Origin: Cloacibacillus sp. An23
GTDB taxonomy: Bacteria > Synergistota > Synergistia > Synergistales > Synergistaceae
NCBI RefSeq assembly: GCF_002159945.1
Contig: NZ_NFJQ01000002.1
Coordinates: forward strand, 124,001 to 188,000
Reading direction: 5' to 3'
DNA: 64,000 nt
Part shown: piece by piece, positions 1 through 64,000 of the stretch
Numbering within the stretch: the stretch's first letter is position 1
Layout: each line of letters opens with the position of its first letter
Translations under genes and position numbers: made by a program
Notes under the pieces: generated by a model
What the model saw: the letters and a program-made list of their open reading frames with translations, nothing else
What the model was told of the DNA's origin: nothing
The model's database searches: none

Positions 1-1
1 T

Positions 2-187
2 GTGGAGAAGTGCGACTGGGAGACGCTGGCGGCCGTCATGGCCGAGCTCGCGCCGGTCATCGCGCAGTTCTTCAACGACGTCTTAGTCATGGACAAGGAT
101 CCTGAGATCCGCGCCAACCGCATAGCGCTCCTTAACGAGTGCCAGAAATTCTTCATGCAGATAGGTGATTTCAGCATACTGAAATAG
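2..187 (+). CDS. glyS: Glycine--tRNA ligase beta subunit, C-terminal end (partial)
   Basis: This is the last 61 residues of a longer gene cut by the window start. The pattern FFNDVLVMDKD, then R-NRIALLNECQKFF and a short tail ending in FSIL, is typical of the anticodon-binding C-terminus of the GlyS beta subunit, where VMxxDxxxRxNRLxLL is conserved. The alpha2-beta2 enzyme charges tRNA-Gly in the cytoplasm. The true start lies outside the window. ppdK follows on the same strand after about 80 bases. Confidence 0.85.
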   Translation: MEKCDWETLAAVMAELAPVIAQFFNDVLVMDKDPEIRANRIALLNECQKFFMQIGDFSILK

Positions 188-268
188 CCGTTTGTATGAT
201 ATAAAATAGTTTTTGCGAAGTGGTTTAATCTGCCGCTTAAATCATAACGAAACATGGGAGGTAACGTA

Positions 269-2902
269 ATGTCGTCAACTAAGTACATCTACGATTTCAG
301 CGAGGGCAGCGCCGATATGCGCATGCTTCTCGGCGGCAAGGGCGCGAATCTCGCGCAGATGTGGAAGATCGGGCTTCCGGTGCCGCCGGGCTTTATCATC
401 ACCACAGAGGCCTGCCATCAGTACTGGAAAGAGAACGACTTCATCTCCGGCATATGGAGCGACGTCGAGGCCGCGGTAGGCCGCGTCGAGAAGCTCACGG
501 GGAAGAACTTCGGCTCGTCCGAAAATCCGCTGCTCGTATCCGTGCGTTCCGGAGCGCCGGTGTCGATGCCCGGAATGATGGACACCATACTGAACCTCGG
601 GCTCAACGACGACACGGTGACGGCTCTCGCTAAATCGTCCGGCAACGAAAGATTCGCCTACGACAGCTACCGCCGCTTCATCCAGATGTTCTCCGACGTC
701 GTCCTCGGCGTCGACCTCGACAAGTTTGAAAAGCGCCTCGAGCAGGCGAGGGAAGCCGCCGGCGTCAAGGAAGACTACAAGATTCCCGCCGAAGAGCTCA
801 AGAAGCTCGTTGAAGACTACAAGAAGATAGTCGAAGAGGCCGGTCACACCTTCCCGACCGACCCGTGGACGCAGCTCCGCCTCGCCATCGACGCCGTATT
901 CCGCAGCTGGAACACGCCGCGCGCCATCACCTACCGCAAGATCAACAACATCCCCGAGGACTACGGCACGGCGGTCAACGTCGTCACAATGGTCTTCGGA
1001 AACCTCGGAGACGACTGCGGCACCGGCGTCTGCTTCACGAGAAGCCCCTCGACCGGTGAAAACAAGCTCTTCGGCGAATACCTCATCAACGCCCAGGGCG
1101 AAGACGTCGTCGCCGGTATCCGCACGCCTATGCCCATCGCCTCGCTCGGCGAGACCATGCCCGAAGTCTACAAGCAGTTCTGCGACATCGCGAAACTCCT
1201 TGAGAACCACTACCGCGACGCTCAGGACATCGAGTTCACGGTAGAAAAGGGCAAACTCTACATCCTCCAGACGAGAAACGGCAAGCGCACCGCCGCCGCC
1301 GCCGTCAGAATCGCTATGGACATGCTCCACGAGGGCCTCATCGACGCCAAGACCGCAGTCTCGCGCGTAGCCCCCGAGCAGGTCGAACAGCTTCTCCACC
1401 CGCAGCTCGACCCGAAGGCGAAGCGCGACGTCCTCGTCAAGGGACTTCCCGCCTCTCCGGGCGCTGCCGTCGGTAAAGTCGTATTCGACGCCGACGAAGC
1501 GGCCGAGCGCGGCGGAAAAGGCGAGAAGATCATCCTCGTCCGTCCCGAGACCACCCCTGACGACATCCACGGCCTCTTCGCGGCCCAGGGCGTCCTCACG
1601 AGCCACGGCGGAATGACGAGCCACGCCGCCGTCGTAGCCCGCGGACTCGGCAAGCCCTGCGTCTCCGGCGCGGAAAGCGTCAAGATAGACCTCGCCGGCG
1701 AGACCTTCACGGTTAACGGCGTAACGGTCAAGAAGGACGACTACCTCACGCTCGACGGCAGCACCGGCGACGTGATAGTGGGCAAGATAGACCTCATCGA
1801 CCCGCAGTTCGACGACAACTTCCGCGAACTCCTCGACGACGCCGACAAGATCGCCCACCTCCAGGTCTGGGCCAACGCCGACACTCCGGAAGACGCGCGC
1901 CGCGCCCGCGCCTTCGGAGCCAAAGGCGTAGGCCTCTGCCGCACCGAGCACATGTTCATGGACGCCGACCGCCTGCCGGTAATGCAGGAAATGGTCGTTT
2001 CCTCCACGAAAGAAGAGAGAATAGCGCAGCTTGACAAGCTCCAGGTCATGCAGGAAGCCGACTTCTACGGCATCTTCGAGGCGATGGAAGGGCTGCCCGT
2101 CACGATACGCCTCCTCGACCCGCCGCTCCATGAGTTCCTTCCGAAGATACCGGAGCTCACAAAGGCCCTCGAGACGCTCGACCCGAACAGCGCAGAGGCC
2201 AAGAAGATACAGGCCACCATCGCCCGCGCCCGCGAACTTCACGAGCAGAACCCGATGCTCGGATTCCGCGGCTGCCGTCTCGGCATGATCTATCCTGAAA
2301 TCTACGAGATGCAGGTACGCGCCATATTCGACGCAGCCTGCAAACTCACGAAGAAGGGCGTAAAGGTCATCCCCGACATCATGATCCCGCTCGTCGGCAC
2401 GAAGGAAGAAATGAAGCGCATGCGCGCCCTCGTAGATGAAGTGGCGGAGCAGAAGCTCAAGGAGCACGGCGTTGAACTCGAGTACCTCGTCGGAACGATG
2501 ATCGAAGTCCCGCGCGCCGCGATGGTCGCCGACCAGCTCGCCGAATACGCTCAGTTCTTCAGCTGCGGCACCAACGACCTCACGCAGACCACCTTCGGCT
2601 ACTCGCGCGACGACGCGGAAGGCAAGTTCCTCGGTCAGTACGTCGAAATGGGCGTATTCGAGGCGAACCCCTTCGCGCAGCTTGACCGCGACGGCGTAGG
2701 CGGACTTATGAAGATCGCCGTTGAGAAGGGCAGAGCCACGCGTCCCGAAATCAAGATCGGTATCTGCGGAGAGCACGGCGGCAACCCGTCGAGCATCGCC
2801 TTCTGCAACAGCCTCGGCCTCAACTACGTAAGCTGCTCGCCGTTCCGCGTCCCCGTGGCGAGACTCTCAGCCGCGCTCGCAGCGATAGGCGTAATAAAAT
2901 AA
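269..2902 (+). CDS. ppdK: Pyruvate, phosphate dikinase
   Basis: The enzyme interconverts pyruvate + ATP + Pi and PEP + AMP + PPi, a reversible glycolytic step common in anaerobes. The 877-residue length matches the family. In order the sequence shows the ATP-grasp nucleotide-binding region (GGKGANLAQM near the start, RSGAPVSMPGMMDTILN), the phosphohistidine domain with its catalytic histidine in GGMTSHAAVVARG, and the C-terminal PEP/pyruvate TIM barrel with GCRLG, IEVPRAA and SCGTNDLTQTTFG. An ATG at 254 is in frame, but the strong GGGAGGT at 256-262 lies just before the ATG at 269, so the start is placed there (MSSTKYIYDFSEG). A long antisense open frame is only a codon-bias shadow. Confidence 0.97.
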   Translation: MSSTKYIYDFSEGSADMRMLLGGKGANLAQMWKIGLPVPPGFIITTEACHQYWKENDFISGIWSDVEAAVGRVEKLTGKNFGSSENPLLVSVRSGAPVSMPGMMDTILNLGLNDDTVTALAKSSGNERFAYDSYRRFIQMFSDVVLGVDLDKFEKRLEQAREAAGVKEDYKIPAEELKKLVEDYKKIVEEAGHTFPTDPWTQLRLAIDAVFRSWNTPRAITYRKINNIPEDYGTAVNVVTMVFGNLGDDCGTGVCFTRSPSTGENKLFGEYLINAQGEDVVAGIRTPMPIASLGETMPEVYKQFCDIAKLLENHYRDAQDIEFTVEKGKLYILQTRNGKRTAAAAVRIAMDMLHEGLIDAKTAVSRVAPEQVEQLLHPQLDPKAKRDVLVKGLPASPGAAVGKVVFDADEAAERGGKGEKIILVRPETTPDDIHGLFAAQGVLTSHGGMTSHAAVVARGLGKPCVSGAESVKIDLAGETFTVNGVTVKKDDYLTLDGSTGDVIVGKIDLIDPQFDDNFRELLDDADKIAHLQVWANADTPEDARRARAFGAKGVGLCRTEHMFMDADRLPVMQEMVVSSTKEERIAQLDKLQVMQEADFYGIFEAMEGLPVTIRLLDPPLHEFLPKIPELTKALETLDPNSAEAKKIQATIARARELHEQNPMLGFRGCRLGMIYPEIYEMQVRAIFDAACKLTKKGVKVIPDIMIPLVGTKEEMKRMRALVDEVAEQKLKEHGVELEYLVGTMIEVPRAAMVADQLAEYAQFFSCGTNDLTQTTFGYSRDDAEGKFLGQYVEMGVFEANPFAQLDRDGVGGLMKIAVEKGRATRPEIKIGICGEHGGNPSSIAFCNSLGLNYVSCSPFRVPVARLSAALAAIGVIK

Positions 2903-2942
2903 CGAAGCAATTACCGTAGAGATATAAAAATATAAAAACGGT

Positions 2943-2980
2943 AAATCGAGCCCCGTCCGCCGGACGGGGCTCGATTTTTG
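2943..2980 (+). terminator. Rho-independent terminator of ppdK
   Basis: The arms AAATCGAGCCCCGTCCG and CGGACGGGGCTCGATTT form a near-perfect GC-rich hairpin ending in a T run, 40 bases after the ppdK stop. The symmetric A and T flanks could also stop transcription from the other side. Confidence 0.93.
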
Positions 2981-3032
2981 GATGAATCCGCGCCGGACGA
3001 AGCGGCGCGCGTAGCGGCTCAGTCACAAAGAG

Positions 3033-3953
3033 CTATAGGAAAAGCGGCTCCGGAAGCGCGCGGCAAGTCGGCCCCTCCTCTCGTATCGTCCACGACGCAA
3101 GCCTGGTCCCGAATGCAACCGCCTCGCGGAGCGGCACGCCGCGTATCATAGCCTCAACCGTTCCTGAAAAATAAGCGTCGCCGGCACCGCTCGTATCGAC
3201 GACGTCGGTCGGAACTGCGGGACAGAAGCCGCCGTCGTGCGACGCGCCCTCATAAAACACAGAGCCGCCTCCGCCGAGCGTAACGACCATGGCGCGAAGC
3301 CCGTTCTCCTCGACATAGCCCTCAAGCATCTCCAGAACACGCTCAGGCTCGCATGCGGGGACGGGAGCCTCAAACAGCCGTCCGGCCTCCGTTTCGTTGC
3401 AAATATAGCATTCCAGCTCGCGCAGGAAGTGCCTATTGCGGAGGACGACCTCCATATTGCCGGTTATGCCGTACACCCTCTTGGAATATTTGCGTGCGAG
3501 ACGCAGCGCCTCCGACGAAATATAATCGTTAAGGTCGAGTTCGAGTATCACGTTATCCGCCGCGCGTATAATCTCATCGCCTTCCTCCGCAACAATCCTC
3601 TCCATGATAGAAAGGTCCGGCATCTGCGAAATGGACGAAGCGAGCTCGCCGCGCTCATCCATTACAGCGAGCCATATCCCCATGCCGGAACTTGGTGCGC
3701 GCCTTACACGCGACACGTCCACCCCCTCCGCCGAAAGACGCGACAAAACATCTTCGCCCAGAGGCCCCTCGTCCACAGAAGAGACGAAAACCGGACTGGC
3801 TCCAGTAAGAGCGAGATTCTCCGCCACATTGCGCCCGACCCCTCCGTGTATAAAACGCACGGACCCCACGTTCCGTCCCAGAGGATCGTAGCGGTTCGCC
3901 GCGAAGCCCTTACAGTCCATAAATACAGTCCCGAATACCGCAGTGCAGGACAT
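3033..3953 (-). CDS. PfkB-family carbohydrate kinase
   Basis: This is an ATP-dependent sugar or nucleoside kinase of the ribokinase fold. Both family signatures are visible: GGVGRNVAENLA near residue 40 (substrate side) and DTSGAGDAYFSG near residue 250, which carries the anion hole and the catalytic aspartate. The order and the length of about 306 residues fit the family. The substrate cannot be read from sequence; pseudouridine kinase or a ribokinase relative is possible. The ATG at 3953 is preferred over the GTG at 3962 because AAGGGAG sits nine bases upstream of it. The gene faces ppdK and is not in an operon with the tRNAs. Confidence 0.9.
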   Translation of the reverse strand: MSCTAVFGTVFMDCKGFAANRYDPLGRNVGSVRFIHGGVGRNVAENLALTGASPVFVSSVDEGPLGEDVLSRLSAEGVDVSRVRRAPSSGMGIWLAVMDERGELASSISQMPDLSIMERIVAEEGDEIIRAADNVILELDLNDYISSEALRLARKYSKRVYGITGNMEVVLRNRHFLRELECYICNETEAGRLFEAPVPACEPERVLEMLEGYVEENGLRAMVVTLGGGGSVFYEGASHDGGFCPAVPTDVVDTSGAGDAYFSGTVEAMIRGVPLREAVAFGTRLASWTIREEGPTCRALPEPLFL

Positions 3954-4072
3954 ACGACACACTCCCTTAACATATCGTTGCCACTATCTTAGCATGAAAG
4001 CGTGCGGCAGAGCGCTAACTCGGACCATATGAAACGGCCGCGAAATTGGAATGGCAAAAATGCAAAGCACGG

Positions 4073-4100
4073 TTGACAATTCTCAGAAAATGCCTATAAT
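4073..4100 (+). promoter_or_regulatory. Promoter of the tRNA cluster
   Basis: TTGACA at 4073-4078 and TATAAT at 4095-4100 are consensus hexamers 16 bases apart. They end about 45 bases before the first tRNA and point toward it. Confidence 0.85.
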
Positions 4101-4144
4101 ATCTCTCGTTGTCGCTGATGCGGTACGGCAAGCAACAATGTCGC

Positions 4145-4219
4145 GGGCGGATAGCTCAGCGGGAGAGCACCTGCCTTACACGCAGGGGGTCGTAGGTTCG
4201 AAACCTATTCCGCCCACCA
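4145..4219 (+). tRNA. tRNA-Val (anticodon TAC)
   Basis: The cloverleaf is complete: acceptor GGGCGGA pairs with TCCGCCC, the anticodon stem closes the loop CTTACAC, the T-arm has GGTTCGAAACC, and CCA is encoded. First gene of the cluster. Confidence 0.97.
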
Positions 4220-4236
4220 AAAAGCACGACAAAAGT

Positions 4237-4313
<77 letters not shown>

Positions 4314-4319
4314 CTTTAC

Positions 4320-4395
<76 letters not shown>

Positions 4396-4405
4396 TCTTT
4401 AAGAT

Positions 4406-4480
4406 GCGGAAGTAGCTCAGGGGTAGAGCACAACCTTGCCAAGGTTGGGGTCGCGGGTTCGAATCCCGTCTTCCGCTCCA
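4406..4480 (+). tRNA. tRNA-Gly (anticodon GCC), copy 1
   Basis: Acceptor GCGGAAG pairs with CTTCCGC, the loop TTGCCAA sits between CAACC and GGTTG, and CCA is encoded. It is identical to the copy at 4616-4690. Confidence 0.97.
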
Positions 4481-4503
4481 TTAAAAAATTGAGTTTTTGG
4501 CGT

Positions 4504-4580
<77 letters not shown>

Positions 4581-4615
4581 CTTTTTAGGCGGTAAAATTA
4601 AATATTAAATAGAAA

Positions 4616-4690
4616 GCGGAAGTAGCTCAGGGGTAGAGCACAACCTTGCCAAGGTTGGGGTCGCGGGTTCGAATCCCGTCTTCCGCTCCA
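4616..4690 (+). tRNA. tRNA-Gly (anticodon GCC), copy 2
   Basis: This is an exact repeat of the gene at 4406-4480. It is the last gene of the cluster and is followed directly by a run of six T. Confidence 0.97.
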
Positions 4691-4714
4691 TTTTTTGCTT
4701 ATCTGTCTGCCTCT

Positions 4715-4945
4715 TATAGTCGATTAACTTGAGAGACAGAATGCGATAGCATTATCAATAGAATCCATACACTTCATAACGCCGCGTAAGCGTTTTTTCA
4801 GCGCGGACCAGTGTTTCTCTATCGGGTTCAGCTCAGGCGAATACGGCGGCAGGAATATAACCATGTGTCCGAATGCTGCGGCTATGCGTTCCAGATGCAC
4901 CTTCCTGTGGAATGCTGCATTGTCCATGATGAACCTTGCGCTAGT
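4715..4945 (-). pseudogene. IS630-family transposase, C-terminal remnant
   Basis: The reading frame holds the end of a DDE transposase: IMDNAAFHRK with the second catalytic aspartate, and LPPYSPELNPIE with the catalytic glutamate. The N-terminal half with the helix-turn-helix and first aspartate is missing. Homology stops at about 4945, close to the edge of the IS3-family element, and residues encoded beyond that do not look like IS630. The missing part is not seen on the far side of the IS3 element, so this is an old, deleted copy. Confidence 0.8.
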
Positions 4946-5007
4946 CAACAAAAATTGGACAGTTGCCTTCCCTAACTCCGTACACCAGGGGGACATTTAG
5001 TTACACT

Positions 5008-5796
5008 CTACACGTTTCTACTCCTAAAACTGTCGTTTTTGCCATATGCATCCTTGTACTGTTTCGGCGTCATGTAGCCTAAAGCATAGGCCGGACGCTC
5101 TTCGTTGAAGAATTTTATGTATTCCTCTATCTCATGCTCTATACTTTCTTTGCCTGTTACGTGAAAGTCTGTAAACAGCTCTGCTTTCAGCCAGCCGTTT
5201 ATCGATTCCATCGCCGCATTGTCCGTAGGCGTTCAGGCTCTGGACATGGAGTGCGCTATGTGGTTCAGTTTCAATATGTCGTTGTATTTCCTGGAGGCGT
5301 ATACTGCTCCCTGGTCTGTGTGAAGTATCGTCTGCCATTCCTTTTCTTTATCTTTGTTCCTTATTAGTCCTTCCAGCCCGTTTATGTACGTCATTCTGTC
5401 GCCGCGTCTTGAAGACAGCGCGTGGCTTACTATCTCGTTGTTCCACAGGTCCATGTACAGTGTGAGCTCATAGTACGTGCCTTTGAAGCAGAACGCCGTC
5501 ATGTCGCTCGCTATGTACTGCATCGGCGCGTATGCCGGCAGCCCGGCGAGGAGAAGGTTGGGGAACAGCCTATACGGATTGCCGGGCTTTTTATATCTGT
5601 AGCGTTTTGTTTTGCTTTTTATACCGGCGGCCCTGCAGCATTTATGCGCGTAAGGATCGGAGTGGATTATCCCAGTGTCAAGGCGTATCTTCGCGTTGAG
5701 CCACCTGTATCCGTGCGATGGATATTTTTGATGATATTCCATAAATAGCATCACGCTTCCGGCAAAGTCTCTAGCCCTTCTGGAAGGCTCGAACAC
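5008..5796 (-). pseudogene. IS3-family transposase orfB, interrupted by TGA
   Basis: The rve-type DDE domain is clear: ASDMTAF (first Asp), LHTDQGAVYAS (second Asp) and TDNAAMESINGWLKAE (Glu). The frame is open except for one TGA at 5235-5233, read as MSRA-stop-TPTDNAAMES. The family has glycine here, so one GGA to TGA change explains it. The frame continues upstream without an obvious start to about 5900 (reading QLEYQVILELSEYF), where a -1 slip from orfA, usual in IS3, would join the two. Confidence 0.85.
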
Positions 5797-5885
5797 ACTG
5801 CGTTTCCAGTAATAAAAGCTGCTTCTCGGAATTCCAGTAACATCGCATAGAATGGAGACGGGAAAATACTCGGAGAGTTCCAGTA

Positions 5886-6251
5886 TTACTTGGTATTCGA
5901 GCTGTCTAAAAGAATATATTCCTTTGTTTGACCATCTCCTTTCACCTCGTAGCCTTTTTTTAATCTTGCTTCCGCTACTCTGGCTTTGATCAGCTCAAGA
6001 ATGAGTTCTTCTTTCGTCATGGACTCGTAGTCCGAGATGTCGAGAGGACGCTCGGAAGAATCATGAACATAACAGCCTGTGTTATTTCCTGAAGACTTCG
6101 GCGGAAGGCTGTTGGAATCGCGGTACATCCGCATGTAGTCCCTCGCCGTATCGTCGCTGATGCCGTAATCTTCAGCAGCTTCATAGCGTGTCATAATTCC
6201 TTCATCAACTTTTCGTCCTATTTCAAGACGTTCTTCCTTCGTGTATCGCAT
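5886..6251 (-). CDS. IS3-family transposase orfA
   Basis: The 121-residue protein starts MRYTKEERLEIGRKVDEG and contains a helix-turn-helix (YEAAEDYGISDDTARDYMRMY), followed by a short helical tail of the kind used for dimerisation. It binds the element ends. It overlaps the start of the orfB frame, which lies in the -1 frame. GGAGG sits just before the ATG. Confidence 0.8.
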   Translation of the reverse strand: MRYTKEERLEIGRKVDEGIMTRYEAAEDYGISDDTARDYMRMYRDSNSLPPKSSGNNTGCYVHDSSERPLDISDYESMTKEELILELIKARVAEARLKKGYEVKGDGQTKEYILLDSSNTK

Positions 6252-6380
6252 TGCTGACCTCCTGTACTATAAGTACGGTACTTATGACCCAAGATATTAT
6301 TGTCATGTACAAAAGCAATTATATCCCGGCTCTTTTCTACCCCCTCCGTGTACAGGATTAGTTTAGCAGTGCACGAGAAA

Positions 6381-6471
6381 AAAAAGGACTTTCGGAAAAC
6401 TCCGAAAGTCCTGTAATATCAATGGTGGGCGATATTGGGTTCGAACCAACGACTTCCACCGTGTGAAGGTG
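6381..6471. repeat. Prophage 1 attL core (91-bp direct repeat)
   Basis: These 91 bases are identical to 50382-50472. They contain the tRNA-Val(CAC) terminator hairpin and the last 49 bases of the tRNA gene. The sequence diverges immediately on both sides. The repeat marks the left boundary of the prophage, just upstream of its integrase. Confidence 0.95.
6423..6471 (-). pseudogene. 3' fragment of tRNA-Val(CAC) at attL
   Basis: The fragment covers the anticodon region to the encoded CCA and lacks the 5' half. It is the displaced chromosomal 3' end left behind when the phage recombined into the tRNA gene and supplied a replacement 3' end at 50424. Confidence 0.9.
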
Positions 6472-6479
6472 TTCAATAG

Positions 6480-6522
6480 TAAAATCGCGTAATTCTACGA
6501 AAAGTTGAATTGCGCGATTTTA
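6480..6522. repeat. 16-bp inverted repeat inside attL
   Basis: The arms 6480-6495 and 6507-6522 match at 15 of 16 positions around an 11-base loop and begin 9 bases inside the prophage from the core repeat. It could be a terminator guarding the integrase gene or a recombination-factor site. No T-rich tail beyond the stem supports termination strongly. Confidence 0.7.
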
Positions 6523-6573
6523 TTGGTTATTACTGGATTTATAGCGTTTTTTATTTCCTTGTGTTTTTTGCTA

Positions 6574-6582
6574 TGCTATAAT
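6574..6582 (+). promoter_or_regulatory. Extended -10 promoter of the integrase gene
   Basis: TGCTATAAT is a consensus extended -10 box 54 bases before the integrase start. No good -35 hexamer is present, which is normal for extended -10 promoters. Confidence 0.55.
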
Positions 6583-6596
6583 TTTTTTAGAAAATT

Positions 6597-6620
6597 GGTA
6601 GACGAGCGGTAGACGAAAAA
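6597..6620. repeat. Possible integrase arm site, left copy
   Basis: This 24-bp stretch contains GGTAGACGA followed by GCGGTAGACGA and is repeated exactly at 50357-50380, next to the right core. Directly repeated short motifs near the ends of a prophage, outside the core, are what arm-type integrase sites look like. Confidence 0.6.
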
Positions 6621-6635
6621 CGGAGGAAATAAGAC

Positions 6636-7826
6636 GTGAAAATTAAGCTTACACAGAGTATGATCTCCTCAATTTCCAATCCTGAAAAGAGGACTGACTA
6701 TCGGGACAGCGTCGTTCAGGGATTCGTCCTCAGGGTTGAGCCTTCGGGGCGGAAGTCGTGGTATCTCGATTATAAGTTTGAGGGGAAGCGAAAGTGGTGG
6801 TTTATCGGCCACGCTGAGTATGTTTCGCTCTCGGAGGCACGGCGCGAGGCGCAGGCTTTTCTTGGAATTCTTGCGAAAGGGAAGGACCCGCTCGCCGTTC
6901 CGGAGCCGGAGCTGACGTGCGGGCTGCTGCGCGAGAAGTATTATGCACCGTGGGTTATTGAGAACCGAAAGAGCGGAGAGGAGACGGTCAAGGGATTGAA
7001 GCGGTATTTTACGCGCTTCGACGACCGGCCGGCGGGAAGCCTTACGCTCGGAGATATGGAGCTGTGGCGGCGCGAGATGCGCGAGAAGCGGAAACTGAAG
7101 GCCGCCACGCTGAACCGCGCGGCGACTTATCTGACGGCTATGCTGAATTGGGCGGTGAAGCGCAAGCTGATTTCCGAGAATCCGCTGGAGGAGCTGGACC
7201 ATCTGAAGGAGACGGATTCAAAGAAGAGCTGGCGTTTCCTGTCGAAAGATGAGATTTCCGTGCTGAAAGAGGCGCTGCGGGTGCGTGACGCGGCGGTGCG
7301 CGCTAAGGCGCAGCCGTGTATTTACGCAGAGCCGCTGGGCGGCACTTTTGCCGATCCGCTTGAGCCTATGGTTCTGGTGTCGCTGAATACCGGCGTGCGC
7401 TGGGGGACGCTCGTGACGCTGATGTGGCGGAATATCGACCTCGTTCACGGCACTATGTATATCGAGGCTGGCGGCACGAAGTCGGAGACGGCGCAGACGC
7501 TGCCGCTGAACAGCGCGGCGCTCGATACGCTGAAGAAGTGGCGCGACGAGATGCCGGAGGCGGGGCCTGTATCGCTTGTGTTTCCCGCGCCGATGGGCGG
7601 AATGTTTTATAACGTGAATAAGGCGTGGTACAGGCTGCTGGCGGATTCCGGCCTGGGGCATCTGCGCTGGCACGACCTGCGGCATACGTTTGCTTCGCAG
7701 CTCGTAATCGCCGGCATCCCTCTGAATACGGTGCGCGAGCTGCTGGGGCATAAGAATATAAAGACGACGCTGAGATATGCGCATCTCGCGCCGCAGGGGC
7801 TGCGGGCGGCGGTGGAGTGTATTTGA
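6636..7826 (+). CDS. int: Tyrosine recombinase / phage integrase
   Basis: The 396-residue site-specific recombinase inserts and excises prophage 1. The N-terminal 85 residues look like the DUF4102-type arm-binding domain (FVLRVEPSGRKSWYLDY). A SAM-like core-binding domain covers about 95-190. The catalytic domain shows R255 (NTGVRWG), H346 and R349 (HDLRHTFAS), H372 (LGHKN) and nucleophile Y381 (YAHLAP). The start is GTG at 6636 with CGGAGGA eight bases upstream. It lies beside attL and converges on the radical SAM gene, whose stop is one base away. Confidence 0.96.
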   Translation: MKIKLTQSMISSISNPEKRTDYRDSVVQGFVLRVEPSGRKSWYLDYKFEGKRKWWFIGHAEYVSLSEARREAQAFLGILAKGKDPLAVPEPELTCGLLREKYYAPWVIENRKSGEETVKGLKRYFTRFDDRPAGSLTLGDMELWRREMREKRKLKAATLNRAATYLTAMLNWAVKRKLISENPLEELDHLKETDSKKSWRFLSKDEISVLKEALRVRDAAVRAKAQPCIYAEPLGGTFADPLEPMVLVSLNTGVRWGTLVTLMWRNIDLVHGTMYIEAGGTKSETAQTLPLNSAALDTLKKWRDEMPEAGPVSLVFPAPMGGMFYNVNKAWYRLLADSGLGHLRWHDLRHTFASQLVIAGIPLNTVRELLGHKNIKTTLRYAHLAPQGLRAAVECI

Positions 7827-7827
7827 G

Positions 7828-9465
7828 TTATAGGTAGTCGTTTAAGTTAAGTGTCCCTGATACTAATTGATGTCTTGTGATTTTATAGTACCTTAAGATT
7901 TTATGGTATGCAAAAGAAGTACTCATTTCTCCTGAGAGGTACTTTAAGAGGCATTTTCGTTCATTGCGGTCGAGCGCATGCAGCTCACGACGCCATGCTT
8001 CCGTGAGACCACACTCTTCAAATAGTTTCCTGTACTTTATAAATTCATTAGGCATAGTCAATATCTCATGGAACTCTTTAATATCTTTGCCATACGCGCG
8101 CATGAAGAAATCCTTTTCACGGGCGATTACTCCCTTCGTGACATTGAGAATTACGTTCATAGCACTAAGATATTTTTTATTCCAATGCTTTCCAATAAAA
8201 CTTCTGTCTGTCATATTTATCGGAGCTAGTTTCATCGGGAATGAAAATGCATGCAGGCCCTCATAACTGTTGTATAGTCTTACATTTCTACATGCGCGAT
8301 TCCAAAAATCTCCAGGTGTCTCATTGAAATTAAACAACATGTAGTTTGAAAAATGTCTGACACCGTACCTATATGCGATGTCGAAAGCACGTATATAATC
8401 TTTTGTACACTTCGAAGAGTCATACGCCAATCTGAACGGACGAAGAGGAAGGACAGAAAGGATCTTCATCTTCTCTTCGGTTAGAAGCCTAGCGTCGATT
8501 CCCTGATTAAAATCTACATAACGCTGCATCTTCTTCTTAGAACGATAACGTTCAACTACATCTATGATGAAGCTTTTATTCTCCAGCAATGTCTGTGTCC
8601 GAACGCCAGATTGCATGAGAGGAATCATACTGCTTAGGCGATTTGATATTTCCTGATTTTTTATACGCGTTATGAATTTCAGGAAGTATTCCACAAAATT
8701 ATCTACGAGAATAATAATGCTGGCCTTAGTTTCAAGCCTCGTCTCTAACTTGCGAAAAAATATTTTTGCAGGATTGTCCGGAATAAACGTTGGCTTATCT
8801 TTTATGAAACCTAAATCGACGAGAGTGTCGCAAATCTCTTTCAGCTTTGTATTAGGAGCAACAAGTATATTGTTATCCATCAGCAGGATGTTTCTCTTAT
8901 CGCCGTATAGCCTGCGTTCTTCGGTAATCTGTTCTTTCAGATTATTGGTGTATTTAAATTCAGGCTCAAGTATCGAAACAGCACAAAAACTGCATCTGCG
9001 TGGACAGCCTCTTGTTGTATAAGTAATAAAGTTATCCGCCGCAGGGTATTTATACCTAACATCGTCCAGTATATCGTAGTCTATCGGTAACTCATCGATA
9101 TTTACATTGTCGTCATAGCCAAGCATTAACGAAGAAGTCAACTGCCGCGGAATTACATGAGACCGGCCGACTTCGGCCTGCAGCTTATCATGCATTATTG
9201 TCGCAAGTATTCCCCCTATATAGATAGTCTGTTCCGGTAAGAAATTCTGGTAGTGCCGGATGGTATCAATAAGAATGTCGTAATAGAAAGTAAAAAGCGA
9301 AGTTATATATACCCTGTCTGATTTTATAACAGTAGGATACGGGGCTTTGCCTTTATAGAATACAACATTATCCCCCCGTCGCTTATGATATGTGGCTATT
9401 TTCATAAGGCCGATAGGGGGATATTTGTTTTTGTAATCAGGTTCTACTAATAGTATATTTGCCAA
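7828..9465 (-). CDS. B12-binding-type radical SAM protein
   Basis: The 545-residue protein begins with a Rossmann-like domain (ILLVEPDYKNKYPPIGLMKIATY) as in cobalamin-binding radical SAM enzymes. The [4Fe-4S]-binding cysteines follow as CPRRCSFC (C154, C158, C161, a CX3CX2C motif) after ITYTTRG. FNQGIDARLL and the following barrel strands are also typical. The reaction is unknown. It starts with TTG one base after the stop of the ATPase gene, with GAGGAA inside that gene's last codons, so the two are probably translated together. Base composition is clearly more AT-rich than the virion genes. It is the last gene of a three-gene leftward cassette. Confidence 0.88.
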   Translation of the reverse strand: MANILLVEPDYKNKYPPIGLMKIATYHKRRGDNVVFYKGKAPYPTVIKSDRVYITSLFTFYYDILIDTIRHYQNFLPEQTIYIGGILATIMHDKLQAEVGRSHVIPRQLTSSLMLGYDDNVNIDELPIDYDILDDVRYKYPAADNFITYTTRGCPRRCSFCAVSILEPEFKYTNNLKEQITEERRLYGDKRNILLMDNNILVAPNTKLKEICDTLVDLGFIKDKPTFIPDNPAKIFFRKLETRLETKASIIILVDNFVEYFLKFITRIKNQEISNRLSSMIPLMQSGVRTQTLLENKSFIIDVVERYRSKKKMQRYVDFNQGIDARLLTEEKMKILSVLPLRPFRLAYDSSKCTKDYIRAFDIAYRYGVRHFSNYMLFNFNETPGDFWNRACRNVRLYNSYEGLHAFSFPMKLAPINMTDRSFIGKHWNKKYLSAMNVILNVTKGVIAREKDFFMRAYGKDIKEFHEILTMPNEFIKYRKLFEECGLTEAWRRELHALDRNERKCLLKYLSGEMSTSFAYHKILRYYKITRHQLVSGTLNLNDYL

Positions 9466-9466
9466 A

Positions 9467-10966
9467 CTATTCCTCTTTGTCGTAGTACTGTTTTATATAT
9501 GCTCTCATTTTTATAAAGAACTCATATTTATTTTCTTTCTCACAAAACGACTTAATGATCGCTATTAACTCATCATATATTTTTTGCTTTGTCTTCGATT
9601 GAAGCGGCATATCTATCGCAGAGAATTCCGCTTCAATATCGTTATCGTTTTCTGCATTTTTTAAAGACCTTGGTTTCTGAATCTCTCTCTTGCAGAATTC
9701 AAAAACTTCTTCTTCACTTGGCGAAACAGATAATTTCATATATGCTTCGCGCAGATTCTCTTCTTTCATTTTATCAGATTTTGATGTAGAATGGCTATTA
9801 AAATATCTTGATGATGCATATCTATATCTAAATAATTTCTCCATGAAATCTATAAGCGTATACTTTAGTTGTCTTGAGCTTTTGTCTGGCTTAAACCAGT
9901 CGCGTCTAGCGTTATCAACTAATACGTTGCTGTCTAACAGCAATTCTCCATAAACACCTCTAAGTGTTTGGACTAATTCTCTGTGAGTTGAAATGAATGT
10001 ACTACTGGAAGATGATATATTGGCTAGTGTATCGTTGTTACCCATAAGCACATTTTTTGATCTGACAAGAATTCCATATAAGTTATCGTTTTTTCTTGCT
10101 GATAATTTCTGGTCGAAGGTAAACCATAAAAGGCCAATTGGACCGATGTCTTCCGTTTGACTATTGACAATGCCATTTATAGTCCAGAATTTTATACCTG
10201 AAGCTAAAATGTTATCTTCGCAATATTCTTTTTCTAACTTTTCGCCATTCAAGAACACGGGACAGAAATATTTAGATAAAGGACTTCCCATTATTTTCTC
10301 GTACTCATCTTCTATTTGAGTATGTGATTTAAATGTCTTTGAATATTTTATCGGGAGTAGCAATGATATATTGTGCTTAAAGTTTATATTGTTGATGGTT
10401 TCATCTATCTCTTCATTATAATCATGTAAAGTTACCTGGAAGAAATGGTCATTTAGATTTCCTTTATATTCGTATGATGAAATTTTTGCTATTTGGCTAA
10501 TTACTTGATTCACAGTTTGATTACTGTCTTTTGCTATTTTCGTTTCCAAGATGCTACGATACATGTCTCCGTCCCACTCACATGTATCCACGTGCTGTTT
10601 CCCTGCAACTTTATTTTCAAATGTTAACCGAGAACAAAAAAGAAGGCCAGATAAACGTCCTATACCTCTAAACCCGATATTACCTTTTGATCCTAGTTTA
10701 TCTGAATCTCCTAGTCTTAGCATTATTGTGCTGAAATTATCTTTTATTCCGTATCCGTTATCTTTTATTACTATATCCTTGTTTTTCTGGTCTATGTCTA
10801 TGTTTACACAAAAACCATCAAACTTAAGAGATGTGTCTTCTGTTGCAATATTGAATGCATCGAGTGAATTTTGTACGTACTCTCTAAAGATAATAATGGG
10901 ATCTTCGTATAACGAAGATGTTAATGTCTCTAATACATCGCGACCTATGAGGATTTCCTGCTGCAT
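9467..10966 (-). CDS. Hsp90-like (GHKL) ATPase
   Basis: The 499-residue protein starts with a Bergerat-fold ATPase domain: N box FREYVQNSLDAF (E29, N33), G1 box KDNGYGI (D69), and a glycine-rich lid GNIGFRGIGRLSG at about 95-107. The layout of Hsp90, MutL and MORC proteins is similar, so ATP-driven N-terminal dimerisation is likely. The C-terminal half has no motif I can name and ends in a lysine-rich helical region. It is the middle gene of the cassette; its ribosome site lies inside the end of the cyclase-like gene three bases upstream. GHKL ATPases of this type recur in bacterial defence loci, but the role here is inference. Confidence 0.85.
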   Translation of the reverse strand: MQQEILIGRDVLETLTSSLYEDPIIIFREYVQNSLDAFNIATEDTSLKFDGFCVNIDIDQKNKDIVIKDNGYGIKDNFSTIMLRLGDSDKLGSKGNIGFRGIGRLSGLLFCSRLTFENKVAGKQHVDTCEWDGDMYRSILETKIAKDSNQTVNQVISQIAKISSYEYKGNLNDHFFQVTLHDYNEEIDETINNINFKHNISLLLPIKYSKTFKSHTQIEDEYEKIMGSPLSKYFCPVFLNGEKLEKEYCEDNILASGIKFWTINGIVNSQTEDIGPIGLLWFTFDQKLSARKNDNLYGILVRSKNVLMGNNDTLANISSSSSTFISTHRELVQTLRGVYGELLLDSNVLVDNARRDWFKPDKSSRQLKYTLIDFMEKLFRYRYASSRYFNSHSTSKSDKMKEENLREAYMKLSVSPSEEEVFEFCKREIQKPRSLKNAENDNDIEAEFSAIDMPLQSKTKQKIYDELIAIIKSFCEKENKYEFFIKMRAYIKQYYDKEE

Positions 10967-10969
10967 CTT

Positions 10970-11731
10970 CTATTTGACTCCTTTTTCAATCAAATAATTT
11001 TTTGTCCACACGTATTTAGAACGAACATGCATATTTTTCTTATAGTTTTTTATTTCTGTATTTAGATAATGTAAAGTACCTGTCTCATAAAATAATTGAC
11101 GGATGTCATCGGCATAGACTTTTTCTTCTAAGGCATAGCATTGTATAAAATCTATTGATTGTTCCCCATCAATAGACGAAAAAAGAAGTTGGGACTTATC
11201 TACTTTAGAATCGTCCAGCAACTTGAGTACGGATTCACCTAAGACTATTCTTGGAAACACAACGTCGTGTTCTTGATGCAAATATGCTTCTATATATGCA
11301 GGTCCTATGATTTGTTTCCCTTCATCTTCGACTGTGACATCTCCATACTCAATAGCGCCTCTCAGTAAATTGTGGCATTCCGTTAATACCCTAAATTGAA
11401 ATCGTGCTAAACGTTTGATTAGTGCCTTAATCTCGTATGCGGGGCATATGCATATAAATGAATCAGATATGTAAAGTCTTGTCACATTCTTGATCCGCTG
11501 TGTTTCGTCAAGAAAAATATCTTTGATTTGCTCCATTTTTTGAATAAAGCTACTGACATCTTTATTATGTATACTGTCATATATCTGTTTCTTGATTCCT
11601 AGTAGATCTATATAGACAGCAATAGCAGGCTTAAAAGAGTATAACGGAGTCTCCTCTCGTGATTCTGCCGGTTTTTCTTTGATAAACTGGGCAAATTCTT
11701 TATTCAGATCTGTCAGATCGCCTGTTGCCAT
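10970..11731 (-). CDS. Nucleotide cyclase-like (palm-domain) protein
   Basis: The 253-residue protein has the motif order of a class III cyclase core: a strand ending AVYIDLLGI with a candidate metal aspartate D42, RLYISDSF with a second aspartate D90, LLRGAIEYGDV, then GPAYIEAYLHQE and PRIVLGESV. The base- and transition-state-contacting Asn/Arg of true adenylyl cyclases are not obvious, so the product is unknown and the domain may not be active. No membrane segment is visible. GAGGGA precedes the ATG. It is the first gene of the leftward cassette and probably its sensor or signal generator; that role is inferred. I know no characterised homologue. Confidence 0.6.
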   Translation of the reverse strand: MATGDLTDLNKEFAQFIKEKPAESREETPLYSFKPAIAVYIDLLGIKKQIYDSIHNKDVSSFIQKMEQIKDIFLDETQRIKNVTRLYISDSFICICPAYEIKALIKRLARFQFRVLTECHNLLRGAIEYGDVTVEDEGKQIIGPAYIEAYLHQEHDVVFPRIVLGESVLKLLDDSKVDKSQLLFSSIDGEQSIDFIQCYALEEKVYADDIRQLFYETGTLHYLNTEIKNYKKNMHVRSKYVWTKNYLIEKGVK

Positions 11732-11804
11732 GTATTCTCCCTCATTGTCGAATTATTTTTTTATGTAACATTGTTTTTTTATTGTTGAATTTAAAAACAT
11801 CTTC

Positions 11805-11810
11805 ATTATA
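11805..11810 (-). promoter_or_regulatory. Possible -10 box of the leftward cassette
   Basis: TATAAT on the minus strand lies 74 bases before the cyclase-like gene within an AT-rich gap that follows the HNH gene. No convincing -35 is seen. It would let the cassette be read separately from the repressor operon. Confidence 0.3.
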
Positions 11811-11855
11811 CCTAAGTCGAACGGGAGGTGGTAGATTTTCTCGCCGCTCAGTCTG

Positions 11856-12914
11856 TTACAATACTTTCATCTTAGACATTTTTCTTATAACAAACGTCCT
11901 CTCTTCGTTGCGCAGGTAGCAGAAGGCGCGGACGGCGGCAGCTCCGTGGGGCGTTTTTACGTAGCGGAGAGGTTTCGCTGTTCTTCTTGTGTAGTTGCCT
12001 TTTGTGTCTTTGTAGGTAAATTCGATGTTTCTGTCTCTGTTTATCGCGTCGTCGATTTTTGTTCGGTTTTTGCCTTTGCGTATGTCTATGTCTTTTGCAA
12101 GGAGCCCGTTATGTACTTCGTTATGGCAGTCTTCGCAAAGGCATATCAGGTTGTCGAGCCTGTTGCTGCCTCCGGCAGAGAGTTCTTTTATGTGATGTAC
12201 GTGGAGAGGTTTGCCGTCTTCTCCGCAACTTTCGCATTCGTGATCAGCGCTCTCTAAAATTATGCGTCTGCGGCTTTCCCAATCGTCGGGATATGTCGGC
12301 CAGTAGTCATTGACCATCATAATGCGTTCAAAGAGCGCTTCGTCTTCTGCTTTAACATCAGGGAAGATTTCGTTAGGAGTCAACGACCTTACTTTTTTGC
12401 ACATGGCCTCATAGCACGTTTTATGGACGTGCGCGCCGTTTGTGAGTGTGACGCGGCTGTCGTCAGGCACGGTCGGTTTGCGGCAGAGCACGCAGTTGTT
12501 TGGGCTGAGGATGAGGTCCCGTTCAAGTTCTCTGCTTACGTGGTCAAAGAGAGATATGAGCGATAAGTATGGGTCGAATACTGGCTCTGTTAAAGGTTGC
12601 CGTGCAATTTTTTCGCCCTTTGCCCTTATTTCGTCGATGGTCGGGTAAGAGGCAGCCGGTGCTTTACGAACTGTTGCGCTCTCTTTTCGCGTATCAACGA
12701 GCTCCGGTACATTGTGCGAACGGCGCTGTTCTGTCCTCTTGGGGATGCCGCCTTCGGTAAGAACGTCTTCTGGTCTTGCCGTGGAATGAGCTGCATTTTC
12801 ACGTCGTCTGCGTTCTTCTTTTTCTTCAGCTTTTTTGGTAGGTTCAAAAATACATTCAATAATAACGAACAAAGCCACAAAAAACACAATTGTAAGAATG
12901 ATATTCAACACCAT
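11856..12914 (-). CDS. Membrane-anchored HNH endonuclease with C-terminal WYL-like domain
   Basis: The 352-residue protein has a single N-terminal membrane helix (about residues 3-22) and then a charged, probably disordered stretch. A first zinc-binding region follows (CVLC 141-144, H164, C167). An HNH nuclease domain has CESC 227-230, HVHH 238-241, N255, CEDC 260-263 and H267. The tail (about 288-350; IEFTYKDTKGNYTRR, YLRNEERTF) resembles WYL ligand-binding domains. The set suggests a membrane-tethered nuclease gated by a ligand. It lies 94 bases downstream of the repressor gene on the same strand, so it may be expressed in the lysogen. AGGAG precedes the ATG. Confidence 0.75.
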   Translation of the reverse strand: MVLNIILTIVFFVALFVIIECIFEPTKKAEEKEERRRRENAAHSTARPEDVLTEGGIPKRTEQRRSHNVPELVDTRKESATVRKAPAASYPTIDEIRAKGEKIARQPLTEPVFDPYLSLISLFDHVSRELERDLILSPNNCVLCRKPTVPDDSRVTLTNGAHVHKTCYEAMCKKVRSLTPNEIFPDVKAEDEALFERIMMVNDYWPTYPDDWESRRRIILESADHECESCGEDGKPLHVHHIKELSAGGSNRLDNLICLCEDCHNEVHNGLLAKDIDIRKGKNRTKIDDAINRDRNIEFTYKDTKGNYTRRTAKPLRYVKTPHGAAAVRAFCYLRNEERTFVIRKMSKMKVL

Positions 12915-13008
12915 ATTGTTTATGTCTCCTATTTAAATGTTATGCACTCATTTCGTTCGTTTTTACGAACCTATAGTAGTGTTGCTTATTTTGTTGGAAA
13001 CAAGTAAA

Positions 13009-13563
13009 TTATGCTGTCTTCTCGTCCGTTTTTTTGTTGTCTTCTATAATGAGAATTGCCAGTGTTTCGTGCAGTGCCTGCGCAATTATCTCACGTTTGG
13101 TTTTGTCGTATAGGTGGGCTTCGGTTTTCACTTTGTCGCGAAGCAATAGCGCTATCGTGTCGGTTCCCAGAGTTAATATTGTGCTTTGAGGATCTACGGC
13201 TTTCATGTTTTGAGAGTTGGATTCGTCATATTCCAGCAATTGTTTCCTATCGGTTTTTCTGTCGTATGTGGTCGCCCCTGCTCTGATAAAAGGATTCGTT
13301 ACACCGCTGCCTTGGTGTTTTTCTTTCGGAAGACCTAAGCCTAGTAACTGTATTTCGACCTCAGGCTCATCGCTTTCTCCCATGAGGTACGCAACGCTTG
13401 TATGCAGAAACTGAGCTAACTTCAGCTTTGTTTCATCGTCTGGCTCATTTATGTTATTCTTCCAACGCGATAAAGTTGCACTTGATATATTAAGTCCTTC
13501 AAGTAAATCTTTAGTTTTTATCTGTATTTCTTTCTGTCGTTTGGTTATGCGCTCGCCTTTCAT
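13009..13563 (-). CDS. Phage repressor, XRE family
   Basis: The 184-residue protein has an N-terminal XRE helix-turn-helix (DLLEGLNISSATLSRWKNNINEPDDETKLKLAQFL) and a C-terminal part without an S24 peptidase, so induction does not look like LexA-type self-cleavage. It sits head to head with the Cro-like gene across four operator-like repeats and likely maintains lysogeny of prophage 1. HNH and cassette genes lie downstream in the same direction. Confidence 0.8.
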   Translation of the reverse strand: MKGERITKRQKEIQIKTKDLLEGLNISSATLSRWKNNINEPDDETKLKLAQFLHTSVAYLMGESDEPEVEIQLLGLGLPKEKHQGSGVTNPFIRAGATTYDRKTDRKQLLEYDESNSQNMKAVDPQSTILTLGTDTIALLLRDKVKTEAHLYDKTKREIIAQALHETLAILIIEDNKKTDEKTA

Positions 13564-13573
13564 ATTTATAGCA

Positions 13574-13677
13574 TACGCAAAACGTAATATTCATACAAGC
13601 TCGTATTGTGTAACTTTAATGTTACGTAGTGTGTATGTATGAGCATATAGGCCCATTGAAATACTACGCAATGCGTA
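13574..13677. promoter_or_regulatory. Lysogeny control region with four operator-like sites
   Basis: Four 13-bp partly palindromic sites fit TACGYAKTGYGTA or its complement: 13574-13586, 13600-13612, 13623-13635 (perfect) and 13665-13677 (12 of 13). They fill the gap between the divergent repressor and Cro-like genes, as in lambda OR. Promoters must overlap them; no clean hexamer pair stands out. Confidence 0.7.
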
Positions 13678-13705
13678 ATATTATTACTTCACGGAGGTGA
13701 TTGAG

Positions 13706-13972
13706 TTGAATTTAGACAAGATAATGAGAGAGAAGAATATTACCAATGTTGTAATAGCAGAAAGATTTCACACGACACCGGCATCTGTGTCACGTTGGCG
13801 TAACAATGTAAGTAGCCCGGATAATGGTATTCTTCCAGATTTATGTGATTTTTTAGGATGCACCCTCGATGAACTGCTCCGTGACGAAAACCCTCAGATT
13901 CCCCGGAAGGTGGCGAGGAAACGTGTTCCGCGGGGGTCCGGGGGAAGGCAGGCGCAGAGCGTCCGGCTGTAA
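13706..13972 (+). CDS. Cro-like XRE transcriptional regulator
   Basis: The 88-residue protein carries a Cro/C1 helix-turn-helix (NVVIAERFHTTPASVSRWRNN...LPDLCDFLGCTLDELL). The likely start is TTG at 13706, eight bases after GGAGG; a GTG at 13697 overlaps that ribosome site and is less likely. First rightward gene, expected to shut off the repressor in lytic growth. Its tail is basic. Confidence 0.75.
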   Translation: MNLDKIMREKNITNVVIAERFHTTPASVSRWRNNVSSPDNGILPDLCDFLGCTLDELLRDENPQIPRKVARKRVPRGSGGRQAQSVRL

Positions 13973-14010
13973 GGCTGGAGTTAGTCATTCGTCTGGAAGG
14001 AGCGAAGGGT

Positions 14011-14226
14011 ATGAATAATCTGCAATGTTCGATGAACGTTCAAAACGAGATGAAGGTGCAGCTCGCCTTCGTGGACGGGCGGCCGCATGTGGAGTTTTGC
14101 GGCACAAGCCGCGAGGGTGCAAGCGAGGCGGATATTTCCGAGCTTTTCGACAAGGCGAAGGGGGCTGCTATTGCGGCGCTTCGGTCCCTGGATGGGGGCG
14201 AAAATAAAAGCCCCTTACGGGGCTGA
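14011..14226 (+). CDS. Small early protein, unknown
   Basis: The 71-residue product (MNNLQCSMNVQNEMKVQLAFVDGRPHVEF...) has one short beta-like segment followed by an alanine-rich helix (DISELFDKAKGAAIAALRSL). GGAGCGAAGGG precedes the ATG. I do not recognise it; small proteins of this kind are common just after Cro in early operons. Confidence 0.5.
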   Translation: MNNLQCSMNVQNEMKVQLAFVDGRPHVEFCGTSREGASEADISELFDKAKGAAIAALRSLDGGENKSPLRG

Positions 14227-14236
14227 GGTGAGGAAT

Positions 14237-14482
14237 GTGCAGAGAGCTTTCGCTTTTTTAATCGGAATACTTGCCGTGGCCGCGGGATATAGACTGGGCG
14301 GCTGGTTGTACGCATTTTCTACAGTGATCTGCTTTGTTATCGGTTTTTTGCGCGGTCGAGAGGACCGTCAATATAGAGAGAAGTCAATGTTTGGCTCCGG
14401 CTATGTATCCGGCGAGAGTGCCAAGGACCGAAACGATGGTAAGAGCAATGTCACTCTTGGTAAGATGCATGGCCCAGAATAA
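14237..14482 (+). CDS. Small two-helix membrane protein
   Basis: The GTG start has GAGGTG six bases upstream. The first 48 residues hold two hydrophobic segments (FAFLIGILAVAAGYRLGG and YAFSTVICFVIGFL) followed by RGRED. The last third overlaps antisense to the gene at 14384-14752 and has low-complexity content, so the natural protein may originally have ended earlier. Function unknown. Confidence 0.4.
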   Translation: MQRAFAFLIGILAVAAGYRLGGWLYAFSTVICFVIGFLRGREDRQYREKSMFGSGYVSGESAKDRNDGKSNVTLGKMHGPE

Positions 14483-14752
14483 TGCAACAATGAGCAACAG
14501 TGATATCGACCATAGAATAGTTGTTTTCAGACTGTCTCCAGTGCCTATGTATCGAGCGATTATCGGCGTATCAAGCTCTTTTGCCTTTGCCTCTAATTCA
14601 AGCTTTTTACATTCTAGGAGATATGATTCGGATAAGCCTGGAACTTGTTGTTCTGCTGTCTGCTTTGTTTGAGCAGAAGGTTTATTTTGTATTAGTTGGT
14701 AAATATCGTCCAGCGTGTAATGACTTGCGTTGCTAGGTTCTTGTTTAAGCAT
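14384..14752 (-). CDS. Membrane protein with C-terminal hairpin, unknown
   Basis: The 122-residue protein has a soluble, partly coiled N-terminal half and two C-terminal membrane segments (TTILWSISLLLIVALFWAMH and DIALTIVSVLGTLAGYIAGA). It overlaps the end of the upstream gene by eight bases, so the two form a leftward pair of opposite direction to the early operon. The position fits lysogenic conversion or superinfection exclusion; that is inference. Confidence 0.6.
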   Translation of the reverse strand: MLKQEPSNASHYTLDDIYQLIQNKPSAQTKQTAEQQVPGLSESYLLECKKLELEAKAKELDTPIIARYIGTGDSLKTTILWSISLLLIVALFWAMHLTKSDIALTIVSVLGTLAGYIAGAKH

Positions 14753-15245
14753 GGCTGGATTCCTTCTTAGTTATGTTTTTCTGGAAGAATGTCAGCGTTA
14801 TGTCTCTAAAATCTGCCCCTTCGTACGGGCGTTGTACTTTGACACGAAGATGGATTTCTTTGCCCCATACAGTGGCTAAGTATACGGGCTCTTTGCTGTA
14901 CACAGGGGTGGAGTCATCGAAATTCACTAAGGTGATATTAAGTAAGTTAAAGAAGTCAGGGTCTGGATTTTGAGCGCCTTCGATTTGAATCGGAGCTGCA
15001 ACAATAGATGGGGGAACATTATCAATGCTCATAAAGTTAAAAGATAGAAATAAAAAAATTTTTCTTGGTGTAAGTTGTGGCGATATATCTTCTTTAAATT
15101 CTGTTTTCAGAACAAAATTTCCAAGATCCTCCGTCATGAACGTAAGCGTTTTTACCATGCTGTATAGGCGAAATATTGCAAAAGATTCAGCCTCTATTTG
15201 TGGATTCCCAGGGCGTGGTATTTCTCTGGATGATGTTTGATTCAT
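14745..15245 (-). CDS. Hypothetical soluble protein paired with the membrane protein
   Basis: The 166-residue protein starts at the ATG with GAAAGGAG upstream (MNQTSSREIPRPG). It has alternating beta-like segments (KIFLFLSFNFMSID, YLATVWGKEIHLRVKVQ, DITLTFFQKNI) and no signal peptide. I do not recognise a family. It shares an operon and an overlapping stop/start with the membrane protein at 14384-14752. Confidence 0.55.
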   Translation of the reverse strand: MNQTSSREIPRPGNPQIEAESFAIFRLYSMVKTLTFMTEDLGNFVLKTEFKEDISPQLTPRKIFLFLSFNFMSIDNVPPSIVAAPIQIEGAQNPDPDFFNLLNITLVNFDDSTPVYSKEPVYLATVWGKEIHLRVKVQRPYEGADFRDITLTFFQKNITKKESSHA

Positions 15246-15307
15246 AAAAATACTCCTTTCTTTTTCGTGGTCATGGTTACTATCTGCTGTGAGTATAGGA
15301 GATTCTG

Positions 15308-15496
15308 ATGAAAAACGATATTCGACAAGCATACGTGCGTATGTCTGAGGATTTACATAAGGCTTTGCGTATAGAAGCCGCGAAAGATGACGTTTCTCTC
15401 AATGCGTGCATCGTCACTCTGCTGACGGAGGCGTTGGAAGCTCGCCGTGTTTTTCCTCCCATTGATGAACGTAAGTCTGAGCAGCGTCAATCATAG
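15308..15496 (+). CDS. Ribbon-helix-helix protein A
   Basis: The 62-residue protein reads AYVRMSEDLHKALRIEAA then SLNACIVTLLTEAL, the beta-helix-helix pattern of Arc/CopG-type dimeric DNA-binding proteins. AGGAG precedes the ATG. Its 3' end overlaps by 83 bases a convergent gene (15414-15584) that encodes a related protein, YVRLPEELHTKLRVIAA. Likely a regulator of nearby early genes. Confidence 0.75.
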   Translation: MKNDIRQAYVRMSEDLHKALRIEAAKDDVSLNACIVTLLTEALEARRVFPPIDERKSEQRQS

Positions 15497-15584
15497 TCAG
15501 GTTGAGAGATTCATTTTTTAATGCGGCAATAACACGCAACTTGGTATGGAGTTCTTCTGGGAGTCTGACATAGAGCTGAGACAA
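15414..15584 (-). CDS. Ribbon-helix-helix protein B (TTG start)
   Basis: This 56-residue gene is easily missed because it starts with TTG and is short. AAGGAGG lies seven bases before the start. The product reads SQLYVRLPEELHTKLRVIAALKN then SLNLTMIDAAQTYVHQW, a CopG/Arc-type fold closely parallel to protein A on the other strand. It is divergent from the gene at 15691 with a 14-bp repeat pair in between, so it probably represses both directions. Confidence 0.72.
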   Translation of the reverse strand: MSQLYVRLPEELHTKLRVIAALKNESLNLTMIDAAQTYVHQWEEKHGELPTPPSAE

Positions 15585-15600
15585 TGTTATTCCTCCTTAA

Positions 15601-15662
15601 TCGCAATAGTCGCATTGCAATGATAAATTAGATGTGATAAGATTCAAGTCGCAATAATCGCA
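15601..15662. promoter_or_regulatory. Operator-like direct repeats
   Basis: TCGCAATARTCGCA occurs at 15601-15614 and 15649-15662, 48 bases apart, between divergent genes for a ribbon-helix-helix protein and the 96-residue protein. A further ATTGCAATGA follows the first copy. Element 2 has GCAATGCAAA repeats at the matching place. Confidence 0.6.
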
Positions 15663-15690
15663 AAGCGACTATATGAATGAGGTGATTTTT

Positions 15691-15981
15691 ATGACGTTGG
15701 TTGAAAATCTTCAAAGCAAGAACATAACGGTGAAGCCAAAGCGCGGGAAGCCGCCGAAGGCGGAGCTTAAGCGTCTTTATCCCGTCGTGAATGAGATGTT
15801 CGACGAGATTACGCAGGCGGTGAATCTTGGGTATTCGTGGAAGGATATTGGTTCCGCTGTTATTGAACATATGGAGAATTGCGGTACTGACGTGCGGTTT
15901 ATTAAGGAATGGGATGTGGAAGATATTTATAAGCATATCCGGCGCGACAGGGAGCTGCGCGGGCTTTTGGACGATGAATAG
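15691..15981 (+). CDS. Small GYSW-motif protein, putative DNA-binding
   Basis: The 96-residue protein has a basic N-terminus (KPKRGKPPKAELKRLYP) and a helical core EMFDEITQAVNLGYSWKDIGSAVIEHM with the look of a helix-turn-helix. GAGGTG precedes the ATG at 15691; an earlier ATG at 15673 overlaps the operator region. Proteins of the same plan lie at 17715 and, in element 2, at 62836. Exact role unknown. Confidence 0.6.
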   Translation: MTLVENLQSKNITVKPKRGKPPKAELKRLYPVVNEMFDEITQAVNLGYSWKDIGSAVIEHMENCGTDVRFIKEWDVEDIYKHIRRDRELRGLLDDE

Positions 15982-15990
15982 GAGCTGTTT

Positions 15991-16021
15991 CCCTATGCGG
16001 TACTGCGAATACCGCATAGGG
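15991..16021. repeat. Perfect 12-bp inverted repeat
   Basis: CCCTATGCGGTA and TACCGCATAGGG flank the loop CTGCGAA just after the stop of the preceding gene. No T run follows, so it is more likely an operator or RNA hairpin than a terminator. Confidence 0.75.
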
Positions 16022-16089
16022 AGGTGCAACAGCTTGTAATAACAGTGTCCCGTTATTGTATCACGGGTTGGGATTGGAGGTCGGTGTTT

Positions 16090-16467
16090 ATGGCGGAGTT
16101 GTTTTCTTCTGTTGTGGCGGTGGACGCGGAGGCGCTTATGGAGCAGCTTTCGGCGCTTAACGAGAAGCTGGACCGGCTGCTTGAGGCTAAGCGTATTGAG
16201 GCGCTTTCGGATGGGGCCGATCCACGGAATATGTCTACTGCGGAGGCGGCGGCTTTTCTTAAGGTGTCGAAGGCTTTTCTTAATAAGAGCCGGATGCCGA
16301 GGAGTAAGACTGTGGGGCCGCCGTATCACGTTAAGGGGAACCGCGTGTATTACACGCTGGAGGATCTCGAGGCGTGGCGCGATTCGACGAAGCGCGAGTG
16401 TGTGCAGAATCTTACGCCTATGGAGCGGCGGCTGCGCGCGGTGTCGGAAGGTTGCGGAGCGCGGTGA
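16090..16467 (+). CDS. Helix-turn-helix protein, excisionase-like
   Basis: The 125-residue protein has a short coiled N-terminus (LMEQLSALNEKLDRLLEAK) and a winged helix-turn-helix of the excisionase/MerR type: MSTAEAAAFLKVSKAFLNKSRM...GPPYHVKGNRVYYTLEDLEAWRDS. GGAGG lies nine bases before the ATG. It may act as excisionase or as an early regulator; it is not adjacent to int, which favours a regulatory role. Confidence 0.7.
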   Translation: MAELFSSVVAVDAEALMEQLSALNEKLDRLLEAKRIEALSDGADPRNMSTAEAAAFLKVSKAFLNKSRMPRSKTVGPPYHVKGNRVYYTLEDLEAWRDSTKRECVQNLTPMERRLRAVSEGCGAR

Positions 16468-16682
16468 GTACAGTTTTTCGTATGGTGGCTTCGTGCGGCA
16501 GGCTGGAGCGGAGGCATGTTTTCGACGAGCGCGAGAACCGGACGCAGGTTTCGGTGCTGCGCGATATTGCGAAGATTGCTTTGCGGTGCGGCGCGTGCGA
16601 TTTGTATGAGGAGAGCGAAGGTACTAAGGGCGTGTGCCGCGCTATGCGGGTTCAGTACGCGCCGGTGAAGGCCGGGAAGTGA
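16464..16682 (+). CDS. Small early protein with CGAC motif
   Basis: The 72-residue frame starts at a GTG that overlaps the previous stop (GTGA), a sign of coupled translation. It contains DIAKIALRCGACDLYEE and a later cysteine but no full zinc-finger. Unknown function. Confidence 0.5.
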   Translation: MSTVFRMVASCGRLERRHVFDERENRTQVSVLRDIAKIALRCGACDLYEESEGTKGVCRAMRVQYAPVKAGK

Positions 16683-16693
16683 GGTTTTTGTTC

Positions 16694-17254
16694 ATGGCTT
16701 TTGAGTGTGATTTCGATTTTCTTTCCAGCGAGCAGAACGCGAAGTTGTCGGCGTTTGTGAATGAGATGCGGGCTTTTGCCGATAATGGGGATTCGTCCGA
16801 GTTTGTGCGGGTTTCTCGCGAGCTGAAGCTCGTTGCTAAGGAGCGGGATAATTATAAGGCTATGCTTTCAGGCGCTTCCAAGGCCTGCGAGGATTTACGG
16901 CGCGAGTATAAGGCTTTCCGCGACGGCGTAGCTGTCGCTGCAGAGGATATCCGCGCCGCTGGGGAGACGTCAGCAAATTTGGAGCGCGTCCGTGCCGAAC
17001 GGGACGACCTTACGGCGCGGCTGAAGTGCGCCAATTCGGAGATTGCACGGCTGCGCGATGAGGCTGAGGCGTGCGAGGCGAACGCCGTCTCTGTCGAGAA
17101 GATGCGCGAGAAGTATGAGAAGAAAATATCGGTGCTGGAAGATAGGCTGCGCGGGTATCGTGATTACAGGGCCAGGGTCGCGCGCATGGCGGCGATGGGG
17201 CCGGAGGACGGAGTTTTGTGCGAGTCCGTTTTGAAGGAGGGCGGCGCGTTATGA
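16694..17254 (+). CDS. Coiled-coil early protein
   Basis: The 186-residue product is almost entirely heptad-rich helix (LERVRAERDDLTARLKCANSEI...; MREKYEKKISVLEDRLRGY). It has no catalytic motif. GTGAGG precedes the ATG. It sits in a run of overlapping early genes ahead of the primase-helicase, so an accessory or scaffold role in replication is possible but unproven. Confidence 0.6.
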   Translation: MAFECDFDFLSSEQNAKLSAFVNEMRAFADNGDSSEFVRVSRELKLVAKERDNYKAMLSGASKACEDLRREYKAFRDGVAVAAEDIRAAGETSANLERVRAERDDLTARLKCANSEIARLRDEAEACEANAVSVEKMREKYEKKISVLEDRLRGYRDYRARVARMAAMGPEDGVLCESVLKEGGAL

Positions 17255-17502
17255 CAGTGTTCGGGGATAATTTTGCGCTTGAGGGGCTTCGGCTGCCGGG
17301 GCTGCGTGAGCGTTTTTCTGCTTTCGCGCTGCGTCTTGCGCGGCGTTCTCCCGCGTTTTTCGCGGTGTGCTGCTGTTCCAGCCGCGATTTTTATGTCGGG
17401 CGCGAGATGCCGGAGCGCGTGCCGCTTGGGCCGCTTGGCTGCATGAAGTGCCCGAAGTTTGCGCGCGGCTGCTGGGGGCCGAGGGTGGAGGAACGGGGAT
17501 GA
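17251..17502 (+). CDS. Small cysteine-rich protein
   Basis: The 83-residue frame starts at an ATG overlapping the previous stop, with AAGGAGG upstream. Cysteines lie in FFAVCCCSSRDFYVG and CMKCPKFARGCW, suggesting metal binding. Family unknown. Confidence 0.5.
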   Translation: MTVFGDNFALEGLRLPGLRERFSAFALRLARRSPAFFAVCCCSSRDFYVGREMPERVPLGPLGCMKCPKFARGCWGPRVEERG

Positions 17503-17714
17503 CTTATTTCGATAAGGTCATGCGCGGGGTGAGGTTCGACGATGAGCTGCTGGCGCCGGCGGAGATAAAGAGGCTGCGTTTTGCCTTGCAGGTCCGTTTT
17601 CACGCCGCGTTCGGCTGTCCGGGCGATGTTTTTGACGGCGGGCCAAGCGAGAGTGACGGAAGTTGTCCCAGGTGTTTGTGCTGTATGCACTGCTGGGACG
17701 GGGAGGTTGGATAG
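17499..17714 (+). CDS. Small cysteine-rich protein (CPRCLCCMHCW tail)
   Basis: The 71-residue protein starts at an ATGA overlap with the previous gene. A helical middle (PAEIKRLRFALQVRFHAAF) is followed by C-terminal CPRCLCCMHCW, a likely zinc site. Unknown function. Confidence 0.5.
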   Translation: MTYFDKVMRGVRFDDELLAPAEIKRLRFALQVRFHAAFGCPGDVFDGGPSESDGSCPRCLCCMHCWDGEVG

Positions 17715-18068
17715 ATGGCTGATTTCGATATGCCAGGTTTAGGCAGGGCGCGGATGGGACTTACTGAGCTTGCGCGGTCTCCGGCTAAGCGCGGCGGGTG
17801 CAATGCCGTGAAGTATGAGCTCGTTAAGGAGCTTTATTCGGAGATCCGCGCGGCGAGGCTCGCGGGGCATTCGTGGCTTGTTATCAAGAATTCTATCCGT
17901 TCAAATGTGAACGTGCTTATTTCGGAGAAGGCGCTCGCCGAGTTTTTTGCCGAGATAGACAAGCGCTATGAGGCGGAGACGGGCGTGAAGGCGCTGCCTG
18001 AGACAGGCGCGAAGCGTAAGCGCGGAAGGCCGAGGAAGGCCGTTTCTGCGCCTGATAGCGGGCAGTAA
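17715..18068 (+). CDS. Small helical protein with AT-hook-like tail
   Basis: The 117-residue protein repeats the plan of the gene at 15691: KELYSEIRAARLAGHSWLVIKNSIRSNVNVLISEKALAEFF, followed by KRKRGRPRKAV, a textbook AT-hook core (GRPRK). The start codon follows the previous stop directly. It is probably DNA-binding; the early-operon position fits replication or regulation. Confidence 0.6.
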   Translation: MADFDMPGLGRARMGLTELARSPAKRGGCNAVKYELVKELYSEIRAARLAGHSWLVIKNSIRSNVNVLISEKALAEFFAEIDKRYEAETGVKALPETGAKRKRGRPRKAVSAPDSGQ

Positions 18069-18102
18069 GCTTCGTTTTTGTCTGAATGCGAGGTGAGGCA
18101 AG

Positions 18103-20394
18103 ATAGCGGATTTCAATTATTACGACGTGGAGCGCGCTTTTCTTGACGCGATGGCTGAGGCGGGGATCGCTCCGGCGGATAACGACACGCTGCGGCTGGA
18201 CGGGCGCAAGCACCGTTATAGGGTGCGCGGCGACAAAGGACGGGAAAAATCCGGCGAGTACTGCGTCTATATGGACGAGTCGCCCGCCGGCTATTTCAAG
18301 AGCTATAAGGCCTCTCACGGCGTTCCTTATACGACTTGGTTTTTCCGCAACGGAGCGGCTTCCAGCTGGACGGATGAAGAACGCCGCCGGTACGTCGAAG
18401 AGTGCGCCGCGCGTAAGGAAGAGAGCGACAAAGAGAAGGCCATAGCGCGCGAAAAGGCTATAAACGTCGCGCGCGTGAAGTGGGAGACGGCCTCTGAGGC
18501 GAACCCGCTTCATAAGTATATTTTGAAGAAGGGGCTTTTAGGCGCGCACGGCGCGAGACAGCTTGGCGATTTGCTTGTAATCCCTTATTATTTCCCTGAC
18601 GGAAGCATCGCTACTGTACAGACTATTTCCGGCGACGGTTCCAAGCGTTTTGAGAAGGACGCTCCCAAGATGGGGAATTTCTGTTTTCTTTCGGGGCAGC
18701 GTGAGCTTGCCGAAGGGGGTAAAAAGGCTCTTTCCACGAACGGATGTTCGGAGAGCGGCGGACTGCCGTCTGTGATTTCAGCGCGTTGTTGGGTTTGCGA
18801 GGGCTGGGCTACCGGTAGCACCATTGCGGATGCTCTGGGAGACGACGTGATTGTCGCGGCTGATTGCGGTAACTTACGCCCTGTTATAGACAACGTACGC
18901 GAGAAATGGGAACAAACGGAATTCGTCGTCGCGGCGGACAACGACCGTTATAAGAGGATGGGCAACGCCGGAGGCGCGGCTGCGTTCAAAATATTTGAGG
19001 AGACGGGGATTCCGTTCGTCTTCCCTGATTTTGACGAAGGAGAGAAGCTTTCCGACTGGAACGACTTTGCGGCGAAGTTCGGGCTTAAGAAAACGCGCGC
19101 CGCCATGCTCGCCAAGCTGGAGCGCTTCAAGGAACGTTCTGAATATAAGGTGCGGCACGCATATCCGCAGTTTGTGCATGTAAGCGAGACTACTGGGCGG
19201 CCGAAGGGGACTATCGCGAATCTCGAGGCGCTGCTAGCTTACGCTGGTATCAGTGTAAAATATGACGAGATCAAGAAGGAGGGCATCATAAGCGTTCCGG
19301 GGCGGGAGTACTGCGGCGACGACGTGAAGAACGCGACGCTGGGGCATATTCTCTCGCTCTGCGCGCAGTGGGGCTTTCCTTCAAGCAACGTAGACCCGTT
19401 TCTGTCCGAGGTGGCGGCGAGGAACGTTATCAATCCTGTGCGTGAGTGGATACTCTCCGAGCCGTGGGACGGGATTCACCGCATCGGGAACGTCTATGAT
19501 TCCGTTGTAGAGGAGAAAGGCTTCCCGCGCGGTTTCAAGGAGCTGCTTATGCGGAAGTGGCTTGTCTCCGCGGCGGCGGCTGCCTTTCATCCGCGTGGGT
19601 TCCACTACCGGGGTGTGCTGGTGCTTATCGGCGGTCAGGGAATAGGGAAGACTACGTGGTTCCGCAATCTTGCTGGGCGCGACGAGTTTTTCAACGAGGG
19701 CATAGGACTCGACCCGAACGACAAGGACAGCCTGAAGCGCGCTATTTCCTTCTGGATTACGGAGCTGGGCGAGCTGGAGGGGACTTTCAAGCGGTCGGAT
19801 ATGTCTGCGCTGAAGAACTTTCTCACGCGCAGCACAGACGTGCTTCGAATGCCGTGGGGGAGGCGCATGAGCGAGTTCCAGCGGCGTACGGTCTTCGGCG
19901 CTACTGTGAACCAGCGCGAGATCCTCATAGACGACACGGGGAACTCCAGATGGTGGTGCATTCCGGTTGAACGCATGGATATGATAGACCGCCGCGACAT
20001 GCAGCAGATATGGGCCGAAGTCTACGAGGATTATTATATGCGCGGCACGGACGACCCGCTCGGGCAGTGGTGGCTTACGAAGGATGAGGAGGCCGAGCTC
20101 GCGCGGCAGAACTGGCAGTTCGAGGCTCCGAACCCCATAGAGGACCTTCTTACAGAAGGATTGAATTGGGAACTTGACCGCGGCTTCTGGCGCGAGATGA
20201 CTGCTACCGACGCGCTTATACAGGCCGGTTTTGTCGGCGTCCCGCGCCCGGGAGACGCAATGAAGGCGGCGCGCGTGCTGCGTAAGCTGACGGGAACGAC
20301 GAGTAAGCGTAGTGGGCATGACCGTGCCCGTATGTGGCTTCTTCCTCCCAAGAAAGAGAAAGGCGGTGCGGACATTCCATATCTTTACAGATAA
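18103..20394 (+). CDS. Primase-helicase, VapE family (probable ATA start)
   Basis: The 763-residue replication protein has a toprim-like part near residues 230-290 (WVCEGWATGSTIADAL, VIVAADCGN, EFVVAADNDRYK) and a VapE-type helicase in the C-terminal half with Walker A GGQGIGKTTW near 510 and the downstream Walker B-like region FWITELGELEG. The first ordinary start is GTG at 18127, but it has no ribosome site. GAGGTGAGG at 18090-18098 instead places the start at ATA 18103 (reading ADFNYYDVERAF), after an in-frame TGA at 18094. It would initiate phage DNA replication at the repeat array that begins in its own 3' end. Confidence 0.88.
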   Translation: MADFNYYDVERAFLDAMAEAGIAPADNDTLRLDGRKHRYRVRGDKGREKSGEYCVYMDESPAGYFKSYKASHGVPYTTWFFRNGAASSWTDEERRRYVEECAARKEESDKEKAIAREKAINVARVKWETASEANPLHKYILKKGLLGAHGARQLGDLLVIPYYFPDGSIATVQTISGDGSKRFEKDAPKMGNFCFLSGQRELAEGGKKALSTNGCSESGGLPSVISARCWVCEGWATGSTIADALGDDVIVAADCGNLRPVIDNVREKWEQTEFVVAADNDRYKRMGNAGGAAAFKIFEETGIPFVFPDFDEGEKLSDWNDFAAKFGLKKTRAAMLAKLERFKERSEYKVRHAYPQFVHVSETTGRPKGTIANLEALLAYAGISVKYDEIKKEGIISVPGREYCGDDVKNATLGHILSLCAQWGFPSSNVDPFLSEVAARNVINPVREWILSEPWDGIHRIGNVYDSVVEEKGFPRGFKELLMRKWLVSAAAAAFHPRGFHYRGVLVLIGGQGIGKTTWFRNLAGRDEFFNEGIGLDPNDKDSLKRAISFWITELGELEGTFKRSDMSALKNFLTRSTDVLRMPWGRRMSEFQRRTVFGATVNQREILIDDTGNSRWWCIPVERMDMIDRRDMQQIWAEVYEDYYMRGTDDPLGQWWLTKDEEAELARQNWQFEAPNPIEDLLTEGLNWELDRGFWREMTATDALIQAGFVGVPRPGDAMKAARVLRKLTGTTSKRSGHDRARMWLLPPKKEKGGADIPYLYR

Positions 20395-20703
20395 ACGTCC
20401 GCATTTAAGAATCCAGTCATATCAAGGTTTTTGAAGATACATCTGCGGACGCTTCAAAAGTGTCCGCAGATGTGTCCGCAAAAAAGAAAGTCGTTGGTAT
20501 GACTGGATTAGTGTACCCTTTTAGGACACTTGGCCGTTTTTTTCGACTTAAATTTAGGATTTTTTCTCTCGTATGATTTTCTAAATTATGAGTTCTAAGT
20601 GTCCGCAATGTCCGCAAGTATATATAAACACAGTGATGACCTTAGTTTTTCGTTTGCGGACATTCCTCGCGGACATTTTTGCGGACACAGAAAAGCGTCC
20701 GCG
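20367..20703. repeat. Iteron-like array of TGTCCGCA, candidate phage origin
   Basis: About eleven copies of GTCCGC (mostly TGTCCGCA, both orientations) lie in 337 bases: near 20367, 20397, 20444, 20461, 20473, 20600, 20609, 20655, 20668, 20680 and 20696. They flank an AT-rich stretch (20530-20590). A perfect 12-bp inverted pair, AATCCAGTCATA at 20410 and its complement at 20498, encloses three copies. Repeats around an AT-rich core directly after the helicase gene fit an origin. No protein gene is seen in this gap of about 330 bases. Confidence 0.6.
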
Positions 20704-20724
20704 CCATGAGAAGGAGGAATGACG

Positions 20725-21165
20725 GTGGCGTCGTACAGGCAGAGGATCGCCGAGGGGGCGGTGAGGGATTTCCCGGCTATCAAGCGGGATTATGACGGGT
20801 ATAAGCTTATGCTGGACGCCAAGGCTCTCGCCGGCGGCTGTCTTTACGGCGAGAGGGTGGACGGCGGGGGCGTCACCAGTGCGGCGGATAGGTATCTCGA
20901 GCGTTACGACGATTCGGTGCTCCGGCGGCTATCGGCTCTTATGCTGGGGATTTACGAGCCTTACTGTAAGCTGCCGGATGAAGAACGGCGCATCTTGGCT
21001 TTGCGGTACTGGCGGAAGATGGAGGTGGCAGACGTCGCGGCGGAACTTAGGTTCAGCGAAAGAAGCGTCTACCGGCATATCAGCCAAGCGCTGAATAGGC
21101 TTTACCGCCCCGTTCTTGAGGTGCAGCCGCTTCTTGAAGACTGGCGCACGGGCGCGTTGAAATGA
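20725..21165 (+). CDS. Sigma-70 region 4-like late regulator
   Basis: The 146-residue protein ends in LPDEERRILALRYWRKMEVADVAAELRFSERSVYRHISQALNRLY, a sigma region 4 / RinA-ArpU-type helix-turn-helix. Phages use such proteins to switch on late genes, and it lies just before the terminase. The ATG at 20719 is one base after AAGGAGG, so GTG at 20725, seven bases away, is the better start. Confidence 0.7.
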   Translation: MASYRQRIAEGAVRDFPAIKRDYDGYKLMLDAKALAGGCLYGERVDGGGVTSAADRYLERYDDSVLRRLSALMLGIYEPYCKLPDEERRILALRYWRKMEVADVAAELRFSERSVYRHISQALNRLYRPVLEVQPLLEDWRTGALK

Positions 21166-21289
21166 ACTTTTCGCTTGCGCGGGTAAAGCGAAAGTCATTT
21201 CTCTAGTGTGCCGGGCGGAGCATTGGTCAAAATGTCAAAGGTCAAATTGTGTCTGAATTGTTGTCAGTTTTTTGACAGGTTTTTCGTGG

Positions 21290-21393
21290 TATAATCTTTA
21301 TGCTGGCGAAAGCCGCAGAGAAACGAACCGCCCTCAGGGGCGGAGGACAAGAAGACAGAGCCGCTTTTCCTCGTTTGAGGAAGGCGGCTTTTT
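21290..21393 (+). ncRNA. Candidate small RNA ending in a strong terminator
   Basis: The stretch opens with TATAAT at 21290 and then folds as GGC-GAAA-GCC, CCGCCC-TCA-GGGGCGG, and a terminal hairpin GCCGCTTTTCCTC / GAGGAAGGCGGC with a T run (21360-21393). No open frame of sense is present. Homology is unknown; it could also be just a leader and terminator. Confidence 0.4.
21360..21393 (+). terminator. Rho-independent terminator between early and TA genes
   Basis: Stem arms GCCGCTTTTCCTC and GAGGAAGGCGGC close on the loop GTTT and are followed by TTTTT. It separates rightward early transcription from the leftward yafQ gene. Confidence 0.85.
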
Positions 21394-21408
21394 GTCGGGT
21401 GTGGGGAT

Positions 21409-21699
21409 TTATTTGCCGAAGATTTCCGCGTGGCTGCCGGCGCGGTAGAGGGTGAGGACTAATACATCGGCTTCTTTGATATATACGAGAAGCCAATCGG
21501 GCGAGACGTGGCATTCGCGATAGCCTTTCCAGTTGCCGGTCAGCGCATGGTCTTCATGCCTCGGCGGTAAAGGTATATCATTGGCAAGCATTTCAATGAC
21601 GTCAAGTAAAAGCGTAATGTCTTTTCTTTGGCGTTTGGCGGCTTTGAAGTCCTTTTTGAACTGCCTTGTCCATATAACGTCGTATTTATTCGTCGTCAT
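21409..21699 (-). CDS. yafQ: YafQ-type mRNA interferase toxin
   Basis: The 96-residue RelE-superfamily toxin reads YDVIWTRQFKKDFKAAKRQRKDI, DIPLPPRHEDHALTGNWKGYRECHVSPDWLLVYI and LVLTLYRAGSHAEIF, matching YafQ including the conserved histidines used for ribosome-dependent mRNA cleavage. It overlaps the antitoxin gene by 14 bases. Confidence 0.92.
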   Translation of the reverse strand: MTTNKYDVIWTRQFKKDFKAAKRQRKDITLLLDVIEMLANDIPLPPRHEDHALTGNWKGYRECHVSPDWLLVYIKEADVLVLTLYRAGSHAEIFGK

Positions 21700-21970
21700 C
21701 GGACTCCAACCCCGCTATTATTTCTTCCATGGAATGATAGCGTTTTGCGTTAGGGTCGCGAGCCAGACGCCATGCCTCTTCCATAGCTTCGAGCGTTTCT
21801 TTGCTGAGGCGGCGGCGGACGGCGAAGGGGAAGCCGCCTGCGTCTATGGATTTGCGAAGGAATACGTTTACGGCGTCGGCTGTGGTTAGTCCCAGACTGC
21901 GGAAGGTCTGGTCGGCCATCTGTTTTATTTCGGGCTCTACTCTTATGTGGAGCATTTCTGTTTTGGGCAT
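21686..21970 (-). CDS. dinJ: RelB/DinJ-family antitoxin
   Basis: The 94-residue protein has a ribbon-helix-helix N-terminus (MLHIRVEPEIKQMADQTFRSLGLTTADAVNVFLRKSIDAGGFPF) and an acidic tail typical of RelB/DinJ. It neutralises YafQ and represses the operon. The gene faces away from terS; direct TGTATCTATTGTATCT repeats lie upstream. Confidence 0.92.
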   Translation of the reverse strand: MPKTEMLHIRVEPEIKQMADQTFRSLGLTTADAVNVFLRKSIDAGGFPFAVRRRLSKETLEAMEEAWRLARDPNAKRYHSMEEIIAGLESDDDE

Positions 21971-22047
21971 TGTGTTTCACTCCTTTGTTATTATTTCTGT
22001 ATCTATTGTATCTCAAATAATCTCATTTGTGTACGGAGGTGGTGCGG

Positions 22048-22695
22048 ATGGCGAATGAATTTGGGCTTACGGAGAGGCAGGAACGTTTTTGTCAGGAGTA
22101 TGTGAGCGACCCTAAAGGCAACGCAACGGCGGCGGCCATACGTGCCGGATACGGCGAAGCCGGGGCTGCCGTCGAGGCTTCGAAGAACCTAAGAAAACCT
22201 AAAATTATCAGTCGTATCAAGGCTTTGCGTAATGATGCGCTCGTCGCATCCGGCTACGATAAGGAGCGCGTGCGAGAGCTTATCATGCGCAGGCTCGCGG
22301 GAATAGTGAGCACGCATGTCACGGATATAGTACATATTTCACCGGGGCGCGACGACCCGAGCCGCGGCGCTGTACTTGAAGAGCTTGCGGAAGCGAACGG
22401 CGGCCAGACGGTGCTCGATTTCGGCGACATGCTCATCGTGCCGACGACCTGTTTGACTGAGGAGATGTCTGGGGCTATCAAGAGGATAAAAGCCATTCCC
22501 GCAACTGAGCATTCGGACGGCGGGGTCGAGGTCGAGATGAACGACGTCATAGCCGCTGCGAAGCTGCTGGCCGAGATTGCGGGGGTCAAGGAGGCCGATA
22601 CTTCCGTCAGCGTGAACGTTTCGCCTTCGGTTATTTTGCAGCAGGCTGAGGCGCGCCGGCGGGCTTCCGGCGCTGCGGAGGGGGCGGCTGAATGA
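22048..22695 (+). CDS. terS: Terminase small subunit
   Basis: The 215-residue protein starts MANEFGLTERQERFCQEYVSDPKGNATAAAIRAGYGEAGAAVEASKNLRKPKI, the terminase_2 signature, with a helix-turn-helix that recognises pac DNA. GGAGGTG precedes the ATG. Its stop overlaps the start of the large subunit. Confidence 0.9.
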   Translation: MANEFGLTERQERFCQEYVSDPKGNATAAAIRAGYGEAGAAVEASKNLRKPKIISRIKALRNDALVASGYDKERVRELIMRRLAGIVSTHVTDIVHISPGRDDPSRGAVLEELAEANGGQTVLDFGDMLIVPTTCLTEEMSGAIKRIKAIPATEHSDGGVEVEMNDVIAAAKLLAEIAGVKEADTSVSVNVSPSVILQQAEARRRASGAAEGAAE

Positions 22696-24083
22696 TGGAC
22701 GTGGACGAAGAGCGGCTTGTTTCTCTTGTCGAGCGGTGGCGGGCTTCGCCTTATGATTTCGTCGTGGAGTGTATCGGGGCGGCGCCTACGGAACAGCAGC
22801 GCGGGGTGCTCGAGGCTATGGCTTCGCCCGGCGCTCGCGTTTCTATACGCTCCGGCCACGGGACGGGCAAGTCTTGCCTTTTCGCGTGGATAGGGCTGTG
22901 GGGGATAACATGCTTCTGGGACGTCAAGATTCCCGCTACCGCCCCGACGGCCCACCAGCTTTCGGATATTATCTGGCCGGAGGTGGATAAGTGGCGCGCG
23001 CAGATGCTTGAGCCGTGGAGGTCGTGCGTAAGGATTAAGGGCGACAAGATTACGATGGAGGGAACGCCGGGCTTCATCGCGGCGCGCACGGGACGCAAGG
23101 AGAATCCCGAGGCGTTGCAGGGGTTTCACGCGGAGCACATGATTTTCCTTATCGACGAGGCTTCCGGTATTCCCGAGGTGGTTTTCGAGGTCGCGCGCGG
23201 CGCGCTTTCTACGGAGGGGGCGCGTATCCTTATGGCGGCGAACCCGACCAGGCTTACGGGGTATTTCTATAACTCTCATCATAAGAACCGCGACCTTTGG
23301 ACGCGCTTTCAGTTTTCGTGTCTGGATTCGCCGCGCGTCTCGCCGGCTTACGCGAAAGAGATAGCGGAGGAGTACGGCGAGGACAGCGATATGTACCGCG
23401 TGCGCGTTTTGGGCGAGTTTCCGCACGCTTCAGAGATGCAGTTTATGCCGGGGGACGTGGTGGAGGCCGCTATGGGCCGCCATCTGCGCGAGGAGATGTT
23501 CGATTTCGCGCCCGTCGTCATAGGCGTGGACGTGGCTATGTTCGGCGGGGACAGGAGCGTGGTCTTTCTGCGTCAGGGGCTTATGTCGAAGATTCTGTAT
23601 CAGAAGCGCGGGGTTAGGCCGGAGGAGCTGGCTTCGCGCGTGGCTATGTTCGAGGACGAGTATAAGGCCGACGCGGTTATCGTGGACGCTACGGGCGTGG
23701 GCGAGGCCGTTATGTCGAGCCTCCGGCTTATGAACCGTTCGCCTATCGCTTTTTACGCCGGCGAGAAGGCTTTGCTCGATAACTGCCACAACAGGCGCAC
23801 GGAGGTCTGGTACAGGATGCGGAAATGGTTTTACGAGGGCGGCGCTATACCGGACGACGGCGATTTGCGCGACGACCTTGTCGGGCCGGAATACAGCACG
23901 AACAGCCGCGGGCAGCTTCAGCTCGAGCGCAAGCAGGATATGAAGAAGCGCGGGCTTGCAAGCCCCGACCTTGCCGACGCTCTGGCGGTGACGTTCGGCG
24001 CGGAGGTGCGGAAGCGCGAGAGTCCGAAACGTTTTGCTTCGTCCGACTATACCGCGGACGAGGATTTCGACCTTTACGGATAG
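22692..24083 (+). CDS. terL: Terminase large subunit
   Basis: The 463-residue packaging motor has Walker A RSGHGTGKSC (about 53-62), Walker B FLIDEAS (about 150), and nuclease acidic residues in GVDVAMFGGDRSV and VIVDATGVGEAV. It pumps DNA into proheads and cuts it. It overlaps terS by four bases. The C-terminal tail is acidic (ADEDFDLYG), a motif repeated in the small gene that follows. Confidence 0.95.
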   Translation: MMDVDEERLVSLVERWRASPYDFVVECIGAAPTEQQRGVLEAMASPGARVSIRSGHGTGKSCLFAWIGLWGITCFWDVKIPATAPTAHQLSDIIWPEVDKWRAQMLEPWRSCVRIKGDKITMEGTPGFIAARTGRKENPEALQGFHAEHMIFLIDEASGIPEVVFEVARGALSTEGARILMAANPTRLTGYFYNSHHKNRDLWTRFQFSCLDSPRVSPAYAKEIAEEYGEDSDMYRVRVLGEFPHASEMQFMPGDVVEAAMGRHLREEMFDFAPVVIGVDVAMFGGDRSVVFLRQGLMSKILYQKRGVRPEELASRVAMFEDEYKADAVIVDATGVGEAVMSSLRLMNRSPIAFYAGEKALLDNCHNRRTEVWYRMRKWFYEGGAIPDDGDLRDDLVGPEYSTNSRGQLQLERKQDMKKRGLASPDLADALAVTFGAEVRKRESPKRFASSDYTADEDFDLYG

Positions 24084-24094
24084 GGGGCTGAACG

Positions 24095-24235
24095 ATGGGA
24101 CGCGAGGCGGATGTTTTTTCTTCGCTTGAGGCGGACGGGGCTTTTCGGTTTGTTCTGCCGAGGCTGCCGGACGGGGCGTATTTGTTTCCGCAGCCGGAGG
24201 CTTCGGTGGACGAGGATTTCGACGTTTATTCATAG
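24095..24235 (+). CDS. Small protein with terminase-like acidic tail
   Basis: The 46-residue frame sits 11 bases after terL. Its end, VDEDFDVYS, closely repeats the TerL end ADEDFDLYG. It may be a cofactor or competitor that binds what the TerL tail binds (for example the portal), or a relic of gene duplication. No homologue is known to me. Confidence 0.5.
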   Translation: MGREADVFSSLEADGAFRFVLPRLPDGAYLFPQPEASVDEDFDVYS

Positions 24236-24251
24236 AAAGGGGTGATTTGCC

Positions 24252-24479
24252 ATGTGCAGCAGCGGAGGCGGGAGTTATGAACCGACGCCGGTGCCTAAGG
24301 CCGTTCCCGGCACGACGAGCGTCGCGAGCGGGGCTACCGAGGAGAGCGATCTTTCGCTTTCACGGACGCTTGAGAAGCAGCGTAAGCGCAGGGGCGCGGC
24401 TGCGACTATACGAAACGAAGGCGGCGCCGGCGGCATTGAAAGCTCCGGCGGCGGTAAGAAGACGTTCGGCGGTGAATAG
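24252..24479 (+). CDS. Small virion-module protein, KQRKRRG family
   Basis: The 75-residue low-complexity protein has the core LEKQRKRRGAAATI and a lysine-glycine tail KKTFGGE, a pattern seen in small proteins next to podovirus portal genes. AAAGGGG precedes the ATG. Structural or assembly role, not known in detail. Confidence 0.6.
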   Translation: MCSSGGGSYEPTPVPKAVPGTTSVASGATEESDLSLSRTLEKQRKRRGAAATIRNEGGAGGIESSGGGKKTFGGE

Positions 24480-24481
24480 TT

Positions 24482-26140
24482 ATGGATTACGTTGCTTTAC
24501 GGCGCGGCCTTGAACAGAGGCGCGGCGCTCTTAAGACGGAGGCGTCGTTCATCGAGCCGCTGTGGCGCGACCTGCGCGATTATATCCATCCGTTTCGGGG
24601 GCGTTTTCCAGGCGAGCAGGCGAACAGGATTCTGCCGGACATGGGGCGCGTGCTTTCGAGCGTGCCTATGAAGGCGCGGTCCGTGCTTGTCGCGGGGCTT
24701 CAGAGCGGCCTTACTTCGCCGTCGCGGCAGTGGTATATGCTTTCGACGCACGACGCGGAGGCAAATTCCGACTGGGAGGTGCGCGCGTGGCTCGACGACG
24801 TTCACGAGCGCATGATGCGCGTTATGCAGGGGAGCAATTTCTATCACGCGCTGCATAACGTCTATGACGAGCTGGTTACCTTCGGAACTGGCGTGATGAT
24901 GATAGAGCCGGATTTCGAGAACGTCATTCGCTGCTCCACGCTGACATGCGGGCGGTATTGGCTCGGCGCTTCGAACGGGTACGACGTAGACTGCATTTAC
25001 CGGGATTTCTCGCTTACGGCGAAGCAGATGACGAGCCTTTTCGGAGAGGAGAAATGTTCGCAGGGAGTGCGCTACGCGGCGCGTAATTCGCCTTTTACGC
25101 AGTTTACGGTGCATCAGGCCATCGAGCCGGATTTTGAGAAGCTGACGAAAAAACCGTGGCGCTCCGTCTACTGGGAGGATTCGGGCGGAGGCGCATCGGC
25201 GGGAGTGCTTCGCGTGAAGGGCTACGGCTCTTTTCCAGCCATGACGCCGCGCTGGCACTGCGTGGACAGCGACACTTACGGCTACGGCCCAGGAGCCGAG
25301 GCTCTGCCCGACGCGAAGGAGCTGCGCATCCAGATACGTGACAGGGCCGTCGCGGTGCGCAAGCAGGTGGCTCCGCCGCTCGTGGCCGGCGAGACTCTGC
25401 GGCGCAGCAAGGTGCGGACGATGCCGAACGGCGTGACTTACGTCCCTGACGCGCAGCTTCAGCAGATTATCCCGCTGTATAACGTGAATCTGGATATCTC
25501 GGCTTTGCAGATGGTTATAACGGAGACTTGCAACGCGATACGCGGGACGATGTTTACGGATTTGTTTCTCATGCTTCAGAGCGGAGACGCGCCGCAGATG
25601 ACGGCTCGCGAGATTATAGAGCGGCACGAGGAGAAGATGCTTGTGCTCGGCCCCGTGCTTGCGAGGCTTGAGCGCGAGCTGCTTTCTCCTGCTATCGCGC
25701 GCATTTACGCGATTATGAACGAGTCGGGGCTCATCCCTCCCGCGCCGGAGGCTATTCGTGGGCAGGAGATAAACATCGAGTTCGTCTCTATTCTCGCGCA
25801 GGCGCAAAAGATGCAGGGGATGAAGCCTATCGAGCAGGGGGTAAGCTTCGTCGGCTCTCTCGTGCAGGCTTTCCCCGAAGCGGCGGACGCCCTCGACGTG
25901 GACGAGACTATCCGCGAGTACTGCAAGCTGTCTGGCGCTCCGGCGAAGATGCTGCGCGACCCGAAGGCGGTGGAGGCTCTGCGCGAGCAGAGGCGTCAGG
26001 CTATGGCGCGTCAGGAGCAGGCTATGGAGGCGCAGCAGGCCGTCCAGTCCGCCCAGCAGGCGGCGCAGGGCGCGAAGCTGCTTTCGGAGACGGACGTGCG
26101 GCCTAATTCGGCGCTTTCCGCCGTTATGGGCGGCCCATAG
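24482..26140 (+). CDS. Portal protein (head-tail connector)
   Basis: The 552-residue protein matches the T7/BPP-1-type connector: N-terminal WRDLRDYIHPFRGRF, VPMKARSVLVAGLQSGLTSPSRQWYML, a central PPLVAG region, and a glutamine-rich C-terminal coil (RQAMARQEQAMEAQQAVQSAQQ). Twelve copies form the ring through which DNA is packaged and ejected. Confidence 0.92.
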   Translation: MDYVALRRGLEQRRGALKTEASFIEPLWRDLRDYIHPFRGRFPGEQANRILPDMGRVLSSVPMKARSVLVAGLQSGLTSPSRQWYMLSTHDAEANSDWEVRAWLDDVHERMMRVMQGSNFYHALHNVYDELVTFGTGVMMIEPDFENVIRCSTLTCGRYWLGASNGYDVDCIYRDFSLTAKQMTSLFGEEKCSQGVRYAARNSPFTQFTVHQAIEPDFEKLTKKPWRSVYWEDSGGGASAGVLRVKGYGSFPAMTPRWHCVDSDTYGYGPGAEALPDAKELRIQIRDRAVAVRKQVAPPLVAGETLRRSKVRTMPNGVTYVPDAQLQQIIPLYNVNLDISALQMVITETCNAIRGTMFTDLFLMLQSGDAPQMTAREIIERHEEKMLVLGPVLARLERELLSPAIARIYAIMNESGLIPPAPEAIRGQEINIEFVSILAQAQKMQGMKPIEQGVSFVGSLVQAFPEAADALDVDETIREYCKLSGAPAKMLRDPKAVEALREQRRQAMARQEQAMEAQQAVQSAQQAAQGAKLLSETDVRPNSALSAVMGGP

Positions 26141-26151
26141 GAGGCGAAGGC

Positions 26152-26490
26152 ATGAATAAGGATGAAGCGTTCCGACTGGAACGGCTGAAAGGTGAAGCGA
26201 AGCTCGCGTCCGCTCTTCTGGCTCTGCCGGAGGGGCGGATTTTTTGCGGCCTTCTGCTTGAGGAGACGGGGTTTCTGCGTAATTCAGCGAGGGATTCGCC
26301 GACGCCGGGGGACACGTATTTCCGCGAGGGCGAGCGCAACGTGGGCCAGCGGGTGTTCGAGCTGCTTTGGCGCGCGGGCGGGGCCGCTCCGCTTTCCTGT
26401 ATGGCGGAGTACGGCGAGTGGCTCGCGCAGGTCGAGGAGCGCTCGCTCGCCGTTTCTAAGGGCGAAGGGAACGCTGTGTATGAATGTTAG
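26152..26490 (+). CDS. Bbp19-like phage protein
   Basis: The 112-residue protein has the family pattern ALPEGRIFCGLLLEETGFLRNSARD...YFREGERNVGQRVFELLW. This family sits between portal and capsid genes in BPP-1-like phages. Function unknown. Confidence 0.75.
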   Translation: MNKDEAFRLERLKGEAKLASALLALPEGRIFCGLLLEETGFLRNSARDSPTPGDTYFREGERNVGQRVFELLWRAGGAAPLSCMAEYGEWLAQVEERSLAVSKGEGNAVYEC

Positions 26491-26504
26491 AAAGGGGAAT
26501 TTTT

Positions 26505-27179
26505 ATGGCTGATGAGAATGTGAACGCGGCTGTGAACGAGACGCCGCCCGAAACGCAGAACGCAGAGGTTCCGCAGTCCGGCGGGGACGACGACGGTTCG
26601 CTGCTTACGGAGGGGCTTGAGGCCGCCGGAGACGGGAGCACGAAGGAGAGCGCAGAGGGCGCGGCTGAAAAAACCGCCGTAAAGGATGAGGCTTCAGCGC
26701 CCGAGGTTCCCGAGAGGTACGAGCTTAAGATGCCGGATGGCTGGACGCTCGACGAGGAGGGGCTCGCAGAGCTCACTCCTATTATGCACGAGCTCAAGGC
26801 TTCGAACGAGCAGGTGCAGGCAGTCGCCGACCTTTATATAAGGCGTATGTCGGCGGCGCGCGAGAGGCAGATGGCGGCCGAGCGCGAGACTGTGAAGAGC
26901 TGGCGCGAGGAGCTGAAGAACGACGCAGAGATAGGCGGCGCAAAGTACGAGGAGAATCTCGCTTCGGTGAAGAAGATGCTTATCAAGTACGGGAGCGAGG
27001 ATTTTTACAACTATCTCGACGATTCGGGCCTGGGTAATTATCCGCCGTTCGTGAAGGTCATGGTGAAGATAGCGAGGGAGCTTGAGGACGACCGGTTCGT
27101 CCCGGGTGCCGCCGCTTCTTCCGACGAGCCTGCCGCGGCGGCGGCGAAGATGATTTTCGATAAATCTCTCAAGGACTAG
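26505..27179 (+). CDS. Capsid scaffolding protein
   Basis: The 224-residue protein is acidic and disordered for the first 75 residues and then mainly helical (LTPIMHELKASNEQVQAVADLYIRRM...). Length, composition and place directly before the capsid gene are those of podovirus scaffolds. The start is at the ATG after GAAAGGGG; an earlier in-frame codon overlaps the previous gene. Confidence 0.75.
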   Translation: MADENVNAAVNETPPETQNAEVPQSGGDDDGSLLTEGLEAAGDGSTKESAEGAAEKTAVKDEASAPEVPERYELKMPDGWTLDEEGLAELTPIMHELKASNEQVQAVADLYIRRMSAARERQMAAERETVKSWREELKNDAEIGGAKYEENLASVKKMLIKYGSEDFYNYLDDSGLGNYPPFVKVMVKIARELEDDRFVPGAAASSDEPAAAAAKMIFDKSLKD

Positions 27180-27192
27180 GAGGCAGAAAGTT

Positions 27193-28200
27193 ATGAGCAT
27201 TATCGGAGGCACGAGCCTTTCGCTTATGGATGTCGCACGCCGCACGGACGGCGACGGCAAGATTGCAAAGATCGTGGAGATTCTTTCGGAGCAGAACAGC
27301 ATTCTCGAGGATATGATGTTCGAGCAGTGCAATAACGGCATGGTTCACAGGACGACGGTGCGCACGGGGCTGCCGGCGGGGACGTGGCGCAGGCTTTACG
27401 GCGGCGTGCAGTCGGAGAAGAGTACGACGGAGCAGATTCAGGACGCATGCGGCATGCTTGAGACTTACAGCAAGGTGGACAAGGCTCTCGCGGATATGTC
27501 GCCGGACAAGGGGGCTTTTCTGCTTTCGGAGTCGGTCGCTTTTCTTGAGGGGCTTTCGCAGACTATGGCTGATACTCTCATCTACGGGAACGAGAAGAAC
27601 GACAAGGCTAAGTTCACCGGGCTCGCGGCGCGCTACGGCACTCTTTCGACGGACGAGCGGAAGATCGGCTTCAACGTTATCAGCGGAGGCGGCTCCGGGA
27701 CGGACAATACTTCGATTTACGTCCTTAACTGGGGGAGCCAGACTATGCACGGCCTTTATCCGAAGGGGTCGAAGGCGGGCGTCACTGTAGACGACAGGGG
27801 ACAGCAGACTGTGCAGGATAAGGACGGGAACGACTTCGAGGCTTACGTCACGCATTATAAGTGGGATATGGGCTTCTGCGTGCGCGACTGGCGTTACGGC
27901 GTGCGTATCGCGAATATCGACGTCTCCGACCTCGCGAACGCGGGCGAGAGCGGGTATTCGGGCGCGAATCTCATAAATCTGCTTATTAAGGCGTTCGGCA
28001 AGTTCCCGAAGGCGGATATGGGCCGCCGCGTCATCTACTGCAACCGCACCGTCATGACGGCGCTGAATCTTATGGTGGCGAATCACGAGACTGCGGCGCT
28101 GAAGATAGACGAGGTCGGCGGAAAGCCCGTAACGAAGTTCTGGGGAGTGCCTATCCGCCAGGTGGACGCGATCCGCAACGACGAGGCCGCAGTGGCCTAG
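27193..28200 (+). CDS. Major capsid protein
   Basis: The 335-residue protein resembles the BPP-1-type HK97-fold capsid: N-terminal SLMDVARRTDGDGKIAKIVEILSEQNSILEDMMFEQCN, RTGLPAGTWRRLYGG, a middle KWDMGFCVRDWRYGVRIANIDVSDL, and C-terminal GGKPVTKFWGVPIRQVDAI. It forms the icosahedral shell. GGAGG precedes the ATG. Confidence 0.9.
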   Translation: MSIIGGTSLSLMDVARRTDGDGKIAKIVEILSEQNSILEDMMFEQCNNGMVHRTTVRTGLPAGTWRRLYGGVQSEKSTTEQIQDACGMLETYSKVDKALADMSPDKGAFLLSESVAFLEGLSQTMADTLIYGNEKNDKAKFTGLAARYGTLSTDERKIGFNVISGGGSGTDNTSIYVLNWGSQTMHGLYPKGSKAGVTVDDRGQQTVQDKDGNDFEAYVTHYKWDMGFCVRDWRYGVRIANIDVSDLANAGESGYSGANLINLLIKAFGKFPKADMGRRVIYCNRTVMTALNLMVANHETAALKIDEVGGKPVTKFWGVPIRQVDAIRNDEAAVA

Positions 28201-28215
28201 GAAGGAGTGTTTTGC

Positions 28216-28611
28216 ATGATTCTGGATTCTAATCTTGTGCTCTGCGAGGGGCTTGCGCTTTCGACTGCGGGGGCTTCGGACATTCTCGACCTTACGGAGG
28301 GCGGAGATACGCTCGGCAGCGAGCTGCTTATCGTCTGCCAGTGCAGCGAGGCTGCTGCCGGAGGGACGAGTTTCGAGGTAGCTATACAGACTGACGATGA
28401 TTCGGCCTTTTCGTCGGCGAAGACGCTTTTCAGCTCCGGCGATATTCTGACGGCGGAGGCCGCCGCCGGCGCGAAGCTGTTCGCGGTGCGCGTGCCGCGA
28501 GGCGCGGAGCGTTATCTGCGCGCGAACGTGACGGCTTCGGGGAGTTTTACCGGCGGCAAGCTGGATATTTTCCTTGTCGAGGGCGATACGCACAGCTGGG
28601 AGGATATTTAA
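28216..28611 (+). CDS. Bbp16-like capsid cement protein
   Basis: The 131-residue protein begins MILDSNLVLCEGLALSTAGASDILDL and is beta-rich throughout, as are the cement proteins that follow the capsid gene in BPP-1-like phages. GAAGGAG supports the ATG at 28216. Confidence 0.75.
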   Translation: MILDSNLVLCEGLALSTAGASDILDLTEGGDTLGSELLIVCQCSEAAAGGTSFEVAIQTDDDSAFSSAKTLFSSGDILTAEAAAGAKLFAVRVPRGAERYLRANVTASGSFTGGKLDIFLVEGDTHSWEDI

Positions 28612-28615
28612 CCGG

Positions 28616-28642
28616 AGGCGGGGAATTTTCCCCGCCTTTTTG
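28616..28642 (+). terminator. Terminator after the head genes
   Basis: AGGCGGGGA and TCCCCGCCT pair and are followed by TTTTT immediately after the cement-protein stop. It would reduce transcription into the tail genes. Confidence 0.85.
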
Positions 28643-28658
28643 ACTGTTATTGAAAAGG

Positions 28659-28682
28659 GGACGCTCTGCGTCTCTTTTTTTA
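28659..28682 (+). terminator. Second short terminator-like hairpin
   Basis: GACGC and GCGTC pair around TCT and are followed by TCTTTTTTT. It is in tandem with the hairpin at 28616. Confidence 0.6.
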
Positions 28683-28705
28683 TGACTGTCGAGGGAGTGA
28701 TTTTT

Positions 28706-29314
28706 ATGGAGAACGCGGCTGGTTCGGGCGTCGAGAACGCAGTTTCCATATGTAACAGGGCGCTGTGTTTGGTGGGCGGCACTAGGATGATTTCGTCTCT
28801 GCTTGAGGCCTCTACGGAGGCGGCTCTGTGTTCGTCGGTCTACGGCGCCGCTTTGCGCTCGATGCTTGCGGAGCATCCGTGGCTGTGGTGCCGCGCCGCG
28901 GATGCTCTTCCGCCGGAGGCGGAGGTAAAGGTCCCGGGTTTTAAGTATGCCTACGGCTTTCCGGCTAACTGTCTTTATCTGCATAGGGTTTTCAACGAGG
29001 AGACGGAGAGCGGGCTTTTCCGTCAGTTTACTGTGAGCGGAAAACGGATGATTTTCACTGACCTTTATCAGGGTTATGCGGAATATACGAAGCTGCCGGC
29101 GGAGGATATTTTCCCGCCGCTTTTTGCCGAGGCTCTCGCCTGGCGCATCGCTATGGAGCTTTCTGTGGCGCTTTCGGGCGGGAATATTAACAAGCGAGAG
29201 CATCTCGCGAATTTCTACCGCGAGGCGGTCGGTAACGCCGCTGCCGCAGACGCGAACGAGAGCATGGAGGCTGCGCGCGTATGGGGCGACGAATATCTGA
29301 AGGCGAGGTCGTAG
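28706..29314 (+). CDS. Tail adaptor (T7 tubular protein A-like)
   Basis: The 202-residue protein reads AVSICNRALCLVGGTRMISSLLEASTEAALCSSVYGAALRSMLAEHPWLWCR, typical of T7 gp11-type adaptors that join portal and nozzle. GAGGGAGTG precedes the ATG at 28706. Confidence 0.85.
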   Translation: MENAAGSGVENAVSICNRALCLVGGTRMISSLLEASTEAALCSSVYGAALRSMLAEHPWLWCRAADALPPEAEVKVPGFKYAYGFPANCLYLHRVFNEETESGLFRQFTVSGKRMIFTDLYQGYAEYTKLPAEDIFPPLFAEALAWRIAMELSVALSGGNINKREHLANFYREAVGNAAAADANESMEAARVWGDEYLKARS

Positions 29315-29318
29315 GCGC

Positions 29319-30851
29319 ATGAGCATTTATACGATACAGACTTCTTTCGCCACTGGCGAGATTTCGCCGTCGCTTTACGGGCGGCCCGACCTTGCGAAGT
29401 ATTCGGCGGGGCTTGCGAGGTGCGAGAATTTTATAATCCATCCGCACGGAGGCGTCTCGAAGCGTCCCGGGATGAGGTTTGTCGCGAAGGCTAAGGGGCG
29501 CTGCCGCCTCGTGGAGTTTGAGTATTCCATAGACCAGAGCTATGTGCTTGAGTTCGGGAATAAGTATGTGCGTTTTTTCCGCGGCGGCGCGCAGATTATG
29601 AGCGGCGGCTCGCCTTACGAGCTTGTTACTCCTTATCTTGAGGCTGACCTCGACGGGCTTTCTTTCACGCAGTCGGCGGACGTGCTTTATATCGTGCATA
29701 AGGATTACAGGCCGATGGAGCTTTACCGCGTGAGCGACGCGGTATGGAAGCTGGAAGATTTTGCTTTCAGCGGCGGGCCGTTCCGCAATAAGACGGCGGC
29801 GCAGGATGATATTACTCTCGCGCTTTCGGCGAAGTCGGGGAGCAATGTGACGATGACGGCCTCGTCTGCGCTTTTTGAGTCGGGGCACGTCGGAGCTTTG
29901 TTTTCGCTGACGCATCACGTGGACGAGGTTATGGTGAAGTCGTCGGGGGATTCCGGCGGAGTATGGACGGAGACGACGATTTATGGACTTCAAAATACCT
30001 CTGAAGTCGGAGGCGGTGTTTTCTCTCGAAGGTTCATTTGCCAGACCGATACGCAGCGTGAACAGTTTGTTGTTGGACGCCAGGTTCTTTTCGGAAGTCT
30101 GAGTTCCGTCGTTACCTCTGTCAACGGCGATGTGATCGAGTTCTCTCCTTCTCCGACATGGCAGGAGGGGGATATATCCTGCAAGGTCCTTATGCCATCT
30201 TCGTCAGGATGGCCGCTTGAGGTTACCGCATATAAGGAGTGGAGGCTTGAGTCTGGCGGCTTTTGGGGCGGCGAGGTTGTGCTCGAATACTGGGACGCGG
30301 ACGAGAATGCCTGGGTGAAGTATAAGACTTATATCTCGCAGGCTTACGACGAGGGAACGACCTCAAGCTGCGGGAATGCGAAGAATTACAGCGACCAGGA
30401 TACGGTGGAGGAGCCGACGAAGCTGAGGCTGCGCGCCGTTTCTTTTACTTCGTTCGTGCCGGAGGGAAATTCCGAGGAGGACCGAGGCTATTTCCAGCTC
30501 GTCGCCATGGCGGGCTATCATAAGGCTGTCGCGCGCGTCGTTTCCGTCTCTTCGCCTACTTCGGCGGTCGTCTCTCTTGAGATTGAGGCGGCTTCGACGC
30601 GCGCGACGCTGAACTGGCAGGAGGGCTCGTGGAGCGACGTGCTTGGCTGGCCCTCGGCTGTCGGGTTTTATCAGGAGCGGCTCGCCATGGGGGCGACGCG
30701 CGAAGAGCCGCAGAGCTGGTGGCTGTCTGCGGTGGGCGATTATTACGATTTCAGCGTTTCGCTCGACGTGCTGGACGACGAGGCCGTCTCTGGGACGCTT
30801 GTGTCGCGCAAGCTTTACGATATAAATTATTTCGTTTCGACGAATAAATAA
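29319..30851 (+). CDS. Tail nozzle protein, N-terminal part (frameshifted gene)
   Basis: The 510-residue frame is the first half of a T7 gp12/BPP-1-type nozzle: MSIYTIQTSFATGEISPSLYGRPDLAKYSAGLARCENFIIHPHGGVSKRPGMRF. It ends early at FVSTNK-stop. The rest of the protein continues at once in the +1 frame (LLIMTSGGEWLLSPG). AATAAATA at 30843-30850 looks like a 4-bp tandem duplication; removing one copy restores one frame of about 870 residues. Confidence 0.88.
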   Translation: MSIYTIQTSFATGEISPSLYGRPDLAKYSAGLARCENFIIHPHGGVSKRPGMRFVAKAKGRCRLVEFEYSIDQSYVLEFGNKYVRFFRGGAQIMSGGSPYELVTPYLEADLDGLSFTQSADVLYIVHKDYRPMELYRVSDAVWKLEDFAFSGGPFRNKTAAQDDITLALSAKSGSNVTMTASSALFESGHVGALFSLTHHVDEVMVKSSGDSGGVWTETTIYGLQNTSEVGGGVFSRRFICQTDTQREQFVVGRQVLFGSLSSVVTSVNGDVIEFSPSPTWQEGDISCKVLMPSSSGWPLEVTAYKEWRLESGGFWGGEVVLEYWDADENAWVKYKTYISQAYDEGTTSSCGNAKNYSDQDTVEEPTKLRLRAVSFTSFVPEGNSEEDRGYFQLVAMAGYHKAVARVVSVSSPTSAVVSLEIEAASTRATLNWQEGSWSDVLGWPSAVGFYQERLAMGATREEPQSWWLSAVGDYYDFSVSLDVLDDEAVSGTLVSRKLYDINYFVSTNK

Positions 30852-30861
30852 GCTGCTTATT

Positions 30862-31935
30862 ATGACGTCGGGCGGCGAGTGGCTGCTTTCGCCCGGGGCC
30901 GCCGGCGGGGCGCTGACGCCTTCGAACGTTGAGGTCGGGCTTCAGGGGAACCGCGGATGCGCGCGCATCGAGCCTATCGTCATTGGAAATATGGTACTGT
31001 TCGTGCAGTCGCGCGGGCTGCGTATCCGCGACCTTGGATATGAATATGTCTCGGACAGTTATACGGGGACGGACCTGACGATGCTTGCGCGCCATCTGTT
31101 CGAGCGCTGGACTATTAAGGACTGGGCTTTTGCTCAGGAGCCGGATTCGATGTGCTGGACCGTTATGAGCGACGGCTCGCTTATTGCGCTGACTTATATC
31201 CGCGAGCAGGAGGTCGTCGCCTGGGGGCGTTTTCCAACGGATGGCTTTGCCGAGTCCGTCGCGGCGGTCGTTTCCGAGGGCGTGGACGACGTTTATCTCT
31301 GCGTCAGGCGCGGGGATGAGCGGTTTATCGAGCTGCTTTCGCCTGCGGAGGCTTTTTCTCCAGAGGAGGCTTTCTTCGTGGACGCGGGGATCACCGCGCG
31401 TTTTGAGACGCCTTCGCGCGAGGTCTCCGGCCTTTCGCATCTTGAGGGTCGCGAGGTTGTGTGTCTTGCTGACGGGAACGTTATCGAGGGGCTGACGGTC
31501 GAGAACGGCAAGGTCGTTTTGCCTCATGCGGCTTCCGTCGTACACGTCGGGCTTCCTTATGCGGCGCTGCTTGAGACGCTCGAGCTTGTCTACGGACGTC
31601 AGGACGGCACGCAGCTTACGAGGAAGTCGCGTATTTCTTCGGTTACGGCGCGTGTGGAGCGTACGCGGGGGCTTTTTATCGGGACGGAGGTTTCGCAGAA
31701 AAGTCCGCGCGATACTTCAGACAGAACCGGGCTGACTGCGGTCGAGGAAGGGCTTCTGTCGGAGGCCCCGCAGAGGACGGACGAGCGTTATAACGAGCCT
31801 GTCGGACTTTATACGAAGGATTATAAGCTGCATCTGTCGAGCGGCTGGGGACAGGGGCGCATTACGTGCTGGGCGCCTTATCCGCTGCCCTGTTCCATTC
31901 TCGCGCTTGTCGCCGAAGTGGAGACGGGGGGATAG
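30862..31935 (+). CDS. Tail nozzle protein, C-terminal part (frameshifted gene)
   Basis: The 357-residue frame begins in the middle of a conserved block (MTSGGEWLLSPGAAGGALTPSNVEVGLQGNRG) that in related nozzles directly follows the sequence lost at 30851. It has its own ATG but no strong ribosome site, so a stable separate product is doubtful. If the shift is real, the prophage may be unable to make tails. Confidence 0.85.
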   Translation: MTSGGEWLLSPGAAGGALTPSNVEVGLQGNRGCARIEPIVIGNMVLFVQSRGLRIRDLGYEYVSDSYTGTDLTMLARHLFERWTIKDWAFAQEPDSMCWTVMSDGSLIALTYIREQEVVAWGRFPTDGFAESVAAVVSEGVDDVYLCVRRGDERFIELLSPAEAFSPEEAFFVDAGITARFETPSREVSGLSHLEGREVVCLADGNVIEGLTVENGKVVLPHAASVVHVGLPYAALLETLELVYGRQDGTQLTRKSRISSVTARVERTRGLFIGTEVSQKSPRDTSDRTGLTAVEEGLLSEAPQRTDERYNEPVGLYTKDYKLHLSSGWGQGRITCWAPYPLPCSILALVAEVETGG

Positions 31936-31937
31936 TC

Positions 31938-32414
31938 GTGGCGATTTTTCTAAGACGCGCCGAGCGGCGCGACTGCGAGGCAGTCCTCCGCGATATACGT
32001 CCGGCGGACGAGGCGGAGCTTATTGCGTCGGATGGGGACGCGCGTCTGGCGGTGATGAAAGGGTGGCTTGCTTCGCCTTCTTACTGCTGGGCAGGGTATG
32101 ACGAGTGCGGGCGCGTGCTTGGAGTTTTCGGCGTTTGTATCGAGGACTGGTATTGGGCGTGTCCGTGGCTGGTGGGGACGCGGGCGCTGGATTTTCACCG
32201 GCGGGAGTTCGCGGAGCTTTCTTTTCGTATTTTTCCGCGTGTGCGCGAACGGTTTCCAAATATGCGGAATTTCGTCGACGAACGGAATCGCGCGAGCATA
32301 GCGTGGCTTTCGCGTCTCGGCTTCGAGATGGGGGAGGCTGTGCCGCGCGGCCCTTACGGACTTCGGTTTATTCCTTTTCGGATAGGAGGCGGTGACAAGT
32401 GTGTACTGCTGTGA
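31938..32414 (+). CDS. T7 gp13-like virion assembly protein
   Basis: The 158-residue protein starts with GTG three bases after the nozzle frame. It has a GNAT-like pattern (RRAERRDCEAVLRDIRPADEAELIA, CWAGYDECGRVLGVFGV, VDERNRASIAWLSRLGFEMGEAVP) as do the short proteins at this place in T7-like phages. It probably helps internal core assembly. Confidence 0.65.
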   Translation: MAIFLRRAERRDCEAVLRDIRPADEAELIASDGDARLAVMKGWLASPSYCWAGYDECGRVLGVFGVCIEDWYWACPWLVGTRALDFHRREFAELSFRIFPRVRERFPNMRNFVDERNRASIAWLSRLGFEMGEAVPRGPYGLRFIPFRIGGGDKCVLL

Positions 32415-33007
32415 TGGCGACTGCCTTGTCGGTCGCAGGAGGCGTTTATTCAGGTATTACTGGTATGCAGGCGGCGCGCGAGCAGGCGAACGCCGCGAGG
32501 ATGCAGTCTGAGTACCAGGCGCAGGCGCTTGAGTTCAATGCGGCTCAGGCGAGGAACGAGGCCGACGCAGTTTCGCGGCAGGGGGCGAACGAGGTTTCAG
32601 ACCTTCAGAAGCGTCAGCACGCCGTCGCTGCTTCGGGACGTGCGTCCGCAGGGGCTTCCGGCCTCCTCGTCGATTCCGGTTCGGCGGCTGACGTGAACGC
32701 GGCTACAGAGGTTCAGGCGGAGAGCGACAGGAATCTTATGCGGGAGAATTATCAGAGGCGGAGGTTCGGGTATGTGAACCAGGCCGCAGGGTACGAGCAT
32801 CAGGCGGCGGGGGCCCGCGCCGGAGGCGAGGCTTACGCTTCGGCGGTCGAGAACGCCGGGCGCGCCGGGCTGGCCGGTTCGCTGCTTACCGCCGCAGGCA
32901 CTGTGTCGAGCAAGTGGGACGACATGACCGGCTGGCAGAAAAGTACGAAAAAAAGCGGCGGCTACGCGGGGCCTTTCGGGCTTTCCGCTATAAAGCGGCT
33001 GGGGTGA
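32399..33007 (+). CDS. Internal virion protein (T7 gp14-like)
   Basis: The 202-residue protein has a hydrophobic N-terminus (MATALSVAGGVYSGITGM) and then alanine/glutamine-rich helices (QARNEADAVSRQGANEVSDLQKRQHAVAASGRASAGASGLLVDSGSA), as in gp14-type ejection proteins that form the outer-membrane pore. It overlaps the previous gene by 16 bases; GGAGG precedes its GTG. Confidence 0.75.
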   Translation: MCTAVMATALSVAGGVYSGITGMQAAREQANAARMQSEYQAQALEFNAAQARNEADAVSRQGANEVSDLQKRQHAVAASGRASAGASGLLVDSGSAADVNAATEVQAESDRNLMRENYQRRRFGYVNQAAGYEHQAAGARAGGEAYASAVENAGRAGLAGSLLTAAGTVSSKWDDMTGWQKSTKKSGGYAGPFGLSAIKRLG

Positions 33008-33020
33008 GGGGGAATCCACA

Positions 33021-34712
33021 ATGAAGGCGGCAGGACCGCTTAATCTTCCTTCTGTGCGCGACGAGGGGCCCGTCTCCGTACGGCGCGATACAAATTCGCC
33101 CGAGGCCGCCGGGTATATGAGGGCAGCAGCAGCTCGTGAAGCCGGTTCCCGCGAGCTTGGACGCGGGATTCTGGTATTGGCCGCAGGGCTGGACAAGATG
33201 GCGGAGGACAGAGACAGGGCGAAGGCGCTCGCGGCTTATAACGATTACGTGAAGCGAAGCTCCGAGATGCTGTATAACGCAGATTCCGGCTTTATGAACG
33301 CCCAGGGCGCAGGGGCCGAGGGGCTGGCCTACCGCGTCGGCGAGGCGCACAACGAGCTGCGCGGTGAGGTGGCCGAAGGGCTTTCTTCGCGTCAGAGGCG
33401 GCTTTTTATGGAGTCGGCTGCCTCTTACGATAGGGACGTGAACCGCTCCGCGATGCGGTACGAGGGGCGCGCCATGGCGGAGTACCGCAGGACCGAGGCG
33501 GCGAAGACGCTGGATAATATGGTGGCGGCTTTTGCGACTGCGCCTGACGGTATTTCACTTGAGACGCAGGAAGAGAGCATTTTCGCCGTAACTATGGCGC
33601 TTTTCGGCGACCAGGGCGAGGAGGCGAATTCATCGAATGCAAGGAGCGTACGTTCCGACCTTATTTCAAAGACTGCGCTGCTGATGGCGGAGCGCGATCC
33701 GCTGCGCGCCGAGGCTTTCGTTCGCGAGAACGCCGGGCTTATGGACGAGTCGGCCGCCGAGAATGTACGGCTTAAGGTTGAGGCGGCGGCGCTTGAGGCG
33801 CATCTTCAGGAGGATACGCCTAAGCTCTTTGAGGAATACGGCTTTGACGGGCTCGAGAGTGCGCGCGCCTTTATACGTGATAACTACAGCGGTACTGAAG
33901 AGAATAAGCGCGTCGCCGCTGCTGAATCGTATTGGCGCGAGCAATGGAGCGACAGGAAGTTCCGGGAGGAGCAGTACGCCGACGAGATTTTAGGTATGAT
34001 GGACAGCGGCGCTTCTCTAAAAGCCGTGAACGACGCTATCGATTCTTTCACGTGGTCGTCGAACGGGGCGCGGCGTGCGATGGAGCGCGAACGCGACGCT
34101 CATTTCCGCGTCGGGGATTATGCGCCGGGGCGCACGGGGTTCCGTATCGACTGGGACGCCGTTGCGGAAGTTGACGAGCTTCGCAATAGCGGGAAGATTC
34201 TCGACGTATGCCCGACGATGTCCGATTTCAGAGCGAAGTATGGGGATAAGGTTGGGAGCGAGGTGCTGAACGAGTTCAGGAAATATTATAACCGCCTGCG
34301 GCGCGGCGAGTCCGACGTTGAGGTAAAGATGGAAATAGGATATTCGTCCATCTTTAAGGATAAGCTGAAAAAGGCGGGTATCAAGGATATCTCCGAACAG
34401 GAACGCTGGAAAGCGATTTATCAGAGCCATTTCGAAGCGATGAAGAACGACAAAGACAAGAGTGGACCGATTACCCCGGAGATGGCTATAGAGCTTATGG
34501 ATATGATACTTGCGCCGGAGGTGGTCGGAACGAGGCGGAACGTGGCGGGGCGCACCGCAGAGCGGCGCGTCAGGCGCGGTTATATTCCTCCTGAAGCTGA
34601 GCAAGTGGGCGGACGCTGGTATATCAAGGACGCCGACGGGCGGTATCACGAGCTGTTCTTCCCAGACGGGAGCGGCGTGGATATTGACGGCGGGGCGGAG
34701 GTTTCGCCTTAG
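33021..34712 (+). CDS. Internal virion protein (T7 gp15-like)
   Basis: The 563-residue protein is mostly helical and lies where gp15 lies in T7-like phages; it is likely ejected and spans the periplasm. Internal text such as GRGILVLAAGLDKMAEDRDRAKALAAYNDYV fits that class, but no diagnostic motif is present. After the TAG stop the same frame stays open for 23 sensible codons (GFDGIPTGTVSAPRPDEAEI...) to a second TAG, so the stop may be a CAG to TAG mutation. Confidence 0.7.
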   Translation: MKAAGPLNLPSVRDEGPVSVRRDTNSPEAAGYMRAAAAREAGSRELGRGILVLAAGLDKMAEDRDRAKALAAYNDYVKRSSEMLYNADSGFMNAQGAGAEGLAYRVGEAHNELRGEVAEGLSSRQRRLFMESAASYDRDVNRSAMRYEGRAMAEYRRTEAAKTLDNMVAAFATAPDGISLETQEESIFAVTMALFGDQGEEANSSNARSVRSDLISKTALLMAERDPLRAEAFVRENAGLMDESAAENVRLKVEAAALEAHLQEDTPKLFEEYGFDGLESARAFIRDNYSGTEENKRVAAAESYWREQWSDRKFREEQYADEILGMMDSGASLKAVNDAIDSFTWSSNGARRAMERERDAHFRVGDYAPGRTGFRIDWDAVAEVDELRNSGKILDVCPTMSDFRAKYGDKVGSEVLNEFRKYYNRLRRGESDVEVKMEIGYSSIFKDKLKKAGIKDISEQERWKAIYQSHFEAMKNDKDKSGPITPEMAIELMDMILAPEVVGTRRNVAGRTAERRVRRGYIPPEAEQVGGRWYIKDADGRYHELFFPDGSGVDIDGGAEVSP

Positions 34713-34808
34713 GGATTTGACGGCATACCTACGGGGACCGTTTCGGCTCCGAGGCCGGACGAGGCGGAGATTTGGAGAAGGTAGGGGCGCTGTGTGCAGC
34801 GCGCATGA

Positions 34809-34834
34809 AAAAAGAGAGGCTTGCGCCTCTCTTT
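34809..34834 (+). terminator. Terminator after the internal-protein block
   Basis: GAGAGGC and GCCTCTC pair around TTGC, with A-rich sequence before and TTT after. It separates the ejection-protein genes from the leftward toxin gene. Confidence 0.7.
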
Positions 34835-34850
34835 CCGTCTTGCTTAAGGG

Positions 34851-34945
34851 GGAATAAAACCAGGCGGGTTGACGATTCCGCATCTCCTAACCTCTTACGA
34901 GGGGCGACGGCTGCCCGTTCCGTCCTCAGGGTTTTATTCCTCCTG
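34851..34945 (+). ncRNA. Candidate structured RNA
   Basis: A 14-bp outer stem (GGGGGAATAAAACC with GGTTTTATTCCTCC, one G-U pair on this strand) encloses three further helices: GCGG/CCGC, CCTC-TTAC-GAGG, and GACGG/CCGTC. It lies between the terminator and the 3' end of the leftward toxin gene. On the minus strand one loop becomes GTAA but the outer stem gains a mismatch. No family recognised. Confidence 0.4.
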
Positions 34946-34946
34946 G

Positions 34947-35351
34947 CTATATCTTATTGTCTTGCGCTTCCTCTGTCAACGGCGAATGCAGCGGCTTGAG
35001 TTTCCCGGCGGCGATGAAGTTGAGCGTCCTTTGGGTGCCGAGGACGTACATGGAGCGGACGAAGAGGACTCCTCCACGCGATACTCTGACTGCGACTTTC
35101 ACGTATTCGGTGTCAACAAGATAGTTTTTGACGTATTCTATTGAGCCGTCTTTGGGGTTAAGGCCTGCGTAATCGGGAGCGGCGATGATTTTTTCTATGT
35201 CAGCGCCGTATTTTTCAAAGTCTTGCGGATGTTTGTTTTTTATGTGCGCGATGTTGCCGGGGCTTATGTATATTTCGGAGTTTGCGGCATACGGCAGGGA
35301 CAGAAGTTTTATAATTTCTTCCGAAATGATGCCTACTTTCTGCCTGTCCAT
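34947..35351 (-). CDS. PBECR-type nuclease toxin
   Basis: The 134-residue protein has the phage-Barnase/EndoU/ColicinE5-RelE-like pattern: IYISPGNIAHIKNKHPQDFEKYGADIEKIIAAPDYAG, GSIEYVKNY, and YVKVAVRVSRGGVLFVRSMYVLG. The N-terminal histidine pair and the later R/S/Y strand fit an RNase fold. It follows a RelB-like gene by 55 bases on the same strand, so it is read as a toxin. A similar nuclease domain is built into the giant protein encoded at 35764. Confidence 0.72.
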   Translation of the reverse strand: MDRQKVGIISEEIIKLLSLPYAANSEIYISPGNIAHIKNKHPQDFEKYGADIEKIIAAPDYAGLNPKDGSIEYVKNYLVDTEYVKVAVRVSRGGVLFVRSMYVLGTQRTLNFIAAGKLKPLHSPLTEEAQDNKI

Positions 35352-35405
35352 GTCTGATCACGCTCCACGCGGCATTATAGCATTATGTAAACGGCTTTGT
35401 GCTTA

Positions 35406-35663
35406 TTAGTCGTCTTCTATTAACTCGTGTTCTTGACCTTTGCCTGCGTTGAGCTGCTCAATGCCGCTGCGGAGGCGTTCCATTTGCTTTTCATGGCGCT
35501 CTCTGTCGCCTTTTATTTCGAAGGGGATTCTTCCTTCGCGGAGGACGGTCCTGACGAAGATGTTTATTGCGGCGGTCGGCGTGAGGCCGACTTCTTCGCA
35601 GAAATATTCAAATTGGCATTTTATTTCCGCGTCCATTCTTATGGACATTGTGACCAACGGCAT
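35406..35663 (-). CDS. RelB/DinJ-like antitoxin
   Basis: The 85-residue protein has the ribbon-helix-helix start MPLVTMSIRMDAEIKCQFEYFCEEVGLTPTAAINIFVRTVLREGRIPFEI and an acidic tail. AAGGAG lies eight bases before the ATG at 35663. It precedes the PBECR-type gene and is its likely antitoxin and autorepressor; RelB-type antitoxins more often pair with RelE or YafQ. Confidence 0.82.
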   Translation of the reverse strand: MPLVTMSIRMDAEIKCQFEYFCEEVGLTPTAAINIFVRTVLREGRIPFEIKGDRERHEKQMERLRSGIEQLNAGKGQEHELIEDD

Positions 35664-35721
35664 TTGTATCACTCCTTTGTTTTGAATTATAGCATTAAGC
35701 GAATACGCAGTATTAAATCAG

Positions 35722-35746
35722 GCCGCTCTTGATGGGCGGCTTTTTT
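35722..35746 (+). terminator. Terminator-like hairpin before the giant gene
   Basis: GCCGC and GCGGC pair around a nine-base loop, followed by six T. It lies 15 bases before the ATG of the giant gene, so it may attenuate its expression. Confidence 0.6.
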
Positions 35747-35763
35747 GTTGTCGGAGGTGCGTT

Positions 35764-38700
35764 ATGGGGATTTATGACGAGGTGAGGAGCAGGACAGGAA
35801 ATTCCGGGATTATGGTCGGGCCTGCGCTTTCGGCGGACGAGGCTCACGCGCTGGGGCTCTCTTCGGTCAATCCGCTTGTGGATGAACTTGAGCGGAGTTA
35901 TGAGCGTTACGTTACGGAGAATCCCGACGAGGCGGCGGCCCGCGCGTGGAACGCGGAGCGCGTGGGCGTGCCGCTCTGGGTGCAGGAGCGCAGCGACAAA
36001 TATGCAAATGAAGCGAAAAAACGCCTTGCTCTGCTTGAAAAAGGCACGCCGGACTGGAAGAAGCTCGCCGACGCATCTCCGGTGACGGCTTCGTTTATGA
36101 CCGGCGACGGTGTTATGGCTTCGGCTCACGACGACGTGCAGGGGCTTGCAGACATAGAGGACGTAACGCACAGCCTTTCGTATCTGAGGCTGAATTATAA
36201 GGATAAGCTGGCCTATCTGCGAAACGAACGCATTGTGCCGAGGTTGTCGGTCCCGACGCTGGACGTGAAGGACCGCCCAGGAATGCTAGCCTCTCTGCCG
36301 CTTTTGAATCCCAGGGCTATAGGCAGAGGCGGCTGGGACGGGCTTTCCGAAGAGGAATTGGTACGTCTGAGGGATAAGCCTGTTTCTCAGACTGTAGCTG
36401 AGGCGGTCCGTGCAATCGACAGCTGGGCTTCAGATACGTCTTTCGGTAAAGGTATCACCTCGGGCTATGAGATGAGCGCGATCGGGACCGAGGCGCATAA
36501 CCTTTTCCTCGCAAATTCTCTCGGCAGGGGAAGCGAGGCTCAGTGGGTAGAGCTTGAGAAGCGCGTGCTGGCGCTCGACCGCGAGAAGCCGGAAGGATGG
36601 CTCTCCGGTATGCTTTATGAGACGGGAAAGTTCATAGGACAGCAGGCGCAGGGAGCGTGGACTTCTGGGCTTATGAGCGCTGCCGGCGCAGGGCTTGGGG
36701 CTTATGCCGGTTCGCTTGGAACCGCGGCTTTTGCCGGTTCTGTGCTGAATCCCGTAGGAGGGGCGGTTCTCGCCGGCGCGGCGGCGGGCTGGTGGCTCGG
36801 TACGAAGGCCGGAGTTTTTACCCAGGCCTCAAAGACAGAAATGGGGCTCGACCTTATAGAGCGGCGTATGATGCGCGGAGCCGACGGCGAATATATCTCG
36901 AATTTTGCAGCGGGGCTTGGAAGCTTGGCGGTCGGAGCAGTCAACGGCGCTCTTGAACTTACGGAGTGGACGGTCGCCGGTCGGCCTTTTACCGGCGTAG
37001 CGCGCCGCGTCGTTTCTCCTGCTGTGATGAAGTCAGTCTCGCAGAATATCGCCTCCAGGCTTTCGGCCCTGCCGAGTATGGGGAAGTACGGGCAGGCGGC
37101 ACGTTACTGGGGAAGCAATGTATTTGCAGAGTCTATGACGGAGGTCTTTCAGGAGCTTGTGCCGATTACTGTCGACGAGATGCAGAAGCACGCGCTGCTC
37201 GACGGCTATAACGCGCGCAGGCTCGGCGATGTTACCGCGGAGCTGACGGATACTTTTATGTCCTCGCTTTATTCTTTCGCGCTTATTTCCGCGGTCGGCC
37301 CTGTCGCGGGGCTCGCCGCCGGGCGGTTCAACGGCGAGCTGACGCGAAGAGAGTTCGAGGCTGCGCAGACGAAGCTGTTCAATATGAAGATGGACAACTT
37401 CAAGGAACGAATAGGCGCGTCGAAGGTCTTCAAGCGTTTTCCTTCCATGAGCCGCGAACACAGGGAGGCGGTGCTTGAAAACGCAGACCTGAGCCGGGCT
37501 TATATCGGAGCTGAAAAAGTTGAGACGCTTTTCCAGCAGGGGCTTCTTCCGAATTATGAGGACTATGGGAGCGCCGCAGACTGGGCGCAGGATTATCTCG
37601 GCGTTACCGAGGACGAATACAACGAGTCCATGCAGACCGGCTACGAGATGGAACTCGCGGCCGCTAAGCTGTTCGACGCGGTAGAATCGTCCGACGAAAC
37701 GAAAGTAAACGAGATATACGACGCCATTGCTAGAGATATACGCTTTTCGCGCGGAGGCATGACGTTAGCCGAGGCTGAGGCTGCGGACAAAAGCATCTCT
37801 GAGATACGGCGCGAAGATTTCTTCAATATCGGCGCGAGGACGGACGAGGCCCGCGAGGAGGAAGCTTCCGCGCGGCGTGTCTACGAGGCGAGCCGTATGC
37901 AGATGGAGGCAAGCGGGATAGACGCGGAGACCGCTGCGGCGGATTCGTTTATTCGCAGCGCGGCCTATCGCAGGCTCGCGGGGATGTACAATTCCGCACT
38001 CGACGAAAAGACGAGGGGCAATAAGAAGCTGCTGGCCGAGGATATGGAGCGGATGTTCCCGCTCGTCATCGAGAAGGACGGCACGGGGAATGTTACGGGG
38101 CTGACGTTTCAGCAGACAGCGTGGCACGGTTCTCCGTTCCGCTTCGATAGGTTCAGCACGGAGAATATCGGCACGGGCGAGGGGGCGCAGGCTCACGGCT
38201 GGGGGCTGTATTTCGCCGGAGACAGGGAGGTCAGCGAAGGCTATCGCAAAAAGCTGCGGTCGGGACGGAGCCGCGGGCAGCTTTATAAAGTGGATATTCC
38301 CGAGAATGATGTTCTGCTAGACGAACAGAAAAACTTCGCGGAGCAGCCGGAAACCGTCCGCAGCGCTTTGAAGGCTGTTTATGAGTCTTTTCCCGCCGAA
38401 AAACTGGCTCTCGTCCGCGATGAATTGAAGGCTCTGGTCAGACGGGACGCATCTCTCGAAGAAGAGGGAGACGCTCTGCGGAGAGAACGTCAGAAACTGC
38501 TCAGCAGGCGCAGCGCGCTGAATACCGTCAACGCGGAAAGGCCGTCTGAAAACAGGGGACTTTTTGTCGAAAAAGGCAATACGGCGCGTTTTGACCGCGG
38601 AGTGAAGTATCTGCACGAGATGTATTACGAGGAACAGATTGCGCGGCTTGAAAGCGACGAGGCATATCTTGCTTCGGAGAAGGATGCCGTTACTGATGGG

Positions 38701-41700
38701 CTTGCCGAGGTTACGCGTAAGATGGAAGAGAACGAACGGCGCATCGAGGAGAAGAGGGCAGAAAAGAAGGCCGCCATAGACGTCGCTTCGCTTGACGAGT
38801 TGCTTTCACGCATGGACGGGCGCATGCTGTATAACGGCATCGTGATTATGACGGATTCGCCGAGGGCGGCGTCCGAAACGCTTAACGCACACGGCGTGAA
38901 AGGCGTAACTTATGAGGGCGAGCTGGATGGGCGTAGTTATGTCGTCTTCGACGATAATGACGTCGATGTCATGCAGACGTATTATCAGGCCGGCGCTTTG
39001 TTTGAAAGGGCAAAGGAAGCAATAAAACGTGTCATAGACGTAGCGTTTTCTGATAAAACAAAGCATCGCCTTGAAATTATCAGCGGCGTGCAGCAGTGGC
39101 TTTCCGATACGGTTCTTCAGTCACGCGGGCTTGATATTGCCGGTTACCGCCATTGTATTGATACGAGCAGCGTGCGGCATATTTTTAAGCAGCACGGCGA
39201 TGAGAAGAGCGAGCGGTCGCGCGGTCAAATCCCCGTTACCGAAAATGATTTGTTAAAAATACCCGAGGTTATAGCTTCACCGGATTTTATCGTCCTTGGC
39301 ACAAAGAACAGAATCGGCAACGAAGGTATTATATATGTCAAGAATATGCCCAACGGCAGTACGTTTTATGTGGAAGAGGTTCGCGGTAAAAATAAAAAAC
39401 AGCTTGTAACGGATACTATGTGGATAAAGGCCGGCACGAGCGATGCAGATTCCATAAGGAACACCCCAACTCTCTACGCCCGAAGCGACACCGGCACTAT
39501 AGATATTATAGCAAATCCAGCAAACAATGGAGGGGGAAATCCATATCTTCAGCCGTCCCGCGGCTCGATAACGTTCCCTCAGTATCAGGGTGCGCCCATA
39601 ACTATACATCTTGGGAAGGACGCCGACCGCTCTACTTTCGTGCATGAGTTCGCGCATCTGTATTTCTGGCATCTGCGGAATCTGGCCTCGCTGGACACCG
39701 TGCAGAACACAGCGGCATGGGAGGGGCCGGAGGCGGAGTGGAACAGGGATTTGAAGATTGTTTCGCGCTGGTGGGGCGAGAACGCGGAGAATATTGCGCG
39801 CCAGGCGGCGCAGTTCGTCGCTGAAGGCGAACGCGGCGGGCTTTCCGCTGACGGATTCCGAGAGTGGCTTTCTTCCGGTATGGAACGGAGAAGCGCAGCG
39901 GGAGCCGCCTACGACCGCGCGGCGCAGGAGTATTTCGCGCGCGGTTTCGAGCGGTATCTCATGGAGGGGAAAACCCCCGCTAATTCCCGCGAGCTGCTTT
40001 CCGTGTTCCGGCGTTTTAAGAAGTGGCTCTGCGACATCTACAGGACGCTGACGGAGCTTGACGTGGAGCTGTCCGACGAGGTGCGCAGCGTGTTCGGCCG
40101 CATGGTGGCTGCGGACGAGGCCATAGAACAGCTTCGCGCGGAACGCCAAGTGGACGCGGTCATGGCCGCGCGTCGCGAAGCCGCCGAGGCGGAGGCGCGC
40201 GAGACGGACGAGGCGAACTCCGCGTTTGCGCCTGTTCGCGAACCGGAACCGGAATATGATATTGCTTACGACCCATACGAGGACGCTAAGGAAAATCTGC
40301 TTGGGCTGCTTTTTTCCGAAGATATGCCGGAGCGCAGGCGCGAGATGGCGGAGCGCGCGGAAGAAATTCGCCCGCAGGTGCTTCAGGCCGTACTTGCCGA
40401 GCCCGGGTACAGGGCTTTGGCTATGATGGAACAGGCTCCTGAACTTCGCCTTAATCCGGGCGCCGTCGTGGATATGTTCAGCGAGACGGTGCTTTCGGCT
40501 ATGCCGGAAGGGAGTATCGCCGATGACGGCATGACTGACATTGAGTTCGCCGCGCGCAGCCTGAACTTCAAGAGCGCGCATGAGATGATAGACGCGATGG
40601 CGGGGCGGCGGACGATAAAGGAAGAGGTCGACGCGAGAGTGCGCGAGATAGTCGCGCGCGAGTTTACGGACACTTTTTCGTCGCCTGCGGCTATGGACGC
40701 CGCGGCGGAGGCCGCGCTTTACGAGAACGATGAGCATGGAGAGAGGCTCGCCGCGGAAGCGGAGGCGAATTTCGACGACGCGCTCGAGCTTGCCGCGCGC
40801 GAGGAGGAGGCAGAAGCCGAGTTCCGCGCTATTTTCGAAGCGGACGAAGCAGCTAGGGTAGAAAACGAAGACCCCGTCTCGCGTACTAACGTAGTCAGGT
40901 GGATGCGCGCGCACGGACGGCCGCGTTATTCGTATGTGGCCCGCGAGATGGGGCAGGAGGACGCGCAGGCGCTATTGAAGCGTTACGGCCCTTCGTTTTT
41001 CTCAAAAGAAGGGCGCGGCCTCAACGACATAGCGCAGGAGCTCGACGGCATGGGCATCCGCGTCGGTGGAGAGGCGGGGCTTTTCAATCTGCTTATGTCG
41101 GAGGCGGTGCCGGAGTCGCCGCTTGACCTTGCACGCGAGGAGGGCCGCCGCGAGGTGATGGACGAGTACCGCACGAGATACAAGAAACACGTGGCTGGCC
41201 AGGAGCGCCGCGCTGCGCGCAACGCCGAAAGGATAAGGCGGATAGAGGCAAAGGCCGAGGAAAAAACGGGCAAGGCTAAAGCTCGTTACAAAGCCGCCGC
41301 GGAACGGCTCAAATCACAGATGAAGGAAAACCATGACAAGGCGGTCGCTCTGCGCAAGGAAATACGCGCGAGGTATCAGAAGCGAAAGACTGAGCTCGAA
41401 GAAAAGTACAAGGCTATGGGCGAACGACGCAGAGCTTCTTTCATCGAGCAGAAAAACAAAGACTGGACGCGCCGAGCTCTTAACCGTTATCTCAGCGGCT
41501 TCAGGACGCATATAGAGAAAAGCGTCAGCAGGAAAGGACTGCACGACGCCGCTAAGACCGCCGCACGCAATCAGGTCGCAGGGATGACTGTTCAGCAGCT
41601 TTACGACGTTACGGGCTGGGTGCGCGTCGAGAAAGATTCCAGAGCCGCGGCGGACCGTGCGCTTCGTAACTTCGATGAAAAGGCCTTCCGTGAGGCGCGG

Positions 41701-44271
41701 GAGAAGGAGCTCCATGCGCACGAGATGATTCGCGCGATGTACCGCGCACGCAGGCGCGCCGAGTATATACGCTCGCGGCTTGTGAAGTATTCGAACCGCA
41801 AGCAGAAGCAGACCTTCGGCATGATTCCCGAGTTTCTTTACCAGCTCGATATGCTGCTGACGCGGTTCGATTTCACGAAGCGGACGAAGAAAGAGGTCGC
41901 GGCGCTTACTCCGAAGGACATCGTCCGGGAGGCGAAGTCTCTTTCTGAATTTATAAAGGGGCAGACTGATGCCGGCGTACCGCTTATGATTCCCGACTGG
42001 ATAGCTCAGAGCGAGTCTCAGATGAAGTACGAAGGGCTTTTCGTACATCAGCTTGAGAACGCTTTCAACGCCGTCCAGAACATCATGCAGACGGGGCGCG
42101 ACGAGAAGAAGACTATCGCGCGCGCGAAGAATCTGGAACTTTCGGGAATTGAGGCGGCGGTGGTCGAGCGGGCGCAGGGGTATTTCGGCAAGGATAAGGT
42201 CGACGGCGACACTCATATCAAAGTCGCGCGCAAGGATCCGAACGTAGCCGCGGATGTGCTGCTTGATTTGAATACCATCGAGGCTATGTGCCGCGGGCTG
42301 GACGGCTTCCAGGACGACGGGCCGATGCAGGATTTCTTTTTCCGTCCCGTGCGCGAGGCTGTGAGTCGCGAATATGCGGAGCTGAATCGTATGTTCGGCG
42401 AGTTCCGAAGCCTCAAGCTGCGCGTTTACGGCAAGGACTTCAAGGCCGATATGACGCCGAAGGATATAGGCATTCACGAGTATAAGCGCGAGACCGACCG
42501 CGAGACGGGGAAGGTTTATCACGTTCCAACGAAGGAAAAGAGCTTTTTCACACAGGAGAATATCATCTGCGCGGCGCTCAATATGGGCAACGCGGACAAC
42601 CTGGCGCGCCTCAAGGACGGCTGGGGCTGGACGGACGCGGATATAGAAAAGATAAAAGAGCAGATGTCGCAGAAAGACTGGGAATATGTGCAGGGCGTCT
42701 GGGACTTGCTCGATACGATGTGGCCGAAGATTAAGAAGGTTCACGAGCTTATGACCGGTATGACTATCGAGAAGGTCGAGGCTAAGCCGGTCGTCACTAA
42801 GTATGGTACCTTCAGAGGCGGGTATTATCCCATCGTCACGGACCTGCGCTATTCGGAGACGGCGGCGGCGCAGAATGAGCGCGAGGAGGTCTTTGCTTCC
42901 GCGCCTTTGAATTTTGCCTCGAAGCATACGAAAAGCGGACACAGAAAGGCTAGAGCGGAGAATGTGCTTGGGCGACCGCCGCTGCTTTCGTTTTCGGTGC
43001 TGGACAACCATGTCGCCAACGTAATCCACGACTATGAGATGGCTTCGGTGCTGCGCGACGCCGGGAAGATCCTGCGGCTGGATAAGGTGAAGAGCGTCAT
43101 TACGGCGGTCTACGGCGACAGGGGGTACAGGAATTTCAGGAAGTGGCTGAACGACATAGCGGCGAATACGAAGAATAACGGCGTCGCTTCCGGCTCCGGG
43201 GACAGGATAGTCAACGGGATAAAGAGCAAGACGGCGATGTTCGCGCTGGGCGGCAACCTGGGCGGCGCTGTTTCGCAGCTTCTCGGGTATTTCCCGCTGG
43301 CGCACCGTATCGGCTTTGTTAATACGGCGCTCGCCATACTCGACGGGCTGAACCCGGGCAGCAGGACTTACGACTTCGTGCGCGAGAAGTCCGCTTTTAT
43401 GCGCGAGCAGATGGACGACGGCAACTCTGAAGTCCGTAAGCTGCGGCAGAACTGGACGACTAACGACCACGGGATTTCCCGAGCGGCGGATATGTTCCTT
43501 TCAATATATCCGTTCTTCCAGAATATGTGCAATGTACCGGGATGGGCTCAGTGTTACAAGATAGGTCTGAAACGCTACCGCAGCGAGGCGAAGGCGGTCG
43601 CCTACGCGGATTCCGTGATACGGCAGACGCAGAGCGCTTCCACTATCGCGGACCTGACTTCCTTCGAGCGCTCGGGGACTATTGGGCAGCTGACGACGAT
43701 GTTTTATTCGTGGTTCCGCGTCATGTATCAGATGCAGAACGAGGCCGTCATGCGCGTGAAGTATGAGCACGGGATAAACCGCGTTAAGGACTTGGCGAGC
43801 TACGCCTTTTATATCCTTATCGCGCAGAGCGTTGCGGAGGCGCTGCTTCGCGGGAACGGCCCGGAGCCGGAGGATGGCGAGGACCCCATGTGGAGCTGGG
43901 CGAAGTGGACGACGGCTAGGGTATTGCTTTCGCCGCTTTCTACGGTTCCCTTCGCGAGGGAGTTTGGAAGCGCGATAGACAATAATTTCAAATTCGGCGT
44001 ACAGCTCACTCCGGCGCAGGGCGGTCTCGACGCTTTGGCACGGCTGCTTAAGATAGCGATGCGCCAAGGCGGTAACGCGCTTAGCGGCGAGGATATCGAA
44101 TGGGGCGACGTGGCGGAAGGCGCGGCGACTGTCGCTGGCTACCGTTACGGCGTGCCGAACCGCAAGATGATCCAGGCGGCGAAGGCATTCTGGGCGTATT
44201 ACGATGAGGAAGAGGCTATCCCGTGGGCCTATCTGATTTTAGGCGGCGGGTATAAGCCGAAGGACGAATAG
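35764..44271 (+). CDS. Giant polyvalent ejection protein (ART, PBECR nuclease, metallopeptidase-like domains)
   Basis: The 2835-residue protein occupies the place of the T7 gp16 ejection protein. In order: soluble N-terminus; glycine/alanine-rich membrane-like stretches near 297-350 and 495-520; an ADP-ribosyltransferase of the ART-PolyVal type at about 783-1070 (TAWHGSPFRFDRF, AQAHGWGLYFAGD, VVFDDNDVDVM); a PBECR nuclease-like domain at about 1104-1240 (SSVRHIFKQHG, RGQIPVTENDL); a zincin HEFAH at about 1294; a long basic coiled coil at about 1805-1940; and a C-terminal region with further hydrophobic helices. Such polyvalent proteins are injected with phage DNA and act on the host. GGAGG precedes the ATG. 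Confidence 0.85.
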   Translation: MGIYDEVRSRTGNSGIMVGPALSADEAHALGLSSVNPLVDELERSYERYVTENPDEAAARAWNAERVGVPLWVQERSDKYANEAKKRLALLEKGTPDWKKLADASPVTASFMTGDGVMASAHDDVQGLADIEDVTHSLSYLRLNYKDKLAYLRNERIVPRLSVPTLDVKDRPGMLASLPLLNPRAIGRGGWDGLSEEELVRLRDKPVSQTVAEAVRAIDSWASDTSFGKGITSGYEMSAIGTEAHNLFLANSLGRGSEAQWVELEKRVLALDREKPEGWLSGMLYETGKFIGQQAQGAWTSGLMSAAGAGLGAYAGSLGTAAFAGSVLNPVGGAVLAGAAAGWWLGTKAGVFTQASKTEMGLDLIERRMMRGADGEYISNFAAGLGSLAVGAVNGALELTEWTVAGRPFTGVARRVVSPAVMKSVSQNIASRLSALPSMGKYGQAARYWGSNVFAESMTEVFQELVPITVDEMQKHALLDGYNARRLGDVTAELTDTFMSSLYSFALISAVGPVAGLAAGRFNGELTRREFEAAQTKLFNMKMDNFKERIGASKVFKRFPSMSREHREAVLENADLSRAYIGAEKVETLFQQGLLPNYEDYGSAADWAQDYLGVTEDEYNESMQTGYEMELAAAKLFDAVESSDETKVNEIYDAIARDIRFSRGGMTLAEAEAADKSISEIRREDFFNIGARTDEAREEEASARRVYEASRMQMEASGIDAETAAADSFIRSAAYRRLAGMYNSALDEKTRGNKKLLAEDMERMFPLVIEKDGTGNVTGLTFQQTAWHGSPFRFDRFSTENIGTGEGAQAHGWGLYFAGDREVSEGYRKKLRSGRSRGQLYKVDIPENDVLLDEQKNFAEQPETVRSALKAVYESFPAEKLALVRDELKALVRRDASLEEEGDALRRERQKLLSRRSALNTVNAERPSENRGLFVEKGNTARFDRGVKYLHEMYYEEQIARLESDEAYLASEKDAVTDGLAEVTRKMEENERRIEEKRAEKKAAIDVASLDELLSRMDGRMLYNGIVIMTDSPRAASETLNAHGVKGVTYEGELDGRSYVVFDDNDVDVMQTYYQAGALFERAKEAIKRVIDVAFSDKTKHRLEIISGVQQWLSDTVLQSRGLDIAGYRHCIDTSSVRHIFKQHGDEKSERSRGQIPVTENDLLKIPEVIASPDFIVLGTKNRIGNEGIIYVKNMPNGSTFYVEEVRGKNKKQLVTDTMWIKAGTSDADSIRNTPTLYARSDTGTIDIIANPANNGGGNPYLQPSRGSITFPQYQGAPITIHLGKDADRSTFVHEFAHLYFWHLRNLASLDTVQNTAAWEGPEAEWNRDLKIVSRWWGENAENIARQAAQFVAEGERGGLSADGFREWLSSGMERRSAAGAAYDRAAQEYFARGFERYLMEGKTPANSRELLSVFRRFKKWLCDIYRTLTELDVELSDEVRSVFGRMVAADEAIEQLRAERQVDAVMAARREAAEAEARETDEANSAFAPVREPEPEYDIAYDPYEDAKENLLGLLFSEDMPERRREMAERAEEIRPQVLQAVLAEPGYRALAMMEQAPELRLNPGAVVDMFSETVLSAMPEGSIADDGMTDIEFAARSLNFKSAHEMIDAMAGRRTIKEEVDARVREIVAREFTDTFSSPAAMDAAAEAALYENDEHGERLAAEAEANFDDALELAAREEEAEAEFRAIFEADEAARVENEDPVSRTNVVRWMRAHGRPRYSYVAREMGQEDAQALLKRYGPSFFSKEGRGLNDIAQELDGMGIRVGGEAGLFNLLMSEAVPESPLDLAREEGRREVMDEYRTRYKKHVAGQERRAARNAERIRRIEAKAEEKTGKAKARYKAAAERLKSQMKENHDKAVALRKEIRARYQKRKTELEEKYKAMGERRRASFIEQKNKDWTRRALNRYLSGFRTHIEKSVSRKGLHDAAKTAARNQVAGMTVQQLYDVTGWVRVEKDSRAAADRALRNFDEKAFREAREKELHAHEMIRAMYRARRRAEYIRSRLVKYSNRKQKQTFGMIPEFLYQLDMLLTRFDFTKRTKKEVAALTPKDIVREAKSLSEFIKGQTDAGVPLMIPDWIAQSESQMKYEGLFVHQLENAFNAVQNIMQTGRDEKKTIARAKNLELSGIEAAVVERAQGYFGKDKVDGDTHIKVARKDPNVAADVLLDLNTIEAMCRGLDGFQDDGPMQDFFFRPVREAVSREYAELNRMFGEFRSLKLRVYGKDFKADMTPKDIGIHEYKRETDRETGKVYHVPTKEKSFFTQENIICAALNMGNADNLARLKDGWGWTDADIEKIKEQMSQKDWEYVQGVWDLLDTMWPKIKKVHELMTGMTIEKVEAKPVVTKYGTFRGGYYPIVTDLRYSETAAAQNEREEVFASAPLNFASKHTKSGHRKARAENVLGRPPLLSFSVLDNHVANVIHDYEMASVLRDAGKILRLDKVKSVITAVYGDRGYRNFRKWLNDIAANTKNNGVASGSGDRIVNGIKSKTAMFALGGNLGGAVSQLLGYFPLAHRIGFVNTALAILDGLNPGSRTYDFVREKSAFMREQMDDGNSEVRKLRQNWTTNDHGISRAADMFLSIYPFFQNMCNVPGWAQCYKIGLKRYRSEAKAVAYADSVIRQTQSASTIADLTSFERSGTIGQLTTMFYSWFRVMYQMQNEAVMRVKYEHGINRVKDLASYAFYILIAQSVAEALLRGNGPEPEDGEDPMWSWAKWTTARVLLSPLSTVPFAREFGSAIDNNFKFGVQLTPAQGGLDALARLLKIAMRQGGNALSGEDIEWGDVAEGAATVAGYRYGVPNRKMIQAAKAFWAYYDEEEAIPWAYLILGGGYKPKDE

Positions 44272-44328
44272 GAACGAAGCACTCCGCATCCTGCGGGGCG
44301 CTGTTTATATACGAAAGGAGCTGGTATC

Positions 44329-45933
<1,605 letters not shown>

Positions 45934-45994
45934 ACGGATACGCGCAAGCGTGTCCAAACATCAAAAAAAGAAAACCTGCAAGGAGGAAAACGAA

Positions 45995-46546
45995 ATGTCG
46001 GAAATAGACATAGGCGCGATATATCCGCTTCACAAGGGAACATGGAGCGAGACGGAAGCATACGACTTCCTGGATATGGTGATCAAGGACGGCTCAAGCT
46101 ACCTCTGCATCGCGGAAGACGGCGCGCCGGCGGGAACCGCCGTGACGAACACGTCGTACTGGGGACAGATAGCGCAGAAGGGAGATACCGGAGCTCAGGG
46201 GCCTAAGGGAGACACCGGCGCGACCGGTCCGCAGGGTCCACAGGGACCTAAAGGTGCAACCGGAGCCACCGGCCCGCAGGGCCCCAGCGGCGTATATACT
46301 GGACCGCTGAAGCCTACGGCGAGTTATTGGCGGGGTGCCGCAATTAGCAGCAATAAACCTGCCACGCCATTAGGTGGCACGTGGGTAGTTATATTCATTG
46401 GCGGTGTCGACTCGCCAGCGGGTATGGCTAATCCAACTGGTGTAAATGGACTAGCAAACGTACTCGCTGGCGGAACTACAATATCGAGTGTGTCTACTTC
46501 TGCACAGGTTTCAGCAAATAACTGGTTCTGTTGGCGTATTCAGTAA
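45995..46546 (+). CDS. Second collagen-like tail fibre protein
   Basis: The 183-residue protein begins MSEIDIGAIYPLHKGTWSETEAYDFLDMVIKDGSSYLCI, a domain related to the one inside the upstream fibre, followed by Gly-X-Y repeats (about 63-100) and a C-terminal head rich in G, S and T. AAGGAGG precedes the ATG. Probably the receptor-binding tip. Confidence 0.8.
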   Translation: MSEIDIGAIYPLHKGTWSETEAYDFLDMVIKDGSSYLCIAEDGAPAGTAVTNTSYWGQIAQKGDTGAQGPKGDTGATGPQGPQGPKGATGATGPQGPSGVYTGPLKPTASYWRGAAISSNKPATPLGGTWVVIFIGGVDSPAGMANPTGVNGLANVLAGGTTISSVSTSAQVSANNWFCWRIQ

Positions 46547-46573
46547 TCAGCGTAGATGAAGGAGTGTCAATAA

Positions 46574-47239
46574 ATGCAGATAATCAAACGCACCATAGAC
46601 AACAGCTACGTTATCGAAAAAAACGGTATGCCCTATCACGTCCCCAACGAAGGCGAGTTCGCCGAAGAGTGGGCCGAGATAAACGCATACGCCGAAGCAC
46701 ACCCCGACGAAGTGACGCTTGAAGAACCGTATGTCCCGACCGATGAAGAAATCGCGGAAGCCGAGCGCGCGGCGGCAGAGCGTGAAGCCAACGCCGTCCT
46801 CGCCTCCAAATCCCGAGCGAACATGGTACAGACCATGAGCTTCACATCTTCGGAGTTTGCGCTGCTCGCCAAAGCCGAGCTCTTCCCCGTCTGGACGGTC
46901 GGCGAGACATATCCGCAGGGCCGAAGGATACAGCACGACGGCATAGTCTACGAAGTCGTTGTATCAGCTGGCGTGACGGCGCAGGAATACCAGCCGCCGA
47001 GCGGAGAGGGGATGCTTGCCGTCTACCGTCCGCTCTCCGTCGACCCCGAAACAGGCACGGAATCGGACGGTACGCAGGACAATCCTTACGTTTATATCTA
47101 CGGCATGGACGTGGAGAAAGACAGCTACTACAGCTACAACGACAGGCTTTACAAGGCTGAGGCGGATATGCCGGCCTGCGTCTGGACGCCGGACACCGAA
47201 GGGCTTTGGCAGTGGACGGAGATAACGGAGACGGCGTAA
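46574..47239 (+). CDS. Tail protein with carbohydrate-binding-like domain
   Basis: The 221-residue protein has a helical middle (DEEIAEAERAAAEREANAVLASKSRANM) and a chitin/cellulose-binding-like module: PVWTVGETYPQGRRIQHDGIVYEVV, then a second similar unit (DSYYSYNDRLYKAEADMPACVWTPDTEGLWQWTEI). It probably assists fibre assembly or binds surface sugar. Confidence 0.7.
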   Translation: MQIIKRTIDNSYVIEKNGMPYHVPNEGEFAEEWAEINAYAEAHPDEVTLEEPYVPTDEEIAEAERAAAEREANAVLASKSRANMVQTMSFTSSEFALLAKAELFPVWTVGETYPQGRRIQHDGIVYEVVVSAGVTAQEYQPPSGEGMLAVYRPLSVDPETGTESDGTQDNPYVYIYGMDVEKDSYYSYNDRLYKAEADMPACVWTPDTEGLWQWTEITETA

Positions 47240-47263
47240 AATAACGGCAAGGAGGCGGCTGCT

Positions 47264-47374
47264 GTGGATATGGGCGTTCATAAGAGCTTGAAAGAGCGTA
47301 TTGCGGAATATGCGGACGAATATGTTTGGGAAGAGTGGGACACTGGCGAGCCTTGCGGTGGCGAAGTGCTGTAG
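47264..47374 (+). CDS. 36-residue protein, unknown
   Basis: AAGGAGGCGG precedes the GTG. The product MDMGVHKSLKERIAEYADEY then VWEEWDTGEPCGGEVL is acidic and helical. It lies directly after the tail genes. Real by ribosome site and position, but no family is known to me. Confidence 0.45.
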   Translation: MDMGVHKSLKERIAEYADEYVWEEWDTGEPCGGEVL

Positions 47375-47413
47375 GAAATGCGCCCGGTCCGCTGCGCAGT
47401 CATATAGAAAAAC

Positions 47414-47442
47414 AAAAGGCTCGGCACTGCGCCGGGCTTTTT
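47414..47442 (+). terminator. Terminator after the tail fibre genes
   Basis: AAAAGGCTCGGC and GCCGGGCTTTTT pair (with two G-U pairs) around ACTGC and end in a T run. The A-rich 5' arm would also serve the leftward doc gene. Confidence 0.85.
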
Positions 47443-47460
47443 CTCTTCTTTTCTATGTGT

Positions 47461-47838
47461 CTATGCGTCGTGCTCCTTTATCCACGCGAGCAGATCTTCG
47501 TACTGTGCTTCGCCCGCTGCAAGCTTCAGGAATATGTCGGAGAGCTCCTGCTGTGTGTATCGCAGCTCTATACCGTTGATGGCGAGGAACACGAGCGTCG
47601 CGTGCGCCGCTATGCGTTTGTTGCCGTCGATGAAGGCGTGGTTTTTGACCAGGCCGAATCCGAGGCGCGCCGCCTTATGTACGAGCGTCGGATAAAGCTC
47701 CTCGGAGCCGAAGGAAGCAAATGGCGCGGCGAGGGCTGACTCAAGAAGCCCATCGTCGCGCAGTCCGGCCTGTCCGCCGGTCTCGATTATAAGGTATTCG
47801 TGCAGGGCGAGTATCTGCCGCTTGCTCAGCGTCTTCAC
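47461..47838 (-). CDS. doc: Doc-family (Fic) toxin
   Basis: The 125-residue protein has the Doc active site HAFIDGNKRIAAHATLVFL (HxFxDGNKR). Doc phosphorylates EF-Tu and stops translation. It starts with GTG, overlapping the antitoxin stop by four bases. Confidence 0.95.
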   Translation of the reverse strand: MKTLSKRQILALHEYLIIETGGQAGLRDDGLLESALAAPFASFGSEELYPTLVHKAARLGFGLVKNHAFIDGNKRIAAHATLVFLAINGIELRYTQQELSDIFLKLAAGEAQYEDLLAWIKEHDA

Positions 47839-48077
47839 TTGGCGAGGACCTCGTAAGCTTCGCGGTTCTGCTCTATCAGGCGTTTGGAGATGCTCATAAC
47901 GTCCTCGTCGGTGGCTTCCTGTATTTGCTCTGCCCGGCTGAACTCTATGACGATATAGCGCGGCACGTTGTTCTTTAGAATGACAGCCGCGCCTTTTTCA
48001 TCGACCATCCTCGCGACCTTTGAGAAATTCTGATTCGCTTCGGTTATAGAAATAAGATTATCCGTGTTTACCATCAT
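47835..48077 (-). CDS. phd: Phd-family antitoxin
   Basis: The 80-residue protein reads ISITEANQNFSKVARMVDEKGAAVILKNNVPRYIVIEFSRAEQIQEA, the Phd/YefM N-terminal fold, with a C-terminal toxin-binding helix. AAGGATG supports the ATG at 48077. Neutralises Doc and represses the pair. Confidence 0.93.
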   Translation of the reverse strand: MMVNTDNLISITEANQNFSKVARMVDEKGAAVILKNNVPRYIVIEFSRAEQIQEATDEDVMSISKRLIEQNREAYEVLAK

Positions 48078-48151
48078 AGCCGTCACATCCTTTCAAGAAA
48101 TATTATAGCTTAAATAGGAGAAATATAACCTATATAAAGGAGGCGTTTACA

Positions 48152-48706
48152 GTGAACGACTGGAAGCCTAACCAAAAAGTCGCGCAGTGGCGCAAACTCG
48201 CCGAATACTGGGGCCGTCAGACGGAATGTCCGGCGGCCCTTATTCTTGCCGTTATAGAGCAGGAATCCGGCGGAGACAAGGACGCCGTGCGCTATGAGCC
48301 GGAGTATGAGAAGAAATATAAAGCCAGATGCGAGGAGGTAGCGGCAGAAGCAGGCATAAGCGTTTCTCAGGCCGCTTCGAGCTACGGCCTTATGCAGCTT
48401 ATGCTGCCGCTTGCCTGGGGATATATGAGCGAGGAACAGAGGCAGGGAAATGTAGTCGCCATAGTCTGTGATCCGGCGCAGAACGTCCGTTTCGGAGCGG
48501 CGCATCTCGGCGTGCTGCTTAAGAAAGAGCTGAACAGATATAACGACAACGTCAGCCGCGCGCTCGGACTGGAAAAAGAGATAGACGCCAGGATAATACG
48601 CGCTGTTGCCGGAAGGTACAACGGCGCCGGTAGTTCCTCGGATTACGCGAAAAACGTCTGTTCGCTGTGGCGGCGTTACGAAACATGGCTTAAAGAGGAG
48701 GTTTAA
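48152..48706 (+). CDS. Lytic transglycosylase (SLT fold) endolysin
   Basis: The 184-residue enzyme has the catalytic glutamate in LAVIEQESGGD, then SSYGLMQLMLPLAWG and VRFGAAHLGVLLKK, and NGAGS near the end, as in SLT/lysozyme-like transglycosylases. It cleaves the glycan strands of peptidoglycan. It has no signal peptide, so export depends on the holin. AAGGAGG precedes the GTG. Confidence 0.88.
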   Translation: MNDWKPNQKVAQWRKLAEYWGRQTECPAALILAVIEQESGGDKDAVRYEPEYEKKYKARCEEVAAEAGISVSQAASSYGLMQLMLPLAWGYMSEEQRQGNVVAIVCDPAQNVRFGAAHLGVLLKKELNRYNDNVSRALGLEKEIDARIIRAVAGRYNGAGSSSDYAKNVCSLWRRYETWLKEEV

Positions 48707-48707
48707 C

Positions 48708-49103
48708 ATGCAGGAAGCTATGGCTCACAGCACAAAGAATTTCAAGGTCACCGAGTTCGCCTGCAAGTGCGGCCGCTTCGAGTGTCTGCACTACGGGATA
48801 AAGCAGGAGCTTATAAACGCCGTGCAGAAACTGCGCGACCTTGCTGGTGTAGCGATATTCGTCAATTCGGGATACAGATGTCCGTGGTGGAACGAGAAAG
48901 TGGGCGGAGAGAAGAACAGCATGCACGTGAAGGGGCTCGCCGCGGATATATGGTGCGAGGAGCTTACGCCGGAGGAGCTGAAGAAATTTGCAGAGGAGAT
49001 ACCGGAGTTCGCGAACGGAGGCATAGGCATATACAACTGGGGCATCCACGTCGACGTGCGCGGACGCAGGGCCCGCTGGGACAGACGGACGAAGAGAAAA
49101 TAA
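48708..49103 (+). CDS. Peptidase M15 endolysin
   Basis: The 131-residue protein contains SGYRCPWWNEKVGGEKNSMHVKGLAADIW and IHVDVRG, the zinc ligands and catalytic residues of M15A D-Ala carboxypeptidases. It cuts peptide stems. Paired with the transglycosylase one base upstream, so this phage carries two endolysin activities. Confidence 0.9.
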   Translation: MQEAMAHSTKNFKVTEFACKCGRFECLHYGIKQELINAVQKLRDLAGVAIFVNSGYRCPWWNEKVGGEKNSMHVKGLAADIWCEELTPEELKKFAEEIPEFANGGIGIYNWGIHVDVRGRRARWDRRTKRK

Positions 49104-49107
49104 GACG

Positions 49108-49452
49108 ATGAGCCAGCAGGAAATAAACGACTTCTTCGAGAGCTGCCGCCGCGTGTTTACTCTGTTGTTTCCTTTTCTGCTCGTCGGCATGGTGACGAGC
49201 TTGGTAGATTTTTTGCAGAAACACCTGGGGAGAGAACGCTTCAGGCTGACGAAGCTTATAGTCGGCGTTACGTCCGATATGTTCCTGGCCTTCGTCGTCA
49301 CATGTCTGGGGCAGGAGTTGAAGATAGGCTCTTACGGAATTGCGGCGATGGTCGCAGTCGCTGTACATAAAGGCGGCGGCTGGATAGACAGAATCGTTGA
49401 CCAGAGACTTGAGATAGGGAGGCGCGACTATGGAGAAAAAGACGAAGATTAG
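49108..49452 (+). CDS. Holin
   Basis: The 114-residue protein has two or three membrane segments (VFTLLFPFLLVGMVTSLVDFL, DMFLAFVVTCLG, YGIAAMVAVAV) and a charged tail, as in LydA/lambda-type holins. It opens the inner membrane to release the endolysins. Confidence 0.8.
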   Translation: MSQQEINDFFESCRRVFTLLFPFLLVGMVTSLVDFLQKHLGRERFRLTKLIVGVTSDMFLAFVVTCLGQELKIGSYGIAAMVAVAVHKGGGWIDRIVDQRLEIGRRDYGEKDED

Positions 49453-49681
49453 CAGGCTGTTCGGCTACCTCAACTCGCTGCCGTGGACGAAGCCGCTCGC
49501 GATACTCACGTGGGCGGCTATTATGCTCGTCTTCGTCCTATCGTGGGCGCTCGGACGCGACGTTCCGCCGAACGCTATGGAGCTCGGCATATACTTCGGC
49601 GGCGTGGTGTTCGCTGCCGCCGCGGGCAAGTCCGGCTACGAGGCCGTGAAGCGTCCGAGGGGGCCGCGCGATGAGCGTTAA
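49430..49681 (+). CDS. Small lysis-cassette membrane protein
   Basis: The 83-residue protein has two membrane segments (LAILTWAAIMLVFVLSWALG, LGIYFGGVVFAAAAGKSG) and charged ends. It overlaps the holin gene by 23 bases and Rz by 11, so it belongs to the lysis operon, perhaps as antiholin or second holin. Confidence 0.65.
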   Translation: MEKKTKISRLFGYLNSLPWTKPLAILTWAAIMLVFVLSWALGRDVPPNAMELGIYFGGVVFAAAAGKSGYEAVKRPRGPRDER

Positions 49682-50027
49682 GGACTTATTCAAAGAGCAT
49701 GAGTGGCTGTGGATTGTAGCCGCACTTGCAATCTTTGTAGCTGGGGCTTTGTGCGCGGTGTGGACCAACGCGAGAAACGCCGGAGACATACGCGCGCCGG
49801 TAGAAGAGATTGCGGCTACGGAAGATGCGTCCCGGAAAATAAGCGAGACGATAACCGAAGCCCAGAAGCAAAGAGACAGACTGCCGGAGGTTGTGAAGGA
49901 TGCGAAAGAAAAAGCTGCTCAGAGCGTCAGCGCTGATACTGACGACGATATTGCTCGCCGCTGGAACGGCCTGCTCAGACGATACCGCAGCAGTCGAACT
50001 CAGACCGACGGGGTACAGTCTGACTGA
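49671..50027 (+). CDS. i-spanin (Rz-like)
   Basis: The 118-residue protein has one N-terminal membrane helix (WLWIVAALAIFVAGALCAVWT) and a periplasmic coiled coil (RKISETITEAQKQRDRLPEVVKDAKEKAAQS). It overlaps the lipoprotein gene by 128 bases in another frame, the classic Rz/Rz1 layout. Confidence 0.82.
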   Translation: MSVKDLFKEHEWLWIVAALAIFVAGALCAVWTNARNAGDIRAPVEEIAATEDASRKISETITEAQKQRDRLPEVVKDAKEKAAQSVSADTDDDIARRWNGLLRRYRSSRTQTDGVQSD

Positions 50028-50346
50028 GCCGTCGTATGTCGTGCCGGTACGAGACGGGCGCGACACTGTTGAGCTTATCGAGACGCAGGCGGTGGAGCTG
50101 ACGGCGCTGCGCGAGTATCTCGCCGCGCAGAACGCAAGCCTTGAGCAAATAACGAAGGAATTCAGCGTGCTGGAGGCCGCCGTAGCTGAGGAGCGCGCCG
50201 CGTGGACGGCAGAAGCTGAAAAGCTCTCGAAACAGAACCGGAGGCTTTCGTCTCCGTGGTCCGTCGGGTTCTTCGGCGGGTATGACCCGTTTAGGGATGA
50301 GGCCGTTTGCGGCGTTGGTGTTGTGTATTCGGTCATTAGGTTTTGA
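49900..50346 (+). CDS. o-spanin lipoprotein (Rz1-like)
   Basis: The 148-residue protein has a lipoprotein signal (MRKKKLLRASALILTTILLAAGTAC) ending in the lipobox LAAGTAC, so it is anchored in the outer membrane. A coiled stretch follows near 60-115. With Rz it fuses the two membranes in the last lysis step. It is longer than typical Rz1. Its presence shows the host has an outer membrane. Confidence 0.8.
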   Translation: MRKKKLLRASALILTTILLAAGTACSDDTAAVELRPTGYSLTEPSYVVPVRDGRDTVELIETQAVELTALREYLAAQNASLEQITKEFSVLEAAVAEERAAWTAEAEKLSKQNRRLSSPWSVGFFGGYDPFRDEAVCGVGVVYSVIRF

Positions 50347-50356
50347 GGAAGCAGAC

Positions 50357-50380
50357 GGTAGACGAGCGGTAGACGAAAAA
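50357..50380. repeat. Possible integrase arm site, right copy
   Basis: This 24-bp stretch is identical to 6597-6620 and lies one base inside the right core. It carries GGTAGACGA and GCGGTAGACGA in direct orientation. Confidence 0.6.
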
Positions 50381-50381
50381 G

Positions 50382-50413
50382 AAAAAGGACTTTCGGAAAA
50401 CTCCGAAAGTCCT
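50382..50413 (-). terminator. Terminator of tRNA-Val(CAC)
   Basis: AGGACTTTCGG and CCGAAAGTCCT pair around a short A/T loop, with TTTTT at the end on the minus strand. It lies 11 bases after the tRNA and is part of the att core, with an identical copy at 6381. Confidence 0.88.
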
Positions 50414-50472
50414 GTAATATCAATGGTGGGCGATATTGGGTTCGAACCAACGACTTCCACCGTGTGAAGGTG
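50382..50472. repeat. Prophage 1 attR core (91-bp direct repeat)
   Basis: Identical over 91 bases to 6381-6471. It forms the 3' half and terminator of the intact tRNA-Val gene, so integration leaves the tRNA functional. Confidence 0.95.
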
Positions 50473-50498
50473 ACACTCTACCGCTGAGTTAATCGCCC
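50424..50498 (-). tRNA. tRNA-Val (anticodon CAC), prophage 1 attachment gene
   Basis: The cloverleaf is intact: GGGCGAT pairs with ATCGCCC, the anticodon stem TCACC/GGTGG encloses TTCACAC, the T-arm has GGTTCGAACCC, and CCA is encoded. The 3' half belongs to the phage-supplied core repeat. Confidence 0.96.
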
Positions 50499-50514
50499 GC
50501 CGCAACAGTTAGAT

Positions 50515-50543
50515 ATTATATCGGCAAAGACGTGATTTTTCAA
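50515..50543 (-). promoter_or_regulatory. Promoter of tRNA-Val(CAC)
   Basis: On the minus strand TTGAAA (50543-50538) and TATAAT (50520-50515) are 17 bases apart and end 17 bases before the tRNA. Confidence 0.75.
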
Positions 50544-50619
50544 TAGCTTCGGTAAAAATTCCTGTGCGGGGGCGTATATGGTGCCGAAAAAAGTTATGCG
50601 CCGCCGCCTGGACATAGCG

Positions 50620-52665
50620 TCAGCCTATGAGTATTAAGCCGGCCTGATAGACCGCGAACGTCACCAGCCACGCCACCGCGAGCTGAAAGAATGCGGCGAA
50701 GCCCATCCAGCTCCAGCTGTTCGACTCTTTGCGTATCGTGCTCAGCGTCGCCGCGCACGGTATGTAGAGCAGGCAGAACACCATCATGCAGTAGGCGTTC
50801 AGCCGCGTGAAGCCGATTGCCTGAAGCTCCTGGGCGAAAGCCGACATGCCGTCGGGGGAGCTGGCGTTGACGATGCCGAAGAGGACTGCGCAGCTCGACA
50901 CGACGACTTCTTTCGCGGATATACCCGCGATCAGCGCGACGTCTATCTGCCAGAAGCCGAGGCCTATCGGCCTGAAGAACGGCGTGAGCAGCTTTCCTAT
51001 AGAGGCCCCGAAGCTTTTGGACATGTCGGCGGAGTAGCCGTCAGGACCGAAGTTCAGCAGCGCCCATATGATAAGCGTAGCTACGAAAATCGTAGTCCCG
51101 GCCTTGCCGAGGTAATCCTTGACCTTTTCCCATACGTAAATCGCGACCGTTCTCGAGTCGGGCGTCTTATACTCAGGAAGTTCTATCAGCAGGTAGTTGA
51201 CGTTGTTTTTCTTATCGATCAGGTGGATGACGGCGGAGACTGCGATAGCTACGGCTATTCCGATCAGATACATAGAGTAGGCGACTATCATCGCGTCTTC
51301 GGCGAAGAACATTTCAGAGAAAAGGATGTAGATTGTCAGGCGGGCGTTGCAGCTCATGAATGGAGTGACGAGCATGACCTTATATCGGTCGCGTTCGTTC
51401 TCGAGCGCGCGCGATGCCATTATTGCGGGCACTGTGCAGCCGAAGCCGAGCAGCATCGGTATGAAGGCCTTGCCAGAGAGTCCAAGCTTGCTCATCACGT
51501 CTTCCATTACGTAGGCGACGCGCGCCATATAGCCGCTGTCTTCGAGCAGAGCGAGACAGAGGAACATTATAAGGATGTTCGGAAGGAAGGTCACGATGCT
51601 GCCGACGCCTGCGATTATCCCGTCTATCACGAGCGACGAGACGACCTCGCCCGCGCCTGCCGCGCCGAGCAGCCCTCCGGCTGCGCCTGATATCCAGTCG
51701 ATGCCGGACTCGAAGTATCCCTTTATCCAGTCGCCGACCGTAAAGGTCAGGAAGAAAATGACGGCCATGAGCCCGAGGAATATCGGGATGCTCCACACCC
51801 TGCTCGTCAGTATTCTGTCGGCGTTTTCCGTGAGCATGTCCTGGCGTTCCTTGTGGAGCATGACTTCCTTGATGATTTCGCTGATGAAGTCGTATTTCTG
51901 ATTTATGATGTCGGACTCGTAATTTCCATCCAGAACGTCCGGCATATCAACTGGATACTTCGCGCTTATCTCCTTGTCGCCCTCAAGCAGCTTCAGCGCG
52001 TGCCAGCGGTAGTTGACCAGATTTGGATACCGTCTTTTCAGCTCGGGGATGATCTGGTCGATTTTGTCCTCGATGGCGTCTGAGTAGACCATGGCGAATT
52101 CCGAGTGGTGGTCGTGCTCGTGTTTTGAAGTATATTTGTGGATGTGTATCAGTCTGTCAGTAGTGTTGTGATCTTTGTGGTGTATAGCGGCGTGAAGAAG
52201 CACGTCGAGTCCGCGGCGTTTTCTCGCCGATACAGGTATTACGGGAATGCCGAGCATCTCCGGCAGCCTGTGGAGGTCGATCTCCATTCCGCGCTTTTCC
52301 ACTATGTCCATCATATTCAGCGCCAGCACTACGGGACGCCCGAGCTCAAGCAGCTGGAGCGTCAGATAAAGGCTGCGCTCGAGCGCCGAAGCGTCTACGA
52401 CGTTGATGACGACGTCCACCTCGCCGCTCATGATGAAGCTGCGGGATACGGTCTCCTCCATCGTGTACGAGGTAAGGCTGTACGTCCCTGGAAGGTCTAC
52501 GAGCCGTATATCGACGTCGTGATCCTTGATAGCTCCCTCTACTTTTTCGACCGTGACCCCCGGCCAGTTCGCCACTTTGAGGTTGGCCCCGGTATAGGCG
52601 TTGAAAAGAGTCGTCTTGCCGCAGTTGGGGTTCCCTATGAACCCTATCGTCATTTGTTCGCTCAT
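50620..52665 (-). CDS. feoB: Ferrous iron transport protein B
   Basis: The 681-residue protein has an N-terminal GTPase domain (GNPNCGKTTLFN at 11-22, NWPGVTVEKVEG, DLPGTYSL) and a C-terminal membrane region with repeated FMSCNARLTIYIL, FGCTVPAIMASR and EVVVSSCAVLFG, as in FeoB. It imports Fe2+ across the inner membrane. It overlaps feoA by four bases. A histidine-rich stretch (HKYTSKHEHDHHSEF) lies in the cytoplasmic part. Confidence 0.96.
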   Translation of the reverse strand: MSEQMTIGFIGNPNCGKTTLFNAYTGANLKVANWPGVTVEKVEGAIKDHDVDIRLVDLPGTYSLTSYTMEETVSRSFIMSGEVDVVINVVDASALERSLYLTLQLLELGRPVVLALNMMDIVEKRGMEIDLHRLPEMLGIPVIPVSARKRRGLDVLLHAAIHHKDHNTTDRLIHIHKYTSKHEHDHHSEFAMVYSDAIEDKIDQIIPELKRRYPNLVNYRWHALKLLEGDKEISAKYPVDMPDVLDGNYESDIINQKYDFISEIIKEVMLHKERQDMLTENADRILTSRVWSIPIFLGLMAVIFFLTFTVGDWIKGYFESGIDWISGAAGGLLGAAGAGEVVSSLVIDGIIAGVGSIVTFLPNILIMFLCLALLEDSGYMARVAYVMEDVMSKLGLSGKAFIPMLLGFGCTVPAIMASRALENERDRYKVMLVTPFMSCNARLTIYILFSEMFFAEDAMIVAYSMYLIGIAVAIAVSAVIHLIDKKNNVNYLLIELPEYKTPDSRTVAIYVWEKVKDYLGKAGTTIFVATLIIWALLNFGPDGYSADMSKSFGASIGKLLTPFFRPIGLGFWQIDVALIAGISAKEVVVSSCAVLFGIVNASSPDGMSAFAQELQAIGFTRLNAYCMMVFCLLYIPCAATLSTIRKESNSWSWMGFAAFFQLAVAWLVTFAVYQAGLILIG

Positions 52666-52886
52666 TGTTCCGGTCTCACTTCGATGTTTCTTGTAATATT
52701 ACGCCCGAGCGCGAAGCGCGTCCCGCGCAGCTTTATGATAAGAATGCCGTCGCCCTTCCTGTTAAGGACGGAGACGGACGTTTCTCTTGTCATCCCGAGC
52801 GCTTCTAGCCTGCGTTCAAGCTGAAAGGGCAAGGACATACTCTCAACGACGTATGTCAGCCCGATTTGCGCGTCCTTCAAAAGCAT
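52662..52886 (-). CDS. feoA: Ferrous iron transport protein A
   Basis: The 74-residue SH3-like protein reads LKDAQIGLTYVVESMSLPFQLERRLEALGMTRETSVSVLNRKGDGILIIKLRGTRFALGRNITRNIEV, the FeoA fold that binds the FeoB GTPase. GAGGAGGGG supports the ATG at 52886. First gene of the feoAB operon. Confidence 0.93.
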   Translation of the reverse strand: MLLKDAQIGLTYVVESMSLPFQLERRLEALGMTRETSVSVLNRKGDGILIIKLRGTRFALGRNITRNIEVRPEQ

Positions 52887-52950
52887 ATTTTCCCCCTCCT
52901 CAGAAAGTATGCAAAATTTTAGCAACAACTTTCATTTTACATTGCATAAA

Positions 52951-52974
52951 AACGGTAAGTCAATGATAACCGTT
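52951..52974. promoter_or_regulatory. Inverted repeat upstream of feoA
   Basis: AACGGT and ACCGTT flank 12 bases, about 65 bases before feoA. It could bind an iron regulator, but it does not match a Fur box well. Confidence 0.25.
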
Positions 52975-53018
52975 CGCCGCACGTCCGCAGCATACGGAGC
53001 GCGGCGTTAATTTTTCAC

Positions 53019-53047
53019 TTGCCTAAAAGTTGTTTGCAATGTAGAAT
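53019..53047 (+). promoter_or_regulatory. Promoter of tRNA-Leu(TAG)
   Basis: TTGCCT at 53019-53024 and TAGAAT at 53042-53047 are 17 bases apart and end 19 bases before the tRNA. Confidence 0.6.
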
Positions 53048-53066
53048 GCTTCTAGCCTGTCGGCTT

Positions 53067-53150
53067 GCGGGAATGGCGGAATTGGCAGACGCGCAAGACT
53101 TAGGATCTTGTGTCTATGACGTAGGGGTTCAAGTCCCCTTTCCCGCACCA
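53067..53150 (+). tRNA. tRNA-Leu (anticodon TAG), attachment gene of element 2
   Basis: This class II tRNA has acceptor GCGGGAA/TTCCCGC, anticodon loop with TAG between AGACT and the matching strand, a variable arm, T-arm GGGTTCAAGTCCC and encoded CCA. The integrase of element 2 follows 211 bases downstream, so its 3' end is the probable att core; the other copy is outside the window. Confidence 0.95.
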
Positions 53151-53171
53151 ATCATTCTGCTAAACTAATCC

Positions 53172-53249
53172 CAACTCCTTGAAACTCTAATAAAAATCAG
53201 GTGATAGCCTGATTTTTGTGCTATTATATCACCGCAACTCGTTGAAACT
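53172..53249. repeat. Direct repeats before integrase 2
   Basis: CAACTCCTTGAAACT (53172-53186) and CAACTCGTTGAAACT (53235-53249) match at 14 of 15 positions and flank a terminator hairpin. They may be arm-type sites of the element 2 integrase. Confidence 0.5.
53192..53217 (+). terminator. Terminator downstream of tRNA-Leu
   Basis: AAAAATCAGG and CCTGATTTTT pair around TGATAG and end in a T run, 42 bases after the tRNA. Confidence 0.88.
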
Positions 53250-53360
53250 TGATGAATCTAAACGAAGTAAAAAAACGGCACGAGGTCGGCACCAAACCAA
53301 ACAGAACCCATATTTAGCTATTTTGTGCCGGGCCTATGTGCCGAGAGGTGGCGATGAATA

Positions 53361-54563
53361 GTGGCTCTGACTGAAAAAACGCTTGCAAAAGAGATAAAAA
53401 AAGCGATGGAATCCGGCAGGCGGGGCACCATCATGGACGAAGGAGGACTGTTTCTTGAGGTGTTCCCGCAGACCGGGCATAAGTCATGGCGGATAAGGTA
53501 CTCTCTTCACGGAAAAGAGAAAAAGAAGAAAATCGGGGAATATCCGTTAATGTCGCTCAAAGAAGCGCGTGCGATACGTGACGAAGCTCGCGCGAAAATT
53601 CTACGCGGAATAAACCCCGAGACGCCGGACATAGAGAAAGTAAAGCTCAAAGATGTCTATGCCGAGTGGATAGAAAAGCGTTTATGCAAAGAATGCACGC
53701 CAACGCACGTTTATAAAACCGGGCTGCGTATGAAGCGCGTGCTTGCTGAATACGGCGAGTATCCGATCGGAGCGGTTACGAGCAGCGAGCTTGTCCGTGT
53801 GCTGCATGAAATCCAAGACGAAGGACACGTAGAAACGGCTCACATGGTGCGTCAGCTCTGCGGGCAGATGTTCCGTTACGCAATAGCGGCCGGATATACA
53901 AAATATGACCCGACATATGCGCTTCGCGGCGCGCTCACTAGAGTTGTGTCGAAGAATCTGGCGCGCATTACGGAGCCGGAGGAAGTCGGCCGGTTCCTAC
54001 GAGATATACGGGATAGAGTTAATTCGCCCACAATGAAAATCATGCTGCAAATGCACGCCTATACCTTTGTCCGTCCCGGAGAAATTCGGCGCGCCGAATG
54101 GAGTGAGTTTGACTTAAAACATAAAGAGTGGCGAATCCCTGCGGAAAAAATGAAAATGCGCCGCCCTCATATCGTCCCGCTCGCTAGCCAGGTAATAGCC
54201 CTGCTTGATGACTTGCGCGTGATGACCGGGCACGGGCGCTATCTCTTTCATGGTTTATGCTCATGGGACGGCTCGCGGTGTATTTCAGAAGGAGCAGAGA
54301 ATAAAATCCTGCGGGAACATGGGTACGGGCATGATGTCATGGTAGCTCATGGCTTCCGCGGCATGGCCTCGACGTTACTTAACAGCTCGATGCTGTTCCG
54401 CCCAGATGTGATAGAGGTGCAGTTGTCGCACATTGACCACAACACGGTGCGGCTGACTTACAACGACGCCGATTACATGGAACAGCGGCGCGTCATGATG
54501 CAGTGGTACGCCGACTATCTCGACTCGCTTAGAGACGGGACGCCTATACCGCCGAAGCCATAG
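53361..54563 (+). CDS. int: P4-type tyrosine integrase
   Basis: The 400-residue recombinase has a DUF4102-type N-terminus (GGLFLEVFPQTGHKSWRIRYSLHGKEKKKKIGEYPLMSL) and the P4-like catalytic domain: R238 (FVRPGEIRRAEWSEFDL), KMKMRRPHIVPL, H330 and R333 (HGFRGMASTLL), QLSHIDHNTVR and Y367 (LTYNDADYM). It starts at a GTG after GAGGTGG. It integrates element 2 at tRNA-Leu and is unrelated in detail to the prophage 1 integrase. Confidence 0.95.
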   Translation: MALTEKTLAKEIKKAMESGRRGTIMDEGGLFLEVFPQTGHKSWRIRYSLHGKEKKKKIGEYPLMSLKEARAIRDEARAKILRGINPETPDIEKVKLKDVYAEWIEKRLCKECTPTHVYKTGLRMKRVLAEYGEYPIGAVTSSELVRVLHEIQDEGHVETAHMVRQLCGQMFRYAIAAGYTKYDPTYALRGALTRVVSKNLARITEPEEVGRFLRDIRDRVNSPTMKIMLQMHAYTFVRPGEIRRAEWSEFDLKHKEWRIPAEKMKMRRPHIVPLASQVIALLDDLRVMTGHGRYLFHGLCSWDGSRCISEGAENKILREHGYGHDVMVAHGFRGMASTLLNSSMLFRPDVIEVQLSHIDHNTVRLTYNDADYMEQRRVMMQWYADYLDSLRDGTPIPPKP

Positions 54564-54674
54564 CTCGGCAAGTTACAGGCAAGTAAAAAATATCTGGACT
54601 ATCACAGGACTTTAACAATGCCGCGCCGGAATTTGCTCCAGCGCGGCAAGTTAAAATCTGAATCCGGTCAACTA

Positions 54675-54728
54675 AATTCGGAAAATCCGAATTTTGTGGC
54701 GCAACTATCCGGGGTTACCGGATAGTTG
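54675..54728. repeat. Two inverted repeats after integrase 2
   Basis: AATTCGGA/TCCGAATT (about 54675-54693) and CAACTATCCGG/CCGGATAGTTG (54702-54728) lie in a 226-base gap between int and the membrane protein gene. The second is perfect over 11 bp with a five-base loop and no T tail, so it may be a protein site. Confidence 0.6.
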
Positions 54729-54788
54729 AAGGCAGTGCCGCACATACTTACTGCGTGTATAATGATTATATATTTTGATAAGGATGTG

Positions 54789-55469
54789 ATGTGCGTGCCG
54801 TTTATCGAGACGGATTTAGTCAAGTTCATAGTCCTTGTAATTCCCGGCATACTGGGGATGTGGGTATATAAGCCGTTTGTTTATCGAAGTGATGACCTTG
54901 AACACGAGAAACACGATATAACAATCGCGCTCATATTTGGGCTTTGCGGGTACACGGCGGCTTGGGCAATGTCTTACGTTTGGCAGCCCGCACAACAAAC
55001 CGGGGTGAGCTTGATAATATCCTCTGTAACATCAGTCGTGATAGCGACAGTAGTCGGGATATTCAGCCGTGAACTTGGACAACTTGCAAACAAGCCTGCT
55101 GCGTGGCACAGCAAGCTGCACAACCTTCCGGTAGACCATCCGGGTGGTCGAGCCGTCAGCGCGTTCTTTACAGACTTCTTTGACAAGATGCCGGACAGGT
55201 CGGAATATCGTGTTATCGCCAAAGTCTACCGGGTCGGAGAACCAGAGAAAGCCGTAATCGGGCCGTTGCTTGTTAAGTCTGACAAGTACAGAGAAATCCT
55301 GATAGACTGCTACCCGCCGCTTGATAGCGATTTTCTGGAAAAGAACCGCGCCCAAATATCAATATGGGCGCGGGCGGTGAATACAGACAGCGGCACGGTT
55401 ACGGAGTTGGCCGCTTTCTACGGTAAGAAGCTGGACGAACTCTTTGAAGGGAAATACGAACTAATTTGA
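54789..55469 (+). CDS. Membrane protein, possibly DUF6338-like
   Basis: The protein of about 226 residues has an N-terminal membrane helix (VKFIVLVIPGILGMWVYKPF), two further segments (ITIALIFGLCGYTAAWAMSY, GVSLIISSVTSVVIATVVGIF) and a C-terminal soluble domain (YRVIAKVYRVGEPEKAVIGPLLV...). AAGGATG is close to ATG 54789; GTG 54795 is an alternative. Its accessory position in a mobile element fits exclusion or defence, but function is unknown. Confidence 0.7.
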   Translation: MCVPFIETDLVKFIVLVIPGILGMWVYKPFVYRSDDLEHEKHDITIALIFGLCGYTAAWAMSYVWQPAQQTGVSLIISSVTSVVIATVVGIFSRELGQLANKPAAWHSKLHNLPVDHPGGRAVSAFFTDFFDKMPDRSEYRVIAKVYRVGEPEKAVIGPLLVKSDKYREILIDCYPPLDSDFLEKNRAQISIWARAVNTDSGTVTELAAFYGKKLDELFEGKYELI

Positions 55470-55619
55470 GTTATCAGCTTCGCCGCTTTTCGCCTCCGTC
55501 TCGTTGTTCTTTGATGGTTCGGCAGTCGGCCTGTCCACGGGGACGCGAATTTTCGCGCTTACCGTCTGATGGTCATACGCCATCGTCGGGCTTTTCGGCT
55601 CTTTAGCTTTTTCGCTCAT
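55461..55619 (-). CDS. 52-residue charged protein
   Basis: GGAGGTGAAGTT precedes the ATG. The product (MSEKAKEPKSPTMAYDHQTV...; EAKSGEADNSN at the end) is hydrophilic and probably unstructured. It overlaps the end of the membrane protein gene by nine bases. No family recognised. Confidence 0.5.
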   Translation of the reverse strand: MSEKAKEPKSPTMAYDHQTVSAKIRVPVDRPTAEPSKNNETEAKSGEADNSN

Positions 55620-55682
55620 AACTTCACCTCCTCACCACACTGAACAGCCCGGACGTTCGCACCGCCCGGGCTGGTTTTGTTG

Positions 55683-55901
55683 TTACCTGTCTTTGTTTTC
55701 CTCCGCCGCTAGTTCTGGATACGTCTCCTTGAAAATCTCTTCCTCGATGTAGCGCAGCGCGCCCTCTCGCGTCTGGTACGGCCCGGCTGTATCCTTCGTG
55801 ATGTGGTAGACGTAAAACCCCGCCGCGTGGTCTTTGCCGAACTGCTTCAGCGCCTGCTCTCCGTCAAGGTAGACGGTACGGTACTGCTCATATAGGGACA
55901 T
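55683..55901 (-). CDS. Hypothetical 72-residue protein
   Basis: The product MSLYEQYRTVYLDGEQALKQ then AAGFYVYHITKDTAGPYQTREGALRYIEEEIFKETYP has a mixed alpha/beta pattern. It lies two bases after the SHOCT/L7-L12 gene on the same strand, so it is probably in that operon. Unknown function. Confidence 0.55.
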   Translation of the reverse strand: MSLYEQYRTVYLDGEQALKQFGKDHAAGFYVYHITKDTAGPYQTREGALRYIEEEIFKETYPELAAEENKDR

Positions 55902-55903
55902 GG

Positions 55904-56758
55904 CTATGCCTTTTTTATTTCAACTTCGCCGCCGTTATTTTCAGCTGCTTCACGTATCTGCTCGGCCTTTTCACGCGATACGCCGCGCGCTATCGTGGAC
56001 GGCGTGTTGTCTACGGCTTCCTTCGCCTCGCGCATGCCTAGTTTTATAACGCTTCGCATAGCTTTTATAAGGTTGATTCGTTCATTAAAATCAGTACTAT
56101 GCTCGGTTAATATTACGTCGAAAAGCTCGTCATGCTGGGGTATTTTTTCTGGCGCTTTTGATGCCGAAGAAGAATTACTGTCTAGCAGTCGGGCTTTTGC
56201 TTTCGCAAACTCTTCCTCAGTAAGCGCCCCCGCATTCTTAAGCGCCGCGAGCTGCGCAAGCTGTCCGGCTAAATCCGACGAAGGCGCGGAAGGCTGCGGC
56301 TGCTGTACCGGCTCATCGTCTTCGTAGTCGTCCTCATCGTCGTTGCGATGGCGGCCTTCGTAAAAATCAAAGTTCCGGTCTACACCCTGAGAGTTTAGAA
56401 TTAAATCTTGCAGCATTGTAAGCACATCGCCGTCAACGACAGCGACACATTCTTTATTGTCGCTGAACGTAATCATAACTTGGTGAGTCTTTTTGTTCTT
56501 GGCAGATAGAGCCGCCGCAATTCCGACACCGCCGAGCAACACAACCCCAGCGCCGCCTCGCAGAAGAGCAGAAGACGCGCTCTTTGTCGTGTCTGTGTCG
56601 ATGATGCCGACCTTCCGCACAGTCTGACGGTTTAATGTAAAACGCTTCGCGCCGAAAAGTTTTTGCTCTTCAAGACGTAACTCCTTAGACATTATGCCGC
56701 GAATCACTAACTTTGCGCCTTTATAAGCGCCCGCAGTTACGACATTCTTGTCTGCCAT
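55904..56758 (-). CDS. PH-like, SHOCT and ribosomal L7/L12 C-terminal-like fusion protein
   Basis: The 284-residue protein has a beta-rich N-terminal domain, perhaps bacterial PH-like, interrupted by a glycine-rich hydrophobic loop (about 65-86), an acidic linker, a SHOCT helix pair at 164-193 (LAGQLAQLAALKNAGALTEEEFAKAKARLL), and at 212-283 a sequence like the L7/L12 C-terminal domain (INLIKAMRSVIKLGMREAKEAVDNTPSTIARGVSREKAEQIREAAENNGGEVEIK). Real L7/L12 uses this surface to recruit translation GTPases. Function unknown. Confidence 0.78.
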   Translation of the reverse strand: MADKNVVTAGAYKGAKLVIRGIMSKELRLEEQKLFGAKRFTLNRQTVRKVGIIDTDTTKSASSALLRGGAGVVLLGGVGIAAALSAKNKKTHQVMITFSDNKECVAVVDGDVLTMLQDLILNSQGVDRNFDFYEGRHRNDDEDDYEDDEPVQQPQPSAPSSDLAGQLAQLAALKNAGALTEEEFAKAKARLLDSNSSSASKAPEKIPQHDELFDVILTEHSTDFNERINLIKAMRSVIKLGMREAKEAVDNTPSTIARGVSREKAEQIREAAENNGGEVEIKKA

Positions 56759-56767
56759 TTTTTTATA

Positions 56768-57859
56768 CTAGCCTTTCTTCTCGGTGCTCTCGGCTACATA
56801 TCTGGTGGCTGTGGCAATGAGCGCATCGGCAAAATTGTATATGTCGTCAAGGGTTTCTATGGTATGGCGAACGCCTTCTTTGCTTTCCTCAAAAGTATCT
56901 ATTGATTTTGAACGTTTCTGGATACGGATACGGCAGATTGTCCACTTCTGTCTATCATCAAGACAGACACTACAATGCCCTTTATAATCGTGTAGTATCA
57001 GCCGATTGACGGGGGCGGTTTTACAAAGGATAGCCTTGACTATATTGTAAGCATCTATTTCTTCTTGTGTCGTAACTATTTCGTCCTCACTTTCTGGCTG
57101 TTCTGGCTCTTGTGGAGTTTCTTCTTTTGCCTTTGAAGCATCTTTTTCTTCTTTTAGCGCGGAGGTTAGCCTATCGCTCACGCGCTCGCTGATGAACTGT
57201 CCAAATGCCCGTTTGGTTATATTTGTAAACTTTTCCATGAGTCCAGACGTAAGCCGCCCATCATAGACCTTACGGGACATGAACTTTACAAACTCATCAT
57301 TCGGCTCATTAAGCATATCAAGTAAATACTTTTTGAGTTCGTTCGTATATTTCAGTTCTTCAGCGGCGGGAATAATGGAATCAATGTCAAAAGAGCTTTT
57401 GCAGAACTTTTTCAGCTCACGTATAACGGCGTCATTTACTTCGTTGATGTTAAATTTTAAGAAAGGTTTATTATCGAGCTTCTGCGCTTCATCAAGATCT
57501 GAATAAAATTCATAATCTACGCCATTGGTCAACACGCCGATACGAGCAGGAACAACCATGAAATAGCGCGCGAGCTGTGCTCTGTTGTCAGCCGTTAAAT
57601 CTGTACCAGTCCACTTACATTCAATGAGCATAATCGGCGCGCCGTCTTTCATAATAGCGTAGTCGATTTTTTCGCCTTTCCTATCCACGATGTCCGCAAC
57701 AAACTCAGGTACGACTTCGGAGGGATTAAATACGTCGTAGCCCAGCGCTTGAATAAAGGGCATGACGAGAGCGGTCTTTGCAGCCTCTTCGGTCTGGATG
57801 CTTCCTTGCATCTGTTTGTAGCGTTGTGCAATTACCTTTATTGAATCTATTAGCTCCAT
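56768..57859 (-). CDS. HsdR-N-like PD-(D/E)XK nuclease-type protein
   Basis: The 363-residue protein has the type I restriction HsdR N-terminal pattern: TEEAAKTALVMPFIQALGYDVFNPSEVVPEF, then KIDYAIMKDGAPIMLIECKW, giving catalytic D66, E80 and K82 of a PD-(D/E)XK nuclease, then NGVDYEFYSDL. No helicase follows. The C-terminal half holds a charged linker and a small domain. It could be a stand-alone defence or exclusion factor. It lies between the repressor and the SHOCT gene on the same strand. Confidence 0.8.
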   Translation of the reverse strand: MELIDSIKVIAQRYKQMQGSIQTEEAAKTALVMPFIQALGYDVFNPSEVVPEFVADIVDRKGEKIDYAIMKDGAPIMLIECKWTGTDLTADNRAQLARYFMVVPARIGVLTNGVDYEFYSDLDEAQKLDNKPFLKFNINEVNDAVIRELKKFCKSSFDIDSIIPAAEELKYTNELKKYLLDMLNEPNDEFVKFMSRKVYDGRLTSGLMEKFTNITKRAFGQFISERVSDRLTSALKEEKDASKAKEETPQEPEQPESEDEIVTTQEEIDAYNIVKAILCKTAPVNRLILHDYKGHCSVCLDDRQKWTICRIRIQKRSKSIDTFEESKEGVRHTIETLDDIYNFADALIATATRYVAESTEKKG

Positions 57860-57878
57860 CTCGGCACCTCCTATAAAA

Positions 57879-58778
57879 TTAAAAAGCCCTCGGCGGCTTG
57901 TTTTTTCTTATTATTGATACGACTTTACCTCTTACCCAAAACCACTCTTTTTGCGTTGCGTATTCTTTCTCTATCCGTATAGGTGCGTATGCAGGATTTG
58001 CTGAGCGTAGCTCGACTGAGCCGTCCGGGAACCACATTACCCACTTTATAAACCAGTTATCGTTCCAGACGACAAGAGCCATTTCTCCGCTTATTACTTC
58101 GTCAGCAGGATTTACGACTGCGATACACCCTTCATCAAGGCCTGCTCCTACCATGCTCTCGCCTTCTATGTGTATTCCGAAGGGCGGGTCTAGATCGTCG
58201 TAATGCTGTATGTCCGATGGGTCGATATACACAATATCGTTCGGCGTAGCTTCCACTCCGTACAGCCCGGCACCTGTCCCACAGCTTGCTATAAACTCCA
58301 TGCTGGTTACGGGGACGGCGATGGTCTTGACTTTTCTAACGTTTGATTTTTCTTGAGGCTCTTTGTATTTCAGCCTCGGCCTCCACCCCATAGACTCCAT
58401 AGCCTGCGTGATGATACGCATACGCCCGCCTGCTGGTTCTATCTCGCCTTTGGCATAGCGCTCAATATCCTCGCGCGGAATGTTGGTGCGATTTGCAATC
58501 TCGTCGAGGCGTGCTACGTCTTCTTCAATAAATTCGCGCAGCATGGCGGCGAATACTGGCGAGGCGTTGCGAGGGTGGTCTGTCACGCCCATCAAATAAT
58601 CTGTGCTTACATCAAAGACCTTGGCAAGTCTTTGAGTTGTTTCAAAGCCAGGCTTTTTCAACCCTTTCTCGTATTTTGAAATCATTACCTGAGCAACCCC
58701 GACCAAATCGGCAAGTTGCTTTTGTGTCATGTTATTGGACTCTCGTAAGGCTTTTAATCTTTCTGCGACAGAAAACAT
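57879..58778 (-). CDS. S24-peptidase phage repressor with XRE domain
   Basis: The 299-residue repressor has an N-terminal XRE helix-turn-helix (MTQKQLADLVGVAQVMISKYEKG), a second XRE-like stretch at 93-118 (IANRTNIPREDIERYAKGE), and a LexA-type S24 peptidase with S208 (EGESM) and K245 (NWFIKWV). Self-cleavage on DNA damage is expected, unlike the prophage 1 repressor. The start ATG at 58778 follows GGTGGTG. It faces the Cro-like gene at 58925. Confidence 0.92.
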   Translation of the reverse strand: MFSVAERLKALRESNNMTQKQLADLVGVAQVMISKYEKGLKKPGFETTQRLAKVFDVSTDYLMGVTDHPRNASPVFAAMLREFIEEDVARLDEIANRTNIPREDIERYAKGEIEPAGGRMRIITQAMESMGWRPRLKYKEPQEKSNVRKVKTIAVPVTSMEFIASCGTGAGLYGVEATPNDIVYIDPSDIQHYDDLDPPFGIHIEGESMVGAGLDEGCIAVVNPADEVISGEMALVVWNDNWFIKWVMWFPDGSVELRSANPAYAPIRIEKEYATQKEWFWVRGKVVSIIRKNKPPRAF

Positions 58779-58810
58779 ATACAACACCACCCTGACATTA
58801 TAGCCCAATA

Positions 58811-58894
58811 ATAGCCTACGGTTTTAAGAGAATCAAATACCCTTTGATTATAAATATAGCCTTAGGGTTTGACACAAATAAAACCTAAGGCTAT
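58811..58894. promoter_or_regulatory. Operators of the element 2 lysogeny switch
   Basis: Three related sites ATAGCCTWMGGGTTT are visible: 58811-58825, 58856-58870, and the inverted copy 58881-58894. The last two form an inverted pair that covers the rightward promoter. Confidence 0.72.
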
Positions 58895-58897
58895 AAT
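58869..58897 (+). promoter_or_regulatory. Rightward early promoter of element 2
   Basis: TTGACA (58869-58874) and TATAAT (58892-58897) are exact consensus with 17-base spacing. They overlap two operator sites and drive the Cro-like gene. Confidence 0.88.
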
Positions 58898-58924
58898 ATG
58901 CCCAGTGAGTAAGGGGGTGATTGA

Positions 58925-59176
58925 ATGGCATTTAGAGGGGAACTATTAAAGACGTGGAGAATGTCTCACGGCCTTACCCAAGCAGAAGCTGGTGCAAGAA
59001 TCAATGTTAGTCAGAATTTTTGGCGGAACCTTGAGACAGGCATAAAACAGCCATCCGTAGACACATTGGTTCTAATTTCCCAAACCACGGGCATCTCAGT
59101 AGACGATCTTCTCGGAAACCCTACCCAGCCCCTGCCCACGCAGGAGCCGGAGCAGGGGGAACGGGAGGCGGTGTAG
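58925..59176 (+). CDS. Cro-like XRE regulator
   Basis: The 83-residue protein has an XRE helix-turn-helix (LLKTWRMSHGLTQAEAGARINVSQNFWRNLETGIKQPSVDTLVLISQTTGISVDDLL) and a proline/glutamate-rich tail. AAGGGGGTG precedes the ATG. Expected antagonist of the S24 repressor. Confidence 0.85.
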   Translation: MAFRGELLKTWRMSHGLTQAEAGARINVSQNFWRNLETGIKQPSVDTLVLISQTTGISVDDLLGNPTQPLPTQEPEQGEREAV

Positions 59177-59190
59177 CCGCGCTCGCGCGT

Positions 59191-59424
59191 ATGCCGGGGC
59201 TGCTGCAAGCAACGGCAGAGTTCCATGACGCGACGGACGAGGGCTCGGAAGTCGCTTCTCTCACAGCAGGGATAGTGACAGGGCAACTCGGCACAGCGGA
59301 GCGGGAAGCGATACGTAAGCTCGGCAAGCTCGCGGCAGAGGCGGCGGGATTTCTGAGCAGCCTCGGGACACCTGAGGCACAGGCGGCTATCTCGGTGGTA
59401 CTAACCAGCCTCGGCGTTTGCTAG
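59191..59424 (+). CDS. Small alanine-rich helical protein
   Basis: The 77-residue frame (MPGLLQATAEFHDATDEGSE... ISVVLTSLGVC) is helical. The ATG has no ribosome site. The same frame is open upstream through GAGAGGTGGGVAALAR, overlapping the tail of the Cro-like gene in another frame, so a frameshift fusion with that gene is possible. Confidence 0.4.
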   Translation: MPGLLQATAEFHDATDEGSEVASLTAGIVTGQLGTAEREAIRKLGKLAAEAAGFLSSLGTPEAQAAISVVLTSLGVC

Positions 59425-59467
59425 AGGCGGGAAAGAACCTTGAAAACAGAATAACGGAATCAAGTTG

Positions 59468-59518
59468 CTGATTAGTAGTTATTAGCAGTGATTAGGAGCG
59501 ATTAGAAGAGATTAGCAA
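59468..59518. repeat. Five ATTAG repeats at 10-bp period
   Basis: ATTAG occurs at 59471, 59481, 59491, 59501 and 59511, exactly one helical turn apart, within GNGATTAGNA units. The array ends at the ribosome site of the ParB-domain gene, so it could be an autoregulatory or partition-type site. Confidence 0.7.
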
Positions 59519-59530
59519 GGAGGTGAGTCC

Positions 59531-60634
59531 GTGCAGAAACCGATTTACGAGCTCAAAGAGAACCCGCTGTCTATCGCGATATACGGCGAGACGGAGGACG
59601 TGTGCGACCTTGTTGAGGCTATCAAGGCCGAAGGGATTCTCACGGATTTGATAATCAAGCCGGACGGCACAATCCTTTCAGGCCACCGCAGATACCGTGC
59701 GGCGCGACTGGCGGGGCTTATCACCGTTCCCGTGAAGGTAATGACGCCGCGCGACGCCGTGCAGGAAGAGCGCTGGATTATCTTCATGAACAGGCAAAGG
59801 AAGAAGACGCCGGGACAGCAACTCAAAGAGATTGAGCGACTGCGGACGCTGTTTGAGCGTGAAGGGCTTCAACGAATGTCAGAAGCCGCAAAAGAAGAGC
59901 GTGCATCACGAAAACTCAAGGCGACGGAAGGGAAAAACGAGGCTTTGTTGGAAACCAACAAACCCTCAAATAAAACCGAAACACCTGTCGCAGAACCCGA
60001 GTTCAATATCGAAGAAATTTACGAGGGCGCGATTGAGCGAACCGCTGAAAAAGAATCGCAAACGCAACATTCAGCGATTGAATCAACACCTTCTGAAGGT
60101 CAATCAACACCTTCGGCGGCGCAATCACAACCTTTAGGGCGTCAATCAACACCTAAGCCCGCGCCAATCAACATGCGTAAGAAAATCGCGCATGAGATGG
60201 GCGTTTCAGAGAACTACGTCCACCAGCTCCAGACCGTCGGCGAGGCCGTCAAAGCCGGAGTGCCTGAAGCCAAAGAAGCGCTCGACCGCGCTAACAGGGG
60301 CGAGATAACAGTAAACCGCGCCTACGAGATAACGAAGAAAGCCACAACGCCGGAGAAGCCGATACAGATTCCGTTCTCCGAAGGAGCGGCGGCGATACCG
60401 GGCACGGCCCTGCACGAGTTCTATAAACGTGCGAAGCCAGTCGGCGCATGGGTGGAAGAGCTCAAATCGCAGCTTCGGCACGATTCGCCGGACATGACGC
60501 TGAGCACGGCTTACAGCTTATCGGGGTTTGTAGCGGTCGAGCTTTTGAGATATCGGGAACTCAGCGCCGAGATAGAAGACTATATCGCAAGACACGGAGG
60601 CGAAGACATTGAGCAGGACGAAGACGAATACTAA
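59531..60634 (+). CDS. ParB-domain protein
   Basis: The 367-residue protein has a ParB N-terminal domain (SIAIYGETEDVCDLVEAIKAEGILTDLIIKPDGTILSGHRRYRAARLAGLITVPVKV; GHRRYRAA motif), a helix-turn-helix-like part (KKIAHEMGVSENYVHQLQTVGEAV near 217-240), and between them a repetitive Q-S-T-P-rich linker encoded by near-repeats of CAATCAACACCT. No parA is visible. It may control element 2 replication, partition or transcription. AAGGAGG precedes the GTG. Confidence 0.85.
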   Translation: MQKPIYELKENPLSIAIYGETEDVCDLVEAIKAEGILTDLIIKPDGTILSGHRRYRAARLAGLITVPVKVMTPRDAVQEERWIIFMNRQRKKTPGQQLKEIERLRTLFEREGLQRMSEAAKEERASRKLKATEGKNEALLETNKPSNKTETPVAEPEFNIEEIYEGAIERTAEKESQTQHSAIESTPSEGQSTPSAAQSQPLGRQSTPKPAPINMRKKIAHEMGVSENYVHQLQTVGEAVKAGVPEAKEALDRANRGEITVNRAYEITKKATTPEKPIQIPFSEGAAAIPGTALHEFYKRAKPVGAWVEELKSQLRHDSPDMTLSTAYSLSGFVAVELLRYRELSAEIEDYIARHGGEDIEQDEDEY

Positions 60635-61130
60635 GACAAAGCGCGAACGGTTCAGGGGCGACATCGAAGACGTAAAGGCTTACGCGAGAAAGACCGGCAG
60701 CATAGACCAGCCGACGCTGATTGAAATGCTCGACCCCGTGACGGATCTTACCGAGGCTGTTCAGATGTACAACAGCAAAGTCTGTAACGCTGCGGCGCGT
60801 CAGGCCGGACTCATAGCTCACAGGCAAGGCAATATCTTCGTTTACACGCTGGAAGAGCAGATGAACGACGCCGCAAAAATGTCAGCGGTCGGCTTCCGCT
60901 GTCAATGGTGGTTCGGGGCTATGCGGAAGATACGCAAGTACATTTTTGAGCTGACCGCGCAGCTTAGCCTGTTCGGCGAAGACGAAGAGTCTATGCGCGA
61001 AAAGCTCAACTTCATAAGGAAAATCAGAAACGAGCTTAGAGGTGCGTTAAAGGTTTTTTCCGTCGCGGAGCGCCGCCTGTCCGAGCGGATAAGGCGAGAA
61101 GAGCATATACGCGAGAGACGCGCCGGTTAG
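60609..61130 (+). CDS. Hypothetical helical early protein
   Basis: The 173-residue protein starts at a TTG overlapping the ParB gene by 26 bases after GGAGGCGAAG. It is basic and helical, with DIEDVKAYARKTGSIDQPTLIEMLDPVTDLTEAV at the front and a charged coiled end (VAERRLSERIRREEHIRERRAG). Unknown. Confidence 0.55.
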   Translation: MSRTKTNTKTKRERFRGDIEDVKAYARKTGSIDQPTLIEMLDPVTDLTEAVQMYNSKVCNAAARQAGLIAHRQGNIFVYTLEEQMNDAAKMSAVGFRCQWWFGAMRKIRKYIFELTAQLSLFGEDEESMREKLNFIRKIRNELRGALKVFSVAERRLSERIRREEHIRERRAG

Positions 61131-61148
61131 GTTAAAGGAGGAATCGCA

Positions 61149-61397
61149 ATGAAGCGAGAAATAGACGTCAGTAAAATCCCGCGCCGCGGATACATCGGCA
61201 AGCGCGAGGTCGAGGCCATTTTCGGCTACACGTGGCAGACGCTCACCCGGCACATGGAGAAGGGGTTAATCACTCTTCCGGCTCCGATGTGCAGGCGCGT
61301 TCCTGAAGGCGTGTACGGGGCGACAGCTCCGCTCAAGTGGCCAGCAGAAGAGATATGGGCGGCGTACAGGGAAAGCCGTAAAGGAGTTGCCGCATGA
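61149..61397 (+). CDS. Small helix-turn-helix protein
   Basis: The 82-residue protein reads IPRRGYIGKREVEAIFGYTWQTLTRHMEKGLITLPAPM...LKWPAEEIWAAYRES, an excisionase/MerR-like winged helix. AAAGGAGG precedes the ATG. Candidate excisionase or regulator of element 2. Confidence 0.65.
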   Translation: MKREIDVSKIPRRGYIGKREVEAIFGYTWQTLTRHMEKGLITLPAPMCRRVPEGVYGATAPLKWPAEEIWAAYRESRKGVAA

Positions 61398-61546
61398 GCA
61401 CGCCCACATATCTGCTTATCACGACCGGCTGCTTGACTTTGATAGTAGCGGTCGGCTTGCTCGCGGCGCACGTAGAAAGCGCACGGCGCGAGCGCGAGAT
61501 GATACGCCGGCCGCGAGAGTGGCGACACGGGAGGATAGAGCAATGA
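61394..61546 (+). CDS. 50-residue single-helix membrane protein
   Basis: It starts at an ATGA overlap. The product MSTPTYLLITTGCLTLIVAV then GLLAAHVESARREREMIRRP has one N-terminal membrane helix and a basic cytoplasmic tail. Unknown. Confidence 0.5.
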   Translation: MSTPTYLLITTGCLTLIVAVGLLAAHVESARREREMIRRPREWRHGRIEQ

Positions 61547-61653
61547 CCTGGGAAGCCCTTGCGCTCATAGCGCTGATGTTTATCGGCATCGTCGGCGATT
61601 GCATCAAGGCGACGCCGGAGGATTGGGAGGAAGACGCAACATGGGAAGAATAA
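61543..61653 (+). CDS. 36-residue membrane microprotein
   Basis: It starts at an ATGA overlap. The product MTWEALALIALMFIGIVGDC then IKATPEDWEEDATWEE is a membrane helix with an acidic tail, complementary in charge to the protein just upstream. Possible partner pair. Confidence 0.45.
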   Translation: MTWEALALIALMFIGIVGDCIKATPEDWEEDATWEE

Positions 61654-61970
61654 CCCAAAAAATAGACCACTTGGATTTTGAAAAGATAAAATTCGCCACG
61701 CTGTCTGCAATACACAAACTGCAAAAAGACGACTGTTTTATAGTCGCGATTTTACGAAATGTTGATGAAGGTAAAGCACAAGTCGAAACTCACAGCGGCA
61801 TAACGCCAAGCGCGGCCCGTTGGCTGTTCCTATCGCTCTTTGAAAACCCCGAAATGCGGCGGGCCGCATCCTTCGTCCTGTCCTCGTTTAAGAAGATGAG
61901 CGCCGAGGAAATACAGGAGCTTCTTGAAGCGCTAGATGCTTCAATGGCAGAGGAGGAAAACGCAGAATGA
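61641..61970 (+). CDS. Hypothetical 109-residue protein
   Basis: It overlaps the previous frame by 13 bases (MGRITQKIDHLDFEKIKFATLSAIHKLQKDDCFIVAIL...). The C-terminal half is helical with an acidic end. No family recognised. Confidence 0.55.
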   Translation: MGRITQKIDHLDFEKIKFATLSAIHKLQKDDCFIVAILRNVDEGKAQVETHSGITPSAARWLFLSLFENPEMRRAASFVLSSFKKMSAEEIQELLEALDASMAEEENAE

Positions 61971-62272
61971 AATTCATCCTTTTCAAAGGCCGCCACTCTC
62001 ACCCGGAGATAGACGGCCTTCCCGCAATATTCCCGGACGGCGTTGACGTGATGGACTTCGCGCGGCTGTTTGAGATTGCGACCGCCGCGGTCTCTAAGGT
62101 TGCGAAAGTCCACGGCGAGAGGCTGGATTTGTACTGCACCGGGCTGACCCCGGCGGTCTGCGCCGTAGTCAACGCCTGCATCTGGTGTGACGTAGAGCTT
62201 ACCTGTTGGCACTACGATAAGGCAGCGGACGGTTACAAGCCGCAGAAGATAACGACGACTGCGGCGTTTTAG
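61967..62272 (+). CDS. Small alpha/beta protein (GLTPA..NA pattern)
   Basis: The 101-residue protein ends LDLYCTGLTPAVCAVVNACIWCDVELTCWHYDKAADGYKPQKI, a strand-loop-helix unit like the core of small nucleotide-binding or CARF-like folds. I have an impression of similar short phage and prophage proteins but no named family. It overlaps the previous gene by four bases. Confidence 0.55.
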   Translation: MKFILFKGRHSHPEIDGLPAIFPDGVDVMDFARLFEIATAAVSKVAKVHGERLDLYCTGLTPAVCAVVNACIWCDVELTCWHYDKAADGYKPQKITTTAAF

Positions 62273-62292
62273 GAGTAAGGGGGAATCATACA

Positions 62293-62457
62293 ATGCCCAA
62301 AAAGGAAAGTGGCCAGCCGCAAAAACGTAATGTAACTATTAGGTTTTCTGTCGATGAAATCACATGGTTACAAACAGAGGCCGCCAAAAACTATCGAACG
62401 ATGGCGCAGTTTGTCAGATGGATAATCGCAAAACACAGAAAAGAACAAGGTGCTTAG
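62293..62457 (+). CDS. Ribbon-helix-helix protein A of element 2
   Basis: The 54-residue product has NVTIRFSVDEITWLQTEAAKNYRTMAQFVRWIIAKHRKEQGA, a CopG/Arc-type fold. Its stop overlaps the stop of the convergent gene at 62454. The arrangement repeats that at 15308 in prophage 1. Confidence 0.65.
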   Translation: MPKKESGQPQKRNVTIRFSVDEITWLQTEAAKNYRTMAQFVRWIIAKHRKEQGA

Positions 62458-62696
62458 AACATATGTCCAAATTTTTTATTGAATTCTTCGTCCGTGAGAA
62501 ACTTTCCCTCTTCATGGTCGTAGTAAACGTATCCTAGTTGTTCTCTTGTATCAATGACGTAATTTGTGAGCACACTATAGACTAAGTTTGCAAGAGACCG
62601 CATCTCTATATTGGCTAAAAGTTGTAGTTGCTCGCGCAGTTCATCATCAATACGAATGGTTAGGTTCTTTTTGGGTTTTACAGTTTTTCTCGGCAT
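62454..62696 (-). CDS. Ribbon-helix-helix protein B of element 2
   Basis: The 80-residue protein reads KKNLTIRIDDELREQLQLLANIEMRSLANLVYSVLTNYVIDTREQLGY, a CopG-like fold with an acidic extension. AGGAG lies eight bases before the ATG at 62696. It faces away from the gene at 62836 across GCAATGCAAA repeats. Confidence 0.75.
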   Translation of the reverse strand: MPRKTVKPKKNLTIRIDDELREQLQLLANIEMRSLANLVYSVLTNYVIDTREQLGYVYYDHEEGKFLTDEEFNKKFGHMF

Positions 62697-62748
62697 CGTC
62701 ATCACTCCTCTTGCGAATACATTAAGAGTATAGCACTTACAAGAAATT

Positions 62749-62817
62749 GCAATGCAAATACAGCTTTACGCAATGCAAATAAAAACATATAATATAAGCA
62801 AGTAAATGCAATGCAAA
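62749..62817. promoter_or_regulatory. GCAATGCAAA operator-like repeats
   Basis: GCAATGCAAA occurs at 62749-62758, 62770-62779 and 62808-62817, all in the same direction, between divergent genes. Spacing is 21 and 38 bases. The motif resembles the GCAAT repeats at 15601-15662. Confidence 0.65.
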
Positions 62818-62835
62818 AAGGAGGCATGTTGAGCA

Positions 62836-63099
62836 ATGACAATCCTTGAACGACTGCAAGACGCACCGAGACAACCGCGCCGGATGGCGACGAACCGCCG
62901 CCGCGAGGAATGCTACGAGGCCACGAAAGAGCTTCTCCCTCAAATCATCGAGGCAAAAGAGTACGGCTACACGTGGCACTCAATACGCAACATGGTGGAG
63001 CAGATACTTCGCGAGCGAGGCATCTGGCGCAAGCACTGGGACAACTGGGACATACAGGCCAACTATTACAGGCTGATGAAGGAGGCGAAACAGCAATGA
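62836..63099 (+). CDS. Small GYTW-motif protein, putative DNA-binding
   Basis: The 87-residue protein has a basic start and ELLPQIIEAKEYGYTWHSIRNMVEQILRERGIW, the same helical plan as the prophage 1 protein at 15691 (LGYSWKDIGSAVIEHM). AAAGGAGG lies upstream. Probably DNA-binding. Confidence 0.6.
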   Translation: MTILERLQDAPRQPRRMATNRRREECYEATKELLPQIIEAKEYGYTWHSIRNMVEQILRERGIWRKHWDNWDIQANYYRLMKEAKQQ

Positions 63100-63248
63100 C
63101 CATCGCAGACAAGGCGCGCGAAATCCTTGAGTACGTCTGCTCCGCGGACGCACGCAATACTAACCCGCACGCGAAGGACATCGCGGACGTTATGACGGCA
63201 AAGCAGGCTATGGCGGTGTGTGCCATAGCCGAGGAAGGAGGTAACTGA
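63096..63248 (+). CDS. 50-residue early protein
   Basis: It starts at an ATGA overlap after GGAGG. The product (MTIADKAREILEYVCSADAR...) is helical with one hydrophobic face. Unknown. Confidence 0.5.
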   Translation: MTIADKAREILEYVCSADARNTNPHAKDIADVMTAKQAMAVCAIAEEGGN

Positions 63249-63250
63249 AA

Positions 63251-63433
63251 ATGGGCTTTGAAGGAGTAAAAGAGACGCCCACGGCGGTCACCGTGAGCGG
63301 TCAAAGAACGGGTGTTTTTGCGAGAGACACCACAGATATTTTAACACGGATTCTCACAGAGATGGAGTTCTTCGAGGGCTTCCGCGCGTGGTGCGGATAC
63401 GGGAAAGAGCTCGAATGGAGGCTGACGGCATGA
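63251..63433 (+). CDS. 60-residue early protein
   Basis: GAAGGAGGTAAC precedes the ATG. The product (MGFEGVKETPTAVTVSGQRT...; FFEGFRAWCGYGKELEWRL) is not recognised. Its last codons overlap the next start. Confidence 0.5.
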   Translation: MGFEGVKETPTAVTVSGQRTGVFARDTTDILTRILTEMEFFEGFRAWCGYGKELEWRLTA

Positions 63434-63735
63434 CGGTCAAAGAGATGTACGCGCGTCTCGACGCGATAGAAAACGAGCTGGACGAGCTGAGCGAAAAACT
63501 TGACATGAACGCCTTTTGCCATAAGTGCAGATACGCGGAGGTTAGGAGCGGTACTAAAGAGATATGCGGCTTTGAGCTGCACTATGAATACCTCGATTGC
63601 CCTTCTGGCCTTTGGGTTGACGCAAAATGCCCTCGCTTTGAGGAGTACAGAGAGACAGAGGCTCGTTTCGACGAGCTTAAACGCGAATACTGCGAGATCG
63701 CAGACTCGCCGGTGAGCGCAGAGGTGACGAACTGA
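63430..63735 (+). CDS. Small cysteine-containing early protein
   Basis: The 101-residue protein has a coiled N-terminus (MYARLDAIENELDELSEKLDM) and CHKCRYAEV, CGFELHY and CPSGLW, CPRFEEY, which could bind one zinc. ATGA overlap with the previous gene. Confidence 0.55.
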   Translation: MTVKEMYARLDAIENELDELSEKLDMNAFCHKCRYAEVRSGTKEICGFELHYEYLDCPSGLWVDAKCPRFEEYRETEARFDELKREYCEIADSPVSAEVTN

Positions 63736-64000
63736 TGACGCTGGACAAACTGAAATCGAAGATATTAGTCGCCGCGCGTGAAACGGACGGGGCGGCCTTC
63801 GACCTTCTCCGCTTCGGCACGACCGACGCGGAGGCCGATACGTACACAGTACCGGCCGAGTACGTCCGCAAGCTTAGCGAAAGCCGCATGAAACTCCACG
63901 AGGCGATAGATAAGCTCGACATAGAGCGCGACAAAGAGAAGCTGCGCCCTATCGTGAGCAGATATGAACAGCGCGTGCTCGATGAGCAGCTAGGGCTCCG
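63735..64000 (+). CDS. Hypothetical early protein, 3' end outside window
   Basis: The frame starts at an ATG overlapping the previous TGA (MTLDKLKSKILVAARETDGAAFDLLRF...) and stays open to the end of the window. It is helical and charged (ESRMKLHEAIDKLDIERDKEKL). Unknown. Confidence 0.5.
   Translation, partial: MTLDKLKSKILVAARETDGAAFDLLRFGTTDAEADTYTVPAEYVRKLSESRMKLHEAIDKLDIERDKEKLRPIVSRYEQRVLDEQLGL

What the first reader, a model, noticed from the sequence alone, without database searches (positions are those of the whole stretch)
7828..11731. Three-gene cassette: cyclase-like protein, Hsp90-like ATPase and B12-type radical SAM enzyme
Seen: three leftward genes with junctions of 3 and 1 bases, ribosome sites buried in the upstream gene, and base composition clearly more AT-rich than the rest of the prophage, placed between integrase and repressor. 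Known: this slot in prophages often carries defence or superinfection-exclusion genes, and both GHKL ATPases and signal-making cyclases occur in defence systems. Inference: a possible three-part anti-phage system in which the cyclase-like protein senses or signals, the ATPase switches state, and the radical SAM enzyme modifies a target. I know no described system with this set.
Basis: partly seen in the sequence, partly recalled or inferred. Interest (0 to 1): 0.85.

Follow-up and report, generated by a model that had tools for sequence, protein, structure and literature searches.

The report
Mobile cyclase-ATPase-radical SAM gene trio
A 44-kb prophage carries an AT-rich three-gene unit whose core (a radical SAM enzyme and an Hsp90-like ATPase) recurs across many bacterial phyla and one archaeon with exchangeable DNA-acting partners, which makes it a real, widespread and apparently undescribed mobile system, probably but not provably a defence system.

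Summary
In detail: three leftward genes (253, 499 and 545 aa; gaps of 3 and 1 bases, 36% G+C against 56%) sit between integrase and repressor of a 44-kb prophage bounded by a 94-nt tRNA-Val att repeat. The family calls hold. The first protein folds like class III nucleotidyl cyclases, keeping both metal aspartates but lacking the catalytic Asn/Arg. The second has intact GHKL ATP-binding motifs. The third is a radical SAM enzyme with a B12-type N-domain fold and an invariant CxxxCxxC.

The same three genes in the same order occur in 10 further loci (Bacillota, Omnitrophota, Nitrospirota, Mycoplasmatota) with unrelated flanks. Their radical SAM proteins form one supported clade. The radical SAM-GHKL pair belongs to a larger modular family in which the third part is swapped: cyclase-like, HerA-NurA, DndB with SNF2 helicase and ParB, OLD-type ATPase; a ParB/GmrSD-like variant lacks GHKL. 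I found no description of it, although most non-open papers were not searchable.

Defence is the best reading but not shown: some loci adjoin type III or IV restriction genes, but a flank-versus-control comparison was not decisive. The radical SAM substrate is unknown.

The parts
10970..11731 (-). cyclase-like gene (253 aa): class III nucleotidyl-cyclase fold; metal Asp D42 and D90 kept, catalytic Asn/Arg of the VNxAxR motif replaced
9467..10966 (-). GHKL (Hsp90-like) ATPase gene (499 aa); N-box E29..N33..D36, DNGxGI D69 N70 G73, GFRGIGR G98/G101/G103
7828..9465 (-). radical SAM enzyme gene (545 aa, TTG start); B12-type Rossmann N-domain, CxxxCxxC at C154/C158/C161, invariant DFNQG; helical insertion about 232-307
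11732..11855 (-). probable promoter/leader of the cassette: TATAAT about 80 bases upstream and GAGGGAGA about 5 bases upstream of the cyclase-like ATG
   Evidence: read from sequence; the consensus scan gave no site here and no excess over shuffles
6636..7826 (+). tyrosine integrase of the prophage, converging on the cassette with 1 base between stops
6378..6471 (.). left att repeat (94 nt, 99% to 50379-50472)
50379..50472 (.). right att repeat, overlapping the tRNA-Val(cac) gene 50424-50498 (-)

Best explanation
The cassette is one subtype of a widespread, modular, horizontally moving 'radical SAM-GHKL' system, carried here as cargo by a prophage and most likely used against competing mobile DNA (phages, plasmids). 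SHOWN: the radical SAM gene and a GHKL ATPase gene form a conserved pair across many phyla; in this subtype they are joined by a cyclase-fold protein in the order cyclase-like, GHKL, radical SAM; active-site motifs of the ATPase and the FeS/SAM motif are conserved. INFERRED: the GHKL protein is an ATP-driven switch or clamp that assembles on a foreign nucleic acid or infection cue; the cyclase-fold protein, with two metal-binding aspartates but no cyclase transition-state residues, binds a nucleoside triphosphate (or carries out another metal-dependent nucleotide reaction) and licenses the switch; the radical SAM enzyme is the catalytic output and chemically alters a nucleic acid or nucleotide. 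In sister subtypes the place of the cyclase-like protein is taken by DNA-handling modules (HerA-NurA, or DndB with SNF2 helicase and ParB), which is the main reason to expect a DNA-linked target.
For: Pair and order: GHKL is the immediate same-strand neighbour in 71 of 104 radical SAM loci and within four genes in 79, although the database loci were found with the radical SAM profile alone. The trio in this order occurs in the window plus 10 loci (L010-L014, L017, L018, L020, L021, L023); L037 has the three in another order. One clade for the subtype (SH-aLRT 96; 12 trio rows plus L009, which is cut at a contig end and so lacks the upstream gene), spanning Bacillota, Omnitrophota, Nitrospirota, Mycoplasmatota and this Synergistota genome. 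Patchy: no listed relative of the same genus or family has a match in a 188-genome phylum search. In 392 genomes of one order, the two strong hits to the cyclase-like profile (>300 bits) are both in genomes with the radical SAM gene; all others score under 95 bits. Exchangeable partners: HerA (E 7e-54) with a NurA-like gene, DndB and SNF2/ParB, ParB/GmrSD_N-like, AAA_15. Folds: radical SAM nearest to MgmA, AprD4, TsrM, MiaB, RimO; cyclase-like nearest to class III cyclases including a cUMP synthase. Loci next to restriction genes: L011, L018, L020.
Against: No PADLOC model matched the cyclase-like or GHKL protein, and only a generic model matched the radical SAM protein weakly. Flank-versus-control scans gave no decisive enrichment of defence genes. 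Several trio loci sit by ordinary genes (ParA-ParB, polysaccharide export, dockerin). Nothing computed identifies the substrate; the nearest folds include protein (MgmA, RimO), RNA (MiaB) and small-molecule (AprD4) enzymes.
Confidence: 0.45

Rival explanations
1. It is a signalling system: the cyclase-fold protein makes a nucleotide messenger on infection (as in Pycsar or CBASS), the GHKL protein receives it, and the radical SAM enzyme is the effector.
For: Class III cyclase fold with a Pycsar-type cUMP synthase among the matches, and both metal Asp conserved.
Against: The Asn and Arg of the catalytic VNxAxR motif are replaced in the profile alignment. The core works without a cyclase in the other subtypes. 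No messenger-binding effector domain was seen.
Confidence: 0.15
2. Protective DNA (or RNA) modification: the radical SAM enzyme hypermodifies DNA so that self or prophage DNA is marked, and the partner modules restrict unmarked DNA, like Dnd or Dpd.
For: Partners include DndB, SNF2 helicase, ParB-like and HerA-NurA. Distant phage relatives lie near DNA methyltransferases and a PAPS reductase. MiaB, a nucleic-acid radical SAM enzyme, is among the nearest folds.
Against: This subtype has no nuclease of its own in the operon. No radical SAM DNA-base modifier is known to me for restriction. HerA-NurA also acts in repair.
Confidence: 0.2
3. A non-defence enzyme system: the radical SAM enzyme matures a protein, RNA or small molecule, the GHKL protein acts as its chaperone, and mobile elements spread it as a fitness gene.
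For: GHKL resembles HtpG/TRAP1 in its ATPase domain. MgmA and RimO modify proteins, AprD4 a small molecule. Some loci sit among ordinary genes.
Against: Patchy distribution, no conserved substrate or precursor gene beside it, and partners typical of DNA processing.
Confidence: 0.2
4. Three unrelated genes that happen to sit together in this prophage.
For: None beyond the default.
Against: Same order in 10 other loci across four further phyla, one clade.
Confidence: 0.01

Closest known systems
Pycsar (class III pyrimidine cyclase defence)
   Same: Class III cyclase fold in a mobile cassette
   Different: Catalytic Asn/Arg not conserved; no Pycsar effector; GHKL and radical SAM partners instead
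Prokaryotic viperins
   Same: Radical SAM enzyme in a possible antiviral role
   Different: Different radical SAM family with a B12-type N-domain and helical C-terminus; no viperin model matched
MZA and other GHKL/MutL/MORC-type defence ATPases
   Same: GHKL ATPase in a multi-gene mobile system; very weak MzaB match (E 0.03)
   Different: No Z1 or AIPR partner; radical SAM partner
HerA-NurA resection complex and HerA-based defence systems
   Same: Sister loci carry HerA with a NurA-like protein
   Different: Absent from this subtype; here the place is taken by the cyclase-like protein
Dnd / Dpd DNA-modification systems
   Same: Another sister type carries DndB (DGQHR) and an SNF2 helicase
   Different: No DndC/D/E or DpdA gene noticed beside them; modification chemistry, if any, would be radical SAM
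B12-type radical SAM enzymes (MgmA, AprD4, TsrM, MiaB/RimO)
   Same: Fold of N-domain and radical SAM barrel
   Different: About 9-13% identity; own C-terminal helical part and insertion; unknown substrate

Membership tests
Class III nucleotidyl cyclase (Pycsar PycC type) | Class III cyclase fold | tested here: met
   pLDDT 91; the 50 listed PDB matches are cyclases, best E 2e-6
Class III nucleotidyl cyclase (Pycsar PycC type) | two metal-binding Asp | tested here: met
   D42 and D90 invariant in A3 and align with the Rv1625c metal Asp
Class III nucleotidyl cyclase (Pycsar PycC type) | transition-state Asn and Arg (VNxAxR) | tested here: not met
   aligned positions are hydrophobic in the family consensus (low-score alignment)
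Pycsar system | match to defence-family models | tested here: not met
   no PADLOC hit up to E 10 for the cyclase-like protein
Radical SAM superfamily | CxxxCxxC FeS motif in a SAM barrel | tested here: met
   C154/C158/C161 invariant in 61 sequences; fold
Cobalamin-binding radical SAM enzyme | B12-type Rossmann domain | tested here: met
   fold match to TsrM, MgmA, AprD4; Pfam only E 0.003
Cobalamin-binding radical SAM enzyme | actual cobalamin binding | not testable with these tools
   no DxHxxG motif seen; AprD4 and MiaB carry a related N-domain without cobalamin (background knowledge)
Viperin | match to viperin family models | tested here: not met
GHKL ATPase | Bergerat motifs (N-box Asn, DxGxG, G-rich lid) | tested here: met
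   invariant columns in A6; PF13589
Hsp90/HtpG chaperone | middle and C-terminal Hsp90 domains | tested here: not met
   PDB matches cover only residues about 9-133; equivalog models far below cut-off
Anti-phage defence system | protection against phage | not testable with these tools
   needs plaque assays
Anti-phage defence system | enrichment next to known defence genes | tested here: inconclusive
   individual loci yes; flank versus control not decisive

The most novel reading that the evidence does not exclude
A new class of prokaryotic immune system with a radical SAM-GHKL core that chemically alters invader or cellular nucleic acid (or nucleotides), built modularly with interchangeable trigger/effector units; the window holds the subtype gated by a non-canonical cyclase-fold protein.
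Probability: 0.4. Interest if true: 0.92.

Novelty: categorically new. Interest (0 to 1): 0.75.

Why it matters
If it is a defence system, it would be, to my knowledge, the second use of radical SAM chemistry in bacterial immunity after viperins, with a GHKL switch and a swap-in partner set that links nucleotide-fold sensors, HerA-NurA, DndB and ParB-like modules to one enzyme. Even if it is not defence, a radical SAM-ATPase pair whose enzyme has 404 relatives in a species-level genome collection, with no assigned function that I could find, is a clear target for finding a new nucleic-acid, protein or nucleotide modification.

Tried and rejected
Chance cluster: rejected by recurrence of the trio and the single clade. 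Known PADLOC, NCBIfam and Pfam systems: no strong match for the three proteins beyond superfamily level. PADLOC hits mad2, mad3 and mad8 in flanks looked like MADS, but the same models hit random control regions as often, so they are unspecific. Flank enrichment for defence genes: higher variety of families near the loci, but not decisive, and overlapping hits to one protein prevent a clean count. Literature: ten searches of the open library found no description; candidates opened were unrelated. The cyclase-like family in viral contigs gave only its own prophage and distant cousins. The genome-contig scan returned only the best 80 of 404 relatives, so subtype frequencies are for close relatives of this protein, not for the whole family. 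Only the radical SAM and cyclase-like proteins were folded; the GHKL protein was judged by sequence alone.

Full report
WHAT IS IN THE SEQUENCE. The cassette is 36.1% G+C against 56.3% for the rest of the element and is the most AT-rich 3.9-kb block in the window. It converges on the integrase with one base between stop codons. The integrase and repressor calls hold; an HNH-WYL gene lies between cassette and repressor. A 94-nt repeat (99%) at 6378-6471 and 50379-50472 overlaps a tRNA-Val gene at the right end and fits att sites of a prophage of about 44 kb. The genome belongs to the Synergistota: a record titled Synergistales is identical over 601 aa to a radical SAM protein from a genome of the window's phylum.

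WHAT THE PROTEINS ARE. The radical SAM protein has a confident model (pLDDT 95) whose closest solved folds are MgmA, AprD4, TsrM, MiaB and RimO: a B12-type Rossmann N-domain followed by a SAM barrel. CxxxCxxC (C154, C158, C161) and a DFNQG motif are invariant in 61 diverse relatives. Cobalamin binding is open. The GHKL protein keeps the ATP-binding motifs in 16 diverse members and resembles HtpG and TRAP1 only in the ATPase domain. The 253-aa protein has no Pfam match, but its model (pLDDT 91) matches class III cyclases throughout the listed top 50, including a bacterial cUMP synthase. Both metal aspartates are kept (D42, D90); the aligned positions of the catalytic Asn and Arg are not (the profile alignment is low-scoring). 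I therefore read it as a cyclase-fold nucleotide protein that is probably not an ordinary cyclase.

RELATIVES. A genome-collection scan with the radical SAM profile found 404 relatives, 80 of which were kept; viral contigs, phages and plasmids gave more. Neighbour clustering shows: (I) cyclase-like, GHKL, radical SAM, in this order in the window and 10 other loci, with a rearranged version in L037; (II) NurA-like, HerA, GHKL, radical SAM, the commonest type, with about 45 loci carrying the HerA or NurA-like gene; HerA identity is firm (E 7e-54) and NurA weak (E 0.019, the only hit); (III) DndB and/or ParB-like genes, often with an SNF2 helicase, then radical SAM and usually GHKL, mostly on alphaproteobacterial plasmids and in viral contigs; (IV) a ParB/GmrSD_N-like gene with radical SAM and no detected GHKL. 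Some Bacteroidota add an AAA_15 ATPase and a second GHKL. GHKL is the immediate same-strand neighbour in 71 of 104 loci and within four genes in 79; some exceptions are contig ends or opposite-strand copies.

UNIT AND MOBILITY. In the radical SAM tree the trio loci form one group (SH-aLRT 96; the extra member L009 is cut off at a contig end), from Bacillota, Omnitrophota, Nitrospirota, Mycoplasmatota and this Synergistota genome. Within the phylum 14 of 188 genomes have the radical SAM gene, and no listed relative of the same genus or family does. In 392 genomes of one clostridial order, the two strong cyclase-like hits are both in radical SAM-positive genomes. The profile finds one copy per genome in nine of ten carriers, the tenth having one weaker cousin. 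Flanks of trio loci differ: ParA-ParB, polysaccharide export, dockerin and transglutaminase genes, a type III R-M pair 28 bases upstream on the same strand (L011), and type IV DUF3427 helicase-PLD enzymes downstream (L018, L020). So the three genes, and no longer operon, are the unit.

IS IT DEFENCE? Arguments for: cargo position in a prophage, patchy spread, restriction neighbours in some loci, and DNA-acting partners in sister types. Arguments against over-reading: PADLOC scans of flanks and of random regions from carrier genomes both gave hits, several models (mad2, mad3, mad8, RtcR, AriA) were unspecific, and no clear enrichment was shown. I put defence or inter-element conflict at about 0.6 and the full mechanism at 0.45.

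NOVELTY. Ten searches of the open library found no description of the pair, the trio or the family. The closest paper treats Dnd systems and their HerA/FtsK relatives without this pair (PMC10853773). Subscription papers and most preprints could not be searched, so 'undescribed' means 'not found here'. The 'categorically new' mark refers to the gene set and its modular family; function remains to be shown.

Noticed in passing
window 6378-6471 and 50379-50472: Att-like 94-nt repeat at a tRNA-Val gene delimits a 44-kb prophage; a second 24-nt identical repeat lies at 6597-6620 and 50357-50380.
   Followed up: partly
window 11856-12914: HNH endonuclease fused to a C-terminal WYL-like domain between cassette and repressor; intermediate G+C (48%), possibly a separate cargo or regulator gene.
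   Followed up: no
window 5233-6251: Transposase-like pieces (IS3-type appearance) just outside the left att repeat.
   Followed up: no
L232 5875-9465: A cousin of the cyclase-like protein sits next to an 844-aa protein with an HD-CE domain and a GHKL ATPase domain, with no radical SAM gene detected: another cyclase-fold/GHKL pairing.
   Followed up: partly
L001-L004, L095-L101: Plasmid and viral loci carry DndB (DGQHR), SNF2 helicase and ParB-like genes in varying sets beside radical SAM and GHKL; PIN-like plus a second GHKL-like gene in L002-L004.
   Followed up: partly
L015, L016, L019, L046, L091: Radical SAM gene paired with a ParB/GmrSD_N-like gene and no detected GHKL: the ATPase is not universal.
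   Followed up: partly
L168, L170: Distant, shorter radical SAM relatives (phrog_9298) in Bacteroides and Dulem phages near DNA methyltransferases and, in L168, a PAPS reductase.
   Followed up: no
PADLOC models mad2, mad3, mad8: These models hit random control regions as often as the flanks and look unspecific for defence calling.
   Followed up: yes
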